Assembly (NCBI RefSeq): GCF_016906535.1
Contig: NC_057373.1
Location: 2,604,001 to 2,668,000 of the forward strand
Direction: 5' to 3'
DNA: 64,000 nt
From: Rhizoctonia solani
Taxonomy: Eukaryota > Basidiomycota > Agaricomycetes > Cantharellales > Ceratobasidiaceae
Part shown: positions 1 through 64,000 of the stretch, one piece after another
How the letters are laid out: each line of letters opens with the position of its first letter
Position numbering within the stretch: position 1 is the first letter of the stretch
Translations under genes and position numbers: made by a program
The notes under the pieces: model-generated
What the model was told of the DNA's origin: nothing
The model's database searches: none
What the model saw: only the letters and a program-made list of their open reading frames with translations

Positions 1-2099
1 TCCTTCAGAGAAATCATCTTCATAGTCGATATAACCAAGGTCGTCGACATCTTGTCGAAACATGTGATCCGCCTCCATGCTCTGATCCAAATAATCGGTA
101 TCTTCGTGCACAAACTCGGTGTCTTCGTACGAATACCCAGTATCTTCATTCAAAACCTGCGCTCCAGCGTAGAATGGAGCGTCCTTGCCAAGAGTATCGG
201 AATGGATCTCGTAATCTTCATCTTCGTCAATAGAAAATGCTCCATGTGAGGGAATCCATTTGTCTTGGTTCGGAATACCGGGGCCATTCCATCCACATCC
301 ACTCGGCTGTTCCATATATTCGGCAGGTTCCAAAACGCCATAGCTCATTCCTTCCTGTGATTCAATTTCTTCCGTGCGCCATTCATTATGGGCGCTACCC
401 TCTTGAAAGCTACCTGGCAACGGGCAAAATTGAGCATAGATAGTGTTATTTCCAGGAAATATTGTGTCTAAACCATGCATACAGGTTGTTTCCAAGGGTG
501 ATGGAAACTGGGTCCACTTGGATTGTTGTAGACACTCTGGTGTGCTGGGTGGGTTTCCTGAATACAAGGAACCAGAGGTGCGATAAATCTTCTTGCGGCT
601 CGTCCGTTTATCTTCAGCTCCATCCAATTCACTCAACGGCGCAGTGGATAGCTGTGATTGCTCTTGTGTGGCCATCGACGCAAAGTATGCTGAAGTGGTC
701 CGGGTTTGGGCGGGCGGGTGAGGTGGGAAAGATCTGGGGTTCGGATCCGTGTTCACCGGGGCTGTCGATACGCGCTGACAGGAGTTGCGGAGCCTGGAAG
801 CCCAAACAGAGTGCTCAGTTCCAATAATAACGTTGTTTCGTGCTGGATATGATGGATTGCCAGCTGAATGATTTGCTGACTTGATGGAGCTCGAGACTGA
901 AAGCGTGGTTTCTTCGATGGCCCAGGTAGGTGATGTTTCACGAACAGATCGAGATGAAGATGAACCAGTAGGGGACCCAGGGCGAGCTACTCGGTTCATA
1001 AGCGCTTTAGTACTAGAGTGTTGACTAGATTTGAGTGCTCGGTCTTTTTCGCGGCAGGCACGCTGAGCTAGGGAATGAGCACTGTGATCATCTGAACAAT
1101 CTGAATGGTGCTCTGTATCTTCATCTCCAGAGCAGGGAGGTGCTGCCTTGTCGAGAAATCTAGATTCAGAGAACACAATATCTATGATTAAAATAGGCAC
1201 AGATGAGATTAACTCTAGTCAGTATATGAAAAGTTTCCTTACTGGGCACTACCCTCGCCGTTCGCTTATTTTTCTTTGTTATTTTCCCTGAGTTCTTGCC
1301 CTTGTTAAAGACGCCAACGGTTGGGCTTGGCCGCACCTATGAGATCCGGGTTAGCATATATGCGAGTAATGTCAACAGACCCAAGTTCACCGTCAAACGC
1401 GACTTTCCCAAGTTTTGAGAAGAAAATTTTTGCATCAGTAACAGTGCAGGGGCAGTCTTGACCCTCTCTTTCTTTTTGCTCGTTTTGTCCTCGGGCTGTA
1501 ATTTTTGTCGTTTACTAACCTTGCAACTGAGATCGATTTCAGAAGCATCGTCTCTTCGGTTAGTGGCGCCTTCGGCGACGTCCATAGCATAGCGCCGAGC
1601 TCGCCTTCGATTCCGCCGTTGTTCCAACCCTGCATAGTTCGTCAGTAATGACAATAGTGTAACGGTGAAGAAAAGCATATTTACTTTGCAAGCGCTCAGG
1701 TTCATCATCTGAACCTTGGTCTCGCCCTACTGATTTACGTGGAGGATTCATTGATTTACTTGGAGCAACCCGCGCAGATTTGGGGGACTTGACTGGGTTT
1801 GGCTTTGGCAATACGGCCATTGGGTCCGCTGAAGATTTGTCTGTGTCGATTCGGCAAGCAGGTACCGTCTCGTCAGGAGCTTCACGATTGAGCGTGGTAC
1901 AAATATCATTGCCCTTGGCAGTCGCGGCTCTGGGAACCAGTATCGGACTACCCACGCGCAAATCTCCGGAAGACTGTTTGGGCCAGGTAGCGGTAACAGC
2001 CTTTCCCTCGGCGGCGTAATAAGACATCAGGCCGTGCTGACTTTCCAGGAAGGCGCTAACACGACTGTTCACCGTGGGTGGCCGGCGTTCACTCAGCAT
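1..2099 (-). CDS. Uncharacterised low-complexity protein, 3' end outside the window
   Basis: I do not recognise this gene. Reading starts at the ATG whose A is at 2099 (MLSERRPPTVNSRV). I place introns at 1630-1684, 1337-1390 and 1182-1242; each keeps one frame open across the exons. The protein has a basic patch (EQRRNRRRARRYAMD) and a segment VRPSPTVGVFNKGKNSGK. A long Ser/Pro-rich stretch follows, then a strongly acidic, Tyr-rich tail rich in ED repeats that is still open at base 1. The basic patch could act in nuclear import or nucleic-acid binding, but that is a guess. The gene is divergent from the one starting at 2602. It is partial because the C-terminus lies outside the window. Confidence 0.7.
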
Positions 2100-2601
2100 T
2101 AGTAACTAAGAGTCATGAAACACAGATTATAAAACAGAATTGTTGCTGTATAAGACAATCGGGTAGAAGGAGTCGAGAAAGTGACGCTGATGACGGATAA
2201 GACACTGTGAATACGGAGGAGGACGGCCGATGACTAATCACGTGGGAGGGGAGTGACCGGCTGATCTCTGAAACGTCTTATCAGATTACGAACCCCAGTT
2301 CAAGAGGGACCTCCAAAATGTCTACGGACTCATAACTCCCCGCTCGCACGCTATAGCCCCCCCCCTCCCGCTGTTCGGTCCAATTCCACCCCTACAACTT
2401 ACCCCGGTTTTCGCACCCTGACTTTAGTCTTACTCAAATATCTCGGCGTCTTCCCCACATTCAACTGCGCTCCGAACTGAACAGTCACTTCTAGCAACGC
2501 TACACAAAGGCGCAATATTGCGGTTAGGTATCGCCAGACGTTTTCCGGATCGCTTTCTCTTTTAATCAGCCCACAAGAGAGCTTGGCGACTACGAACCAA
2601 A
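2100..2601. promoter_or_regulatory. Shared divergent upstream region
   Basis: About 500 bp lie between two divergent start codons. It contains a C-rich run near 2357-2370 and no open frame that looks coding. It should hold both promoters, but I see no clear TATA box. Confidence 0.4.
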
Positions 2602-3308
2602 ATGAGCGGCTTACTATCTGAATCCACACCGCTACTTCCATCCTTTCGTCCCCAAAGAAAAAACACCTCCATAATTGCTGTACTCAGCGCACCTAAGCTA
2701 CTCTTCACGTATATTTCCCACCTCTTGACATTGCTGATACGCCTTTTCTCATTACAAACGACCGACCCCATACTTCCTATAGTCGCTCCAAGTCACCCAT
2801 CCGCTCCAGACATTCCCACCGACCGTGGCTCTCCGCATGACACAGTCGAAAAGTCCAAGAAGCAAGCTGTTTTACCCAAAGATTCCTCACTGGTGGTTGT
2901 TGCTCGTTCGGAGCTTCCCAGTACCACATACCCAATCTCCTCCCTAAAAAAGGCACCCAGCTGCGACTCGATCCTTCCCATGAAGGAGATTCGATCTGTT
3001 CGCTTCTCGGCCATCATTGACATCCATGAATTCTCAAGGCTAGTTGGAGAACCTGTTGGGATGGTGCCAGTAAGTCGTCATTTGCTCGCACGAATTGGAT
3101 ACAAGTTACTAAGGTTGCCCCCCGTTAGGTATCAAAAGCGCCCGGCGTTAGAATACCTCACATTGAAAACGAGCTCCGGTATAGCCGGGAAAAGGCCCGA
3201 CTCGCACTGGAGCTTGAGCCTGCGCCCATGAAATCGTCTTATAACTACAAACTAGATGATTACAACGGTTACTCCTCCGAACCGCGTTACGGCTCACCTA
3301 TTTATTGA
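2602..3308 (+). CDS. Uncharacterised protein with an N-terminal dileucine-type motif and hydrophobic segment
   Basis: Not recognised. The frame starts MSGLLSESTPLLPSF and has one intron at 3070-3128 (GTAAGT...TTAG). Spliced, it continues VSKAPGVRIPHIENEL and ends GSPIY-stop at 3308, about 215 residues. Residues about 20-45 form a hydrophobic stretch (LLFTYISHLLTLLIRLF) that could be one membrane anchor. ESTPLL fits the [DE]xxxL[LI] sorting signal, and the two M19 dipeptidases of this window carry similar signals (ERAPLL, ERTPLL). The rest is Ser/Pro-rich and probably disordered. The membrane and sorting roles are inferred from sequence pattern only. Confidence 0.7.
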
Positions 3309-3468
3309 CTTGTTGTTATCCTGCATATATTGTACTATTAATCATTGTATTTTCTATTCGCTTTCGAATTCATTGGTATCGCGTCGTATTCAGGTCATAA
3401 AGCACGGGTGATGCATAAATCTTTTGGACATATGTGACATGGAGTACACGAGAAAGAACAAAGAACAA

Positions 3469-4453
3469 TCAAACGGATTCCAGGATCTCCGGCTCCTTGA
3501 AGTCCTTCGCCACCCTCGCGCCAGTCTCCTGCAATTCAAACTCAGTTAGTATGCGCATACATAGCGTACAAAAAGACGACATACATCGCTTCCTCCACCG
3601 TGAAGCTCGAGAAGTTTGGAGATATCGAACTTGGGCGCCTTGAGGATCTTGGCCTTTCGGACGTACACGTTCTGGAGAGGATAGATACCGCGGCAAGCCT
3701 TCTCGATCTCACGTCCAATAGCCTCAGGAACGAACTTCTGGACGAGCTCCTTCAAGTCACAGCTGGTCGCCTCCTTGGTCATGATCTCGAACATCTTTCG
3801 GCGAATCTCCCGGACCTGAGCAGTCTGGGCATAAGTGGTTTTGCGGACCTGGGTAGGTCTCCTCTTGGTGAAACCGATAGCAAAGAGACGGAGAAGGTAG
3901 CCATCAGTCGTCTTGACGTCGACGTGGGCCTCGATGAGGGTTTGCCACTTGCGGACGAGGGAGCGGAGCTTGTCAGAGGTGAAATCCATGCCGTGGAAGT
4001 TGGTCAGGCAGTCACGGTTCTGGACCTCGTCAACCCGTAACTTGATCTTACGGAAGGATTGGTCCTCATCCTTGTTGAGGTCACCGAGGGAGACCTCGAT
4101 GATACGGCCCTTGAGGGAGTCGTTGGCGTTCTCTAAATTACCAATGTCAAATCAAGGAATAGCTACTGCCCGCGGTCGACTTACTAAGACCCTGGGACCT
4201 GTTGACCAAAGTCTTTCCAACGTTCCTGGTGTCGAACATAGAAGGAGCCTTGATATCATACCAGTCTGAGAGACACACTTTTCAGCCACCGTATAACATG
4301 TGTAGTGCATTTAGCTAACCTTTTCGGGAGAAGGGGTCAACGACCTTTTTCTTGATACCCTTCTTGCCTTTCGACAAACGCTTGTTCTGTGCACTAAACT
4401 GTGAGCGGATGCAAACGACGAGCTGGGCTTGAGCCTACTTTTCCAACGGCCAT
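3469..4453 (-). CDS. RPS1: 40S ribosomal protein eS1 (S3Ae/Rps1)
   Basis: Structural protein of the small ribosomal subunit, needed for 18S rRNA maturation and 40S assembly. The spliced product starts [15 protein letters not shown], the family N-terminus, and runs through [37 protein letters not shown] and [19 protein letters not shown]. It ends [12 protein letters not shown]. Length is about 260 residues, normal for eukaryotic eS1. The first coding exon holds only five codons; its intron is 4387-4438. Further introns interrupt K-DWYD, L-KNAN and the region just before ETGARV. All joins restore the conserved frame. It is head-to-head with ATG10, 228 bp apart. Identification is secure. Confidence 0.97.
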
Positions 4454-4681
4454 ATTGATTTACAGCCTGAGTGAGAGAATGGAGGGGCTACACAAATTGC
4501 TACATTAGCGACACAAAACACAGTTTGTAGAACGCCCAAACATACGAAGTCGACGGGAGGTAGCCTTGAGGTGCGATCGACAAACCAGTCACAAGCGCTT
4601 CGGATGCAAATGCGTGGCTTGGTACTTGTCAGTACGAGCACGCCCAAAAGAGCTTATCATTTGAAATTGTACTCTGACGAA

Positions 4682-5487
4682 ATGGAGCCACCAGCCACTC
4701 TATCTCGTAGCGAATTTAACCAAATATGCCAACTGTTTCCGAACGAGCCCCTGCTACTATCAGAAAATAGCACTAGCTCTTACTATTTAGGAACAAACTG
4801 TTGGAACTGGACCGCGCATAGTGTAAATATGTACCTATAAGTATTCTTGGATGTCTAATGTAGTGTTTTGGCAGCTAATTCCCGGCTGGGGCTACTTATC
4901 TCGAACCAGTTCCTCGAAAGTTCAGGCGAACAAAGACATAGTGCAAGCTGAGAGCAAATTTGAAGATGGTCATGAATTAGTCGAGGAAGAAGACGAATCT
5001 TGTCTTCCGATCGATGAGAACACGGCTCAACGTGTATATTTTCATGAGAGTATCGTTTGGCACCCGACATACATGGTCCCGGCGTACTATTTCCAGGCTG
5101 TAGACGTAGGCAAGTCAAGATATCTATTAGTTACCCGTATACTAAACTGGTAGGAAAGGCGGAAGCCCCGTGCCGCTGACCCAAATCGTGAACACGGACC
5201 GTTTCAGACAACGAGCACTTTTAGATATGGCTGATGAGGTATTCGAACACGGCATACAGCCGAGAGAGACAGGAAACGCACAGTTTCCCCTACTTTCGCA
5301 AGGTGACCATCCAATTACTGGGGCACCACACTGGTACCTCCACCCTTGCGAGACTTCATCCGCTGTTAAAGAGATCTTGAGTCAAATACTCGACATCCCT
5401 TGGGATCCAGATAACTCTGAATGTCTACTTCGTTGGTTTAAGGCCTGGTTGGCTGTCCTCACAACCGCGGTAAACTTCAACAAGTGA
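4682..5487 (+). CDS. ATG10: Ubiquitin-like-conjugating enzyme ATG10
   Basis: E2-like enzyme that passes ATG12 from ATG7 to ATG5 in autophagosome formation. The start chosen is MEPPATLSRSEFNQ, which matches the short E2 N-terminus. Intron 1 is 4823-4874 and joins WNWTAHS to LIPGWGYLS. Intron 2 is best read as a GC-AG intron at 5110-5158, giving YYFQAVDVGGSPVPLTQIV. With both introns the coding length is exactly 705 nt, 234 residues. The catalytic cysteine is in the diagnostic HPCET motif near 5345, after GAPHWYL. The middle section has an acidic insertion (LVEEEDESC). A GT donor at 5114 with another acceptor is a weaker alternative and would add two lysines. Family assignment rests on the HPCET and YYFQ...GSPVPL pattern. 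Confidence 0.88.
5110..5158 (+). other. GC-AG intron in ATG10
   Basis: Donor G|GCAAGT and acceptor GAAAG, 49 nt, with a branch-like ACTAAAC 5' of the acceptor. It is the join that best restores the VDVGGSPVPL core. Confidence 0.65.
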
Positions 5488-5711
5488 TACCACATTGTAT
5501 GTATATATTATCATGAACACGGAATGTAACACAAATTTGATGCAGCAATGTTGTCAAGTCCGTCGGGGGGAAACAGTATTAATTAGCGCACAGACAGATG
5601 GTTCGCAGACATTGACGGAATATGGGGGAGGTTGTTATCCACAGATAATGGATCGTCCTAACACAGAGCTATGGTCGTAGCATAAATAGAAACAAACGCG
5701 ATCAGAGAGGT

Positions 5712-8109
5712 TTACTGCCAGCCATTATGCTGTGGCGCAACCATCTGAGGAGGCTTTGGTGGTGGGCCAGGATAGATGGTTGTGGTCGAAGGGCCCGGAA
5801 TATTCCTCCTACTGGAACAGATTGACGCTGTTGTTGAGGATGAGGCGGTGGTTGCTAATATTTCTTGTTAATGATCGCCAAGGGACAGGTCTAATAATAG
5901 CTTACCTGATAGGCAGACGGTGGGGGTGGTAACTGGCTCTCCGCGTTGTTTTGGTACGATTGGAAGGACGGGTTAGGAGGCGGAGGCGGTGCCTGGAAGA
6001 GGTTTGGTGGTGGAGACTGAGTCTGCTGAACAGGACTGGCCGTCAGCTGAGGCTGTTGCTGCGAAGGCAATGGCGGAGGAGGGCCAGGCAACGAAGGCGG
6101 AGGAGGTGGGAATGAGTTGTTGCGCACATGCGCGGGAGGTTGCCATTGTTGCCCATTTGTGTTGGGCGGAGGAGGGTATGATGCAGGTCCAGAGCCGAAT
6201 AAACTCGGAGCCGAGGATTGATTCTGAGTAGGCAGTGGGAAGGATCCCGGAGCCGATCCAAATGAGTTTGCTCCTGAACCTGGACCTTGTTGGGGAGTAG
6301 GCAATGGCCGAGAAGCGCCAGGGTTTTGTGTCTGCAACGACGGTGGAGGGGGTGGTTGCGTGGAATACGGCTGTTGGTGGGGTTGATAAGGTTGTTGTTG
6401 CGGTGGTGGGGGGAGAGTCGATTGATGTTGAGGGACAGGCGGAAGCCCCGCCCGAGGCGGAGATGCTGATTGAGGGGCCTGTTGCGGGGGATACCCACCT
6501 TGTCCCGGAGGAGCGGAATGAGTCGAAAACGGGATAAATTGGCCTAGTGGAGCACCATTCTGTGTTGGAGGTGCTGATGCAGGATTTGGTGGGTACTGCT
6601 GGGGAGGATAAGGGTGTTGTTGAGGGAAAGGGGTGAGAGACGGGTTAGGGGGCTGCTGGAACGGAGTCGCAGGAGGTGGTACATTAAATGGCATGGGTGT
6701 TGGGATAGGGGGAGGTGCGGTGAAGCCTAAGGATGCCAACCTATTGCCCTGGTTGGGCGGCACAAATCCAGGTTGAAACCCTCCATTTGGCGGGGCAGGC
6801 GTGGCACTAGGAAGACCGTATCCGAGACCTGGATAGCCAGGGCCTTGTGGAAAAGGAGGTGCGCTATCCTGAGGAGCTCCATAACCGTATTGGCTGGGAG
6901 CAAAGCTTGGGGCAGGAGTAGGCGGAGGGAACGAGGGAGCAGGAAGCTGTCCAATATGCATGCTTGACATGGACTGAACCAAAGTCGAAGTAGAGAAAGA
7001 ATCATAAGCAGGTCGTTGGTACGCTGGCTGCAGCGCGGATCCGTTGGGAGGATTTCCATAGATGCTTGGTGGTTGATCAAAGCGCGTGGGCTATATATTT
7101 ATTCAGACAACGTTTGCAACCCATCACTAGCAAATACTCACTGGAAAGCTATCGCGTCGGTGATTGAAGTTCGGACCTGATCTCCCAAATTCATCGTACG
7201 GAGGACCGGCTGGTTCGAGCGCAGACGGCAGGGAACCCTGAGAGGCAATAGAGTTCTGGGAACTGTATGGAGAAATATACAAGTCGGGCTGTCCTAGGGC
7301 GCTACTTGAAGGTTTAAGGGAGTCCGGTACACTTGCTGTTGGCGAGGTTTCGCGATTGGGACGAAGAAACGCGGGTATCTCATTGTTAGAGTTGGCAGCA
7401 GGGGGCTGAGCAGCCGCGCTGGAAGAGCCAGATGGTATAAAGGAACCCGGACCACCATATTGTGGGTTTGTCGTGCTTGTGCTTGGACGAGATGCCTTCT
7501 TCTTTGCGGGAGGCTTCGCATTGGACCAAAAAGTCATCTCCAGATATACTTCTCCTGCATATTTGTCCTTGTTCTGGAGAGTAAACCATTCTGCAATACA
7601 AACGGGAAAAAAATGTGTGTCAACATTCCAAAAAAGGCTGTTCGTACGCGTGTCAGACTAACCATCAACTTCTCCCTTAGTTAGCGCCTCCGTCAGGTCC
7701 ACTTGAGTTTCTCCAATTAAATCTGGCTCTCGTGGATCGTCCGCATAGCATGAGACACGCATCGATTTACCGCCCTTAATATTTCGGAAGCGCTCCTTGG
7801 GCGGCGGAGTCTTGTCCCCGGCAGTCCTCGCAAGCTCATCTTCAGCATCTTCATAGATTGAAAACCGGACCTCTTCGTCCCATTCAGGATGCTGTCCTCC
7901 GCGTTTAACTGCCTTGGTTCTTCGGGTCTCTTGGTTGAAGGACATCCGACAGTAGGGGTCCTGCTTGCCGATGTGTCTTTTGTTCGGTAGATTTTTCTGT
8001 ATTCTAGTGTGTAAACCCTCTACTATCAGTGCATTAGAATACGACTGCTACGAACCGCCCTCAATACCACCACGATCAGAGTCCCAATCTCCCTCGGTGA
8101 GGATGACAT
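5712..8109 (-). CDS. C2-domain protein with long Pro/Gln-rich tail, Inn1/Fic1-like ingression protein
   Basis: Fungal proteins of this layout (Inn1 in budding yeast, Fic1 in fission yeast) couple the cytokinetic ring to membrane ingression and septum formation; the C2 domain acts at the membrane and the PxxP tail binds SH3 partners. The start at 8109 gives MSSPREIGTLIVVVLRA, and an intron joins this to KNLPNKRHIGKQDPYCR, a typical C2 strand and calcium-loop region. The C2 domain continues through GGQHPEWDEEVRFSIYED and ends near AGEVYLEMTFWS (residues about 1-135). The remaining 550 or so residues are low complexity, rich in Pro, Gln, Ser and Tyr with many PPP and PxxP runs. A small 3' intron splits ...QSVP from MVAPQHNGWQ-stop. 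The exact orthologue name is inferred from architecture alone. Confidence 0.82.
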
Positions 8110-8495
8110 CGCGTCAGACCTGTCAATTACACAAGTAGGGGCTGTAGGCCGGTGCTAGCAGTCTGATACACTCGTTCTTATGGTTGTTGGGAGGCAATCA
8201 CAGTAGAGTTCAACAAAAGCTCTGTCGTTGACGATTGCAAAGGAACAGAGCGCTCGTGACTGGAGATCCCACACACGGTCGTTTGATATGTGAGAGCCCC
8301 TTTTTTGGGCTGTGAAGGGACCCTGGAGCTGAGCTGATCGATGATGTCGGTCACCACAAGCGACCGATCGTACGTGCTTGCACTATACTGATTTGCAAAG
8401 ACTGCGCTTTAATTTTGTCCTGATTGTTTTAAAATGTGTATTACAATTTATTATACATAGAAATGGCCCAGCATATAACAACTCTATCCTCCAAT
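8110..8495. other. Intergenic region between C2 gene and thiolase 3' end
   Basis: No convincing coding frame. It should contain the C2-gene promoter and the thiolase 3' UTR; no clear motif was seen. Confidence 0.4.
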
Positions 8496-10029
<1,534 letters not shown>

Positions 10030-10495
10030 GGTCCCGGTTTTATAGCGGATTCTAAATACACGTGCGGGATTTTAGGGCAACCTGTATTGTCCGATATGGT
10101 GCGATTGTTTCAGTGGCGGATCAGACGATGCCAATTGCAATATCTCGTATGCACTTACCAACACACGCAATGGGTCGATGGAGGGCGCTCGTTCCCCAAC
10201 TATCCCTTTCCCGCTATCTTTATACCAACGGCGCAAGTAGGAAGGCTCTACCGGGTCAGAAAATCACACCGCGCCGGAACTTGCCCTCTCGTCATGTGAT
10301 TCGGGCTCGCGCGTAGAAATCCCGTAAATGCGCAATCCAGGAGGTTTCCTCGATTATTCAGAGTCACGACATGTTAATTTGGGACCGGCAAACCATCGCC
10401 GAAATCTACGAGCTAAACTCCCTACGCTCATCTTCTTGCTCCTCCCAATCACAGAGAATAGCGAACTTGCTCTATTGTACCTACTCTTGGCCATA
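10030..10495. promoter_or_regulatory. Divergent region between thiolase and pseudouridine gene
   Basis: About 470 bp between two divergent starts. The plus-strand frame stays open upstream of the chosen ATG at 10496 back to 10328, so a longer N-terminus for the downstream gene cannot be excluded. Confidence 0.4.
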
Positions 10496-13400
10496 ATGTA
10501 TTTCTTAGGCCATGGGGTTTCGCGCATTGCTCGCTCTTCGATATCAGTTTCAAATGCTAGGACTCTGGCTACTTCTAATTCAGGACTATCAAGTCTTTTG
10601 ACTATTCATCCTGAAGTAGAAGATGCATTGGCACACGGTCGCCCGGTTGTAGCGTTGGAAAGCACAGTCATTACACATGGTATGTCGGCATAATGTTTGA
10701 ACTCGAGTTCAATTAATAGACTCGTTCTAGGTCTGGCTTATCCACAGAACCTCAAAACTGCAATCTCGTGCGAGGAGAATGTGCGGATGAATGGAGCAGT
10801 TCCCGCTACGATTGCGTTACTCGAGGGAAAACTTCATGTTGGGCTAGAACGCAAGCAGCTGGAGGTAATAGCTGATGTAGAGAGTCTCAAGAATGCAGGC
10901 AAAGCACCTGTCAAACTCTCTAGGCGGGACATTGCACCAGCGATGAGTCTTGGTCGAAATGGAGGAACAACGATAGCAGGTACTACAGTGATTGCTCATC
11001 TGGCTGGAATCAAGGTATTACAAGTCCCCCCGTCTCGAACTATTTATTGAATTCGGACCTAGGTCTTTGCTACGGGCGGACTTGGCGGTGTTCATCGGGG
11101 CGGAGAGTCATGTAAGTCTGGTAACTGAGCTACTACCATATAGAGTGGCTAACCCGAAATAGCTTGGGATGTTTCTGCAGGTAAATGATCGTTGGACTAC
11201 TCGTGACCGTTAATCATGTCGCTTCAGACTTAACCGAGCTTGGTCGCACGCCTATTGCGGTAATTGCTTCTGGCGCAAAGTCCATACTCGATATCGGAAG
11301 AACGTTGGAAGTTCTAGTATGTAACCAATTGTTCAGTAGATGCTCCTACTTCATTGTACTCTTAGGAAACCCAAGGGGTTACAGTAGCTTCATATGATAA
11401 CAGTGGTGATTGGCCTGCCTTTTTCACTCCACGCAGCGGATACAAAGTTGGTTCATGCCCGTTACTACATGCGTTCAACTCTAATATGTCAATAGGCGCC
11501 ATGGGCATTCGACAACCCCAAAGATGCTGCTAGGAGTATCTGTAAGTAAGCTTGACACATTTATTCTTTAGGTCAGCTAAGTGTTTCTTAGATTTTGCAG
11601 AGAAACTCGGAGTTCAATCGGGTACAATATTTGGAGTCCCCATTCCCAAAGAATTTGAGTCGGTTGGACTCGAGATTCAAGCAGCGGTAGACAAAGCAGT
11701 ACTCGAATCCGAAGCGAATGGGATCGCGCAATCTGGCCGCGATGCAACCCCTTGGTTGCTTAGCCGCGTTAGAGAACTTACCAAAGGACTTTCTATTCCA
11801 AGCAGTAGGTCTGAAATCGGGGTTTAATGGCTTTTAGTTGACTTTTTAAATTTCTAGATGTCGCTTTGCTCGAAAACAATGCGCGGATTGGTTAGTTACC
11901 ATTGTCAAGTCGTTGACGGAAAGCCTACTAATATTCGTATTTAGGAGCTCGCATAGCAGTCGAGTATGCAAAACTCAAGGCTGACGGAGTAGGGGAAACA
12001 GCTTCTTCTGTGCGTTCTTAATGTATGCGACCAAAAAATCGGGGGCCAACGGCACAATAGTATCAACCAGCACTTGCCAATACACCAATTATCAAAACGC
12101 CGGCTCAGAACGCAAAATCACCATTGGTAGTAATCGGAGCGGCTGCTATGGACATCACAGCACAGCCGAGTGTCTCTTCTATATCTGGTACTCATTCAAC
12201 ATCACCCGGAGTAGTGCACATGTCGCCTGGAGGCGTTGCACGAAATGTTGCCGAAGCTGCTCACCGAGTTTTACAAGTACTTTTGCCTGCATCAAAATTC
12301 GACTCAGAGAGACCCTTGTTGATATCTCCGGTTGGGCAAGATGCATTTGCAACTGCTTTAACTTATGAGACGGAGTCTCGAGGAATGAGGTCCGATGGCC
12401 TCTTAAGGTTCTCGTCTCCTTCAGTACGGACTTCAGTGTGCAACATGTTCTTGGATGCCAAAGGTGACCTCCAGATGGGCGTTGCTGACTTTAATAGCAT
12501 AACGGGCATTGAAGGCGGGCTGAACAAGGTGAGTACTACTCTTGCGACTTATGCATGAATGCAAGGAGTCATTGTCACTTCAAACTTAGGTTTTGGAAAG
12601 ATTAGAGGCAGCTGCTCCCAAAATAGTTGCGATCGATGGTAATGAGAGCTCGAGCACCATTTCTTCTATCATCGAAAAGGCAAAAGTGTTGGGATCTATG
12701 AGTGAGTTTCTCGAGAGTGACTCTCTGAGTTCAGCGTCTCAATACTTTGTATTGCTTAGCTTTTTATGAGGTATGTATGCGTGGCTTCAAGAAGATCGTG
12801 TTACCCACTCATTGGTGTGCCCTGGAAGCCAACCTCAACAACTAAATGCACTCGAATTATTCCCGCAATCTCGAACATGCTAGCCAAGGGGTATCAAAGC
12901 CCTTACATAACTGGATCGTTCCCAAATATTATCGAACTCCGAGCGATGTGGGAACTTGCAAGATCGGAGGATGGGCCGATCAACTCTTCATACTGGTGGC
13001 AGGTCATTGATGGGTTCGGTTCGGACTTGCATCGCATCTTGGCTGCCCAGATCAAGGGAGACATGACCTTCTTAGTAAACGATGGGATTGTTCAAATGGC
13101 GACTCAGCTCGTACCGTTTATTAAGCACTTGATCGTCAAATGTGGTAGCAAAGGCAAGTTTTATATTACATGAATGAAGAGCAATGCTAACCACTTTCAT
13201 AGGAGTGGCACTAATTGCGCATATAACCGACACAGAAAGTGCTATGAACTGGGTTTCGGAGGGTTCTCAGTCACAAAAGCAACAGATAGTTTCCCGTGGC
13301 TCAGACGGCTCGGTGCTTGTTGTTCGATACTTCCCCGCACATTCACTGAGCCAAGATAGTCTGCATAACGTCACCGGCGCAGGCAAGTAGTGTTTTTTGA

Positions 13401-13615
13401 GTTTTGGACACAACGTGTATTGAGCGCTTGAAAAACCAGGCGATACACTAGTTGGCGCTCTTCTTGCTTCATTGGTCCACAACGAGATGACCTTTTCCCA
13501 TCCAAGACTATTGGAGGCGGCTATCAATCTTGCACAGAAATGCGCAGTTTTGACTATTGGCAGTGAACTGGCGGTCTCTCCAGCGATATCTACTGTCTCA
13601 TATTCTACAGAGTAG
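10496..13615 (+). CDS. Bifunctional pseudouridine-5'-phosphate glycosidase / pseudouridine kinase
   Basis: Pseudouridine breakdown: the kinase half makes pseudouridine-5'-phosphate and the glycosidase half splits it to uracil and ribose-5-phosphate. The start chosen ([19 protein letters not shown]) gives an acid-free, Arg/Ser-rich leader, a likely mitochondrial signal. The glycosidase half carries [28 protein letters not shown] and the catalytic-lysine motif [17 protein letters not shown]. The pfkB kinase half begins near 12120 ([17 protein letters not shown]) and has [16 protein letters not shown] and the ATP/catalytic motif [13 protein letters not shown]. About 13 introns; one of them, at 13383-13439, is GC-AG and lies inside VTGAG|D. 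The product is about 790 residues, ending STVSYSTE. The fused layout is known from fungi and animals, for example the fission yeast protein SPAC1861.05. Confidence 0.92.
13383..13439 (+). other. GC-AG intron inside the kinase catalytic motif
   Basis: Donor G|GCAAGT, acceptor ACCAG, 57 nt. Splicing here restores VTGAGDTLVG; using the nearby GT instead destroys the catalytic GAGD. Confidence 0.8.
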
Positions 13616-14107
13616 GCAGTTGTATACATAGCAACCTCTCACCGAGTTGATCGTTACCGGCCTCTTATTGAAAGAGTGCCCGCCCGGAGTGTACAAGGGT
13701 GTCGAAATTATCAGACAATCTCATTGAAAATTTTCATGACTTTCAGCTAAAAGTACACGCGTACTGACGAAACCAGCCTGCAGACCTTCAAGTTGAGTTC
13801 ATACCTATCGCAAGTTACGTCAACTGTTAGCTCAGGCAGATATATACTATGATACCCCAAGTGAGCCGACCGTTATACGGTCGGTCCAAGAGTACTGCGG
13901 TCACTGCGGACTAAACGAGTTCCCGTGGAGTAACAGCGCCAAAAATTCAGTTCGTTTGCATACATCCACCTAAATAAGTAGGACTTTCCGATCTCTCCTC
14001 GGTCAAAATATGCTGAGATGGCCTTGCAGGCGCAACCCCAGCAGTATAAATCCCCCCTTCAATGATAGGTGAAGCTCAGCCAAGTCGCATTTTGAATCCA
14101 GTCAAAC
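13616..14107. promoter_or_regulatory. Upstream region of the small secreted protein gene
   Basis: Holds a TATA element (TATAAAT, 14045-14051) about 57 bp before the next ATG, and a perfect inverted repeat at 13866-13884 (arms CCGACCGT and ACGGTCGG, loop TAT). CGG triplets arranged as inverted repeats are typical binding sites for Zn2Cys6 regulators, so this may be an operator; that is inference. Confidence 0.5.
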
Positions 14108-14719
14108 ATGTACTTCAAGTCTATTCTCGCGACCGGAATCCTTCTTGCTTCCGGACAAATCGCCTTTTCTGCAAGTTTGCTTCCCGTACGAGACGATGAT
14201 CAGTGTCGTCGTGCTCAGCTTCATGGCTGCACCGGTGTGTAGATACGGGACACCCACAAAGTGAGCACCAATTCAACTAACCTATGCTTTATACAGGGAG
14301 CGATTTCACCGGAAATTGCGAGGACACAGACCTGTAGGTTGAATTCTTTCTAATTTTGCTCCTATCATAATTTGAGAGCCTTGAATTACAGAGGATATAC
14401 AGGAATCTGCTACAGAACAAGTGGTATATTCCGCGACGGTTTAGTCTCAGTGCGGTCTGAGTACCCCACTGGAACAGTGCTGTTTACTAGTGAGTTTTCT
14501 CGAGTTTCTTTACATATTCTAAGAGCTCTGACCTTAACTATGTATAGATCAAGACTGCACCGGAGATCCATTGTGGGTAGACACTGAGGGGCAATCCAAC
14601 ATTAAGGAAACGCAAGTAAGTTGGTCTTATATAAAACTTGAGTTTAAGCAAACCAAGACTCTAACCTTTTCTGTTAGTATCAATCCTACGTTGGTATCTT
14701 CATTCCAGAGTATTCATGA
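14108..14719 (+). CDS. Small secreted cysteine-containing protein
   Basis: Not recognised as a known family. The ATG at 14108 opens a classic signal peptide (MYFKSILATGILLASGQIAF, cleavage probably near FSA/S). The mature part is about 100 residues from five exons. It has five cysteines (DQC, HGC, GNC, GIC, QDC) spaced through short glycine-rich units such as LHGCTGSDFTGNCEDTD and YTGICYRTSG, and ends VGIFIPEYS. Four introns split it; the N-QDC join near 14488-14547 is the least simple. A TATA box is 57 bp upstream. Size, signal peptide and cysteine content suit a secreted effector-like or antimicrobial-type protein, but no function can be assigned. It lies beside two secreted GH43 genes. Confidence 0.75.
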
Positions 14720-15479
14720 GGGTGTTTGGTTGAGAGCACCCAGGTTGTCATAGACTTGGACCATATGTAGTGTAAATATGCACCAAATTTGACAAGTGGC
14801 TCACCACCGGATTCCACGAAATGGGTTTCTGCATACGTTTTAATTGGCATACCCTTAGCCACGCGATATATTATTAGATAACACAAATCTGTTTCAATTT
14901 GGCCTAATGGGTCTATTCCTGAACTTCGACAATCTTCGGTAGAACCTGCTGTTGCGTTGCTGTAGCTATAACCCATGAAGCCATCCCCCAGGTCGTATGT
15001 ACTAGAGCGTGATATTCTTTCAATTTATGCTGATGATAAACTGTCTAGGCTGTGTCAGCCCCGCAGACTCTTGTCCAAGTGCTAATAAGTTGAGCAGTCT
15101 CTTCGACGCTTGTCATACGCTCCATACAACTCTGCTGTGATATCTCGGAATTATCTGACATCCTACATATCTTCCGAAGCTTCTACGCGCGTAAGAACTT
15201 GCTCGCGATTCCGGAACTCTGCGCTTGGGGATAATGCTTCTCGTTAACCGTCAACACACGTGATGGCGACAAGTTGCCTGAATTGTATCAATCCCGAACG
15301 TTCCACCTCTGTGATCGCTTTGACACCCTCAACCAGTGCATATTCCCGGGCTTAAACATATAGTCCGATAGCCTTCCGATGGGTTCTGCTTGGAAGGCAT
15401 TGTGTGCCTTGTGCCGCCTTAGCTTATTTAAATAGTGTAGCTAAGCGATAGACGATCCTATCCTCAGTTTTGGCCTATC
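14720..15479. other. Intergenic region upstream of first GH43 gene
   Basis: About 760 bp. A minus-strand open frame at 14686-14976 partly overlaps the previous gene's last exon and has no recognisable motif. A TATA-like TATTTAAATA at 15425-15434 lies about 45 bp before the GH43 start. Nothing else was seen. Confidence 0.4.
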
Positions 15480-16906
15480 ATGCGCCCTCTAGCCTCCCTT
15501 TTGTCCGTAGCCATAGCTATCGCAGCTTGCGTGACAGCCGCACCAATCCAGGAGAGACAGAATGCCTATTCAGCCTATATGTTTGCCTATGTGAGTAACT
15601 TGAAATCGTATTTCTACTACAAAATGTCCTCTAACTATTTTGTTCTTCAGTTTACTGGTGAAGGGTACTCTAACGGAGAAACAATATCTTTTGCTGTGAG
15701 CAATGGGAACGACGCACTACACTGGACGGAGGTCAATCGAGGCAATCCTTATCTTACCTCCACCCTTGGAACTAAAGGGGTGCGCGATCCGTCCATCATT
15801 CGCGCTCATGATGGATCAAAATTCTGGCTGCTGGCAACAGTGAGTTTCTAATACGTTATAGCAATGTATTGTTATTTAACATAGCGGAATAAAACAGGAC
15901 TTGAAGATGTATGGTAGTGGCGATTGGAACGCTGCAGTACGCACCGGTAGCCGATCCATTGTAATCTGGGAGTCCACCGACCTCAAGAACTGGGGAACTC
16001 CCCGGTATGTAGCATTGAACTTTCCCACCACAGCTACTAGCTCACATAGAACGTAGACTTGTTCAAGTGTCACCAGCTACTGCAGGAAACACGTAGGTCA
16101 ACACTTTATTGCCAAAAGTCGTAACTCTCATCCATTACGTTTAGCTGGGCTCCGGAGGCTATTTGGGATCCATCTCAGAATAAATATGTTGTGTTCTGGG
16201 CCAGTTCGCTGTATGCCGCAAGCGATACCGCACACACTGGATCATCATATCACCGCATACTTCGCGCAACGACAACAGACTTCAAGACTTTCTCTGCACC
16301 GGAGGTATACATTGATAAAGGTTGGGCGGTTATAGATACCACTTTTGCCTACGACTCGTCGACAGCAACATACTACCGATTCAGCAAAGACGAGAGGGCC
16401 AACAGTTCATCTGCTCCTAACGGAAAGTTCGTTTTCCAGGAAAAAGGCTCAAGCATCTCCGGTTCGTTCTCATTGATCAAGGAGGGTGTCGGTAAAGGTT
16501 CTGTCTCCCGAGGAGAAGGCCCAACGGTCTTCAAATCCAATACTGAGTCCAATAAGGTAAGAATAACCATTGTCTGCGCTTTATACTGGAAACTAACCAT
16601 CAAGTTAAACTCATGATCAGTGGTATATGTTTATTGACGAGTTTGGCGGTGAGTAATACTGATTTTCCAGTGTAATGTTGTTATTGATAAAGATAAAGGC
16701 CGTGGTTATGTACCTTTCGAGACAACAAATATTGCTTCAGGCGCGTGGACGTTATCCACCGGATATTCACTCCCAAGCCGACCACGCCATGGATCGGTTA
16801 TCCCTATGTAAGTGTATTTTATTTGGTTGGTTGAAACGGATACCTATTGATTGCTCCTTTTTTGTCTAGCACGGAGGCTGAACGACAAAGGCTGCTCAGT
16901 TTGTAA
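15480..16906 (+). CDS. Secreted glycoside hydrolase family 43 enzyme, copy 1
   Basis: GH43 enzymes are five-bladed beta-propellers that remove arabinose or xylose from plant cell-wall polysaccharides. A signal peptide (MRPLASLLSVAIAIAACVTA) is followed by FTGEGYSNGETISFAVSNGN. The three GH43 acidic residues sit in expected contexts: the general base Asp in GVRDPSIIR, the pKa-modulating Asp near WAPEAIWD, and the general acid Glu in RGEGPTVFKS. The protein ends RHGSVIPITEAERQRLLSL, about 340 residues, a single domain with no carbohydrate-binding module. About seven introns at positions matching copy 2. Copy 2 lies about 300 bp downstream on the same strand. Substrate (arabinan, arabinoxylan or other) cannot be told from this. 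Confidence 0.9.
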
Positions 16907-17214
16907 AGACTACAATGGTACTTGGTGATATGATCGTGATGCATATATTCGGGGAGATTAAATTGCCGTCAATGTTGAATGTGATTTATATTTGGCCAAA
17001 CTATTCCGATAGAATCACATACACATGTGACACCAGTTCCGCCGCATCCTTCCCCAAATTCGCGCTTCTTAATCGCCCAGAATCCGTTTATATTCGTGTT
17101 CCCGAACACCGTTTGGAGCAAGCCGGACCGCGTCACGACGAAGGCTTTCTAAAATTGGCATACAGTAGTCTATAAGAGTGGGCAGATCCGAGATGAATGG
17201 ACAGCACTCCATTC
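16907..17214. other. Spacer between the GH43 copies
   Basis: No coding frame of note. A TATA-like TATAAGA at 17171-17177 lies about 40 bp before the copy 2 start. Confidence 0.4.
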
Positions 17215-18674
17215 ATGATGCACTTTCCAAGATTATATTCATTATATGCCCTAGTAACCGCGAGCCTTGCTTTGGCTGGAGCCGTCAAAGAAAAGCGTGC
17301 AACATATTCTGCTTACATGTTTGCATATGTACGTCATTGTGGTTTATCTTAGAAGCTTTATGCTTTTTTGCTGAAAGATGGGTGATATTTTTAAAGTTCA
17401 CCGGAGAGGGCTACTCAAACGGAGAAACCATCTCGTTCGCCGTTAGTAATGGCAACAGTCCTCTCAACTGGACGGAGGTGCATGGTGGCACGCCTTATCT
17501 TACTTCCACCGTTGGGACTAGGGGTGTGCGTGATCCATCCATCATTAGATCTCAGGATGGTTCCAAGTTTTGGCTGCTTGCAACCGTACGTAGCCATTTA
17601 ACTAGAATATATGCGGAAAATGTTCTAATAACCTCAATAATGTACACTCAGGATCTGAAAATATATGGAAACGGTAATTGGAATGCGGCTGTAAGAACAG
17701 GAAGTCGTTCTATCGTAATTTGGGAGTCTACAAACCTGAAGGACTGGGGATCACCGAGGTAGTCTTTCATGAATCTCAAGCGTGATTTTCTATTAGCTGA
17801 CGATAAAATATGAAAGACTAGTTGAAGTGTCGCCTCCGACCGCGGGAAACACGTACGTATACATTGTAGTCAGGGCTTCAGTTTTATTAATCTAATATAT
17901 TCGAGTTTAGGTGGGCACCGGAGGCTATATGGGACCCACAACAAAGCGCATACATAGTCTTTTGGGCGAGCTCCCTGTATGCAGCCAATGATACCTCTCA
18001 CACTGGGACCTCATATCACCGTATACTGAGATCCACTACTACCGACTTCAAGAGCTTCACGCCGGCACAAGTGTACATCGATTACGGTTGGTCAGTCATC
18101 GATACAACCATGGTACGGGACACTACTACTGGAACGTACTATCGTTTCAACAAAGACGAGCGCTCCCCAAGTAGCAATACACCTGATTCAAAATTTATTG
18201 CGCAAGAAAAAAGCAGTAGTGTGACAGGAACCTGGTCAGGAGTCGTCGCGGGAATAGGGAAGGGTGTGCTGACACGCGGAGAAGGCCCAACCGTTTTCAA
18301 GTCAAACACAGAGGCCAATAAGGTATGTGCATATGGGAATATTCAGTGCTCCTCGATTAAATTAGTCCATAGTGGCATATGTTCATCGATGAATATGGAG
18401 GTACGCATTGACTCCTTATAATGCATTGAGTGTCATAATTCTAATAGGATGTACATTCGGGCTGTTCAGGTCGAGGGTATGTACCATTTGAGACCACGAA
18501 CATTGCTGCCGGCACATGGGCCGTCTCAACCAATTATGCCCTCCCGAGTCGGCCTCGCCATGGTTCAGTTATACCAATGTATGTCATTTAAAGCGAACAA
18601 ACTCAAACAACAGCACTAAAATAGCCTATTGATCTAGCACTGAGGCCGAAAGGCAGGTTTTGCTCGGTCTGTGA
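17215..18674 (+). CDS. Secreted glycoside hydrolase family 43 enzyme, copy 2
   Basis: Tandem paralogue of the upstream GH43 gene. It opens MMHFPRLYSLYALVTASLAL, a signal peptide unlike that of copy 1, followed by VKEKRATYSAYMFAY and the same FTGEGYSNGETISFAVSNGN block. Active-site contexts are kept: GVRDPSIIRS, WAPEAIWDPQ and RGEGPTVFKSN. It ends RHGSVIPITEAERQVLLGL at 18674, about 345 residues. Exon joins parallel copy 1 (after MFAY, after LLAT, after the GSPR/GTPR segment and before the final TEAERQ). By eye the mature domains are closely similar while leaders and introns differ, so the duplication is not recent. It converges on the transcription factor gene with about 125 bp between stops. 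Confidence 0.9.
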
Positions 18675-18798
18675 ATCCATATATGGCATTAGCGCCTTCT
18701 CAAATCAAAAAGTCATTTTCTATGGAATTGTACAATTTAGCACCAGGTGCAATGCAAGTAGTAGATACATTCATATGCAAAAGATGATGTAAGTCAAA

Positions 18799-21700
18799 CT
18801 AGAAGGGCCCACCAAATGCTTGGCCTAATGTGTCAAGTTCGTTGGTAGATATAGACTCGAAGGACACCGGCGGGACATTCACGAGAACGCTCAAGGACGA
18901 AGTAGAAGTGTCCGTAAATAGGCTCGGTAGTGGGCTTGAGCTGCTAGTAAAAGGCGTCACTTCACCCTGGGAGCCACTTGAACGTGATTCTAGCCACGCG
19001 CTGTTTCCTGGGGAAATATGCAAATCTCCATGGTCAGAGGGAAGGCCTTTCTGTGAGACGCTGTAGGCCATGTGTGCGTAGTTGGTCTATAGCAATAGAT
19101 TTAGCGGATTATTTAAGAATAGGCGGGGTCACTACCTGTAGCTCAAATTCTAGCACCTTGTTGTTCTTTAATGCAATAGGGAGTCGTGTCCCCAACTGGT
19201 TGAGGACATACCTTGTGAAGATAAATTAAGTCGCATGGGCTTTGGGATTCGGTTCATTCGTACTTAACAGACTGAATTTCGAGGTCGATAGCCAAAGCCT
19301 CTCCTTGATGTCCCCTGCCGATTTCAACCTTGTAGAATCGAATCTATAGCAGAAAGTAAATACGGTGTGTTTTAGAAAGTCTTTGTGGCATACCAGGATG
19401 GATGCCGCCCGGCCCCAACAGCTCTGTAGATTACCAACGTGAACGGTTCGCCTCCTGGGTGGAGATACACTCATACCATGCATCTATTAGATTTGATGAG
19501 CAACCCAGAAAGAGGTCCAATTGTCTTACTCACATCGGAGGAAGTCTGGTGATATCGTAACTCGTTGAACAAATGCTGTGCATCAAGTTAGTAATTGCCC
19601 GGGCCGCAATCATGAGCTTCATTGAAGATGTGCAATGAGGGGAATATAAATTGGCATGCTAAAGTTATAGAAAGTTAGACTTGAGCCTGTCCTTTTGAAA
19701 ATTGCTTAGGTGCCTTATCGTGAAGCAGTATCATTGCACTGGAATGCAAACAATTACCTTCAGTGCTCAGTTGCTGTGATTATTACCAATACACTCACAG
19801 ATGTGGCATTAAATGTGCTGCATATACATGGGTATCCAGTCCCCTCGAGAACTGAACGATTGGGGTAGTGTAATGCCGAGGAAATGATTTCCTTTAGTGT
19901 TATAGCCGATTAGTAAGTCATTATTTCCGCCAAACAATCACTTACTTGAACGAACCAATTAATTGCTCTAATTGATGAAACTCGGGAAGCGCCCGAACGT
20001 CAGCCACATCAGGATTCTTGTGTCGTACCCTCAAGTTAAACCATCTCGCCTACGTGAAAAAAAGCTCTAGTCGTCAAGAATCAGTGTATGCAATTGAAAA
20101 GTTATTATACTTTCGAAATGAGAATTGCTCCTGAAGGTTTGAACGCTAGGGTCAAAAATCTATAACTGCTAGCACACCACTATGAAGCGATACCTTTGAT
20201 GTACAAGGAGAAGCCATCAGTTACTTCCGCGAAGTGTTGGAGAAGTGCATCTGTCGATTGTAAGAATTGCCTTGGCCCTTGAATATCACGCTAAATTAGA
20301 TAATAAGACGAGGACTTGGTTAAATTAAGTAACATTATACTTACTCCCTCCTCAAAATTAGACAAACTGCCGGGCAAAACTTGATGAATATCTTGATCAT
20401 CGAGGGACATAGCTGGAAAATGCTATTAGGATTTGTTTAAGTAGAATATTGACGGACCATACCCCAAGAGCAAGGGGTGTCGTGGAATCGCTCATTCGAA
20501 TACGCTACCCAAAACAGGTTTACTCGTACTTCACGCTCTGTGCAGTTGATTGGGTCGGGAAGGAGAGTATCGGGGTTTTCCTATTTTTGATGTGTTAGTG
20601 GGCATCCCTCTTTATAGTCCCGTTGCACGCACTGACAAACGGGCCGGATCGCGCTTCGTTCCGTCTCCACGAAACCCCGGGCTGGTATGTAAGCCCAGAG
20701 GTACGGCGCACCTTAAGACATTGCCTATGGTCGACCATAATTCTACCGAGCGACCTTGACATTGATAGAAATCGGCCAGAATCACCTGGGCTAGACGACA
20801 GGTATGGGTGTGGTTAAATTAAGGATAAAAGACACAAGAACTTACCTTGCGTAATTTCAAAAAGGTTGAAGCCCATCGCCAAGGCCTGTTCTGAGGTCTC
20901 CTTTGCCCACCTCGCATGCATTTCTGCAAAAGACTCCTCCCTTAATTCGGGCCGCCTGCGATCCCCAAAAATAAAATCAGGATAAGTCTTGTCGAGATCG
21001 CTGCCAGGAGGCGGCTCGATAAGATAGGAAAATACGCCTGCATAAGCGCAGATGGCATGGAGGAGTGATACATGGGGGAATTCAGGCGACTTGGGCGATA
21101 ATGTCAAGGAGAGCATGAAAGTTGGACGATGAATAATATAATGCGCATGGGGATAGCAGTTGAAGAATACATCGATAAGATGGTGCAGAAGGTCAGGTTT
21201 GGGAAATCGTTTCGACCAACCGGATATAATCAACTGCCTCGAACTCATAGAGCTGTCAGATGGCGAACTGGTGGTTTGGTTTGTACCCGGGGCCGCGAAC
21301 CGATCCATAGATGTTGGGTCATATGGATCCAAGATATCTCCTGTATCAAACAGCTCGTGTTCACCGAGGTTTCCAATAAAAGCGTCTGAGGAAGTCGATT
21401 CGGATGCGAGGGGCATTGGTGGCGAAGGCTCTCCTTCCTTCAATAGCTGCTGCTTTAACAAGCTTTCCAACTGGCCTAAACAATGTCAACCCCGGATAAG
21501 AACGACACCTATGCTACCTACTTATTTTATCTTCGAGTACCTTGTACTTGGTACGAGGTTTAGCTGGAGACGATCCCGAAGCGGGGTCGTCATATGTGCA
21601 TTCAGGCTCTATCTGTAGCAATGCCGGGTTACTAGAAGATGCGAATCGATGAGACCTCACGCATGTCGAGCAAGGTTTTTGGGCGTCACTAGGGTGAATA

Positions 21701-21955
21701 TGAGTTGGAGTCTGTTCAACTGCGGCTCTTGCTAACCAACCATCTCTTTAGACAACCTCAATAACAATCAAGACATATCATATGCATGACGCTCACTCAC
21801 CAGTTTCCGTTTCCTACATTGATGACATGCCTGAATATGGTGGGATAATCAGCCTTTGACTCGCTCGGGCAAAACGTAGGACGAACTTGGTTTCGCTTTA
21901 GCAGTTGCGGTAGCTGCCCGCTCGATGAATCGCTCTGTGGTTGTGCGCGAGGCAT
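18799..21955 (-). CDS. Zn2Cys6 fungal transcription factor
   Basis: Nuclear DNA-binding regulator with an N-terminal Zn2Cys6 cluster, a short coiled coil and a fungal_trans middle homology region. Start at 21955: MPRAQPQSDSSSGQLPQLL. Intron 21831-21886 joins KRNQ to ACHQCRKRKL. A five-base exon (21741-21745) between introns 21746-21800 and 21689-21740 supplies RC, giving RKRKLRCDAQKPCSTC, so spacing is CX2CX6CX5CX2C, then a 20-residue loop before the sixth Cys in PECTYDD. The coil is KYKVLEDKI-SQLESLLKQQ. The regulatory region includes FPKPDLLHHLIDVFFNCYPH, HYIIHRPTF, VELWSTIGNVLRCAVPLGLH and VRVNLFWVAYSNERF. The C-terminus is LDTLGQAFGGPF. Roughly 750-800 residues and more than a dozen introns; joins in 19.1-20.4 kb are approximate. 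Position suggests, but does not prove, control of the GH43 pair. Confidence 0.9.
21741..21745 (-). other. Five-nucleotide micro-exon of the Zn2Cys6 gene
   Basis: Minus-strand AGATG, preceded by CTAAAG and followed by GTTGGT. It joins CTG to TGAC, giving Leu-Arg-Cys-Asp and the third zinc ligand. Flanking introns are 55 and 52 nt. Confidence 0.75.
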
Positions 21956-22362
21956 CTCAGCGATGTCTAATAGTGGAATAATATTATGGTAGCAACGAAG
22001 TCAAAGGCTTAAAGGAGGTGGGTTAAACAGAAGACAGTCCGCACAGCTTTATTTACAGCACATCACGCCGCAAGCTAGCCCGGCTGTGGAAGATCACCAG
22101 CGTCACACGGATTGCAATGCAAGATTTACAATTCGGATTCGATTATTCATCAGGTTGACGACAAATGTTATTCTAGACCTCGTATAGGTCGTTGAATAAG
22201 CAGGCACTGTCAGTACTGCGTCTGTCACTAGCACGATTTATGTATCAAAAAGGCTGGACACCAGGTATAGAAGATTAGGCAATAATAAACATGTTATTAC
22301 ACTATGATACTCAGTGGTGAAAGCAAAAACAGCTACTAGAACACAGCCTGAAATAAGGGATG
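21956..22362. promoter_or_regulatory. Transcription-factor upstream region / ARL1 3' region
   Basis: About 400 bp with no convincing open frame; it should hold the regulator's promoter and the ARL1 3' UTR. Confidence 0.35.
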
Positions 22363-23308
22363 TTATTTCTTCTGTATGGTTGCAACAAGCCTAAGCGCGA
22401 ACGTTAATACTCTCGTGCGCGCATTTCAAGACATCTTACTCACCAATCAAGCCCTTCTTCAAGCCCCTCCCCTTTAGTAGCACAACTTCCTCGAACACTC
22501 CATTCCCTCCCCTTTTCTGCTCCAGCTAACCCAAGGCGGTCCGAAATCTCTCCAGGAGGCAAAGCTCCAGGAACGTCCTACGTGTCGTCTTTATTTAGAC
22601 AGGATTTTGTTTCGAAAACGGTCGATATACATGCCTGTTTATTCGAAAAGACGAGTACAGGTACGCCTTTTAGCTCTTCTTCTGCCAGCATTGTAAGTAA
22701 TTCTGCCCGGGAAGTCTGTAGCCTGTCGTGATCGGAGGCATCGATTACGTAGATAATGGCGTGGGTATTGGCATAATAACATCGCCAGTAGGGTCTGGGA
22801 GTTCAAGGCGTTAGTCATATATAGTCGGGACACGGCTATGGAAAACGTACCGTATGCTAGATTGACCTAGTGGGAGTAATATTCATATCAGACAGCGAGC
22901 CTTCCTAAAAGTAATGTTACTGACCGCCCAAGTCCCATACTTGGAACTTGATGTTCTTGTATGTTACGCTTTCAACGTTGAATCCAATAGCTTGAAAGCG
23001 GGTCAACATAGAGCCTCAAGTTATGTGCGGAGGAAACTTACTGGGAATGGTCGATACTACTTCCCCAATCTGTTTTGTACCTTAGGCGATGCTGTGGCGT
23101 CCCTTTCGCTGAAAAACGTACCTGAAGCCGATATAATATAGTCGTTTTCCCGGCACTGTCAAGTCTATAGATACAAAATATTTAAGTATGCTAACGGCTT
23201 ACAATAGCGGAAGACATACCCGACCATGAGAATTCGGACATCCTTCTCCTTACCCCATGAAGCGAGCGATGACAGAGAGCTGAAAATCGAGGATATCGTA
23301 ACACCCAT
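22363..23308 (-). CDS. ARL1: ADP-ribosylation factor-like GTPase ARL1
   Basis: Small GTPase of the trans-Golgi network that recruits GRIP-domain golgins. The start [19 protein letters not shown] has Gly2 for N-myristoylation. G-motifs are complete after splicing: G1 [15 protein letters not shown], switch I TIPTIGFNVE, G3 WDLGGQ, and G4 NKQD. The switch-I-to-G3 block reads [19 protein letters not shown]. The G4 motif is split by a GC-AG intron at 22578-22634. The C-terminus is [16 protein letters not shown], typical of Arf/Arl proteins, total about 185 residues. The [17 protein letters not shown] wording fits ARL1 best; ARL5 is the main alternative. It is divergent from PRP24 with 254 bp between starts. 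Confidence 0.9.
22578..22634 (-). other. GC-AG intron splitting the ARL1 NKQD motif
   Basis: Minus-strand donor CAG|GCATGT and acceptor ACGTAG, 57 nt, with a TCTAAAT branch-like element. The GT three bases downstream would give a stop codon. Confidence 0.75.
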
Positions 23309-23562
23309 AGCAGGCCTTAGACCAAATAAGTCTGGACTGGTTTGGGGGGTGTTTGAAAAGAGAGTGGATACGTGTGAGGTGGAGGAAGTGGTACGTTGGC
23401 GAATAGGCCCGGCTTGGAGGCGCGCTCGCTTCGGCGCTTACGAGAGCCGTGATCTTGCGATTTCCAATCGCGTGCCTCACCAGCCGGTTGACGTACACCA
23501 GCTTGGTACAGGCTTGACACTTGGGTCTAAAATTCGGAAATAGTCAAGTTCCTCGGTTCATT

Positions 23563-26500
23563 ATGTCTGCCATGGAAGAAGATACCAAAGACGAAGGGGC
23601 GTTGCTTGAGCAATTATCTTCTGTGTTAACTGAACTCCAAGAAAACCCATACGACCTTGCCAAACATTATGAACATATTCGGCTGGCTAGTTCGCTCCCT
23701 GGCATGGAGGAACAGGCTATCTCAGCCAGGGAAATGATGATTGAAACATGGGCTTCCTCAGAAGGTGAGAGACGCGTAACTTCATCCAGTATTATACTTA
23801 TCGTTTGTAGATGTATGGCTACCCTTGCTCGATCACAAGATTGCTGCCGCTGGAAATCTAACAACTGAAGGCTTTAACGAGATAACCACATGGTTCGAAA
23901 AAGCCGAAGCGGATTATTTCTGTGAGTCCGGCGAATAAAACCATATGTTCATTCTTCTAATACTATAACTAAACTTAGCCATCGAAATCCTACGCAAGCA
24001 CATGGAGTTCATCCTCAACGCTTCCACATCCGGTAGTGATGAAATACAAGCGTTTCTGACACGCGATACAGTCCGAGAGCTATTGAAAGAAATAGTACTA
24101 AAAGGGTCGGGGCATATAACCAAGTGCAATATTCTATGGGACAAATGGATTGCTTGGGAGATGGAATGTTTCTCGGATTCATCTCATACTCCAGAAGACG
24201 TTGCACGCGTACAGGCCACTCTCCTCTCCCGACTTCATACCCCTCATTCTGGGCTTGACAATGCACTACAAGAATATTCCACCTTTGTTTCAACCCATCT
24301 ACCGGATTCCAGTTATGAGGAGCTCCTAGTAGCAGCAAGCAAAGCTAGAAGCGAACCCCAGAAGAAGTTTGGATGGCGCGAACGATGGGAAACGTCCATT
24401 CAGCAAGCTGAAGATTCTCCAGCAATTTATGCTCAATATATTGATTACGAATGGAGGCGACCTGACCCTACTTTTTTGGTCCCATTATATGAACGAGCAA
24501 TCGCGGCCACCGCTGCGCGAAGAATGGAGCCTGGCGGGGAGGAAACACTACAGAGGTTTTGGGCGGGATTATACAAGGCTGTGGTATGTTTGAACTTGGT
24601 GCACTTGATTTTCCATAACATTTTTGTTCTAGCAAAAATCTGCAGAAATGAGGGCAAAGGCTATGCACATCAAACGTTCGAAGAAAAAACGTGATGAGGA
24701 TATGGACGAAGAAGTATTGGAGGATCTTGAGGATATTCAAGTACGCGCAACTCTAGTTGTGATGCGGGCGATACGGAGCGTCCCATTCTCAAGCTCTATC
24801 TGGGCATCACATATCTTGAATGCAGTGAGTCACTGTCATATATCGACTGTGTTTCTATTTACTAAAACAACTCAAAGGGTACATCTGCCACAAATGACGC
24901 CACAGCCACCATGGCTTCTGTAGACGGTAAGGTGGACGCTGATCTAGACTAGATAAATCAACTTAATCACTATACTACAGTATTAACTGATCGTGCGTTG
25001 ACGCTCCTTCGACTAAAAGGTGCCGATAGTGAGGCGTTCGTTGAAGTTGGGCTCGCAAGTGCGGACGCACTAAAGGTACGCCTTCAAACAGAGGATGGAG
25101 CCGGTAAGTTAAATATAATGCCGTAAAAGAAGTATTTTATTAACAGAGGTACAGATGAAACTATATTTGGGGGTATCGTTACCACTCTTCCAAAGTGCAT
25201 AGATGCGGTTCGCCAAGGTAACGAAATTTAGTTACATGTTATATTGATGAGCGCTTTAAGGTTTATTTACTCTAGCCAGCAAGGATGGCGATAGACTTTT
25301 GCGGCTTGAACAGTACCTATATGCGGCAGTATGACCATCCTTATTTTGTCACCGCAAGCGCTTACCATCTCACTAGTACACAAGACTTATTCAAGGCGCC
25401 GATTTCGGAGAATTGGCGGTCGATCTATTGAAAACCACCGAAGAACATTACAAGGGTAGCTATTTGGCATGTACATTGCGAGCCACGGACCTAATGTAAG
25501 TTTCTTTGATTTAACTACCAGGAGCATAGCATAAATACTTTGTTTGTTTGTTCAGTCAACGCGGTGAAGTGGTCCAAGCACGCGATGTCTACAAACGTGG
25601 TGCAAGCCGACCGTTGGACTGGCCAGAACAAGTGTGGGATAATTGGATTCTGTTCGAACACATATTTGGGGACCAGTCGAGTCTTGAGGCCGCGCAAGAG
25701 GTTGTCGACAAGCAAAGGGCAATCGTAATGAAGAAGCGTCAAAAGGTATGGCCAAGTCATATTTTTTTAGGAGGTGACACGAGCTGATTTTGGCTTAGGA
25801 AGCTGCGAAAGCTGCAGAAGCTTACGCTGCTGCCAATCCTGTTGCTACTACCACCGAAACTGAAGCCGTCGAAGATCAACCTCAAGACGAAAATGTAATG
25901 GACGTCGATGAAGGAATACAAGATAATCGAAAACGCAAGGCCGAATCCCCGATCATAAAACGAGTTGCACAGGAACCCACTCAAAAGAAGGCCAAGGCTG
26001 GTGAGCGACGTACACTTATGCATAATTAACGTGGCTAATCGAAGGTTAAGATACCACGACACTGAAGAGGTGCGCTCTCAAAAATCAAAATCGCCACTTT
26101 TTAAATAATATCTTTCACAGGGACCGAGAGAATAGTACCGTTTTCGTGACTGATATGCCCGCAGGAATTGATCAAGAGGAAATTCAACAACTCTTCCGTG
26201 ATGTAAGTTATACAATTTTACCTGCTCTATCTTTCTAAGCTAAACCTGGGCAGTGCGGTGAGATTCGAGAAATCAAGATTATGCAAGTTGAAAGCGAGCC
26301 TATTGTGACCGTAGAATTCATGGACCGAGTAAGCTTCCTATCTTGATCCCAGACTGCAGTTGGTTGATGCGCCACTTAGGAAAGCGTTCCTGCCGCCTTG
26401 ACAAAAGACAAAAAGCGACTCAACGATACTGAAATCAGTGTTCATCTGGCTTGGAAATCAACACTGTACATAACTAACTTCCTCGAGAGTACCGACGACG

Positions 26501-27750
26501 CCGAGATTCGCAAAATGTTTTCACCGGTATGTATGCACCTAGCAGTAGTTCATTTTGGATAGTTACGCATATAGTCAGTTTGGGAAAATTCTCGATGTCC
26601 GATGGCCCAGTAAGAAATTCAAAACGACTCGTCGGTTTTGCTACCTGCAATACACATCGCCTGTACGTCATTTTTTCCCCGACGGGCACTCCAGAGGCTT
26701 ACGCTATTGCATATAGGCAGCAGCCCAAGCAGCGCTCTCGCTCCACAACAAAGAACTAGCCCCCAACCAACGAATGAGCGTGTATATCTCCAACCCAGAG
26801 CGGAAAAAAGAACGCACAGATGCCGGGGCAGATCAACGTGAGATATACATCGCAGGTCTATCGAAACTTTCGACCCGTGCCGACTTGGAGCAGCTGTTTG
26901 GTCAATTTGGGGCGATCAAGGAGATTAGGATTGCTACCGAGACAGACGGGAGCGCCAAGGGTTATGCATTTGTAGAGTTTGAGCAGGAGGCAAGTAGGGG
27001 TCTTTCGTGCTGTTTAGGTTGGTACTGACTTGGATATGCAAGTCATCGGCATCTCAGGCGTTGAGTATGAACAACCATGAACTCAAGAAGCGTAGAATTG
27101 CCGTGACGATCGCTGACTCCCGTGTTCACGCAAAGCACAAGTACGCGCGCCCAAACTGTCATATTCTCTTTTACCCTTGAGCTGACGTTTAAACAGGAAT
27201 GACGAACACGCCGGTCTATCCCGCAAAGCAGAACAGCGCACCCGCAGCCTACGTGTCAAGAACGTCCCGGCAGATGCAACCGATGGGCTCTTGCAACAGA
27301 CCTTTGAAAAGCTGGCGCCTGTTGTGAGCGTGCAGGTTCAAGAGGGAAAGGGCGAGGCGGTTGTGGAACTGAAGCATGCCTCGGTGCGTTTTGAATCTGA
27401 CTGGCATCCAGCCTCATGGGGACCAGGTCGAATTGACTGTTTTGGCTTGATTTTAGGACGTTGGGAAACTGTTGCTCCTCACTGAGCCAATTACGTTCAA
27501 CGGCGTGGCCCTGGGGCTTAGTGAAGAGTCTGCAAGCAAGGCGCCCTCCAAACCTAACGCTGCGTTCGTACCTCGCGCTGCTGGATCCAGGCCCCGAGCA
27601 GGATTGGGGAGCAAAAAAGCCGGAATCGGGGCCATCTCTGCATCAAATCCACCACCAGCCTCAGTTCCAGCTTCCGCTTCGGCTCCTTCGGCAGGAGGTA
27701 GCGGAAAGAATCAAGATGATTTCAGGAACATGCTCTTGGGGAAGAAGTAA
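23563..27750 (+). CDS. PRP24: U4/U6 snRNA-annealing splicing factor PRP24/SART3
   Basis: Recycles spliceosomes by annealing U6 to U4 snRNA. Start MSAMEEDTKDEGALLEQLSS. The N-terminal half is helical HAT-type repeats (for example ITKCNILWDKWIAWEMECF and VYAQYIDYEWRRPDPTF-like units; DVYKRGASRPLDWPEQVWDN). A Lys/Glu-rich nuclear-type linker precedes four RRM-like domains from about 26.1 kb: STVFVTDMPAGIDQEEIQ, STLYITNFLESTDDAEIR, REIYIAGLSKLSTRADLEQ and SLRVKNVPADATDGLLQ. It ends KNQDDFRNMLLGKK, the short C-terminal motif that contacts the Lsm2-8 ring. HAT plus RRMs is the SART3-type layout of most fungi and animals, not the short budding yeast form. About 1,000 residues and many introns; some HAT-region joins are approximate. 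Confidence 0.93.
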
Positions 27751-27931
27751 TCGAGTTAAATTAGGTGGGGCGCAAAACAACAATGAGCAAAATGAAGACA
27801 ATAGGTTGTACACTATACATTGTTGCCTTTTACAAATCAAACATACTCGTCGTGTAACACTCTGTTGGGTGCCCGTTGTGTGCGATCTCGTGGTATGATA
27901 CCTGCAATAGTTCCATTGTAGTGATCTACCT

Positions 27932-29802
27932 TTACTTGCATCGTTGCGCAACGATATTCGGTCCGTGTTCCTTCCACTCTTCCTTGCTGATCCATAGCTG
28001 GTGGAATGTCCCGAGACTAGCCAGAATACTTCCACCAAGCCATGGTGCGAACCTTCGTTCAGAAGGGTTTCCGGGAGCATGAATTTTGAGTTTAGACTGC
28101 GAGCCAAGTTCATGTTAGTATCCGTCTACTCTCAACACAACAGCCAAGCAACATACCTGAATCTGCAGCGGCAATGGTCGTCAGCATGGTACTCAAAAAG
28201 TACAGAAAGCAAAACACTTACGCCACCGGCTAGCCTCATCAGCTCGTTATTGATCCTATCCGCCATGCCCGGCAGCAAGCTGTTTCCACCAGTAAGGACG
28301 ACATTGTTTAATAGAGCCGGTCGAAGGTCTGGCTCTGTAGCGTTCAGACACGCATGGATGAGTTGGGGGAGAGTTGGGGGGAGTTGGGGTCCGCCCTGTT
28401 TCGAATGGATGTGTTAGTAGATGTGCAGAGGGTGTACAGATATTATTTGGGGCCAGGAGGAAGAAAGTAGATGCTTACTCCAAGATGATGATGCGTAAAG
28501 TACACTTCTCCAGGTATGAAGCGTTCAGACGAAAACACCGAGCTGAATCCCGTCGGAAATTCATAATGTCGCGGAGGACGCATCGCAGCATGTCTAAATC
28601 GGCCGCATGGCCAGTAAAGGTTGGCAAGGGGGTCAAGTACAAGGGAATGGCGGGGTCAGTTCAAGTTCGATCAAAGAATACAAAGAAACGCACTGATCGT
28701 TCCATCCTTGATCTAACACGCCGACGCATCCATTGATCCATTCCTCGACTTCGCGATTTTCGGCCCACGATAGCCATGTTTTGGTTGTCCCTGGCTGGCG
28801 CTCCGGCCGCAGTGCAAAGGAGGGGGGCATGTTTACTTCAACGGGCTGAATATACATCAAATGAATGGGCGTGAATAGAGAACCAGTTAGTGATGTCGAA
28901 TTGTTGGGGGAAGAGCGGAAAAGGACTGACCTGTTTGGAAGCAATGAGCTGGTGAGGTACGAGTGAAGCTCCTGGTCTTCCAACATTTGCGTTCCCGTTG
29001 GAAAGCATCGTGAACGCGGTTGTTTGTGCAAGTGGAGGAAGAGGAGATTGTGCAATTCCTAAACGATTCACAGTTATTACAATATGTACCGAATCATTAA
29101 CCTTGCGCACCTTTTCTCAGTACAAAGCCATCCGAGACGGGGACAACGCTCGCGACACTCTTTCCGATATCAATAACGAGCGCCGTGCCTTTTCCAGCAG
29201 CAAAGCTGACAAATAAATTAATATAGGACTGTTTCAAGTGTAGTGAGGTGCACATACGCGCTAAGCACACCATTGTTGGCGATATAAAATGCTGGGACCT
29301 GGAACTCTTCAAACAGAATCTCGGCCATTCGTTCACGGTTAGCTTGTGTGTTCCATGCAGGCTCAGTCATAAGCACAGGATGCTCGGCCGGGTCACAATG
29401 CAGCGAACGGTTGATTGCATGGTTAATAATCGCAGGAACAGGGGTCCAATCGTAGACTAGAGAGCCCATGAACTTTCGAGCTTCGACTCTTGTCTAAAAA
29501 ACTCACCAATGCCGTTCTGGAGGGGATTGCCAACCTCCATACCATCGCGCCAGAGACTAACGCCCTCATCTCCGAGATGAATCCTGACTTCCTTGTTGTT
29601 CTCGTCTCCAGAGTAGTGGGTAGTGTATCCAAATGTCGTCGGAAACACGGCTTTGGGTATGTCGTCCCCCGCGTACCCTGCTCGCGTCGTGGATGTCCCA
29701 ATATCCAGCACAAGCGCCGATACTTCGTCTATTTTGATATTAGTACATACACACGGACGCTCAAAATACCTGAATTGACTTGCCTCCTCCGTACGCGACC
29801 AT
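27932..29802 (-). CDS. ARP4: Actin-related protein ARP4
   Basis: Nuclear actin-related subunit of the NuA4, INO80 and SWR1 chromatin complexes. The start at 29802 gives MVAYGG, joined by a GC-AG intron (29729-29783) to [20 protein letters not shown]. This matches the ARP4/BAF53 N-terminus and its first ATP-binding loop. Further conserved pieces are [52 protein letters not shown] and [11 protein letters not shown], the second phosphate loop [40 protein letters not shown], and the C-terminal [20 protein letters not shown]. It ends [12 protein letters not shown]. About 450 residues. It starts only 145 bp from the divergent ERB1 start. Confidence 0.94.
29729..29783 (-). other. GC-AG intron in ARP4
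   Basis: Minus-strand donor G|GCAAGT, acceptor AAATAG, 55 nt, with TACTAAT branch point. It joins MVAYGG to DEVSALV; no GT donor gives the right phase. Confidence 0.8.
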
Positions 29803-29947
29803 CGTAAACAAGTCAGATTGCAAGTTGTTGTCTGGGCGCTTAGTAGTATAACCAAAACACCCCCGATATAGCACAGCCACACGGCGCTTGATTCAAGAAA
29901 TTTGGTTCTGCTCTCGATCGTCTAGTGCTCGTGTCTATTTCTTATTT

Positions 29948-32484
29948 ATGGCTCCCAAGACGAATGGAGTTGCCAATGGCAAGGCAGCAAACAGAAAGCG
30001 AAAAGACTTGGAAGAAGAGGAGGAAGAGCAGTTGGGAGCGAGCCTAGATATGCCTGTGCCTAGCGATTCGGAGGACGACCATGACGGCGAGGAGTCTGAC
30101 GGAGAGGCAGATGAATTTCCCGAGATTGACCCTGCTAGTTCAAGTGAGGATGAGGGAGAAAATGAGTCAGAATCGGAGGAAACAGACCACTCGGAAGACG
30201 AGGAGAGCAGCAGCGATGCCGAGTCCGACGGTCCTATACCCATTGGCGGCAAAGTTATTACCTCTGAAATTACGGGTCAGCCAAAACGAGTCTATAACCC
30301 CATTGAACCAGACTATGACTCGGACTCATCCACCGAAGAGGTAATTATCTCTTTATCTGTGTATTTCAGCTAATTGACTTTTGGTGCTAGGATCCAAACA
30401 GAATAGGCAACGTCCCCGCGCATTGGTATGATGACCTCCCACACATTGGGTACACTATCGACGGGAAGAAAGTCCTTCGTCCTGCTCGAGGCGACGAGCT
30501 TGACAAATTCCTGTCGACCGTCGAGGATCCTTCGTCATGGACCAGTGCACTCGACAAGTCTACTATGAAAGATGTTCAGCTGTCCGCTCAGGAGCTCGAT
30601 ATCATCAGGAGGCTACAAGAGGGCGAAAACCCCGACGCTGGATACAATCCGTACGAACCGACCGTTGAATGGTTCACAGGCAAGGGTAAAGAGGAAATTA
30701 TGCCTCTCAGTGCAAGGCCTGAACCCAAACGACGATTCGTCCCCAGTAAATGGGAGAAACAAAAAGTGAGTCCTATGCCCGGTTGGCTCGCATAAACTGA
30801 CTACATGCGTGCTATAGGTTATGAAGATCGTCCGTGCAATCCGGGCTGGCCGAATTATACCCCGAAAACCGACCACCGCGGACTCTGCGCCCCGATTCTA
30901 CGAACTCTGGTCCACTCCTGCAGATGCAGACCATCAACCGCCCCTACCAGCTCCTAAACCATCCCTTCCAACAACTGCAGAGTCGTACAATCCACCCGAA
31001 GAGTACCTCCCCACCCCCGAAGAAACGAAAGAATGGGAAGAAACAGAAAAACAAGACCGCGAACAAAACTTCTTGTCTAAAAAATACTCGGCCTTGCGCT
31101 TGGTTCCTGCTTACCAGCAATTTGCTCAAGAACGCTTCGAACGACTTTTGGACCTTTATTTGGCCCCAAGAGTACAGCGTAAAAAGCTAAACATCGATCC
31201 TAACTCGCTTATCCCCACGCTGCCGAGCCCCGCAAGCTTGCGGCCATTCCCTACGCACGAAGCTTCGAGGTCTGATGTAGCTAATACACGAGTGCGGTGC
31301 GCGGCTGTGAGTCCGGACGGAGCGTGGATTCTTACAGGCGATGAGAGTGGGATTGTGAGGCTATGGGAGATGCTCATTGGGAGAGAAGCCGCCAAGTGGA
31401 CGTTCGAAGGCAGAATCGGGGCGGTGGCCTGGTCTCCTCGTACCGACGCGAGCTTCTTTGTCGTTGGAGTGTAAGTGTCTTTTGGATTCGTCTCGAAACG
31501 ATATTAATTCGGAACGTTTTAGGGAGGATACGATACATTATCTCATTCCGCCGTTTATTTCGCCGGCTGTTCACAAATTTACATTGTCCTTGCTCAACCC
31601 AGCTAATTTACCACCTCGTCCAGAGAGCTCATCTCCCTCGCTTAAATGGACGGTTCCAAACACCAAAACAGCATCCCAATATGTGCTCAGTGTATTATTA
31701 CCAGCCGGATCAGGTCTCCCAAAACAAATCGTCTTTCATCGAAAGGGCGACTATTTTGCTTCTGTCTGTAAGTTATTTTTGTATCGGCGTGTCTCCGTGC
31801 CTTGGTGACCAAGTTGGGTTCGGAATTGTAGCCGGGAACGAAAGTCAGGGTGCAGTCTGGATACACCAGACGAGCAAACGCCACTCCCAGGCCCCGTTCC
31901 GTAAAGTCAAGGGCGCAGTTCAATGCGTACTGTTTCATCCCACAAAACCGCATTTCTTTGTCGCCGTAAGTTTAATTTGGTGCCATCTTCCGAGTTGACA
32001 GAATCTAATTTTTTCAATACAACAAATACAGACCCAAAGATATGTTCGCCTGTACGACCTCGCTGCGCAAAAATTGCTCAAGACGCTTATGCCGGGTATT
32101 CGTTGGATATCAAGCATGGATGTCCATCCTTCCGGGGACCATATCGTCGTCGGGGGATACGACCGCAAGCTTTGCTGGTTCGACCTCGAGCTGAGTTCCA
32201 AACCGTATAAAGTCCTGCGATACCACTCGCGTGCAATCCGGTCCCTACGGTTTCACGCAACGCAGCCTCTGTTTGCGTCCGCTAGCGACGACGGCACGGT
32301 TCAAGTGTTCCATGCGCGGGTGTACAATGATTTAATGACGGATCCATTAATCGTGCCGCTCAAAGTGTTGAGGGGACACCGTATCGTCGACGGGCTGGGT
32401 GTCTTGGACATTGCATGGGGTCCGCAGTTGGCGTGGTTGGCGAGCGCCGGAGCGGACGGAAGCGTCCGGCTGTGGTGCAACTAA
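29948..32484 (+). CDS. ERB1: Ribosome biogenesis protein ERB1 (BOP1)
   Basis: Nucleolar scaffold of the PeBoW complex (NOP7-ERB1-YTM1) needed for 27S pre-rRNA processing and 60S assembly. The N-terminus is MAPKTNGVANGKAANRKRKD, then a long acidic Ser/Glu/Asp tract. The BOP1NT domain follows (RIGNVPAHWYDDLPHIGYTI, EWFTGKGKEEIMPLSARPEP, KIVRAIRAGRIIPRKP, then APRFYELWSTP). The C-terminal half is a WD40 propeller, for example RCAAVSPDGAWILTGDESG, GIRWISSMDVHPSGDHIVVG, RSLRFHATQPLFASASDDG and ASAGADGSVRLWCN at the stop. About 765 residues, four introns. All diagnostic segments are present. Confidence 0.97.
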
Positions 32485-32943
32485 ACATGGATATTCAGTC
32501 AGTCATTTATAGAGATGAAGGGGAGGGGAGGGGGACTGATTGGCGTTACCAAGGAAGACGCCGAATTTGCAATGGCCACGTGTGGATATGTATGTCTCTG
32601 TGCGGTGGGAGACGAGGTGGTACTTGTCCACCACCGCACCCTCGGTGTCCACCTTGCCCTTTTGCCTTTGTTTTCTTCTTCTCTCTCGTGCTACTAGTTT
32701 GCTCTGAATACTATATAAAACACAGAAAATTGATAAATATCCCAACTTTTTTTTTCTCTGATTCTTTTAACTTTTGACAACCCCCTCTGCGTCTCGCTCG
32801 ACCCGACTCCACTCGACTAATAGCCCACTTTTGCACTCGACTTGCTGACTTCTGCGCTTGATCGCATATCTATCCAACTCGACTCGTTGCTGCGAATTTT
32901 AACCTTCATTCATTGACTCTAGCCTATACACATATCCGCCACT
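32485..32943. promoter_or_regulatory. Upstream region of the Q-rich gene
   Basis: TATATAAAA at 32712-32720 followed by a T/C-rich stretch leading to the ATG at 32944. This looks like a TATA box with a pyrimidine-rich leader of up to about 200 nt. Confidence 0.5.
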
Positions 32944-34595
32944 ATGCAGACGCAAGGAAACAGCCGTGCCTCCCTTCTGGCCAATCTGCGGACTGGCGGA
33001 GTGCGCTCAGTGTCTGGGGTCCCCCACTCTGCGGGGCCTACGACCACCTCGTTCCAAGTACCCCGGTTCTCGCAGTCGCATGCGATCTACGAAGACGACG
33101 ATGATGCGATCGCAGCGCAGATGCAGCACCTCAACTTTGCTTCCAATGCCGCCATGGGCCCTCGCGCCATGATCAACGGTCCTATGACCGCTGGACTGGC
33201 TGGTCCTAATCAGTTCCAGCAGCAACAGATTATGATGCAGATGATGCTCCAGCAGCAGCAAGGGATGGGCATGGGTACGTCTTGATTCTGAAAATTTTCC
33301 ACCAAGCCACGCTGATCCCGCATTGATAGGACTGAGCGCCGAGCAGCAGGCTTTGCAGCTCCAGCTCCAAAACGAGATCTTGATCCTTCAGGTGAGATGA
33401 TCTTGCAGACCAATTAGGTATTCTCTGACGCTTTGCTCATCCCCTTGTTTGATTGGCTCAGGCAAAGCAGCAGCAGCAGCAACAGCAGTTCCAAGCTCAG
33501 ATCCTCGCTCAGGCGCAGGCTCAACAGGCTCAGCTCCAGGCTCAGATTCAGGCCGCACAGGCTGCCCAACAGGCCCAATCTGGTCTCAACAACACTCGTT
33601 TGAACCCCGTCATCAACCGCCGTGTCTCGGCCGCCAATGCCGTCCCATCCACTGCTGGTCCCCTCCAGACGTCGTTCAATCTCGGGAACGCTCCCGCCCC
33701 TCGTCGTACGATGTCCATCGACCAGGACCCGGCCCCCATGACAGCTGCGATTGGCGGCCGCTTTGGTACTCGTGCTCCAAGCCTCTCAGCTACGACTGGG
33801 CTTAATCCTAATGCGGCTGCCTTTTCATTTGGAGCCCGTGTCGGATCGCCCACCAAGGAGAACCGTGAAGTCCAGGCCCATAGTGCAAGCGGGAGCCCGC
33901 CCCACCCGGCGACAACTGTCATCAGCGGTGGCACCTCGCTTGGGGGAGCTTCTGCGCCAGCTCCTACTGCCAACAGGTCCCAATCCGACCCCTCCTGGCG
34001 TCGTCCTTCCCAGTCTTCGTCCCCCGAGTCTCAGCCTCAGCGCCTGAGCCCGCCGGTCCGTGATCAATCTCCCATTTCACGTGCTCGTCCCCAACCGCTC
34101 AGGTTCATTTCGGGTCTGTCCACGACTGCGGAAGCTCCCCAAAGCTCTCCCAGCTCCCCCGAGCCTGATGTTGTTGCGACAGGCACTGACGGAGTCCAGA
34201 CGATCTTGATTGATAATGGCCATAGCACCGGAAGCCGTAGCCCGTCGTCCAATTCCCCAACAACCCCTGTTGGGGGCGAGCCTCTCCCCGGACGCGAAGA
34301 AGCCTCGAAGCGTCTCTATGAGGGTCTTGGGATGGGCCGTTCCTTACCTACGAGCCAGAGCCAATTGTCTTCGGCAATGGGATCAAGTGCTTCCCTGAGC
34401 AGCCTTAGCGGTGCCTCTACCCCTGCTCGCGCTGTTTCCCAGGCTGTCCGCCAACCCCGCGGACCTCCGAGCGAAGTCAGCGAGCTCGGCCCACGCAACT
34501 TTGCATCTCGTGTACGTTCCAAGGCTATCGGCGGGCTTGAGGCCATGATGCTCGCCCGTAACCGCCGTCAGGGGCTCGACGTCGAGGCGTTCTAA
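32944..34595 (+). CDS. Uncharacterised glutamine- and serine/proline-rich protein
   Basis: Not recognised; probably a conserved basidiomycete protein. It starts MQTQGNSRASLLANLRTGGV. Two introns (after QQQQGMGMG near 33273, and after QNEILILQ near 33391) join to AKQQQQQQQFQAQILAQAQ. Residues about 95-185 are a Gln/Met/Ala-rich helix-forming tract. The rest is Ser/Pro-rich and probably disordered, with repeated SP/TP sites (VGSPTKENREV, SSPESQPQRLSPPV). A more ordered C-terminus holds GREEASKRLYEGLGMGRS and ASRVRSKAIGGLEAMMLARN, ending RRQGLDVEAF. About 510 residues. Codon use is more C-ending than in neighbours, which suggests good expression. RNA-binding or translation-linked roles are possible for such proteins but not shown. 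Confidence 0.85.
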
Positions 34596-35288
34596 GACGC
34601 AAAATTAGTCACTATTTTTTATTTTATTCAGCGCGTTTGGCATTCAGCGTGAGCGCGTCTGATAAAGCATGTAGGAGGACGCCGCGCGCTCCTCCCAGGT
34701 TGCAACAAAGAAATATAATGTAGTGGAAATGCCAATGCAATTCCAACGCAATCCTTAAACCTTTTCCCCTTCCTCTCTTTCCCCTTCTTTGAATTTTGTT
34801 TTGTTTTTCTCGCCCTGAACCAAACCAGCTCGCCTGGTTTTCCCTCTCGTTGATTCTAACCCCTTACCTCTGTTTGATAGTACCTGTAATACCACCATCC
34901 ACCTGTCCGGGGGCGGTGCTGACCATCGTCCGTCTTGCTCTTATTCTCTTTACTCACGGACGCCTCCGCCCTGTGTTTCTCTGGTTTATCCCCTCCTTGC
35001 GTTATTCTTTGTGTTTAAGTACCCTGTCGTATGCAATCTTGGTTTTAGTACTGAAGTGGATTGCGTATACTTGTGTATTTGTTGATTGAATCTTTTTTGC
35101 TCGTTTGGTGTAATATGCATGGCTTGCGATAAGGAATTGATCGAAGCGGCTAAATTGGCACGAGCTTCGATGAGGCCATCCATGTGAGCAATGAGCTCTT
35201 AGTGCGCGGATAGCGCAAAGTCCGCATTTGCCCTCCACGAATGTGTCGTAAGCCCCAAATAATCTCCTACCTCTAGCGCACGACCACC
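34596..35288. other. Intergenic region, Q-rich gene to dipeptidase 1
   Basis: About 690 bp of mainly T/C-rich DNA. An open frame at 34796-35089 codes a hydrophobic, low-complexity peptide typical of pyrimidine-rich noncoding DNA. No gene supported. Confidence 0.45.
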
Positions 35289-37171
35289 ATGCCGTCACCA
35301 ACAACGCAAGAACGAGCGCCGCTCCTCCCGTCTAGCCACTCCCCCGACGCACACGGTCTTCCAGCGACCGACCCGGACACTCATGCACCACCACACAAAC
35401 ACACGAGCCTGAAGATTACGCTCTCGAGTCTACTTACGCTGCTGCTCATTTCGGCGATTGTAGCTCTTGTCACTTGGTTCGAACAGGGATTGCCGAGCGA
35501 TCCTGAAAAAGCGGCGCTGGCAATTTTGGAAAGCGCGCCGGTTATCGTGAGTTTATTTTGTCTTCGGGGGAAACTCCTCCGGTCGCGGAGACTGATTTAG
35601 AGTTGGGGGTTGGGGGCGGGGAATAGGATGGACATATTGGTATATATCCCGCTTTGATCTGTTTCGAAAGATTAGAAATACTAAGATTGTGAGAACAGAT
35701 TTGCCAGAACTCGTAAGAGTAGTGTACAAGAATAATATCACCGCCTTTGATCTACGCGAGCGCATGCCAGCCCATGTCGACATTCCTCGTATTCGTAAAG
35801 GCCGAGTTGGTGGGTTCTTTTGGAGTGTGTATGTCGGTTGTAAGGTGAGTCGGTCCGGGTTTGGACATTTGAGCACATTACTCATAGGTGGTGGTTTCCC
35901 TCCGGAAAAAGGACGATGGACCAGATTTTTTGGTTCCTACGAATAGAGTTAGGTTAGATCTATAATGAGGCGATTCGAGTTATGGTTTTGATTTGGTATT
36001 TAGGGATACTTTGGAGCAAATCGATGTGGCCAAGTTGTTGATTCAACAATACCCAGAAGTAAGTTCTTCCCTCCTGAGGAAAATCTAGTGTTCAACTCGA
36101 AAATTTTCAGACATTCCTACTTGCTACGAGCACTGTTGATATCAAAGAAGCGTTTCGAGTTGGCAAGGTCGCATCTCTCATAGGAGTAGAAGGGTGAGCG
36201 CTAACAACATCAACGAATGCGTATGCATATTCAACCTTGGTGTATAGTGGACATCAGCTCGGAAACTCGCTCGCGGTACTCAGGCAATACCAAGCCCTGG
36301 GTGCTCGTTATCTAACGCTCACCCACTCGTGCAACAATGCATTCGCCGACTCGGCAGGGATTTCGACACCTGTACCTCCCACTCACGGAGGACTTAGGTA
36401 ACTTCTTTCGTCCCAAGATAGTGGAGGATAATCTAATCACTGCCTTTCTCTCTAGTAAACTTGGAGAAGACCTGGTTTTCGAGTTGAACCGTTTGGGCAT
36501 GCTCGTAGATTTATCGCACACATCGGATGAAACGGCCGTTCAAGCACTGCAACTGAGCCGTGCCCCCGTGATTTGGTCCCATTCATCGGCTCGTGCTGTG
36601 CACAACCATCCTCGTAACGTCCCGGATTATATCCTGAGATGATTGGGATCGGTAAGGGTAAGAAGGATGGAGTCGTCATGGTTTGTGCTCTATTTGTGGT
36701 CAAACGCAAGTTACTCAGAGTACGGTAGATCAACTTTTCATCTGGTTTTGTGGCAAATCCTGGGAATGCTAGCGTAGCGGTTGTAGCCGACCATGTGGAG
36801 CATATAGGCCGCGTTGCGGGTCGCAAACAGTACGTTGTATCTCCTAGGTCCGAGCTGCGACTAAACGCCCATTGCTTTATAGCGTTGGTATTGGAAGTGA
36901 TTACGATGGCGTTTCCTCCACCCCTGTAGGTCTGGAGGACATATCGACTTATCCAGCACTCGTAAGTGGGTCACATCCTTAGCTAGGCTCATTCTTAAGT
37001 ATTTTCGTCCAGTTCGCTGAGCTTCTTCGCCGTGGTTGGACCCGTTCTGAACTCATTGGCCTTGCGAGTGGGAATCTGCTTCGTGTTCTCGAAGGTGCCG
37101 AGGTTGTTGCCCGCCAGCTATCTCGTCTCCCGCCAAGCATGGCTCGGTATCAAAATAGGACGGACTTGTGA
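35289..37171 (+). CDS. Membrane-anchored M19 (renal-type) dipeptidase, copy 1
   Basis: Zinc dipeptidase of the membrane dipeptidase family. N-terminal cytosolic tail with a dileucine-type signal (QERAPLLPS), then one transmembrane helix ([19 protein letters not shown]) and an outside or lumenal catalytic domain. Zinc ligands are all present: DGHID (built from a 13-nt exon, 35627-35639), Glu in [14 protein letters not shown], His in [11 protein letters not shown] and [11 protein letters not shown], and Asp in GIGSDYDGV. It also keeps [19 protein letters not shown]. It ends [10 protein letters not shown], about 440 residues. The family normally carries a GPI anchor or signal peptide; here the anchor is N-terminal. 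A vacuolar location is inferred from the sorting motif. The paralogue is 41459-43348 on the other strand. Confidence 0.92.
35627..35639 (+). other. 13-nt exon encoding the zinc motif DGHI(D), dipeptidase 1
   Basis: GATGGACATATTG between AATAG and GTATAT; flanking introns 35547-35626 and 35640-35698. The same exon exists in the paralogue at 42991-43003. Confidence 0.88.
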
Positions 37172-37285
37172 TAATATCAATGAATGATATGCACCCAAGC
37201 GATTTATAGTAAACGTTTAACTATTTAGTATTGCATATATCCAAAGTTGTGAATTACAGATTATATTCTCCCAAAACCATCGTGC

Positions 37286-38877
37286 CTAGTTCTGTTGAAG
37301 CACATGAAGACAACTTTCGATAACATCTACCGCATGATCGACCTCTTCGGAGCCGATATTCAAGCTGGGTACCAGTCGAACGGCATCTTTTCCAGCAGTG
37401 AGCAGCAAGACCCCGCGTTCGCGAGCAAGTTTAACCAACTTGGCTGGATCATCCGGGTTCTTGAACGGGACACCCCGCAAGAGGCCACGACCACGAGCTG
37501 GGCCAGCGATAATCGAAGGGAACATCTCAGGGAGCGCAGCCAAGCGCGCATCAAGCTGTTGAGCGACAGTCTTGACATGCGTGATAAATTCTGGCTGAGA
37601 AAGACGAGATAAAACGTGATGGCCCAAGCGAGTTGCGATAGGAGATCCGCCAAAGGTAGTTCCGTGCGATCCTAGTAAAGTAAATAAATCATGTGTTGAT
37701 GAAAGATGGGGGTGACCGAAGTACGTACCGACTGTCATGGCTTGTGCAATGTTATCTCGTACAAGGATGGCTCCGACTGGGAAGCCGTTGGCAAGCGGCT
37801 TCGCCATCGTGACAACGTCGGGGTGACAGTCGATTGGGAAGGCCGCATGAGCCCAGAGCTTGCCTGAGCGGTACAACCCGCACTAGATAGGGAAATTCAA
37901 GGCTTGTTCGCATCAGTAAATGATATATATATATATAACTTGCCTGTATCTCGTCAAAGATCAACACAGCCCCGACCTCATCACACCTCTTGCGAAGAGC
38001 GCGCAGGAACTCCTGACTGGCACCGTGAACCCCGCCTTCTCCTTGAACAGGCTCGACAAGGACGGCACACGTGTCTTGACCGACCAAGCTATCGATTCCT
38101 GCAACATCATTGTACTGTCCCACGTCGAAGCCAGGCACAAGAGGCGCAAACGGCGCTTGATATTTGGGATTGGTAGTAGCGCTCAACGCGCCCATCGATC
38201 GTCCGTGAAACGCATTTGCGAAACAAGCGATCCGAGTCTTGGTCGATTCTTCCCACTTCTTGCCAGTCTGCTGAGCCCATCGCTCCTTCCCCACCTTTCG
38301 CGCAAACTTGAGCGCTCCTTCGTTGGCCTCGGTACCCGAATTAGAAAAGAAAACTTTGGCACCGCCAGCTACGCCCTCGGAGCCCGCTTCGAATCCAAGC
38401 CCACCATCGCGTTTGGTGAGGCCGACGATGAGCGAAGCAAGATTGCCGGCCCACTCGTGGTGAAAGGCGTTGGATGTGTGAAGTAGTATGGCTGCTTGTT
38501 CCCCTGCTACCTTGGCGAGCTCAGCATCTCCATGGCCAAGTGCGTTGACAGCGATTCCTGCACTGAAATCCAAGTACTTGCGACCTGTGGTGTCCCATAC
38601 CCAGGAGCCCTTTCCACGTTGGAGGATGAAAGGAGGGCGAGCATAAGTATTGACAATGCTCTTGTCAAGCTCAGCCAGGTGCGCTTTTACAGATTCTGGG
38701 ATTGACGCTTCATCTTCTGGATGAGTTATGGAGGTGTAGGTCGTGCAAGGCTTTATAATTGATTAATAAGGACGATATGGAGGCGATCATAGCAATGATG
38801 CTAACCTTGGTTGAAGCAAACCGTGCCTGCGTACGGAACAAAGAACGCGCATTACGTGTAACAATGGAGCGCATCAT
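37286..38877 (-). CDS. ARG8: Acetylornithine aminotransferase, mitochondrial
   Basis: PLP enzyme of arginine synthesis converting N-acetylglutamate semialdehyde to N-acetylornithine. The start MMRSIVTRNARSLFRTQARF is a mitochondrial presequence; an in-frame ATG at 38940 would give a longer leader. An intron after FASTK, ending at TAAAG, gives THPEDEASIPESVKAH. Fold-type I aminotransferase blocks: YLDFSAGIAVNALGHGD, FFSNSGTEANEGALKFARK, FHGRSMGALSATTNPKYQAP, the VEPVQGEGGVH loop, LIFDEIQCGLYRSGKLW, and the PLP-lysine segment TMAKPLANGFPVGAIL followed by GTHGTTFGGSPIA. It ends SCLHVLQQN, about 465 residues. The intron before CGLYRSG contains a short TA repeat. Confidence 0.94.
37925..37937. repeat. 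Short TA dinucleotide repeat in an ARG8 intron
   Basis: ATATATATATATA run inside the intron that separates DEIQ from CGLYRSG. Simple sequence, no function seen. Confidence 0.7.
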
Positions 38878-39287
38878 AGTGGACCGAGTCGGTGGCCTGG
38901 AGAGACCTAGTGGAACTGACCGAGTGATCTCGACAAACAAGTGTAGACTTCAAAGTGGTAGCCTTTAGTGATCAAGAGCCGGATTACTACACGGAAAGAT
39001 GTAAATAACAATCAAGCGGTGTGCAATGCAAGAGGTGTTAGTGGAAGGGGATTGCTGGCAAGTCCTTGAGGCGGACAGTTGGAGGATGAGTCAAGTGGAC
39101 GTAAGGTACAAAATAGCGCGCATGAATGTGGGGTCGCCGTAGAAAATTCATTTCAAATTGGAGCAGCATTGGCAGTATGGTAATCATACCACTACGCAGA
39201 TTAAGCGTGAACACATGCAATAACATTGGGAAGCGAGCAGGAAATAATTAAATAGCATTACATTGAATGAGGCTCGTGATAGATAGC
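38878..39287. other. Intergenic region between CWC21 and ARG8
   Basis: About 410 bp, holding the CWC21 3' UTR and ARG8 promoter. The only other open frames are short and motif-free. Confidence 0.4.
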
Positions 39288-40463
39288 TCATTGACCGCGC
39301 TGCTCATCGCCAGACACAGACATAGCAGAATCCGCCGACTTGGAGCGGGCGCGTTTGGGGCTAGGAGATCGTGATTCTGGGCGGCCGCGAGGCGAATCAG
39401 GTGAAGGCGATCGACGACGCCTAGGTGGCGAAGCCGAGCGCGAATCACGGTCACGTTTGGGTGAGGGAGAGCGACTGGCACGTCGAACAGGTGACGGTGA
39501 ACGAGAGTCCCTCCTACGTGGAGAGCGAGAATCCCTCCTAGGCGAACGCGATCTCCGGGAATAGCGAGCCCGTCTGGAGTAGGGAGATGGTGAACGGCGG
39601 CGAGGGGGGCTCCGGTCACGCCGACGCGGAGAGTAGTCACGGGGAGGGGAACGACGAGCATCATCGTCTCTTCCACGACCCGGTGGTGGGGGTGGGGGCA
39701 TCCTTGATTCTCGCTCCCTGCGTGCCTGATCTTCCCGCCTCCTGCGAAGACGATCTTGCTCTCTACGCTCAGCATCTCGGCGCTTATTCTCTTCGTCACG
39801 CTTTTGACGCAGCTCCTCCTTGCGACGATCGTTTTCCTCTCGTTCAACGGCCCTCTGGCGACGTAACTCCTCTTGCTTTTCCCGGTTAAAGGCATCTCCC
39901 TCGACGTAGCTGGATGAGGTACCCAATGCTCGCGCCATTTTATCAAGTTCTGTTTTCTTAGCCAGAGCCATACCATGTGTATCGTTTGGCTTGAGATTTT
40001 TGCCAGAGTTGGAACACTGGTCATGCTAGCCATGAGCTGCTCCCGGAGCTTTGAAACTTCCGCCTCGATGTTTTCTTCGGGGATACTGACAGATAATAAG
40101 CAACCAAAATTGAAGCTCAAAATAAGTGTGCTTACTTATTTTCCTCCAACTCGAGCTGTAGTTCCAAGCACCTTACTTCAATCTTGCGAAGCCGTTCATG
40201 TTCCAGAATGCCTGCATCAGGCTCCCTGTGCTTTGGTGGCGCTTGGTCAAACTTGTGCATATCTTGTTGCCCATCTCGAGAGCGGAGATGGGAAAGGTTG
40301 CGAACAACATAGCCGTTCGTGCCACTGTAACAAGTTGAGTGTATTGAACGAAATGTAGCTGCTATATCAGACCAACCTTCCTCTTGGCGTTGTAAGTCCA
40401 ATTCCGTTATCTGGATACCAACGTCAGAGACTACGCAAATTTTGAGTTCATATACATACACAT
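39288..40463 (-). CDS. CWC21: Spliceosomal protein CWC21 (SRm300-like, RS-rich)
   Basis: Component of the activated spliceosome that contacts Prp8 near the catalytic centre; related to SRRM2/SRm300. The first coding exon is only four bases (40460-40463), joined over a 49-nt intron (40411-40459) to give MYNGIGLTTPRGSGTNGYV, the signature cwf21 start. It continues VRNLSHLRSRDGQQ, then the cwf21 helix region (ILEHERLRKIEVRCLELQLE). A Lys/Arg/Glu coiled-coil stretch follows (KQEELRRQRAVEREENDRRK). The C-terminus is an RS domain of SPRRR and SRSPSP repeats ending SVSGDEQRGQ. About 325 residues, longer than budding yeast Cwc21 and closer to the metazoan RS-rich form. Divergent from TRS20, 115 bp apart. 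Confidence 0.93.
40460..40463 (-). other. Four-nucleotide first coding exon of CWC21
   Basis: Minus-strand ATG-T followed by GTATGT. The start codon and one base of Tyr2 form the whole coding part of exon 1. Confidence 0.85.
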
Positions 40464-40578
40464 AGTTGTTGACGATGGTGGGGAAGTCGAGGGCGCAAGC
40501 GCCAAAACAATGGTTTGTCACAGCGAACTTGAATTTGCATAGGCTACGGCGCTTACTCGTCGGGGGTATCAATCCACC

Positions 40579-41350
40579 ATGTCCCATCATCTCTTTCTTC
40601 TTTCACCTACCGATACCCCACTGTATTCGCTAACTCATATATCAACCAAACCTTCCGCTCCCATATCTACCGGATTAAGCTCGAACCTTCCGAGTTGGTC
40701 AACGAGCGCATTTGCTGCTACTGCTGCTGCTCTGTCAGGTTCATACGAGACAAGTCAACTCCAAATACATAGCTGAAATCACGTCCAGGAGCATCTTCTA
40801 GTGCTGGTGAACGCTCGGTTAATACGAATGCTGGTGCTACACGTGTTATGGGCGGTGGGGTAGACCGTCAGGTAATAATGATGATCGCGAATGCGAGTCT
40901 TGATGTTATTGAGGATGTAATGAAGGTCAATGGGGCTATGTGAGTGTGCCTGAGTCTGGCAACTTCTGATACAGATTCACATCTTTAGGTGGCCAGGTAC
41001 TTGAAGGGAGTTGACAAATTTAATGAATGGACTGTTTCAGCATTTATCACCCCAGGCAGTAAGTATATTGCACATAATTAGTGATCATCAACGAGGGTAC
41101 CATGTTGCTTCAGATATGAAGTTTATTCTTCTTCACGATGGAAAGAACGAGGAATCAGGGGGGATAAGGAACTTTTTCATGGATATTTGGGAGCTTTATG
41201 TTAAGGTGTGATCGATTATCCGAGTGCTCATTCATCAACTAATATAGCGACTTGTAGACTGTAATGAATCCATTTCATACCGCGCATACTTCCATCAAAA
41301 GCCCAGTGTTCGACGCGCGAGTACGGGCTAGCGCGAAGAAACATTTGTAG
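40579..41350 (+). CDS. TRS20: TRAPP subunit TRS20 (sedlin/TRAPPC2)
   Basis: Longin-fold core subunit of the TRAPP tethering complexes for ER-Golgi traffic and autophagy. It starts MSHHLFLLSPTDTPLYSL. A Ser/Ala-rich section follows, and the intron that keeps frame runs from after AALSG to GASSSAGERSV (about 50 nt). The core is LDVIEDVMKVNGAMYLKGVD, then KFNEWTVSAFITPG, joined to NMKFILLHDGKNEESGGIRN, FFMDIWELYVK and TVMNPFHTAHTSIKSPVFD. It ends VRASAKKHL. This closely follows human sedlin (NMYLKTVDKFNEWFVSAF; MRFIMLHD; SMNPFYEPN). About 190 residues against 140 in human; the excess is the N-terminal loop before the amphipathic helix. Confidence 0.93.
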
Positions 41351-41458
41351 AGGATCATAGTGGACTATCCTTGCTGAAAGTCGAGTAATATTTACAAATT
41401 CATCAGATACTACGATATGCTACAAAGAATCAACCATATTTTCACTTTCTTGTTATAA

Positions 41459-43348
41459 CTAATCCGTGGGATCTCGTTTGTCGTAAAGCATCATGCTAGG
41501 CGAAATCCGTCCTTGCATCTCCCTAGAAACCTCCTCCACCTCCCGGAACACCCTCAAAAAGTTTCTGCTGGCAAGCCCCTCCAACTCCGCTCGAGACCAA
41601 CCTCGCCGTAGCAGTTCGGCAAACTGTCATGATTTGAGCACTTTTGCACGCTTCGAATACCGATTTTGCACCTACCAATGCAGGGTATTTTGATACATCT
41701 TCCAACCCGTCAGGAACTATCTCTATGCCATCAAAGTCGCTGCCGATTCCAACACTAAAACGGTATGAATGGATGAGTGACTCATGCGCATAAGAGTACT
41801 TACTGGGCTCTCCCTGCCACTTTAGCTATATGCTCAATATGGTCTGCAACCGTATAAAGCGTTGCGTTGCCACCATTCTCCACCAGGAAACGTGGGTACA
41901 AATTGACCTAGAAACAGTCCCATTTTGAGGCCTTGGTCCACACAGGCCAAAATAGACTCGTACCATTACCACGCCGTCCTTTTGACCTTTGCCAGTACCG
42001 ATCATCTCCAAAATGTGGTCCGGGACATTACGACTAATACCCCGCAATGCCCGCACCGAAGAATGAGACCACATTACAGGCGCGCGGGAAAGCTGTATCG
42101 CTTGGACAGCTGTATCATCCGATGTGTGTGAAAGGTCGACAAGCATCCCAATGCGGTTCATTTCTTGGATAAGCTCTTTTCCTAGTGGGCTTCAAGGGAT
42201 TTAAGTTTATGTCAAGTAATTATACGAGAACTTGCTCACCTCAGGCCACCGTGGGTTGCTGGAACTGGTTCAAAGATACCGGCTGAATCGGCGAATGCAT
42301 TGTTACACGAATGGGTTAAAGTCATGTACCGAGCTCCCAATCTATAGTACTGCCGAAGAACCGCCAAGGAATTCCCTAGTTGGTGAGCTCTAATATGCTA
42401 ATGAGTGACACACTAAATAGGCAGATACAAGAGTACACACCCTTCAACGCCAATCAACGAGGCGATCTTGCGGACCCGGGTCGCTTGTTCGATCTCCTTT
42501 ACGCTGGTGGCCAATGCAAATGTCTACACCCGTCGATTTGAACTCGAATTCGATTTTCGTGATTCAGACGACTCACATCGGCGTATTTCTCAATCAAGAG
42601 AGTAGATACATCAATTTGTTCAAGAGTATCCCTGGACAAGGCAAACCCTGTTACGATATTTCAGGTGTGCGTCTACATAGGACATACCTTACGCGATTAG
42701 TTGGCATCAGGAAATCAGGACCCGAGTCCTTTCGTAAAGTTTAGTACACTATCAGGAGCTGAGAGAGGTGTTTTCCGATTGGGCTTACTGCACACTCTAC
42801 AAATACGCTCCAAAAGTAGCCTCCTACTTTGCCCTGGCGTAGCCGAGGTATATCTACGTGGTATTCCATTGCTTTGTTCATGTCAAATTGACTTATATTG
42901 TTTCGGTAGTGCATTCTAACCATGATAGGCAGGTCTAAAGAGTCTTCAGCTCAGATGTGAACATTACCAAAATAAGTCATTTGTACACACCAATATGCCC
43001 ATCCTACCCCATTCGTTCGGTGAAACCCTTAAGTTTGATATCACACAAGACATCACAGCAACTCACGATTAACGGCGTTTTCTCGAGAATCTTAATAGCA
43101 GCGCGCTCCGGGTCATTAGGAAGCCGCTCGATGTAAAACACACCAAATATGACAAGACCTAGCGAGAAAAGCAGCGCAAGTATACTAGAAATCGCAACCC
43201 TTGGGTTGTACGCAGCCGCATGTCCATGATGGTCACCCCCTGTCTCGACAGAGCTGGACGCTTGTTGTGCCGCTTGCGAGTTGGGATTCGAGTTTTGAAT
43301 GACTGTGGTTAGCAGTGGCGTCCTTTCGGAGCTACTAGTATGATTCAT
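41459..43348 (-). CDS. Membrane-anchored M19 (renal-type) dipeptidase, copy 2
   Basis: Paralogue of the copy at 35289-37171, in opposite orientation. N-terminal tail with [10 protein letters not shown], then one transmembrane helix ([20 protein letters not shown]) and [21 protein letters not shown] leading to the catalytic domain. The DGHID zinc motif again comes from a 13-nt exon (42991-43003). Downstream are [52 protein letters not shown] and a [13 protein letters not shown] motif. It ends [11 protein letters not shown] at 41459, about 440 residues. Exon structure matches copy 1. The gap before [19 protein letters not shown] is an intron. Same inference of an N-terminally anchored lumenal dipeptidase. 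Confidence 0.9.
42991..43003 (-). other. 13-nt exon encoding the zinc motif DGHI(D), dipeptidase 2
   Basis: Minus-strand GATGGGCATATTG between GGGTAG and GTGTGT; counterpart of 35627-35639. Confidence 0.88.
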
Positions 43349-45256
43349 ATTGGAGGGCTATCTTCCAGAGTTTACCTCCAAACTAGACGTCGTGGGTAAT
43401 TGTAAGCCTTGGAGTTGGGTAAACATGCCTCACATGTTCCCTTGCTGTAAGCGCCTCGTGTTATGTCAATACAATATGGCGGTGGCGCTTGTTACTCGGT
43501 AACCTCGTACATCTATGGTAGCCAGATCATCCGTTCTGTCTGGTACACTGAACTGAGAAAGAAAGAAAAAAACCTTGCTAATCATATAAGCTCTTCAACA
43601 CTGTACAACTTGCGTTGAGAAAGGGATTGCACAAGAAAACTCGGGGTAATAGTGGGCGGATGGCTTTATATGCGATTTATCACGTGTGTTTGAATCGGTT
43701 CCGGTGACCCCCTCAATCGACGAGTTTTGACCGATAGAATGGCGAGTGTATGCACCCCAAAAGTTGCTATCATCGATATATAGGCTTAATTTGGTTTAGG
43801 AAAAAAGGGGGTACAGAGAGGCGTTGTCTCATACGGTGAACCAGACTCCGGACGCCATAGTACTAATATCTATGTCAGGACATCGACCTGGCCACCGGGG
43901 ACAATAAACCGGCGCTCAGTTTGGTACCACATCTGAATGCGGAAATGGTTCCGCAACAAAAAGACCCTGGACACTCTGGAGCATTGAATAGAAGAGACAA
44001 GCTACGCTCCTCCTCATCTATGATATATTCATCCGCTGTCGAAAGAGTTGCCTCGACTCCAAAGACGGCAAGTGTCAAATGGGTGGCCTCAATTTTGGGT
44101 ATACGGAAGCATCGTACCGAGTCGGTTATCAGCGAATAAGATCTCTACCACGTCCTCGATACCCATATTAGTCTTTCTTCACATTTTCACCCTCCAATTG
44201 TGAGCGAGCCATTTGAACGAATCAGGAGGATTCGAGTGGAGTCTAGACAAGAGTCTTCGCATTTATCGGTAGCGAATTGTCCAAGGACAGAGAGGGGGGG
44301 GGTCAAATCTGGGGTGTGTCTGAAATCAGCACAGGCGATTTTTTGGAAGCCAAGTAGGGAGATGGGTATCGTAATGATTACAATAGAATGATTTCATTAC
44401 CTTGTAGGCTTCAGTCATGGACACAAATAACTGTTTACGAAGTTGAGCAGGGTCGGGGATTTCGAGCGCTGCTACCCCGGAGCCCGTGTCCGAGCCCGAG
44501 GGACAAGAATATGCAAAAAGGAACCTTAAAGTCCTAGTATTATGAACACGTATACACGTTGTGCGCCTTCCGCGTATCTCTATGCGCGCTGCACGAAGCA
44601 CCGTCGACAAATATGTATACATCTTTTACACCATGTACTGCCGCGGCTCCTGATTATACTATCATCCATACGTCAGCTGAGACAAAAATACAGGAGATTG
44701 TTCTTCCGCCCATTTCATTTTGGGATCGAGGCTAAGCTCGTATGACTCTTCAGACGGTAGGAGCGTACTAGGAGATGAGGACCGAGTTTGTACCGTAATC
44801 CCATGTGCTACGAGAATAATGGGGGGCAATCTTGACATGCGCGAGACTACCAATCAGCATACTGAGATGATGCACAAGGGTCGCCCTACTGATCCCCACG
44901 ATGAAGCAAGACGAAATGGTCCGAGGGCGGGTCGGAATATTTGGAATTTAAATATTCGAGCAAGTATCTGGGGGTGTCCGGGGGCCGCGCACGGTACACT
45001 TTTGGACGAGATGCGATTGGTGAATCGGCCGGTTGCTCTGAGAGCTATATAGCCGCTCTAAATCACTCTCTAGACCTACCACCACCTCTCAGTAACTTGC
45101 CTCTCAGGTGAATACGAATCCTCCTCTGACGTGTTGGCATCTACTTACATTGGTGTAGTTGACCTGTCGGTATTGATCACAATCCAAGAGAATAATTTGT
45201 GAGCCCGATTCCCATACTTGTCGAAACCTGATCGACTGACTCGCCGACCAGTCACA
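43349..45256. other. Gene-poor region upstream of ALAS
   Basis: About 1.9 kb. The first 500 bp should contain the dipeptidase 2 promoter (A-rich run near 43560-43575). The middle holds the doubtful minus-strand gene listed separately. The last 400 bp lead to the ALAS start, with a TATATA at 45046. No repeats or mobile-element ends seen. Confidence 0.45.
43875..44853 (-). CDS. Possible uncharacterised gene, weak
   Basis: Three minus-strand open segments look partly coding: one starting MVVSRMSRLPPIILVAHG at 44853, one around 44402-44530 (DPAQLRKQLFVSMTEAYK, followed by a GTAATG donor), and one ending at 43875 (THLTLAVFGVEATLSTADEY ... LSPVARSMS). I could not find a splice path that joins all three with confidence. 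A C8 run at about 44296-44303 (minus strand) complicates the frame. No family recognised. It could be a real short gene, a decayed gene or chance. Confidence 0.25.
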
Positions 45257-47404
45257 ATGCACGGAAATCAAGTTTTGGCTGCTCTGGCCAAGTACAACAC
45301 TACATGCTCCTACCTGGGTGAGCTCAAGCCAAACGGAATGTGCATTCCGATTGCTCACAAACGTTATTAGGACGCACCAAAACGGCATCGATGGCCCGTC
45401 TATCGCTCAAGGCCCGTAACTGCCCAATCATGAGCCAGGCAATTGCCGCCCGCTCCGCCGGATATGCTAGTCTTGCCGGGCGTGCTGAAGTAGATGCCAT
45501 TCACAAACAAGAAGGAGTGTACCCGGTTCCGAGCGGAGCGGTGTGCCCGCATGCTCAAGCCGGTCGCGAGGCTGCTCTCCGTGCAACTCAGCTTGCGCGC
45601 GCAAAGAGTAATCCGGCCTCTTCTCCCGCTGGCTGTCCCCACGCAGCCAAGACCGCCGCTGCTGCAGTTGCCGAGAGCACTCATTCCACCCGCTCTGGGT
45701 TCGATTACCAGGCCTTCTATGCGGCTGAACTCGAGAAGAAACACCAAGACAAGAGCTATCGCTATTTCAACAATATCAATCGTATTGCTCCCAAGTTCCC
45801 CGTCGCTCATACCGCAGTCGCATCCGAGGAAGTAGATGTCTGGTGCAGCAACGATTACCTCGGAATGAGCAAGAATCCTGTCGTGCTTGAAACCATGCAG
45901 TACGTGTATTTTCAAATTCACAAAAGTCTTCCCTTCTCACGTGTCTGATGTCACTCAGTCGTACTCTCAACCGCTATGGTGCTGGTGCCGGCGGAACACG
46001 CAACATTGCAGGCAACGGCCACTTCCACTTGGCTCTCGAAGACGAATTGGCCTCGCTTCATCGCAAGCCCGCCGCTCTCGTATTCTCCTCCTGCTATGTC
46101 GCCAACGACGCGACACTCTCGACTTTGGGTGCCAAGTTCCCAGGATGTGTTATCTTTTCCGACAAGATGAACCATGCGTCTATGATCCAAGGAATGCGTC
46201 ACTCACGTGCCGAGAAAGTTATCTTCAAGCACAATGACGTTGAGGATTTGGAGGCGAAGCTTCGCATGTATCCCAAGGAAACCCCTAAAATCATCGCATT
46301 CGAAAGTGTATACTCGATGTGCGGCAGTGTTGGTCCTATCGAGAAGATCTGCGACCTGGCCGAGGAGTACGGTGCAATCACTTTCCTCGATGAGGTATGA
46401 TCTCCCACTGCTATTTCTAGCGCCCACATGGTTGACCTTCTATAATAGGTTCATGCCGTCGGCATGTACGGCCCTCGTGGTGCCGGTGTCGCTGAACATC
46501 TCGACTTTGAGACCCACAAGAATGCTGGCCAGAACCCCAACCCCATCAAAGGAACAGTCATGGACCGCGTTGATATTATTACTGGTACACTGGGCAAGGC
46601 TTATGGTACTGTCGGAGGTTATATCGCTGGTTCGGCCGACCTGGTCGACATGGTTCGCTCCTATGCACCTGGTTTCATCTTTACCACCTCCCTGCCTCCG
46701 GCGGTTGTGGCCGGAGCTCAAGCCAGCATCGCTTACCAGATGGAGTTTATGGGCGATCGCCAGCTCCAACACCTCAACACGCGTGAGCTTAAGAAGCGTT
46801 TCAAGGCTGACGGAATCCCCGTTGTGTAAGTCTTATCGCATTTCGTTTTTATACACTCGGTCCTTATTATTTCCTCGTTAGTCCTGGCCCCTCGCACATT
46901 GTACCTGTGCTCGTGGGAGATGCTGCACTGGCCAAGGCAGCTTCCGATTCTCTTCTCATCGATCACGGCATTTACGTCCAGTCGATCAATTACCCCACAG
47001 TAGCTGTAGGCGAGGAACGCCTTCGTATTACTCCAACCCCCGGTCATACCGTTGAGCAGATGGATCGCCTGGTTTCGGCCGTGAACGAGACGTTTGACCG
47101 TCTCGGTATCAAGCGCGAGACTGAGTGGAAGGCTGTTGGTGGCCGCGCCGGCGTCGGAATGCCTGACGAGAAGGTCGTCGAACCCATCTGGAACGACAGG
47201 CAACTTGGAATCCTGGATGGTTCAAGCCCCCAAGTCTTGAGCAAGGGCATGAATCATCACGTCGGCCTGAGCGCTATGCGTATTGCTTCTGTGCGCAATG
47301 CGCACCTGCTCGGAACTCAAATTATTCCAGGCCTCAGCAAACCGAGCACTGCATTCGTCGAGTCTGCTTTGCATGCTCCCAAGCCAATCGCTGTCGGCGC
47401 CTAA
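45257..47404 (+). CDS. HEM1: 5-aminolevulinate synthase, mitochondrial
   Basis: First enzyme of heme synthesis: glycine plus succinyl-CoA to 5-aminolevulinate, in the mitochondrial matrix, PLP-dependent. Start at 45257 ([20 protein letters not shown]), with an intron joining to [20 protein letters not shown]. The N-terminal 110 residues carry three Cys-Pro heme-regulatory-type motifs ([21 protein letters not shown]). The catalytic core includes [82 protein letters not shown] and the PLP-lysine motif [19 protein letters not shown] further block is [20 protein letters not shown]. It ends APKPIAVGA, about 630 residues. Codon use favours C-ending codons, consistent with high expression. Confidence 0.97.
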
Positions 47405-48356
47405 AGTTTGATAAGCATATGGGAAAGATTATGTGGGATCGGGTTTACGATTTAGCGGTGTATTTGTTGTGTATGTTGTGGTCGGCCCCGTCAGCGACCC
47501 ACTGCTTGACTTGTCAAATAAATTCGTCGCTCTTTCGTCATACCGCGCTAGAACTGCGTGATGAAACGCCAGATCGGGGAGTGGTTACCCAAGTAATATA
47601 AATGAGGAAGAAAAGAAAGGTAGTTAGTTATCTTTACCCATCGTGTCTCTCGCAGTAACGGCCTTGATGTGTCAGAAGCGAGTTTGTCGATCAACCTACG
47701 CCTGCATTTTGCCGGTACTGCTCGATAGATAGTACCCGGTTTGTCTAGGTCGCTGGTCTGACAGGTTCTACACAGGCCGAGGCCGGCACGCAAACGTTGT
47801 TATTCGTACATAGCAATGCATCGATCAATGGTCTTAACGGATCGGGGGAGTGCTTACTTAAATCGGGAGGATGTGGCTCACAATTTGCGGCGTTGCGAGC
47901 AATGCACTCGCGATAGCCGGTCCCATGTTCATCTGTTTCCTATTGTGGGTTTTATGAACTCAATTTTGTATCCAGACAAGAGTTGGCAGGGCGCCCGTTC
48001 AACCGGACGATTGATGTCCACCAAAATTGAAATTCCTTCTCTGGACTTCAAGCATCTAGGGGGAAGGCGACACGCTCCTAGCACGCTCTTGATTATTAGG
48101 AAAAAAGGATAGCGCTCCCATCATTTTCGGCAACATCCATCCTTCGCGCTTCGATCGTTCTTTCATAAATACGGTGCTCTCTATGGGGGCTGATGGATGG
48201 TACGAGCCACGCTTCCCCCTCTCATCGTCCACCCCCACCTCCTGCCCCCTTGGTGATCTTCATACTGGAACTAGCCGGGTTCACCAAGAGGTTTTTCTCT
48301 CTCTTTAATAGCCTCCTTTTGTCACCCGTCGTGCAACTCGAGTCGTGTCTTGAATC
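47405..48356. other. Intergenic region, ALAS to membrane protein
   Basis: About 950 bp. The ORF at 47816-48112 has no recognisable motif and unfavourable composition. The last 150 bp before 48357 are C/T-rich, as in many fungal 5' leaders. No gene supported. Confidence 0.45.
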
Positions 48357-50031
48357 ATGGTGAACTGGTCGGATCCTGAAATCATTGGGAAACAGGCAGC
48401 AGCCTTTTCCCAGCTTCTTCTCGTTCTCTTAGGCCTGTACACATGGGAGGTTTTCAACAGCCTGGATTTCGACTATAGTATCATTGCCAACTGGAGAGAT
48501 TTCAAGGTGCGTGGTATTGTCCCCCCGATGCGATCCCGAGAGATCTCCTATTTAAACTTTCCTTTTTTGGTATTACCTAGTGGCCGATGGTAAGTATTTC
48601 AGTTGTTCATGGAAACACGGCTCCAACATTTTGCAGGTTGTTTACTTTGTCTGCCGGTATTCGATATGGGTTGGAGTAACTATGCTCATCGTTGCGAACA
48701 ATTTCACGCAGGAGCTTGATTGTCAGGGTGAGTGTCGAAGTCAATGGTCTGTAGTAGACATTCTGATCGACCTTGGTCTTCCTCCCCCGAATCATAGTGT
48801 TCTATACAATAACCCAGGTTAGTACTGTTCTGCCGTTTTCGTAGCGTAAGCCGACTCACTGTGTTTAAACTCAGCTGTTTGGCAACATTGCGATCGGAAC
48901 TGCTTCAGGTCTTCTCATGCTTCGAGGGTAAGTGTATTATCTCTTCAATTCACCCTCATACTCAACAAGGTCCGGATCAATCAGGATTGCGATATGGAGC
49001 CGCAATCGCTACGTCCTATTCGGTTTGCTTTTCATCGCATTGGGTCACTGGGCGATCCTCTTTCTGGGTACGAGGCCCTGAGACTAAAAAGCCGCGCGCG
49101 CGATAGCTAACAGAGGTTCTAGGAGTGATCTCTGTTCGTTCAGTTTGGGACCCACGGACGAGTGTATGCGTGGTCACTGGCACCTCGACGACCCTTTTGC
49201 GTCTGATCTATGGCTACAGTAAGTCTTATTCACCCACGACCCTATAAAACTTGGTATCGATCACCTCTTTACTGTACGTATAGCAATGGCTTTTGATTTG
49301 ACTGTACTTGTTGTATCTACCGCTGGCCTGCTGCGCTCGGGCGGCTGGCAGGGCTCCGACTTGTGGAAGCTTCTGTTCCGGGACGGCATTGTCTATTTTG
49401 TTGTGGCTTTTGTTGGAAATAGTATTGCAGCTGTAAGTTGGTTGTTCCGGTCTATTCTTTCGATTGATTGAATCATCTCCTGCAGGTATTCACGATATTG
49501 CATTTGAATGCTGCGTAAGTCATTCAACCCCCCACATCTCAACCCCTGGCTGACAAGCCCTTGAATAGCATGGATATCATGTTCACTGTTCCGGCGGCTG
49601 TGTTTAGCACAGTCGTTGCGTGCCGAGCTGTTCGACGTCTTTCTGAGTGGGCGCGCCAGGATGTGTATATCCAGTCCGTGTTCGATCGATGGCTCCAATG
49701 ATCATAGGCTTACCTGTTTACGTCGCAGCTCGCGTTCACGAAGCATTCAGAATAGTTCCGGAGCCAATGCAAACAAGCGAGAGCACCAAAAGCCCGCTGT
49801 GCAGATCACAATGGAGACCTACACGGCGTATGTGAACCATTCATTTCAGCTGTCAAAAACTTGGAGCTGACAAATGATACCAGTCAAAGAGAGGATGATT
49901 TCTACCACGTGGAGAGACCTGGTGCTCGATCTGCCATTGCAAGGGTTGACTTGGAGGCGCCTGATCACTCCGACGACGAGGGCACAACCCACAAGAGCAT
50001 GTCTCAAAAAGACTTGACCTCACCATTCTGA
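48357..50031 (+). CDS. Multi-pass membrane protein, uncharacterised Agaricomycete family
   Basis: No function known to me. It starts MVNWSDPEIIGKQAAAFSQL. About seven hydrophobic helices can be read: FSQLLLVLLGLYTWEVF, VVYFVCRYSIWVGVTMLIVA, LFGNIAIGTASGLLML, YVLFGLLFIALGHWAILFLG, the MAFDLTVLVVSTAGLL stretch, GIVYFVVAFVGNSIAAVF and LNAAMDIMFTVPAAVFSTVV. A nine-base exon (48581-48589, TGGCCGATG) gives Trp-Pro-Met and links NWRDFK to VVYFVCRY. After the last helix comes CRAVRRLSEWARQDVYIQ and a hydrophilic tail ending KSMSQKDLTSPF. About 370 residues, about ten introns. The seven-helix layout resembles receptor-like proteins common in mushroom-forming fungi, which is only a resemblance. Confidence 0.82.
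48581..48589 (+). other. Nine-nucleotide exon in the membrane protein gene
   Basis: TGGCCGATG between TACCTAG and GTAAGT; introns 48507-48580 and 48590-48636. In phase, it adds Trp-Pro-Met at the start of a membrane helix. Confidence 0.8.
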
Positions 50032-50353
50032 TGGACGCTCGTGGCTCGTATTTTTCCATTTCTCTTTTCTTTATCGTTATATGTTGTGTATTATATTACT
50101 CGCTTTGCAGCTTTGCTTACTCGTTTTCGCCCACTAAATTGCCTTCTTGCCAGTTTATACACATTCGTTCTTCCTTTGGCTCACTTGAAATCGGACATGA
50201 CATCTACGATTCAAACAATGTAATATACATCATTGCACACATTGAATCTAGATAAATCAACAAGAAGCGAGAGACTAGAGCACGTTTGTCCAAGTTGTCA
50301 AGGCATAGCGAAGAGCGCTCCGGCCTCTGGCTTTGCGAAGCGTCTACCGGTAC

Positions 50354-52869
50354 CTACTTGTATAATCCCCGTAATTGACGTTCGACCTCTTCGGCACTAA
50401 GTTTGATGTCTATTCGCTTAAATTAGCATGAATTGAAATCTAGGCTAGGAGTTGAATTGTGCACGTACATTTTGAAGGGTCTGCAATAAACGAATGAATG
50501 ATATGCAGTCGATCGACAGGTCATTTGAAGGAATCATGTCAAAAAATTACTTACTCTTGCTGAATTCCTTGTCCCTGTGTTTTTGCGTGAACCGTTGTAG
50601 CGCAGGTATAACCAATCGCACCAGCTCTTCTTGGATCTTCTCTCTCCCTTCATCATCATCTGCCAAAACTCGGGCGTAACGGTGCCTCTCTGCAATCTCT
50701 TCTAGAGCTTCGTAGAATCTTGCAAATTTATCCTTGATCCCTGCCTTCTTGTCCTTTGCATCGTCAGTTAGACAGCTCAATAGTGTTGTAAAGTTGGTGT
50801 CAAAGTATGCAGCCTATGTCTAAAATGTCAATTGATTGCCCCGCATCGGTGTGTGTGGAGCAACTATGACTATCAGAAGGGGATTGAGCACACCCACCTT
50901 TGAACTTCGGTAACTAGAGTTCAGTACATCCTGTGTCGGAGCTGAAAGTAATGCATCAACATTTGTCCGGGGCGCGAGGAGTACCCGGTCTCGGAGATAG
51001 CTGATATTATTCAGCACAAAGATGGAGGTCAATGCTGGCCTCTTCAGGAACCGAGATATAGTGTTAACTGTGGAAATTACAGTGGAGATGATATCGACTT
51101 TTTGGCACGCTGGGGTTAAATTCGGCTCGATAAAATAATATAGGAAATGTCTCACAAGTAAAGTGTTCAAGGATCACCTGTTCTGGGTCGGTTGACTCCT
51201 CAACCCTGGGTTTCGACCCAGGGATCGTACCTTCGCCCATGCGCCAGTTGCCGTCACCCAATGTGATGAGCATTGAGCTCATTGCATCAGCGACATCAGG
51301 GATCTGCTCAAGGTAATTCGTAGCCTAGAGTTGTGTCAACTTTTCGGGACATCAGATGGTTGGCGCAGAAAGTGGCTATACCATGACTGTCACATCCGCG
51401 ATGCCTGTGCCGATTTCTCCTCGACCAGGGGCAGCAGTAGGAGGCGACATTGCTGGGGTTTTGATCTCGAGTAGGAGTTCTGGGAAGCTACGAATGCATA
51501 CTCCCTTCAACGAATGGATCCCTGTACTAAGGTCATTGTCCTTCCTTCCTGTACGTCGTAGCATTATATCCGTGTAACGATCTTGTGACTGGGATAAAGA
51601 TGAGTAGATTGCTAATGCCATAAAGATATTGCTTTGGAGGCTTTTCTTGACCAAAGAGCTTAGAGTTGAGAGAGACGATGAGAATACAGAAACCAGAGGT
51701 CGGGTAATGATCTCAAATGAATCCTTGATAAAGTCTCGGCCAGGTAGCAATGCACACTTCTGTAATGTCTTGTATTCTGCCTATGTACAGTAGGTTTGGA
51801 AAGGGTCAAAATTTGAGAATAACGTTAGGGTCATGAACTCACATCGGCCAAGATCAACAACCCTTCCACCCATATCCCAAATTCGCGTCCGATTGCTATC
51901 CGGTCCGTGCCAGTATCGGCGGCAGCTAGAATCCGTCTCACACCACCATCCACGGCCTTCTTACACCACTGGCTACGCATATCTGCATATCCTGCCTGGG
52001 CTTCCTGTATCACCGCTAGGATCGCGGCGGCACCTGGGTGTGAAGGATGAGTAGTCGGGGTTGGTGATTTGCGTAATGCATCCACAACTGGGCCTAACTT
52101 GGTCATGGTATTCTCATCGAGTGTTGGGAGAGCATCTGGAGATTGTAGATAGTTTGTAGGGTCAACGGCTGGTCGTGATGTGGCCTCTGCAACAATCTTG
52201 GTGTATAGTTGGCATAGTTTCTTTGCCCCCGTCTCCACCAGACGCGACTAGAGTTGAGAGCTTCACCACACAACCTAAAGATTCGCCATATTACAATGCT
52301 TACCGTTTCTTTAGAGCGTGGGTCGCCGCTCTGAAATGCTATATTTGCGTTCAACCGTTCTAGAGCATCGACATACAAGTGAAGCTGACCCGACTTGGGC
52401 CTAAAAGCCCATCTCAGATTTGCACGTCTCTCGCACTAGATCACTCACCCTTTGAGAACTAGATTTTCTTCTGCGACCACATCTTGCTTTTGGCTTGCCA
52501 TCGAATTGATGGACTCCATAGTACGATCAATGTCTGCCCTTCTACATTAGTTCTTCCCTGACCCTGACACAACAAGCTCAGCCTACTTGTCGCGAGTCGC
52601 GTCAGCGATTGTGTTGCACTATGAAGTGGTCTGATAGTCTTCTCTAGTTTGACAAGACGCGAATCAAACTTGGCTAGAATACCTGTGAGGGTTCCCTTCA
52701 GTCGTGAGTGGAAGGAGCCATATCTATTTCACTAACCAGTCATTTGCCTAGAAATATCTGAGGTCTTTTTCAAGTGTTGCTCAAGCTTTTGAGATTTATT
52801 TAAGATACAAATGTGCAGTTGGTCAAATAGCAAACATACCAACTCAATGTCTGCCATTTCGTCCTCCAT
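50354..52869 (-). CDS. EXO70: Exocyst subunit EXO70
   Basis: Membrane-binding subunit of the exocyst, which tethers secretory vesicles at sites of growth. Start MEDEMADIEL, spliced to LEQHLKKTSDISRQMTG, then ILAKFDSRLVKLEKTIRPLH and SATQSLTRLAT; this N-terminal coiled coil is typical. Middle: KLCQLYTKIVAEATSRPAVD, NTMTKLGPVVDALRKSPTP and DRIAIGREFGIWVEGLLILA. The C-terminal helical bundle includes ISYLRDRVLLAPRTNVDALL and KDKFARFYEALEEIAERHRY, and the end reads KLSAEEVERQLRGLYK. About 620 residues, many short introns. The C-terminal helix normally binds phosphoinositides. The assignment rests on several blocks in the right order. Confidence 0.88.
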
Positions 52870-53217
52870 TGTTCACGCGTGTATGTATCTGGGTTATTAT
52901 TAGTCTAAACTTTCTCGGGATAATATGTTAGTATTCTCCAAAAGAGAACTCTCAGTTGCAAGCAATAGATTTGGATTTCCTTCGGTCGTGGTGGTCAAGT
53001 GAGCGTTTCGTTTCCAAACGCAATTACCAGATTCGAATTAATTAGATAGCGATTGATCGGGTTGAGATTGTCACCGAAGCATCCCAGGCTAACCACCACA
53101 CGCAGGTCGTTCTGAGTCCTTTGATCGAGGCTTCTGTTTGCTACGTATAGATGGAAATTGATTCTTAGACGTGTTTCGACATCGCGATACATTCTACGTG
53201 ATATTATCAATACCTTT
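52870..53217. promoter_or_regulatory. Divergent region between EXO70 and first MAK32-like gene
   Basis: About 350 bp between divergent starts; no convincing coding content or clear TATA box. Confidence 0.35.
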
Positions 53218-54577
53218 ATGCCAAAGCACCTTGTATCTCTTGGACTTTTTATCTTGGACGAGTTTGACTTCTTGGATGCAACAGGGAAGCCTACAGGGAA
53301 AATAATTCCTGTTCAAGTAGGCTTGTATTTCACGGAAATATCTATGAAGGTTGATGTTCACCGACGATGACATACATTCATAGATCGGAGGCGGCACTTA
53401 CACGGCTATCGGCGCCCGTATATGGTATGGCAAAGTATTCTTTTCATAACGCGAATCCAAATGACATTTGCCTTTAAGGCTACCTGCTTCAAAAATTGGC
53501 CAGATTGTAGACCGTGGATTCGACTTTCCGCCCACAGTCCAGCAGGAGTTGAATCACTATGGCTTAGATATGTGGCACTTTCGTGACCAGCCCAATAACA
53601 AAACAACTAGAGCGGTAAATCGATATACGGGAGATACAAGAGAGTGAGCGGTTCATCATACGTGGTCCTTACTTCAATTATATTCCGTTTGTTTCAGATT
53701 CATATATCTTACTCCTCGGATCCGACTCACGCCCAAGGATTTAATCGGAACGCCACTTGAATCACCCAGCCAGATTCACTTTGTCTGCTCGCCAGCTCGG
53801 GCGTCTCAGATAATGCGGGATGTAGATCAATACGGCATAGAGGGCTGGAAGCCGTTTACGATCTACGAGCCGATTCCCGTAAGCCTTTTATACACTCCGC
53901 CCTCACATTACTTCCTACCCATCGTTTTAATGATATAGGCCTCATGCATCCCCGAAGAGCTACCATCATTGAGAAAGATTCTTCATCAAATAGATATCCT
54001 CAGCCCAAATGCAGAGGAAGCATTAGGATTCCTTTCTATTAACAAGTCTGGAATCAATGATCCAGGAGTAATTGAGCTCGCAGCAGCTCGGTTCTTGTCT
54101 TTTGGAATTAGTAGAGATGCTTCCGGCTATGTGGTTATTCGTTGTGGTGCCATGGGTGCATATGGCGCCACATTAGAAGCGGGGACAGTCAAGGGCTGGT
54201 GGACACCGGCGTATTGGACTCCTGAAGACAAAGATGCGGTGGTAGATGTTACTGGTAAGGTCAACTATCTTGAAAGCAACACATCTCTTAAGGACTCCTA
54301 TGCTAGGTGCTGGGAATGCATTTTTGGGAGGACTCTCAGCGGGGCTTTATTTGACGAATGGGGACGTTCGCGAAGGTAGAGAGAGCACAATGAGATACTC
54401 GTATATGCTGAGAACGTGCTCCATTTAGCCATGCTTTACGCAACGATATCCGCTGGATATACTATACAGCAGGTCGGTCTCCCCCGTGTCGAATACAGAG
54501 CTCCAGAGGGAGAAGAATTCTGGAACAGAGATAGTCCGAAAGAGAGACTTGCACTCCTCAAGCATAGGTCTGCGTAG
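53218..54577 (+). CDS. MAK32-like pfkB-family protein, copy A
   Basis: Ribokinase-fold protein like yeast Mak32, needed there for maintenance of the L-A double-stranded RNA virus by an unknown mechanism. Start MPKHLVSLGLFILDEFDFLD. Splicing gives IGGGTYTAIGARIW, LPASKIGQIVDRGFDFPPTV, MWHFRDQPNNKTTRAVNRYT, LTPRIRLTPKDLIGTPLE, RKILHQIDILSPNAEEALGF and VVIRCGAMGAYGA. An intron (about 51 nt) then joins VVDVTG to AGNAFLGGLSAGLYLTNGDV, followed by another to AMLYATISAGYTIQQVGLP. It ends ALLKHRSA at 54577, about 345 residues. Without the intron the frame seems to break, but it does not. The pfkB catalytic Asp is Asn (GAGN). The N-terminal glycine run is one residue shorter than in copy B. Confidence 0.85.
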
Positions 54578-55155
54578 TAACTCCCCCCTCCCCCTCCCCC
54601 TCCCCCTCCCCCGGGAAGGTAAGCTTTTGAAGATCATTGAAAAAGATACGCGAGGATTGATCATTGAAGCGTCTCCTCTCACTTCAAGCGAACACATTAG
54701 AGTACGCGCCATTATTTCTTAATAGAGTTTATAGGTTTGCGGCTGGAAAGGAGCCCTCGCAAGCTGATAGAGATCGTAAAATGAACAAACCAGTGTGGGA
54801 GAGCGGCCCCGAACTATACTGATTGATTCGGAGTAAATTATGGTAAATTTGGTTGTTCAAAGTCGCATGCCCATCTATATGCGGTCATGAAGCCAACTAG
54901 TAACACAAATCAATAATGAATAAACGTGAGACACATGGACCGGCTGGGTGGAAGCTAACGCCGATTGTTTGGATAACGTTACCTCGAGTGCACCAATTTA
55001 TCCCAATGAAGGGACATGTACAATGTAGACAATTTGGGGCACGCTGCTGAGTCTATTGTGGTCAAATAACCAATCAAATTGTGGAAGCGTCCTGGAATCC
55101 CCTACTATCTCCACTACATCGCAGCGACCTTGTCACCAGCCTGGGCTCGTTTACA
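54578..55155. other. Spacer between the MAK32-like copies
   Basis: About 580 bp. It begins with the C/T microsatellite listed separately. The rest shows no coding frame or repeat, and holds the copy A 3' UTR and copy B promoter. Confidence 0.4.
54581..54612. repeat. (CCCCCT)n microsatellite
   Basis: About five hexamer units of CTCCCC type directly after the stop codon of copy A. Simple tandem repeat, likely length-variable. Confidence 0.9.
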
Positions 55156-56526
55156 ATGCCCAAACAGTTCGTATCCCTCGGGCTTTTCATACTAGACGAA
55201 TTTGAGTTCCTGGATGCGACAGGGGAACCCACCGGAAAGATACTTCCTACTCAAGTAAGCTCAATATTTCACTCAAAATCGTGAGCCCGTGAGACCGTGA
55301 GACAAACGTGGGTCGTACAATCACACAGGTCGGAGGAGGAGGCACTTATGCAGCTGTCGGCGCACGAATATGGTATTTTGAAGATTTCTAAAGTAGTCTG
55401 GATCTGATTTGAATAAGTACTCAAGGCTACCTGCTTCTGAAATCGGCCAGATCGTAGATCGCGGCTTCGACTTTCCTGCTGCGGTCCAGCGGGAGTTGGA
55501 TCACTATGGACCGGATATGTGGCATTTTCGTGACCAATCCGAAAATAAAACAACCAGAGCGGTGAACAGATACACGGGGGAATTAAGAGAGTAAGTCGTG
55601 CGCTGTATGGGATCTTTATCGAGGTATTGTACTCATTGCTCTAGTTTCGAATACCTCACTCCCCGAATCCGACTTACACCCAAGGATTTAGCTGGAACGC
55701 CGTTAGAATCCCCCCGTCAGATCCATTTTGTCTGTTCTCCCACTCGAGCATATCAAATAATGCAGGATGCCGATACGTACGGCGTAAAGGATTGGAAGCC
55801 GTTTGTCATCTATGAGCCCATCCCCGTAAGTTTCCTTCTCCACGTGGATCCAAGGATTGTTTCTGACTGGCCTAATAGTTCCGCTGCGTTCCTGAAGAAC
55901 TGCCTGCGTTGAGGCAGATCCTTCACCGGGTCGACATCCTGAGCCCAAATGCCGAGGAAGCATTAGGGCTGCTTTCGATCGACAAGGCTGGGGCATATGA
56001 TTATTCGGTTATTGAGTATGCAGCGGCTCGTCTTTTGTCCTTTGGAGTCGGGAAAGATGCTTCTGGGCATGTAATTATTCGATGCGGTGCTATGGGTGCG
56101 TATGCTGCTAAGAGAGAGGGAGGTATTGTCAGGGGCTGGTGGACACCTGCATATTGGGGACCTGAAGATAAAGGTGCGGTGGTAGATGTTACCGGTAAGA
56201 TTAATCATTTTGGGCATGACGGAACTCCTACCGGAACTTTTGTTCCAGGCGCCGGGAATGCGTTTTTAGGCGGGCTTTCGGCTGGACTCAGTTTGACGAA
56301 TGGGGATGTTCGCGAAGGTAAGAACACCATAATAGGATATTCTCGTATAGTGACAAAAGCACACGCAGCTATCTTGTATGCAACAGTATCTGCCGGGTAT
56401 ACAATACAGCAACTCGGTCTTCCTCGTGTAGAATATAAGGATTCAGGGACGGTGGAGCTCTGGAACGGAGATAGACCAAAAGAGCGACTCGCATTTCTCA
56501 GATATCGGTGCGCGGACTTGAAGTGA
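55156..56526 (+). CDS. MAK32-like pfkB-family protein, copy B
   Basis: Tandem paralogue of copy A with the same intron plan. Start MPKQFVSLGLFILDEFEFLD. After intron 1 comes VGGGGTYAAVGARIW, then LPASEIGQIVDRGFDFPAAV, MWHFRDQSENKTTRAVNRYT, LTPRIRLTPKDLAGTPLESP, RQILHRVDILSPNAEEALGL and HVIIRCGAMGAYAAKREGG. The intron between VVDVTG and AGNAFLGGLSAGLSLTNGDV is 53 nt and stays open in frame, so an unspliced read also looks coding. It ends LAFLRYRCADLK, about 350 residues. The usual catalytic Asp of the pfkB GAGD motif is Asn here too. By eye copies A and B agree at most positions. Biochemical role unknown. Confidence 0.88.
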
Positions 56527-56692
56527 AGGTCAAGTAATGATAGCAATAGAGAATACATACAAATTACAGGATAGGATGACTGTGCCGAAATTAACATCAC
56601 TCGCCAATTACTTCAAATGTGCCAAAATTACTCCGTTGAACAATAGGTAGACGATTTCACAGCGTAGCCGAGTAAACCACGACCATATGCAT

Positions 56693-57349
56693 TCACTGGC
56701 CGGCGTGAAACCGCGCACGGCTGGCTTCGAATAACTGCTGCTGCTCTGCAAGTAATTGCTCCTCGGACTTGCCGGATGCCTCAAACTTGGAGGTCTTCTT
56801 CTCCCGGTCCTGTGTACATGGGTCAACGTGAATTCTGCAAAAATGAGTGGCGCCACGGGCACCATACCTTCTGAGCTTGTTTGTGGTCCTTGAGCACTCC
56901 TTCAACTTCTTCTACGTAAGACTCGAATCCCAGTGTCTGTTAATGGAGATTTATTGAATGCCATGCGGTTCACATACGACAGCCAAAACGTTACCTTCAA
57001 TGCCCCAACAATGTGTTCTGGAGAGATGGTCTTCTTTGCCTCTTTCTCGCAGATTTCGTTTGCCTCGGTTGAAATCATATGAATAAATTCTGTGGAGATC
57101 GCATCAGCAACAGGGGTCATGTCGACGACAAGTAAGACATACCAACGCAGCACTCAATAATAAGGTCCCGTGACTCCTTGGAGCTGAGTATGTCTTTGGG
57201 CAGAATTTCTGACAAGGAGAAGAGGGTCAGCGCTGAGTGGAGAGAGCTGTGGATAAGTTGTGCTGACCAGCAATCAATTTCTGAACCGTTGCCTTGGGAA
57301 GAGAGAGCTCATCATCAGCTGCACCACTGGGACCCTCGTGATCGGACAT
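56693..57349 (-). CDS. NCB2: Negative cofactor 2 subunit beta (Dr1)
   Basis: Histone-fold protein that pairs with NC2-alpha, binds TBP on DNA and blocks entry of TFIIA and TFIIB. Start MSDHEGPSGAADDELSLPKA, then TVQKLIAEILPKDILSSKES and RDLIIECCVEFIHMISTEAN, EICEKEAKKTISPEHIVGAL and KTLGFESYVEEVEGVLKDHK. This is the full H2B-like fold. A Lys/Gln-rich helix follows (KSEEQLLAEQQQLFEASRA), ending RFHAGQ. About 145 residues, normal for the family. The closest alternative, a CHRAC/Dpb histone-fold protein, fits the IIECCVEFIHMISTEAN block less well. Divergent from SmF with 153 bp between starts. Confidence 0.95.
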
Positions 57350-57502
57350 TTTCTACTTTATAATGTTGGTCAAGTAATGGGGAGAAATAAACGGTGGCGA
57401 CTTGGTGATGGTCATTTATCTCAAGAACTCAGTGTGCTCGTGTTTGATTTCTTTCCCAACTCGTTTAGCGCCGAGCCACTCCTGGTACCAAACAACCATA
57501 TC

Positions 57503-57966
57503 ATGGCGACGGTCAGCAAAATGTATACTGATAAACCAGCATAAAACTGACGCCATAATTTCTTTCAGGTCGCACCAGTAAATCCCAAGCCCTTTCTTCA
57601 GGAGCTTACCGGAAAGCCCGTGTTCGTTCGTCTCAAATGGGGATTAGAGTACAAGGGTTACCTCGTTAGTACCGACAGTTACATGAATCTTCAGGTGAAC
57701 TCCTTCGCTCTGAAAACTACCAGTACACCATACTAAATACCAGTCAGCTCGCCAATACGGAAGAGTTCGAAGACGGCAAGTCAAACGGTGCTCTGGGCGA
57801 AGTCTTTATTAGGTATGTTTGTTTCGACCGATTCTCTACTCGTTTTCTGAACGCGTCACGCGTCCAGGTGTAATAACGTTCTATACATAAGGTCAGTAGT
57901 TATCGCTTGATAGACTTTCACGACCCTAACTTTCCTATTTACAGAGAAGCACCTTCGGACACATAG
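57503..57966 (+). CDS. SMX3: Small nuclear ribonucleoprotein SmF
   Basis: Member of the Sm ring on U1, U2, U4 and U5 snRNAs. Exon 1 is nine coding bases (Met-Ala-Thr). The Sm1 motif follows: [20 protein letters not shown], then [20 protein letters not shown]. Sm2 is assembled from small exons as [19 protein letters not shown]. It ends PSDT, about 82 residues. The KWGLEYKG sequence and [11 protein letters not shown] ending are diagnostic for SmF over LSm6. Four introns, including one that places only G-TGT...AAG between two splice sites. A longer in-frame ORF upstream of 57503 lacks family support. Confidence 0.94.
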
Positions 57967-58029
57967 CATTTTTATCTCATGTATCCCTGACAAAAAAATA
58001 ACCGAGAAGCTTGCATATGCAGCTATTAT

Positions 58030-59033
58030 TTATCGTAATGAGGGAATAAGGCACTCGGCGAGTATATTCACTCCAACAAACTGAACCAAACCCTTTGGCA
58101 CATCCTCCAAATCAAAGATTGTTACGTGCCCCTCCCCAGTTCGGCGCGCCGTGGATATCACGTACGTGTCCGTCGCGTGCTGCACTAGAAGAGACACGAT
58201 ATCCCAGCCTGACGGTGGTTCTCCGTCTACTGTCACAGTTCCTTCCAAAACGTCATATTCGATCCTGGCAAAATCATATCCTAGCCCTTCTCCCAAGGCT
58301 TTCGTGTAAGCTTCTTTTATCGTCCACATTCTGTATAGTCTCAGCAAGCGAGTCGCCTCGTTGCCAGCCCTAGGGTGGAGTGCTTCTTTCTCGCATGCAG
58401 TAAGCTGTACCCATATTCGATGTCAGTGTCCGTATTGCCATCCGCCTTGATTCTCACCCACCTGCTCTGAAACAAACTCGATAAATTCTCCCATAGAAGT
58501 CCTCCGGGGCAACGCAATTTTCATCACATCTATTCCCACAGGCTCTCCAGCACCACAAGCGATGGCTACCATGTCCGAATCGTGAGTGGCATTGTAGGTC
58601 AGGGGAACAGAGCTTTGAGTCTGCCAAGTTGTCAAGTTGTCAAGTACAATAGGCTGGGTTTCTGGCTAATACTTACGATAATAGGCTTTCCGTGCTCGGT
58701 TGCTTCGAACTTGACCATCTCTGTATCTATTTGCTTTTGACGAAGCCAATATCGAGGAAGTAGTTGACCAATGAGTGATCCTTTAGGAACCAGTTTGTAA
58801 ACTGCCTATTGTTCCAAGGAAATAGTAAAATACTCCATGAATCTTCGGCATGATAGAATTTTCTCAATTTCGCTTGTCTTTCATGTGGCAGAATGCTCAT
58901 CAGATGGTTCAAACTCTAAGCCACCTTTTTTAGTTCTGTTGATACATATTTGTGGAAAACGTACTTGATTATTGATCAGTTCACTGTCCCATTCTAAGAT
59001 TGTAACATATATAACTGCATTACTTTCTGCCAT
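58030..59033 (-). CDS. 4'-phosphopantetheinyl transferase (Sfp/Lys5/NpgA type)
   Basis: Transfers phosphopantetheine from CoA to carrier domains, such as alpha-aminoadipate reductase, polyketide synthases and peptide synthetases. Start MAESNAVIYVTILEWDSELI. Introns join NNQ to SLNHLMSILPHERQAKLRKF, then YHAEDSW to RSLIGQLLPRYWLRQK. The magnesium/CoA motifs are VGIDVMKIALP (from 58520 down) and MWTIKEAYTKALGEGLGYD (near 58300). SVPLTYNATHDSDMVAIACG is the conserved P-loop-like block before them. It ends LIPSLR, about 265 residues. No carrier-protein gene is visible in this window, so the substrate is open; lysine synthesis is the most likely basic need. Confidence 0.93.
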
Positions 59034-59187
59034 GGAGGGAGCGATTACGATGTTTATTTGTTTCCTGCATCACCCTCAGTGGTGTGGCTGTGGCCTCGGG
59101 CCTACAACCGTATATTGAACCACGACTGCCCAAGGTCGTGATAGCCCTTTAACCTCAGTTCAACTGTGCCTGTTAGCCTTTTGCAAG

Positions 59188-60788
59188 ATGCTACGGTGGT
59201 GCAACCTCCAGGTGGTAAAATGTTTCAAGTGCATGGAACGCGCTGCGGACACATTTACCGGTGTCGCTGGTCCATTCTTCGTTGGATTCGCATGCTTATT
59301 GATGGGTTCTGGTGTTTTGGTGTTCTGTAAGTAGCTGTCAATATCTTAGTGAATGTATCTTTAATTTCGGCCCGCACATACCCAGTCGAAGTAATTGCTC
59401 CAGATCTTCCATACCCTCTTATTACAATTCCTCTGTGCCTACTTATTGCGGCAAACCTATTGGCACATTATTACTACGTGTGTACGACCCACCCAGGAAA
59501 CCCGAGTGATGGCCTGGGCACAGCCGAGGGCCGAGGGTGGAGCTGGGCTCCAAAACGCCGCGGTGGCGGGGTACAATGGTCGCCGGTCAGCCTTACAGAT
59601 CCGACGGGTACAAGAGCTGTGCCTAGGTGTAACAAGTGCCATGGGCCGAAGCCCGAGGTATGTCATTTGACTGTGGTACCTTATCGACTCGACTAATGCC
59701 ACTTAGCGAGCTCATCACTGTCGTGAGTGTAGCCCCATTGTATATCCTCTAGTTGCATTCACCCACTCTGTTAGGCGTATGCAAATCTTGTATCCTCAAA
59801 TATGTAGGTGCAGTCCTGTCTCTCGAACGAATGCTTAGGACTGAATACCAGTTTAAAGGACCATCATTGTCCAGTAGGCAAATTCCTCAAGCTACCATAG
59901 CTCGATATCTAACCATTGACAACTGTCAGTGTAAGTAGTACACATTGACGGAAATTCTACTCATGGTCCTGATGATTACAAACTACAAGGGATTAATCAA
60001 TGTGTGCGTATCTATCTTCTCATCGGGTCCAGTGTTATAACTTATGACCCTGCACTTCAGGTCGGTCTTCGCAACGAAAGAGACTTTGTGCTTTTCATGT
60101 ACGTATTGCGGTTGTCTTATTATGGTTCAAATCCAACTAACCAAATGACATGGATCGTAGGTTATATTTCGTGATCGCGACCTTTTGTTTTGTTGTTGCT
60201 GGATACCGAAAGGTTTGGCCGGCTCTTGACTTTGGCATGCATTCGGTGGGTATCGAGATAATTCTGGGGCGCATGACTAAGTGAATCTATCATACTAGTG
60301 GCCATATCGGACACCCGAGATGGTGTATCTTATTATATATATCTTATGTTTGGCATTAGGACTGGCGGTGTCCGTGATGTTAGCCTGGAATATCTATCAA
60401 ATAGGGAAAGGTGTAACAACAGTCGAAGGGTATGACCATGGGATATATTCAGATAGGGCCCAAAGCCGTGGAGAGGTAAGTTCCAGCAAGCCTAGATTCG
60501 CCCCCTGTTTGGCTAAATTGTTTTAAGAAATTCGTTAATAGCTTTGATCTTGGCTTTTTCAAAAATCTTGCGTATTTCTTCAACGTCATACCATCTGGAT
60601 AGTAAGTTTTTTGGCTTATGTTATAGGTATATGCCCATTCAATGACGATATTCAGCCCATTGTGGGTTCTTTTACTTCCACTCCGTACCGCCCCCTATAC
60701 CAATGGATTTGTATGGGCGAGACGTCAAGGCTATACCAAGCATGGAGGACTAAGAGAAGGCGAAGAAATGACGGATGACGAGGATTGA
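59188..60788 (+). CDS. DHHC-type palmitoyltransferase
   Basis: Membrane S-acyltransferase. Start MLRWCNLQVVKCFKCMERAA; four helices: VAGPFFVGFACLLMG, LITIPLCLLIAANLLAHYY, FVIATFCFVVAGY and MVYLIIYILCLALGLAVS. The zinc/DHHC domain is built from very small exons: 59707-59722 (RAHHC), 59775-59803 (VCKSCILKY), 59859-59873 (DHHCP), the single base 59930, and 59990-60003 (rest of W, then INQC). Spliced it reads RAHHCRVCKSCILKY, DHHCPWINQC, VGLRNERDFVLFM. Downstream is the NSFDLGFFKNLAYFFNV segment (the NPFDLG/TTxE-type C-terminal motif), and the end is LREGEEMTDDED. About 335 residues. Catalytic Cys is that of DHHC. Resembles PFA4-type enzymes; a specific orthologue is not claimed. Confidence 0.92.
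59930..59930 (+). other. One-nucleotide exon of the DHHC gene
   Basis: Single T between CTGTCAG and GTAAGT. Intron 59874-59929 (56 nt, CTAAC branch point) precedes it and intron 59931-59989 (59 nt) follows. It supplies the first base of the Trp codon in DHHCPW and sets the frame for INQC. Confidence 0.75.
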
Positions 60789-60921
60789 CTAGATAGATCT
60801 ACTGTATGCATTTTAGGTCTGTCAGGGGAAAAGCATTTCACTTGGAATAAAGCTTCCCGTACAGCCACCCTTGCAAGAAGCCCACCTCGGCGCCTAGTCA
60901 AGTGAAAGCCAAACTCAGATC

Positions 60922-63490
<2,569 letters not shown>

Positions 63491-63786
63491 CGCAAGTAAG
63501 AAACCGGTGTCGTATAAAATCACCCTTCAAATATAAACCGTCCACAAACAATGCAATTGACCAAGCCCATGCATACAAAAAGACTGACACATCCAGGCGA
63601 GACACAGCGCTCGAGAGAGGAAGAGTGAGAGGAAGAGAGTGAGCGTGAGAAAAGAGCCAAGAGAAATAAAAGCAACATGTCCAAAAAAAATCATATATGC
63701 TAACAAAACATATGGTCGAGCGGATTTGTACAAGTCTGGGATGTTGGTACAGTCTAGATCCAAAGCCGCTCTCGCCTATTCCGATC

Positions 63787-64000
63787 CTATCTTATGGTCT
63801 TCCGGTCGTCGTCCGTCCCAGCAGCAACAACAGTAGTCCCGCTTTCACTCGCTGCGTCATCCTTCTCTCCTTCCTTCCCAACCGTGTCCCCATTTCCTGT
63901 TTCGGATATTGAGAAGTTCGGCGCAGTTGGTGTGGGCCCATCCAGCGCAACCCCGGTTCTACCGTTTGCGTTCAATGTCGGGGCCGACGCCTGACTCAGG
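63787..64000 (-). CDS. C-terminus of an uncharacterised protein, 5' part outside the window
   Basis: The frame is open from the right edge and reads LSQASAPTLNANGRTG, then ALDGPTPTAPNFSISETGNG, an acidic KEGEKDDAASESG stretch and TDDDRKTIR-stop at 63787. Low complexity, Ser/Thr/Asp-rich, no family recognisable from 71 residues. Convergent with MSD1, about 295 bp between stops, which includes an AG-rich stretch at 63600-63670. Confidence 0.55.
   Translation of the reverse strand, partial: LSQASAPTLNANGRTGVALDGPTPTAPNFSISETGNGDTVGKEGEKDDAASESGTTVVAAGTDDDRKTIR

Follow-up and report, generated by a model that had tools for sequence, protein, structure and literature searches.

A very probable one-nucleotide exon completing the DHHCPW motif of a predicted PFA4-like palmitoyltransferase of Rhizoctonia solani

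The window analysed here, a stretch of 64,000 nucleotides of Rhizoctonia solani DNA, carries a gene for a predicted PFA4-like DHHC palmitoyltransferase (coding span 59188-60788, forward strand) in which the T at position 59930 very probably constitutes an exon of its own. This single base (59930-59930, exon 6) would be spliced constitutively and would supply the T with which the Trp codon TGG begins, completing the DHHCPW motif of the acyltransferase. When the T is included, the 12 exons of the gene make up one open reading frame of 330 amino acids.

The gene product was assigned by domain, homology and structural comparisons. The protein scored 114.6 bits for the Pfam DHHC domain (cut-off 28.7), showed 85% identity to its relative P0001, and aligned with human DHHC20 (6bml) across the Cys-rich domain, where the DHHCPW motifs coincided; these three comparisons were carried out with a first model of 334 amino acids, which differs from the final one of 330 amino acids in one C-terminal junction. 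Among the best 120 of 255 matches, the nearest named proteins belonged to Rhizoctonia and Ceratobasidium. The name PFA4-like is our own assumption, made on the basis of the length of the protein, its fungal relatives and a TTVE sequence, seen by eye in the protein of 330 amino acids, which fits the TTxE motif that we take to follow the last membrane segment of PFA4-like enzymes. All 11 introns of the 12-exon model are GT-AG introns, and the nine located outside the disputed gap are 49-62 nt long (mean 54.8, SD 4.0). The zinc-binding catalytic Cys-rich domain is encoded by exons 3 to 8 (59707-60098), an extreme run of microexons of 16, 29, 15, 1, 14 and 38 nt in a row, of which exon 3 (59707-59722), exon 4 (59775-59803) and exon 8 (60061-60098) were placed by the splice model.

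Exon 5 (59859-59873, 15 nt, GACCATCATTGTCCA) codes for DHHCP, ends in phase 0 and is followed by a GT at 59874. On the other side of the gap, an AG at 59988-59989 precedes exon 7 (59990-60003, 14 nt, GGATTAATCAATGT), which starts with GG ATT AAT, needs one base ahead of it, and contributes the GG of the Trp codon and the residues INQC. The original prediction had placed these two segments at exactly these coordinates and had described them as one base out of phase; indeed, when exon 5 is joined straight to exon 7 the frame is lost and stops appear. Within the gap, CTGTCAG ends at 59929, the lone T lies at 59930 and GTAAGT occupies 59931-59936. The two resulting introns are workable ones of 56 nt (intron 5, 59874-59929, GTAGGC...CTGTCAG, with a CTAAC branch-point candidate) and 59 nt (intron 6, 59931-59989, GTAAGT...TACAAG, with a CTGAT branch-point candidate). 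The position of the T, both intron lengths and the presence of CTAAC in the first intron were all as predicted. Regarding the further claim that such lengths are normal for this genome, they are normal with respect to the other nine introns of this gene, within which the comparison was made. A single intron of 116 nt would be an outlier, since those nine range from 49 to 62 nt.

All paths over the gap were enumerated that start from a GT or GC donor, end at an AG acceptor, contain no intron shorter than 40 nt and include no more than one inner exon. Thirteen of them keep the frame and eight do so without a stop, but one alone, that through T59930, gives DHHCPW, so that among the enumerated paths the conserved motif is reached only with this base, as had been proposed. 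The same path is the best-scoring one in frame, with 9.4 bits per intron vs. 4.9 for the runner-up. The splice sites on both sides of the T had been called perfect. This holds for the donor of intron 6 (GTAAGT), which is strong with 8.8 bits, but not for the acceptor, as those of introns 5 and 6 score 3.3-3.6 bits compared with 4.9-7.6 for the other nine. The donor of intron 5 (GTAGGC) is weak as well, with 3.0 bits vs. 7.1-10.1 for the other nine donors, all these values coming from a small matrix trained on the same nine introns that serve as the comparison. In 20000 dinucleotide shuffles of the gap, with 6 nt fixed at each end and both introns of at least 45 nt, the arrangement YAG-T-GTRNGT was obtained 5 times, while AG-T-GT was found in 3.8%. 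Given that bare AG-any base-GT appeared in 6.8% of the shuffles, it is the consensus context and not the bare dinucleotides that carries the weight.

Comparison with related DHHC proteins at this site, which had been suggested as a check, favoured the prediction at the protein level. The best 120 of 255 matches of a homologue search comprised 26 transcript-like proteins and 94 genome-derived models. The former lie on contigs 1.1 to 4.0 kb long from non-NCBI sources and are most likely transcripts, because the contigs are short and each holds a single open frame (311-383 amino acids). The latter are NCBI or nr records from Agaricomycetes and two Dacrymycetes, the class of each named species being presumed from its name; that the Dacrymycetes belong to the Agaricomycotina was checked. 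Within these best 120 of 255 matches, DHHCPW was present in 26/26 transcript-like proteins vs. 3/94 models (Fisher p 2.4e-23). One more short-contig protein with DHHCPW, P0195, from the best 120 of 451 matches of another search, was left out of the 26. When 12 further models were added (P0121-P0124, P0154, and seven from the search with the best 120 of 451 matches listed), the motif was intact in 4 of 106 genome-derived models from these two classes among the matches listed, namely P0007, P0020, P0091 and P0192. Some of the species concerned may lack the split, or their models may have been curated. The best 120 of 255 matches contained no sufficiently close pair of transcript-like protein and genome model from the same species, the closest pair reaching 82%; closer pairs may be hidden because the database is clustered at 90%.

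The disagreement is concentrated at the DHHCP/INQC junction. Among the best 120 of 255 matches, 78 of the 94 models have an insertion or deletion there with respect to the window protein, vs. none of the 26 transcript-like proteins. At nine other junctions, 0-8 of the 94 models from the same set do so, with the exception of junction 9 (27/94), where the variation must be at least partly real length variation because 8 of the 26 transcript-like proteins also vary there.

A public R. solani model, P0005, lies on a contig of 4.74 Mb, while the contig of the window measures 3.76 Mb, and it therefore comes from a different assembly. P0005 retains intron 5 but joins T59930 to G59990, and when the window is read with the same join 71/71 residues are identical across it, the two sequences differing just upstream. 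This model backs the window sequence from another assembly, and it supports the downstream one of the two joins in the proposed splice pattern. Its retained intron 5 would also suit an exon that is real but whose inclusion is regulated, with skipping shifting the frame and lowering the level of the enzyme. We regard such regulation as improbable, as no skipped form was observed in the 26 transcript-like proteins, although only long open frames would appear among them.

The faulty models also preserve traces of the DNA flanking the junction. They were studied in 98 models (the 94 plus P0121-P0124) by reading the protein sequence, from which the DNA of the other species was deduced. After DHHC, 44 of the 98 read PVR, three PVW and one PVG (among the matches listed). 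This fits the result expected with a donor 4 nt downstream of a true CCN|GTRNGT donor: a gene-finder forced to mend the phase would take the GT four bases on, adding GTR plus one base joining GG, which would give Arg if that base is A or C, Trp if it is T and Gly if it is G. In 25 models the residues inserted before INQ end in xG. Read-through of the true acceptor would place its G before GG and give Gly, and x would come from NYA (YAG) or NAA (AAG). The residue x has an NYA codon in 23/25 models, vs. a background of 0.449 (p 1e-6), and is Q or E in the other two; it must be noted that this test was widened post hoc, 23 models fitting YAG and the last two AAG, with P0022 (VG) set aside. In 12 of these 25 models, V stands at one end of the insert and xG at the opposite one, which leaves no T next to either flank, whereas Trp is present in the transcript-like relatives. 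PG is found in 11 of the 98 models and AG in one, the result to be expected if either splice site contributed a single additional genomic G. The rest consist of three intact models, three reading DHH-W, and others with different inserts or with INQ lost. Both Coprinopsis models among the matches, P0025 and P0079, show the artefact. The model artefacts suggest a putative AG-N-GT layout in the orthologous DNA of other species. P0154, which also has Trp before INQC, was not counted as support, given that its preceding Ile codon cannot end in AG. A DNA pattern of the three-part layout gave 0 matches in the contig collection scanned, a prokaryote collection without fungal DNA.

These observations bear on three other readings of the junction. 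According to one of them, there is a single intron of 116 nt plus a one-base assembly error, the T truly adjoining exon 5 or exon 7 (the strings at issue being CAAGGGATT and CCAGTAGGC). Introns of 116 nt are possible, but this reading is very improbable: P0005, from a different assembly, matches in 71/71 residues across the join, the faulty models of many species fit the same missing base, with 12 showing both flanks without a T, and the YAG-T-GTRNGT arrangement (5/20000 shuffles) would be left unexplained. The chance that another in-frame path is used, either through a GC donor at 59878 (DHHCPVG-INQC) or through a donor inside TGT (DHH-W-INQC), is equally slight. Both alternatives are open, and public models include comparable choices (PVR, PVG, DHH|W); however, the GC donor scores 4.9 and the TGT donor -0.1, against 9.4 bits per intron, and the products lose either the Trp or the Cys-Pro with the catalytic Cys of DHHC, whereas DHHCPW is kept in all 26 transcript-like proteins (best 120 of 255 matches). 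Finally, that the gene is decaying or frame-broken at the junction and the lone T a coincidence is hardly credible, for although direct joining breaks the frame, with the T the 12 exons form one open frame, the first model shares 85% identity with P0001, and the recurrence of this anomaly in many species speaks for a common intact layout.

Outgroup models behave differently from those of the Agaricomycetes and Dacrymycetes. Counting named records only, the motif was intact in 81/85 outgroup genome-derived models among the matches listed, distributed as 24/27 in Tremellomycetes, 22/22 in Ustilaginomycotina, 25/26 in Pucciniomycotina and 10/10 in other fungi, with class assignments that we presume to be correct. 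Of the four failures, P0170 and P0179 are without the stretch and P0190 and P0144 are aberrant. Unnamed records were left out of the count; those shown all read DHHC.W except P0214, whose sequence (DHHCPCSYIS) is aberrant. Also left out were two other unnamed records, P0163 and P0165, together with P0164 and P0166, which are non-fungal, and all four read DHHCPW. In P0179 (Cryptococcus deuterogattii), compared with P0167, the segment from KPE to VGLH is missing, DHHC motif included, and the boundaries of the missing segment correspond to junctions 2 and 7 in the window gene.

Both Dacrymycetes, P0038 and P0062, show the artefact. Since the models of Agaricomycetes and Dacrymycetes mostly fail at the junction while 81/85 outgroup models are intact, the split Trp codon is probably common to both classes and misannotated in most of the sampled models. 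It was probably already present in their common ancestor and has been retained in most of the species sampled, the simplest reading being that it arose after the Tremellomycetes branched off. The aberrant P0144 (Puccinia striiformis) has R before INQC, and P0190 (Tremellales MAG) has xG before INAC. From these two proteins there is a weak hint that the intron within the Trp codon, which lies downstream, is the older of the pair, its upstream neighbour being a later addition. As for the origin of the exon, TGG may already have held a phase-1 intron when a phase-0 intron was gained one base upstream of it. An alternative origin has been proposed, in which a base is lost and the frame is then rescued by a cryptic AG-N-GT (PMC12940212).

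With respect to the mechanism, two ordinary GT-AG introns of about 56-59 nt would be taken out in succession by intron definition, yielding CCA-T-GG and hence the active-site motif in DHHCPW-INQC. Sequential removal is probable because splice sites located one base apart are probably not occupied at once. The favoured order would be intron 6 first and then intron 5, as intron 6 has a strong donor and intron 5 a weak one. It is also conceivable, but unlikely, that the exon, after intron gain one base upstream of an older intron had fixed it in the ancestor shared by Agaricomycetes and Dacrymycetes, has been kept since and works as an obligatory splicing-order checkpoint. If this were true, only transcripts losing intron 6 and then intron 5 correctly would give active enzyme, and splicing fidelity would set the level of the palmitoyltransferase.

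Recursive splicing with zero-nucleotide exons relies on adjacent 3' and 5' splice sites and stepwise removal and leaves no base in the mRNA. The window gene likewise has adjacent 3' and 5' sites and would undergo stepwise removal, but AG and GT do not abut in it: one T lies between them and is needed for the frame. A one-nucleotide exon has reportedly been found in placozoan mitochondria as well. Fusarium, which provides one of the cases discussed below, belongs to the Ascomycota. One-base exons had been described as very rare, with plant APC11 as a known case, and this agrees with the few nuclear cases found in the literature searched (APC11, VPS55 and CYP621A). The exon of the window gene is very probably real and of the same kind as these three. 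Arabidopsis APC11 has a constitutive exon consisting of an A within an intron region of 422 nt, demonstrated by cDNA and minigenes, in a report that also mentions ratchet points (PMC4674806). As in APC11, the base of the window gene lies between AG and GT, is required for the frame and was missed by annotation, and the sequential splicing by intron definition proposed for APC11 is proposed likewise for the window gene; unlike that plant case, the window gene is fungal, has a T and two introns of less than 60 nt, and is known from sequence (PMC4674806). The plant gene VPS55 has a deeply conserved 1-nt microexon, mostly unannotated, with a GTRAGT donor and shown by RT-PCR, and isoforms with and without it exist in some plant lineages (PMC8831610). 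Frequent lack of annotation and the GTRAGT donor, and probably also the deep conservation, are shared with the window gene, although VPS55 is a plant case (PMC8831610). The P450 gene CYP621A of Fusarium has a one-nucleotide exon whose G is the middle base of a codon, backed by 18 RNA reads, and is described as the first such case for a fungal gene (PMC12940212, 2026). Both are fungal, in both the base completes a codon of a conserved motif and gene models are faulty at the site; however, the window case is from Basidiomycota, involves the first base of a Trp codon and has a class-wide range by indirect evidence (PMC12940212). In the open-licence literature searched, which was a limited check, there was no report of the one-nucleotide exon of the window gene nor of any case in Basidiomycota.

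The present gene is thus added to the few nuclear one-nucleotide exons and is the first in Basidiomycota within the literature searched. Indirect evidence indicates that this exon is probably very widespread, far more so than the sole published fungal case. An intact DHHCPW is absent from 102 of the 106 genome-derived models of Agaricomycetes and Dacrymycetes among the matches listed, and such faulty models corrupt databases, domain models and functional readings of DHHC proteins. In addition, because the introns are short and mushrooms tractable in the laboratory are predicted to share the layout, it offers a simple test system for a spliceosome facing two sites one base apart.

Three DHHC matches were found in the genome (40.7 Mb, 16 contigs). 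Two of them, L001 and L003, carry the motif DHHC[PQ]W whole inside one open stretch each (DHHCQW and DHHCPW, respectively), so that splitting of the Trp codon is not a general feature of the DHHC genes in this genome; in L002 the motif was not seen in the frames read. A search of the genome for a second copy of the gene returned the locus itself only, and Rfam gave nothing at the gathering threshold over 59000-61000. The next gene downstream, at about 61000-63900, was assigned by eye and is presumably an aspartyl-tRNA synthetase. P0154, a public model of Ceratobasidium sp. 395, fuses tRNA-synthetase domains to the palmitoyltransferase, which suggests that the two genes are conserved neighbours.
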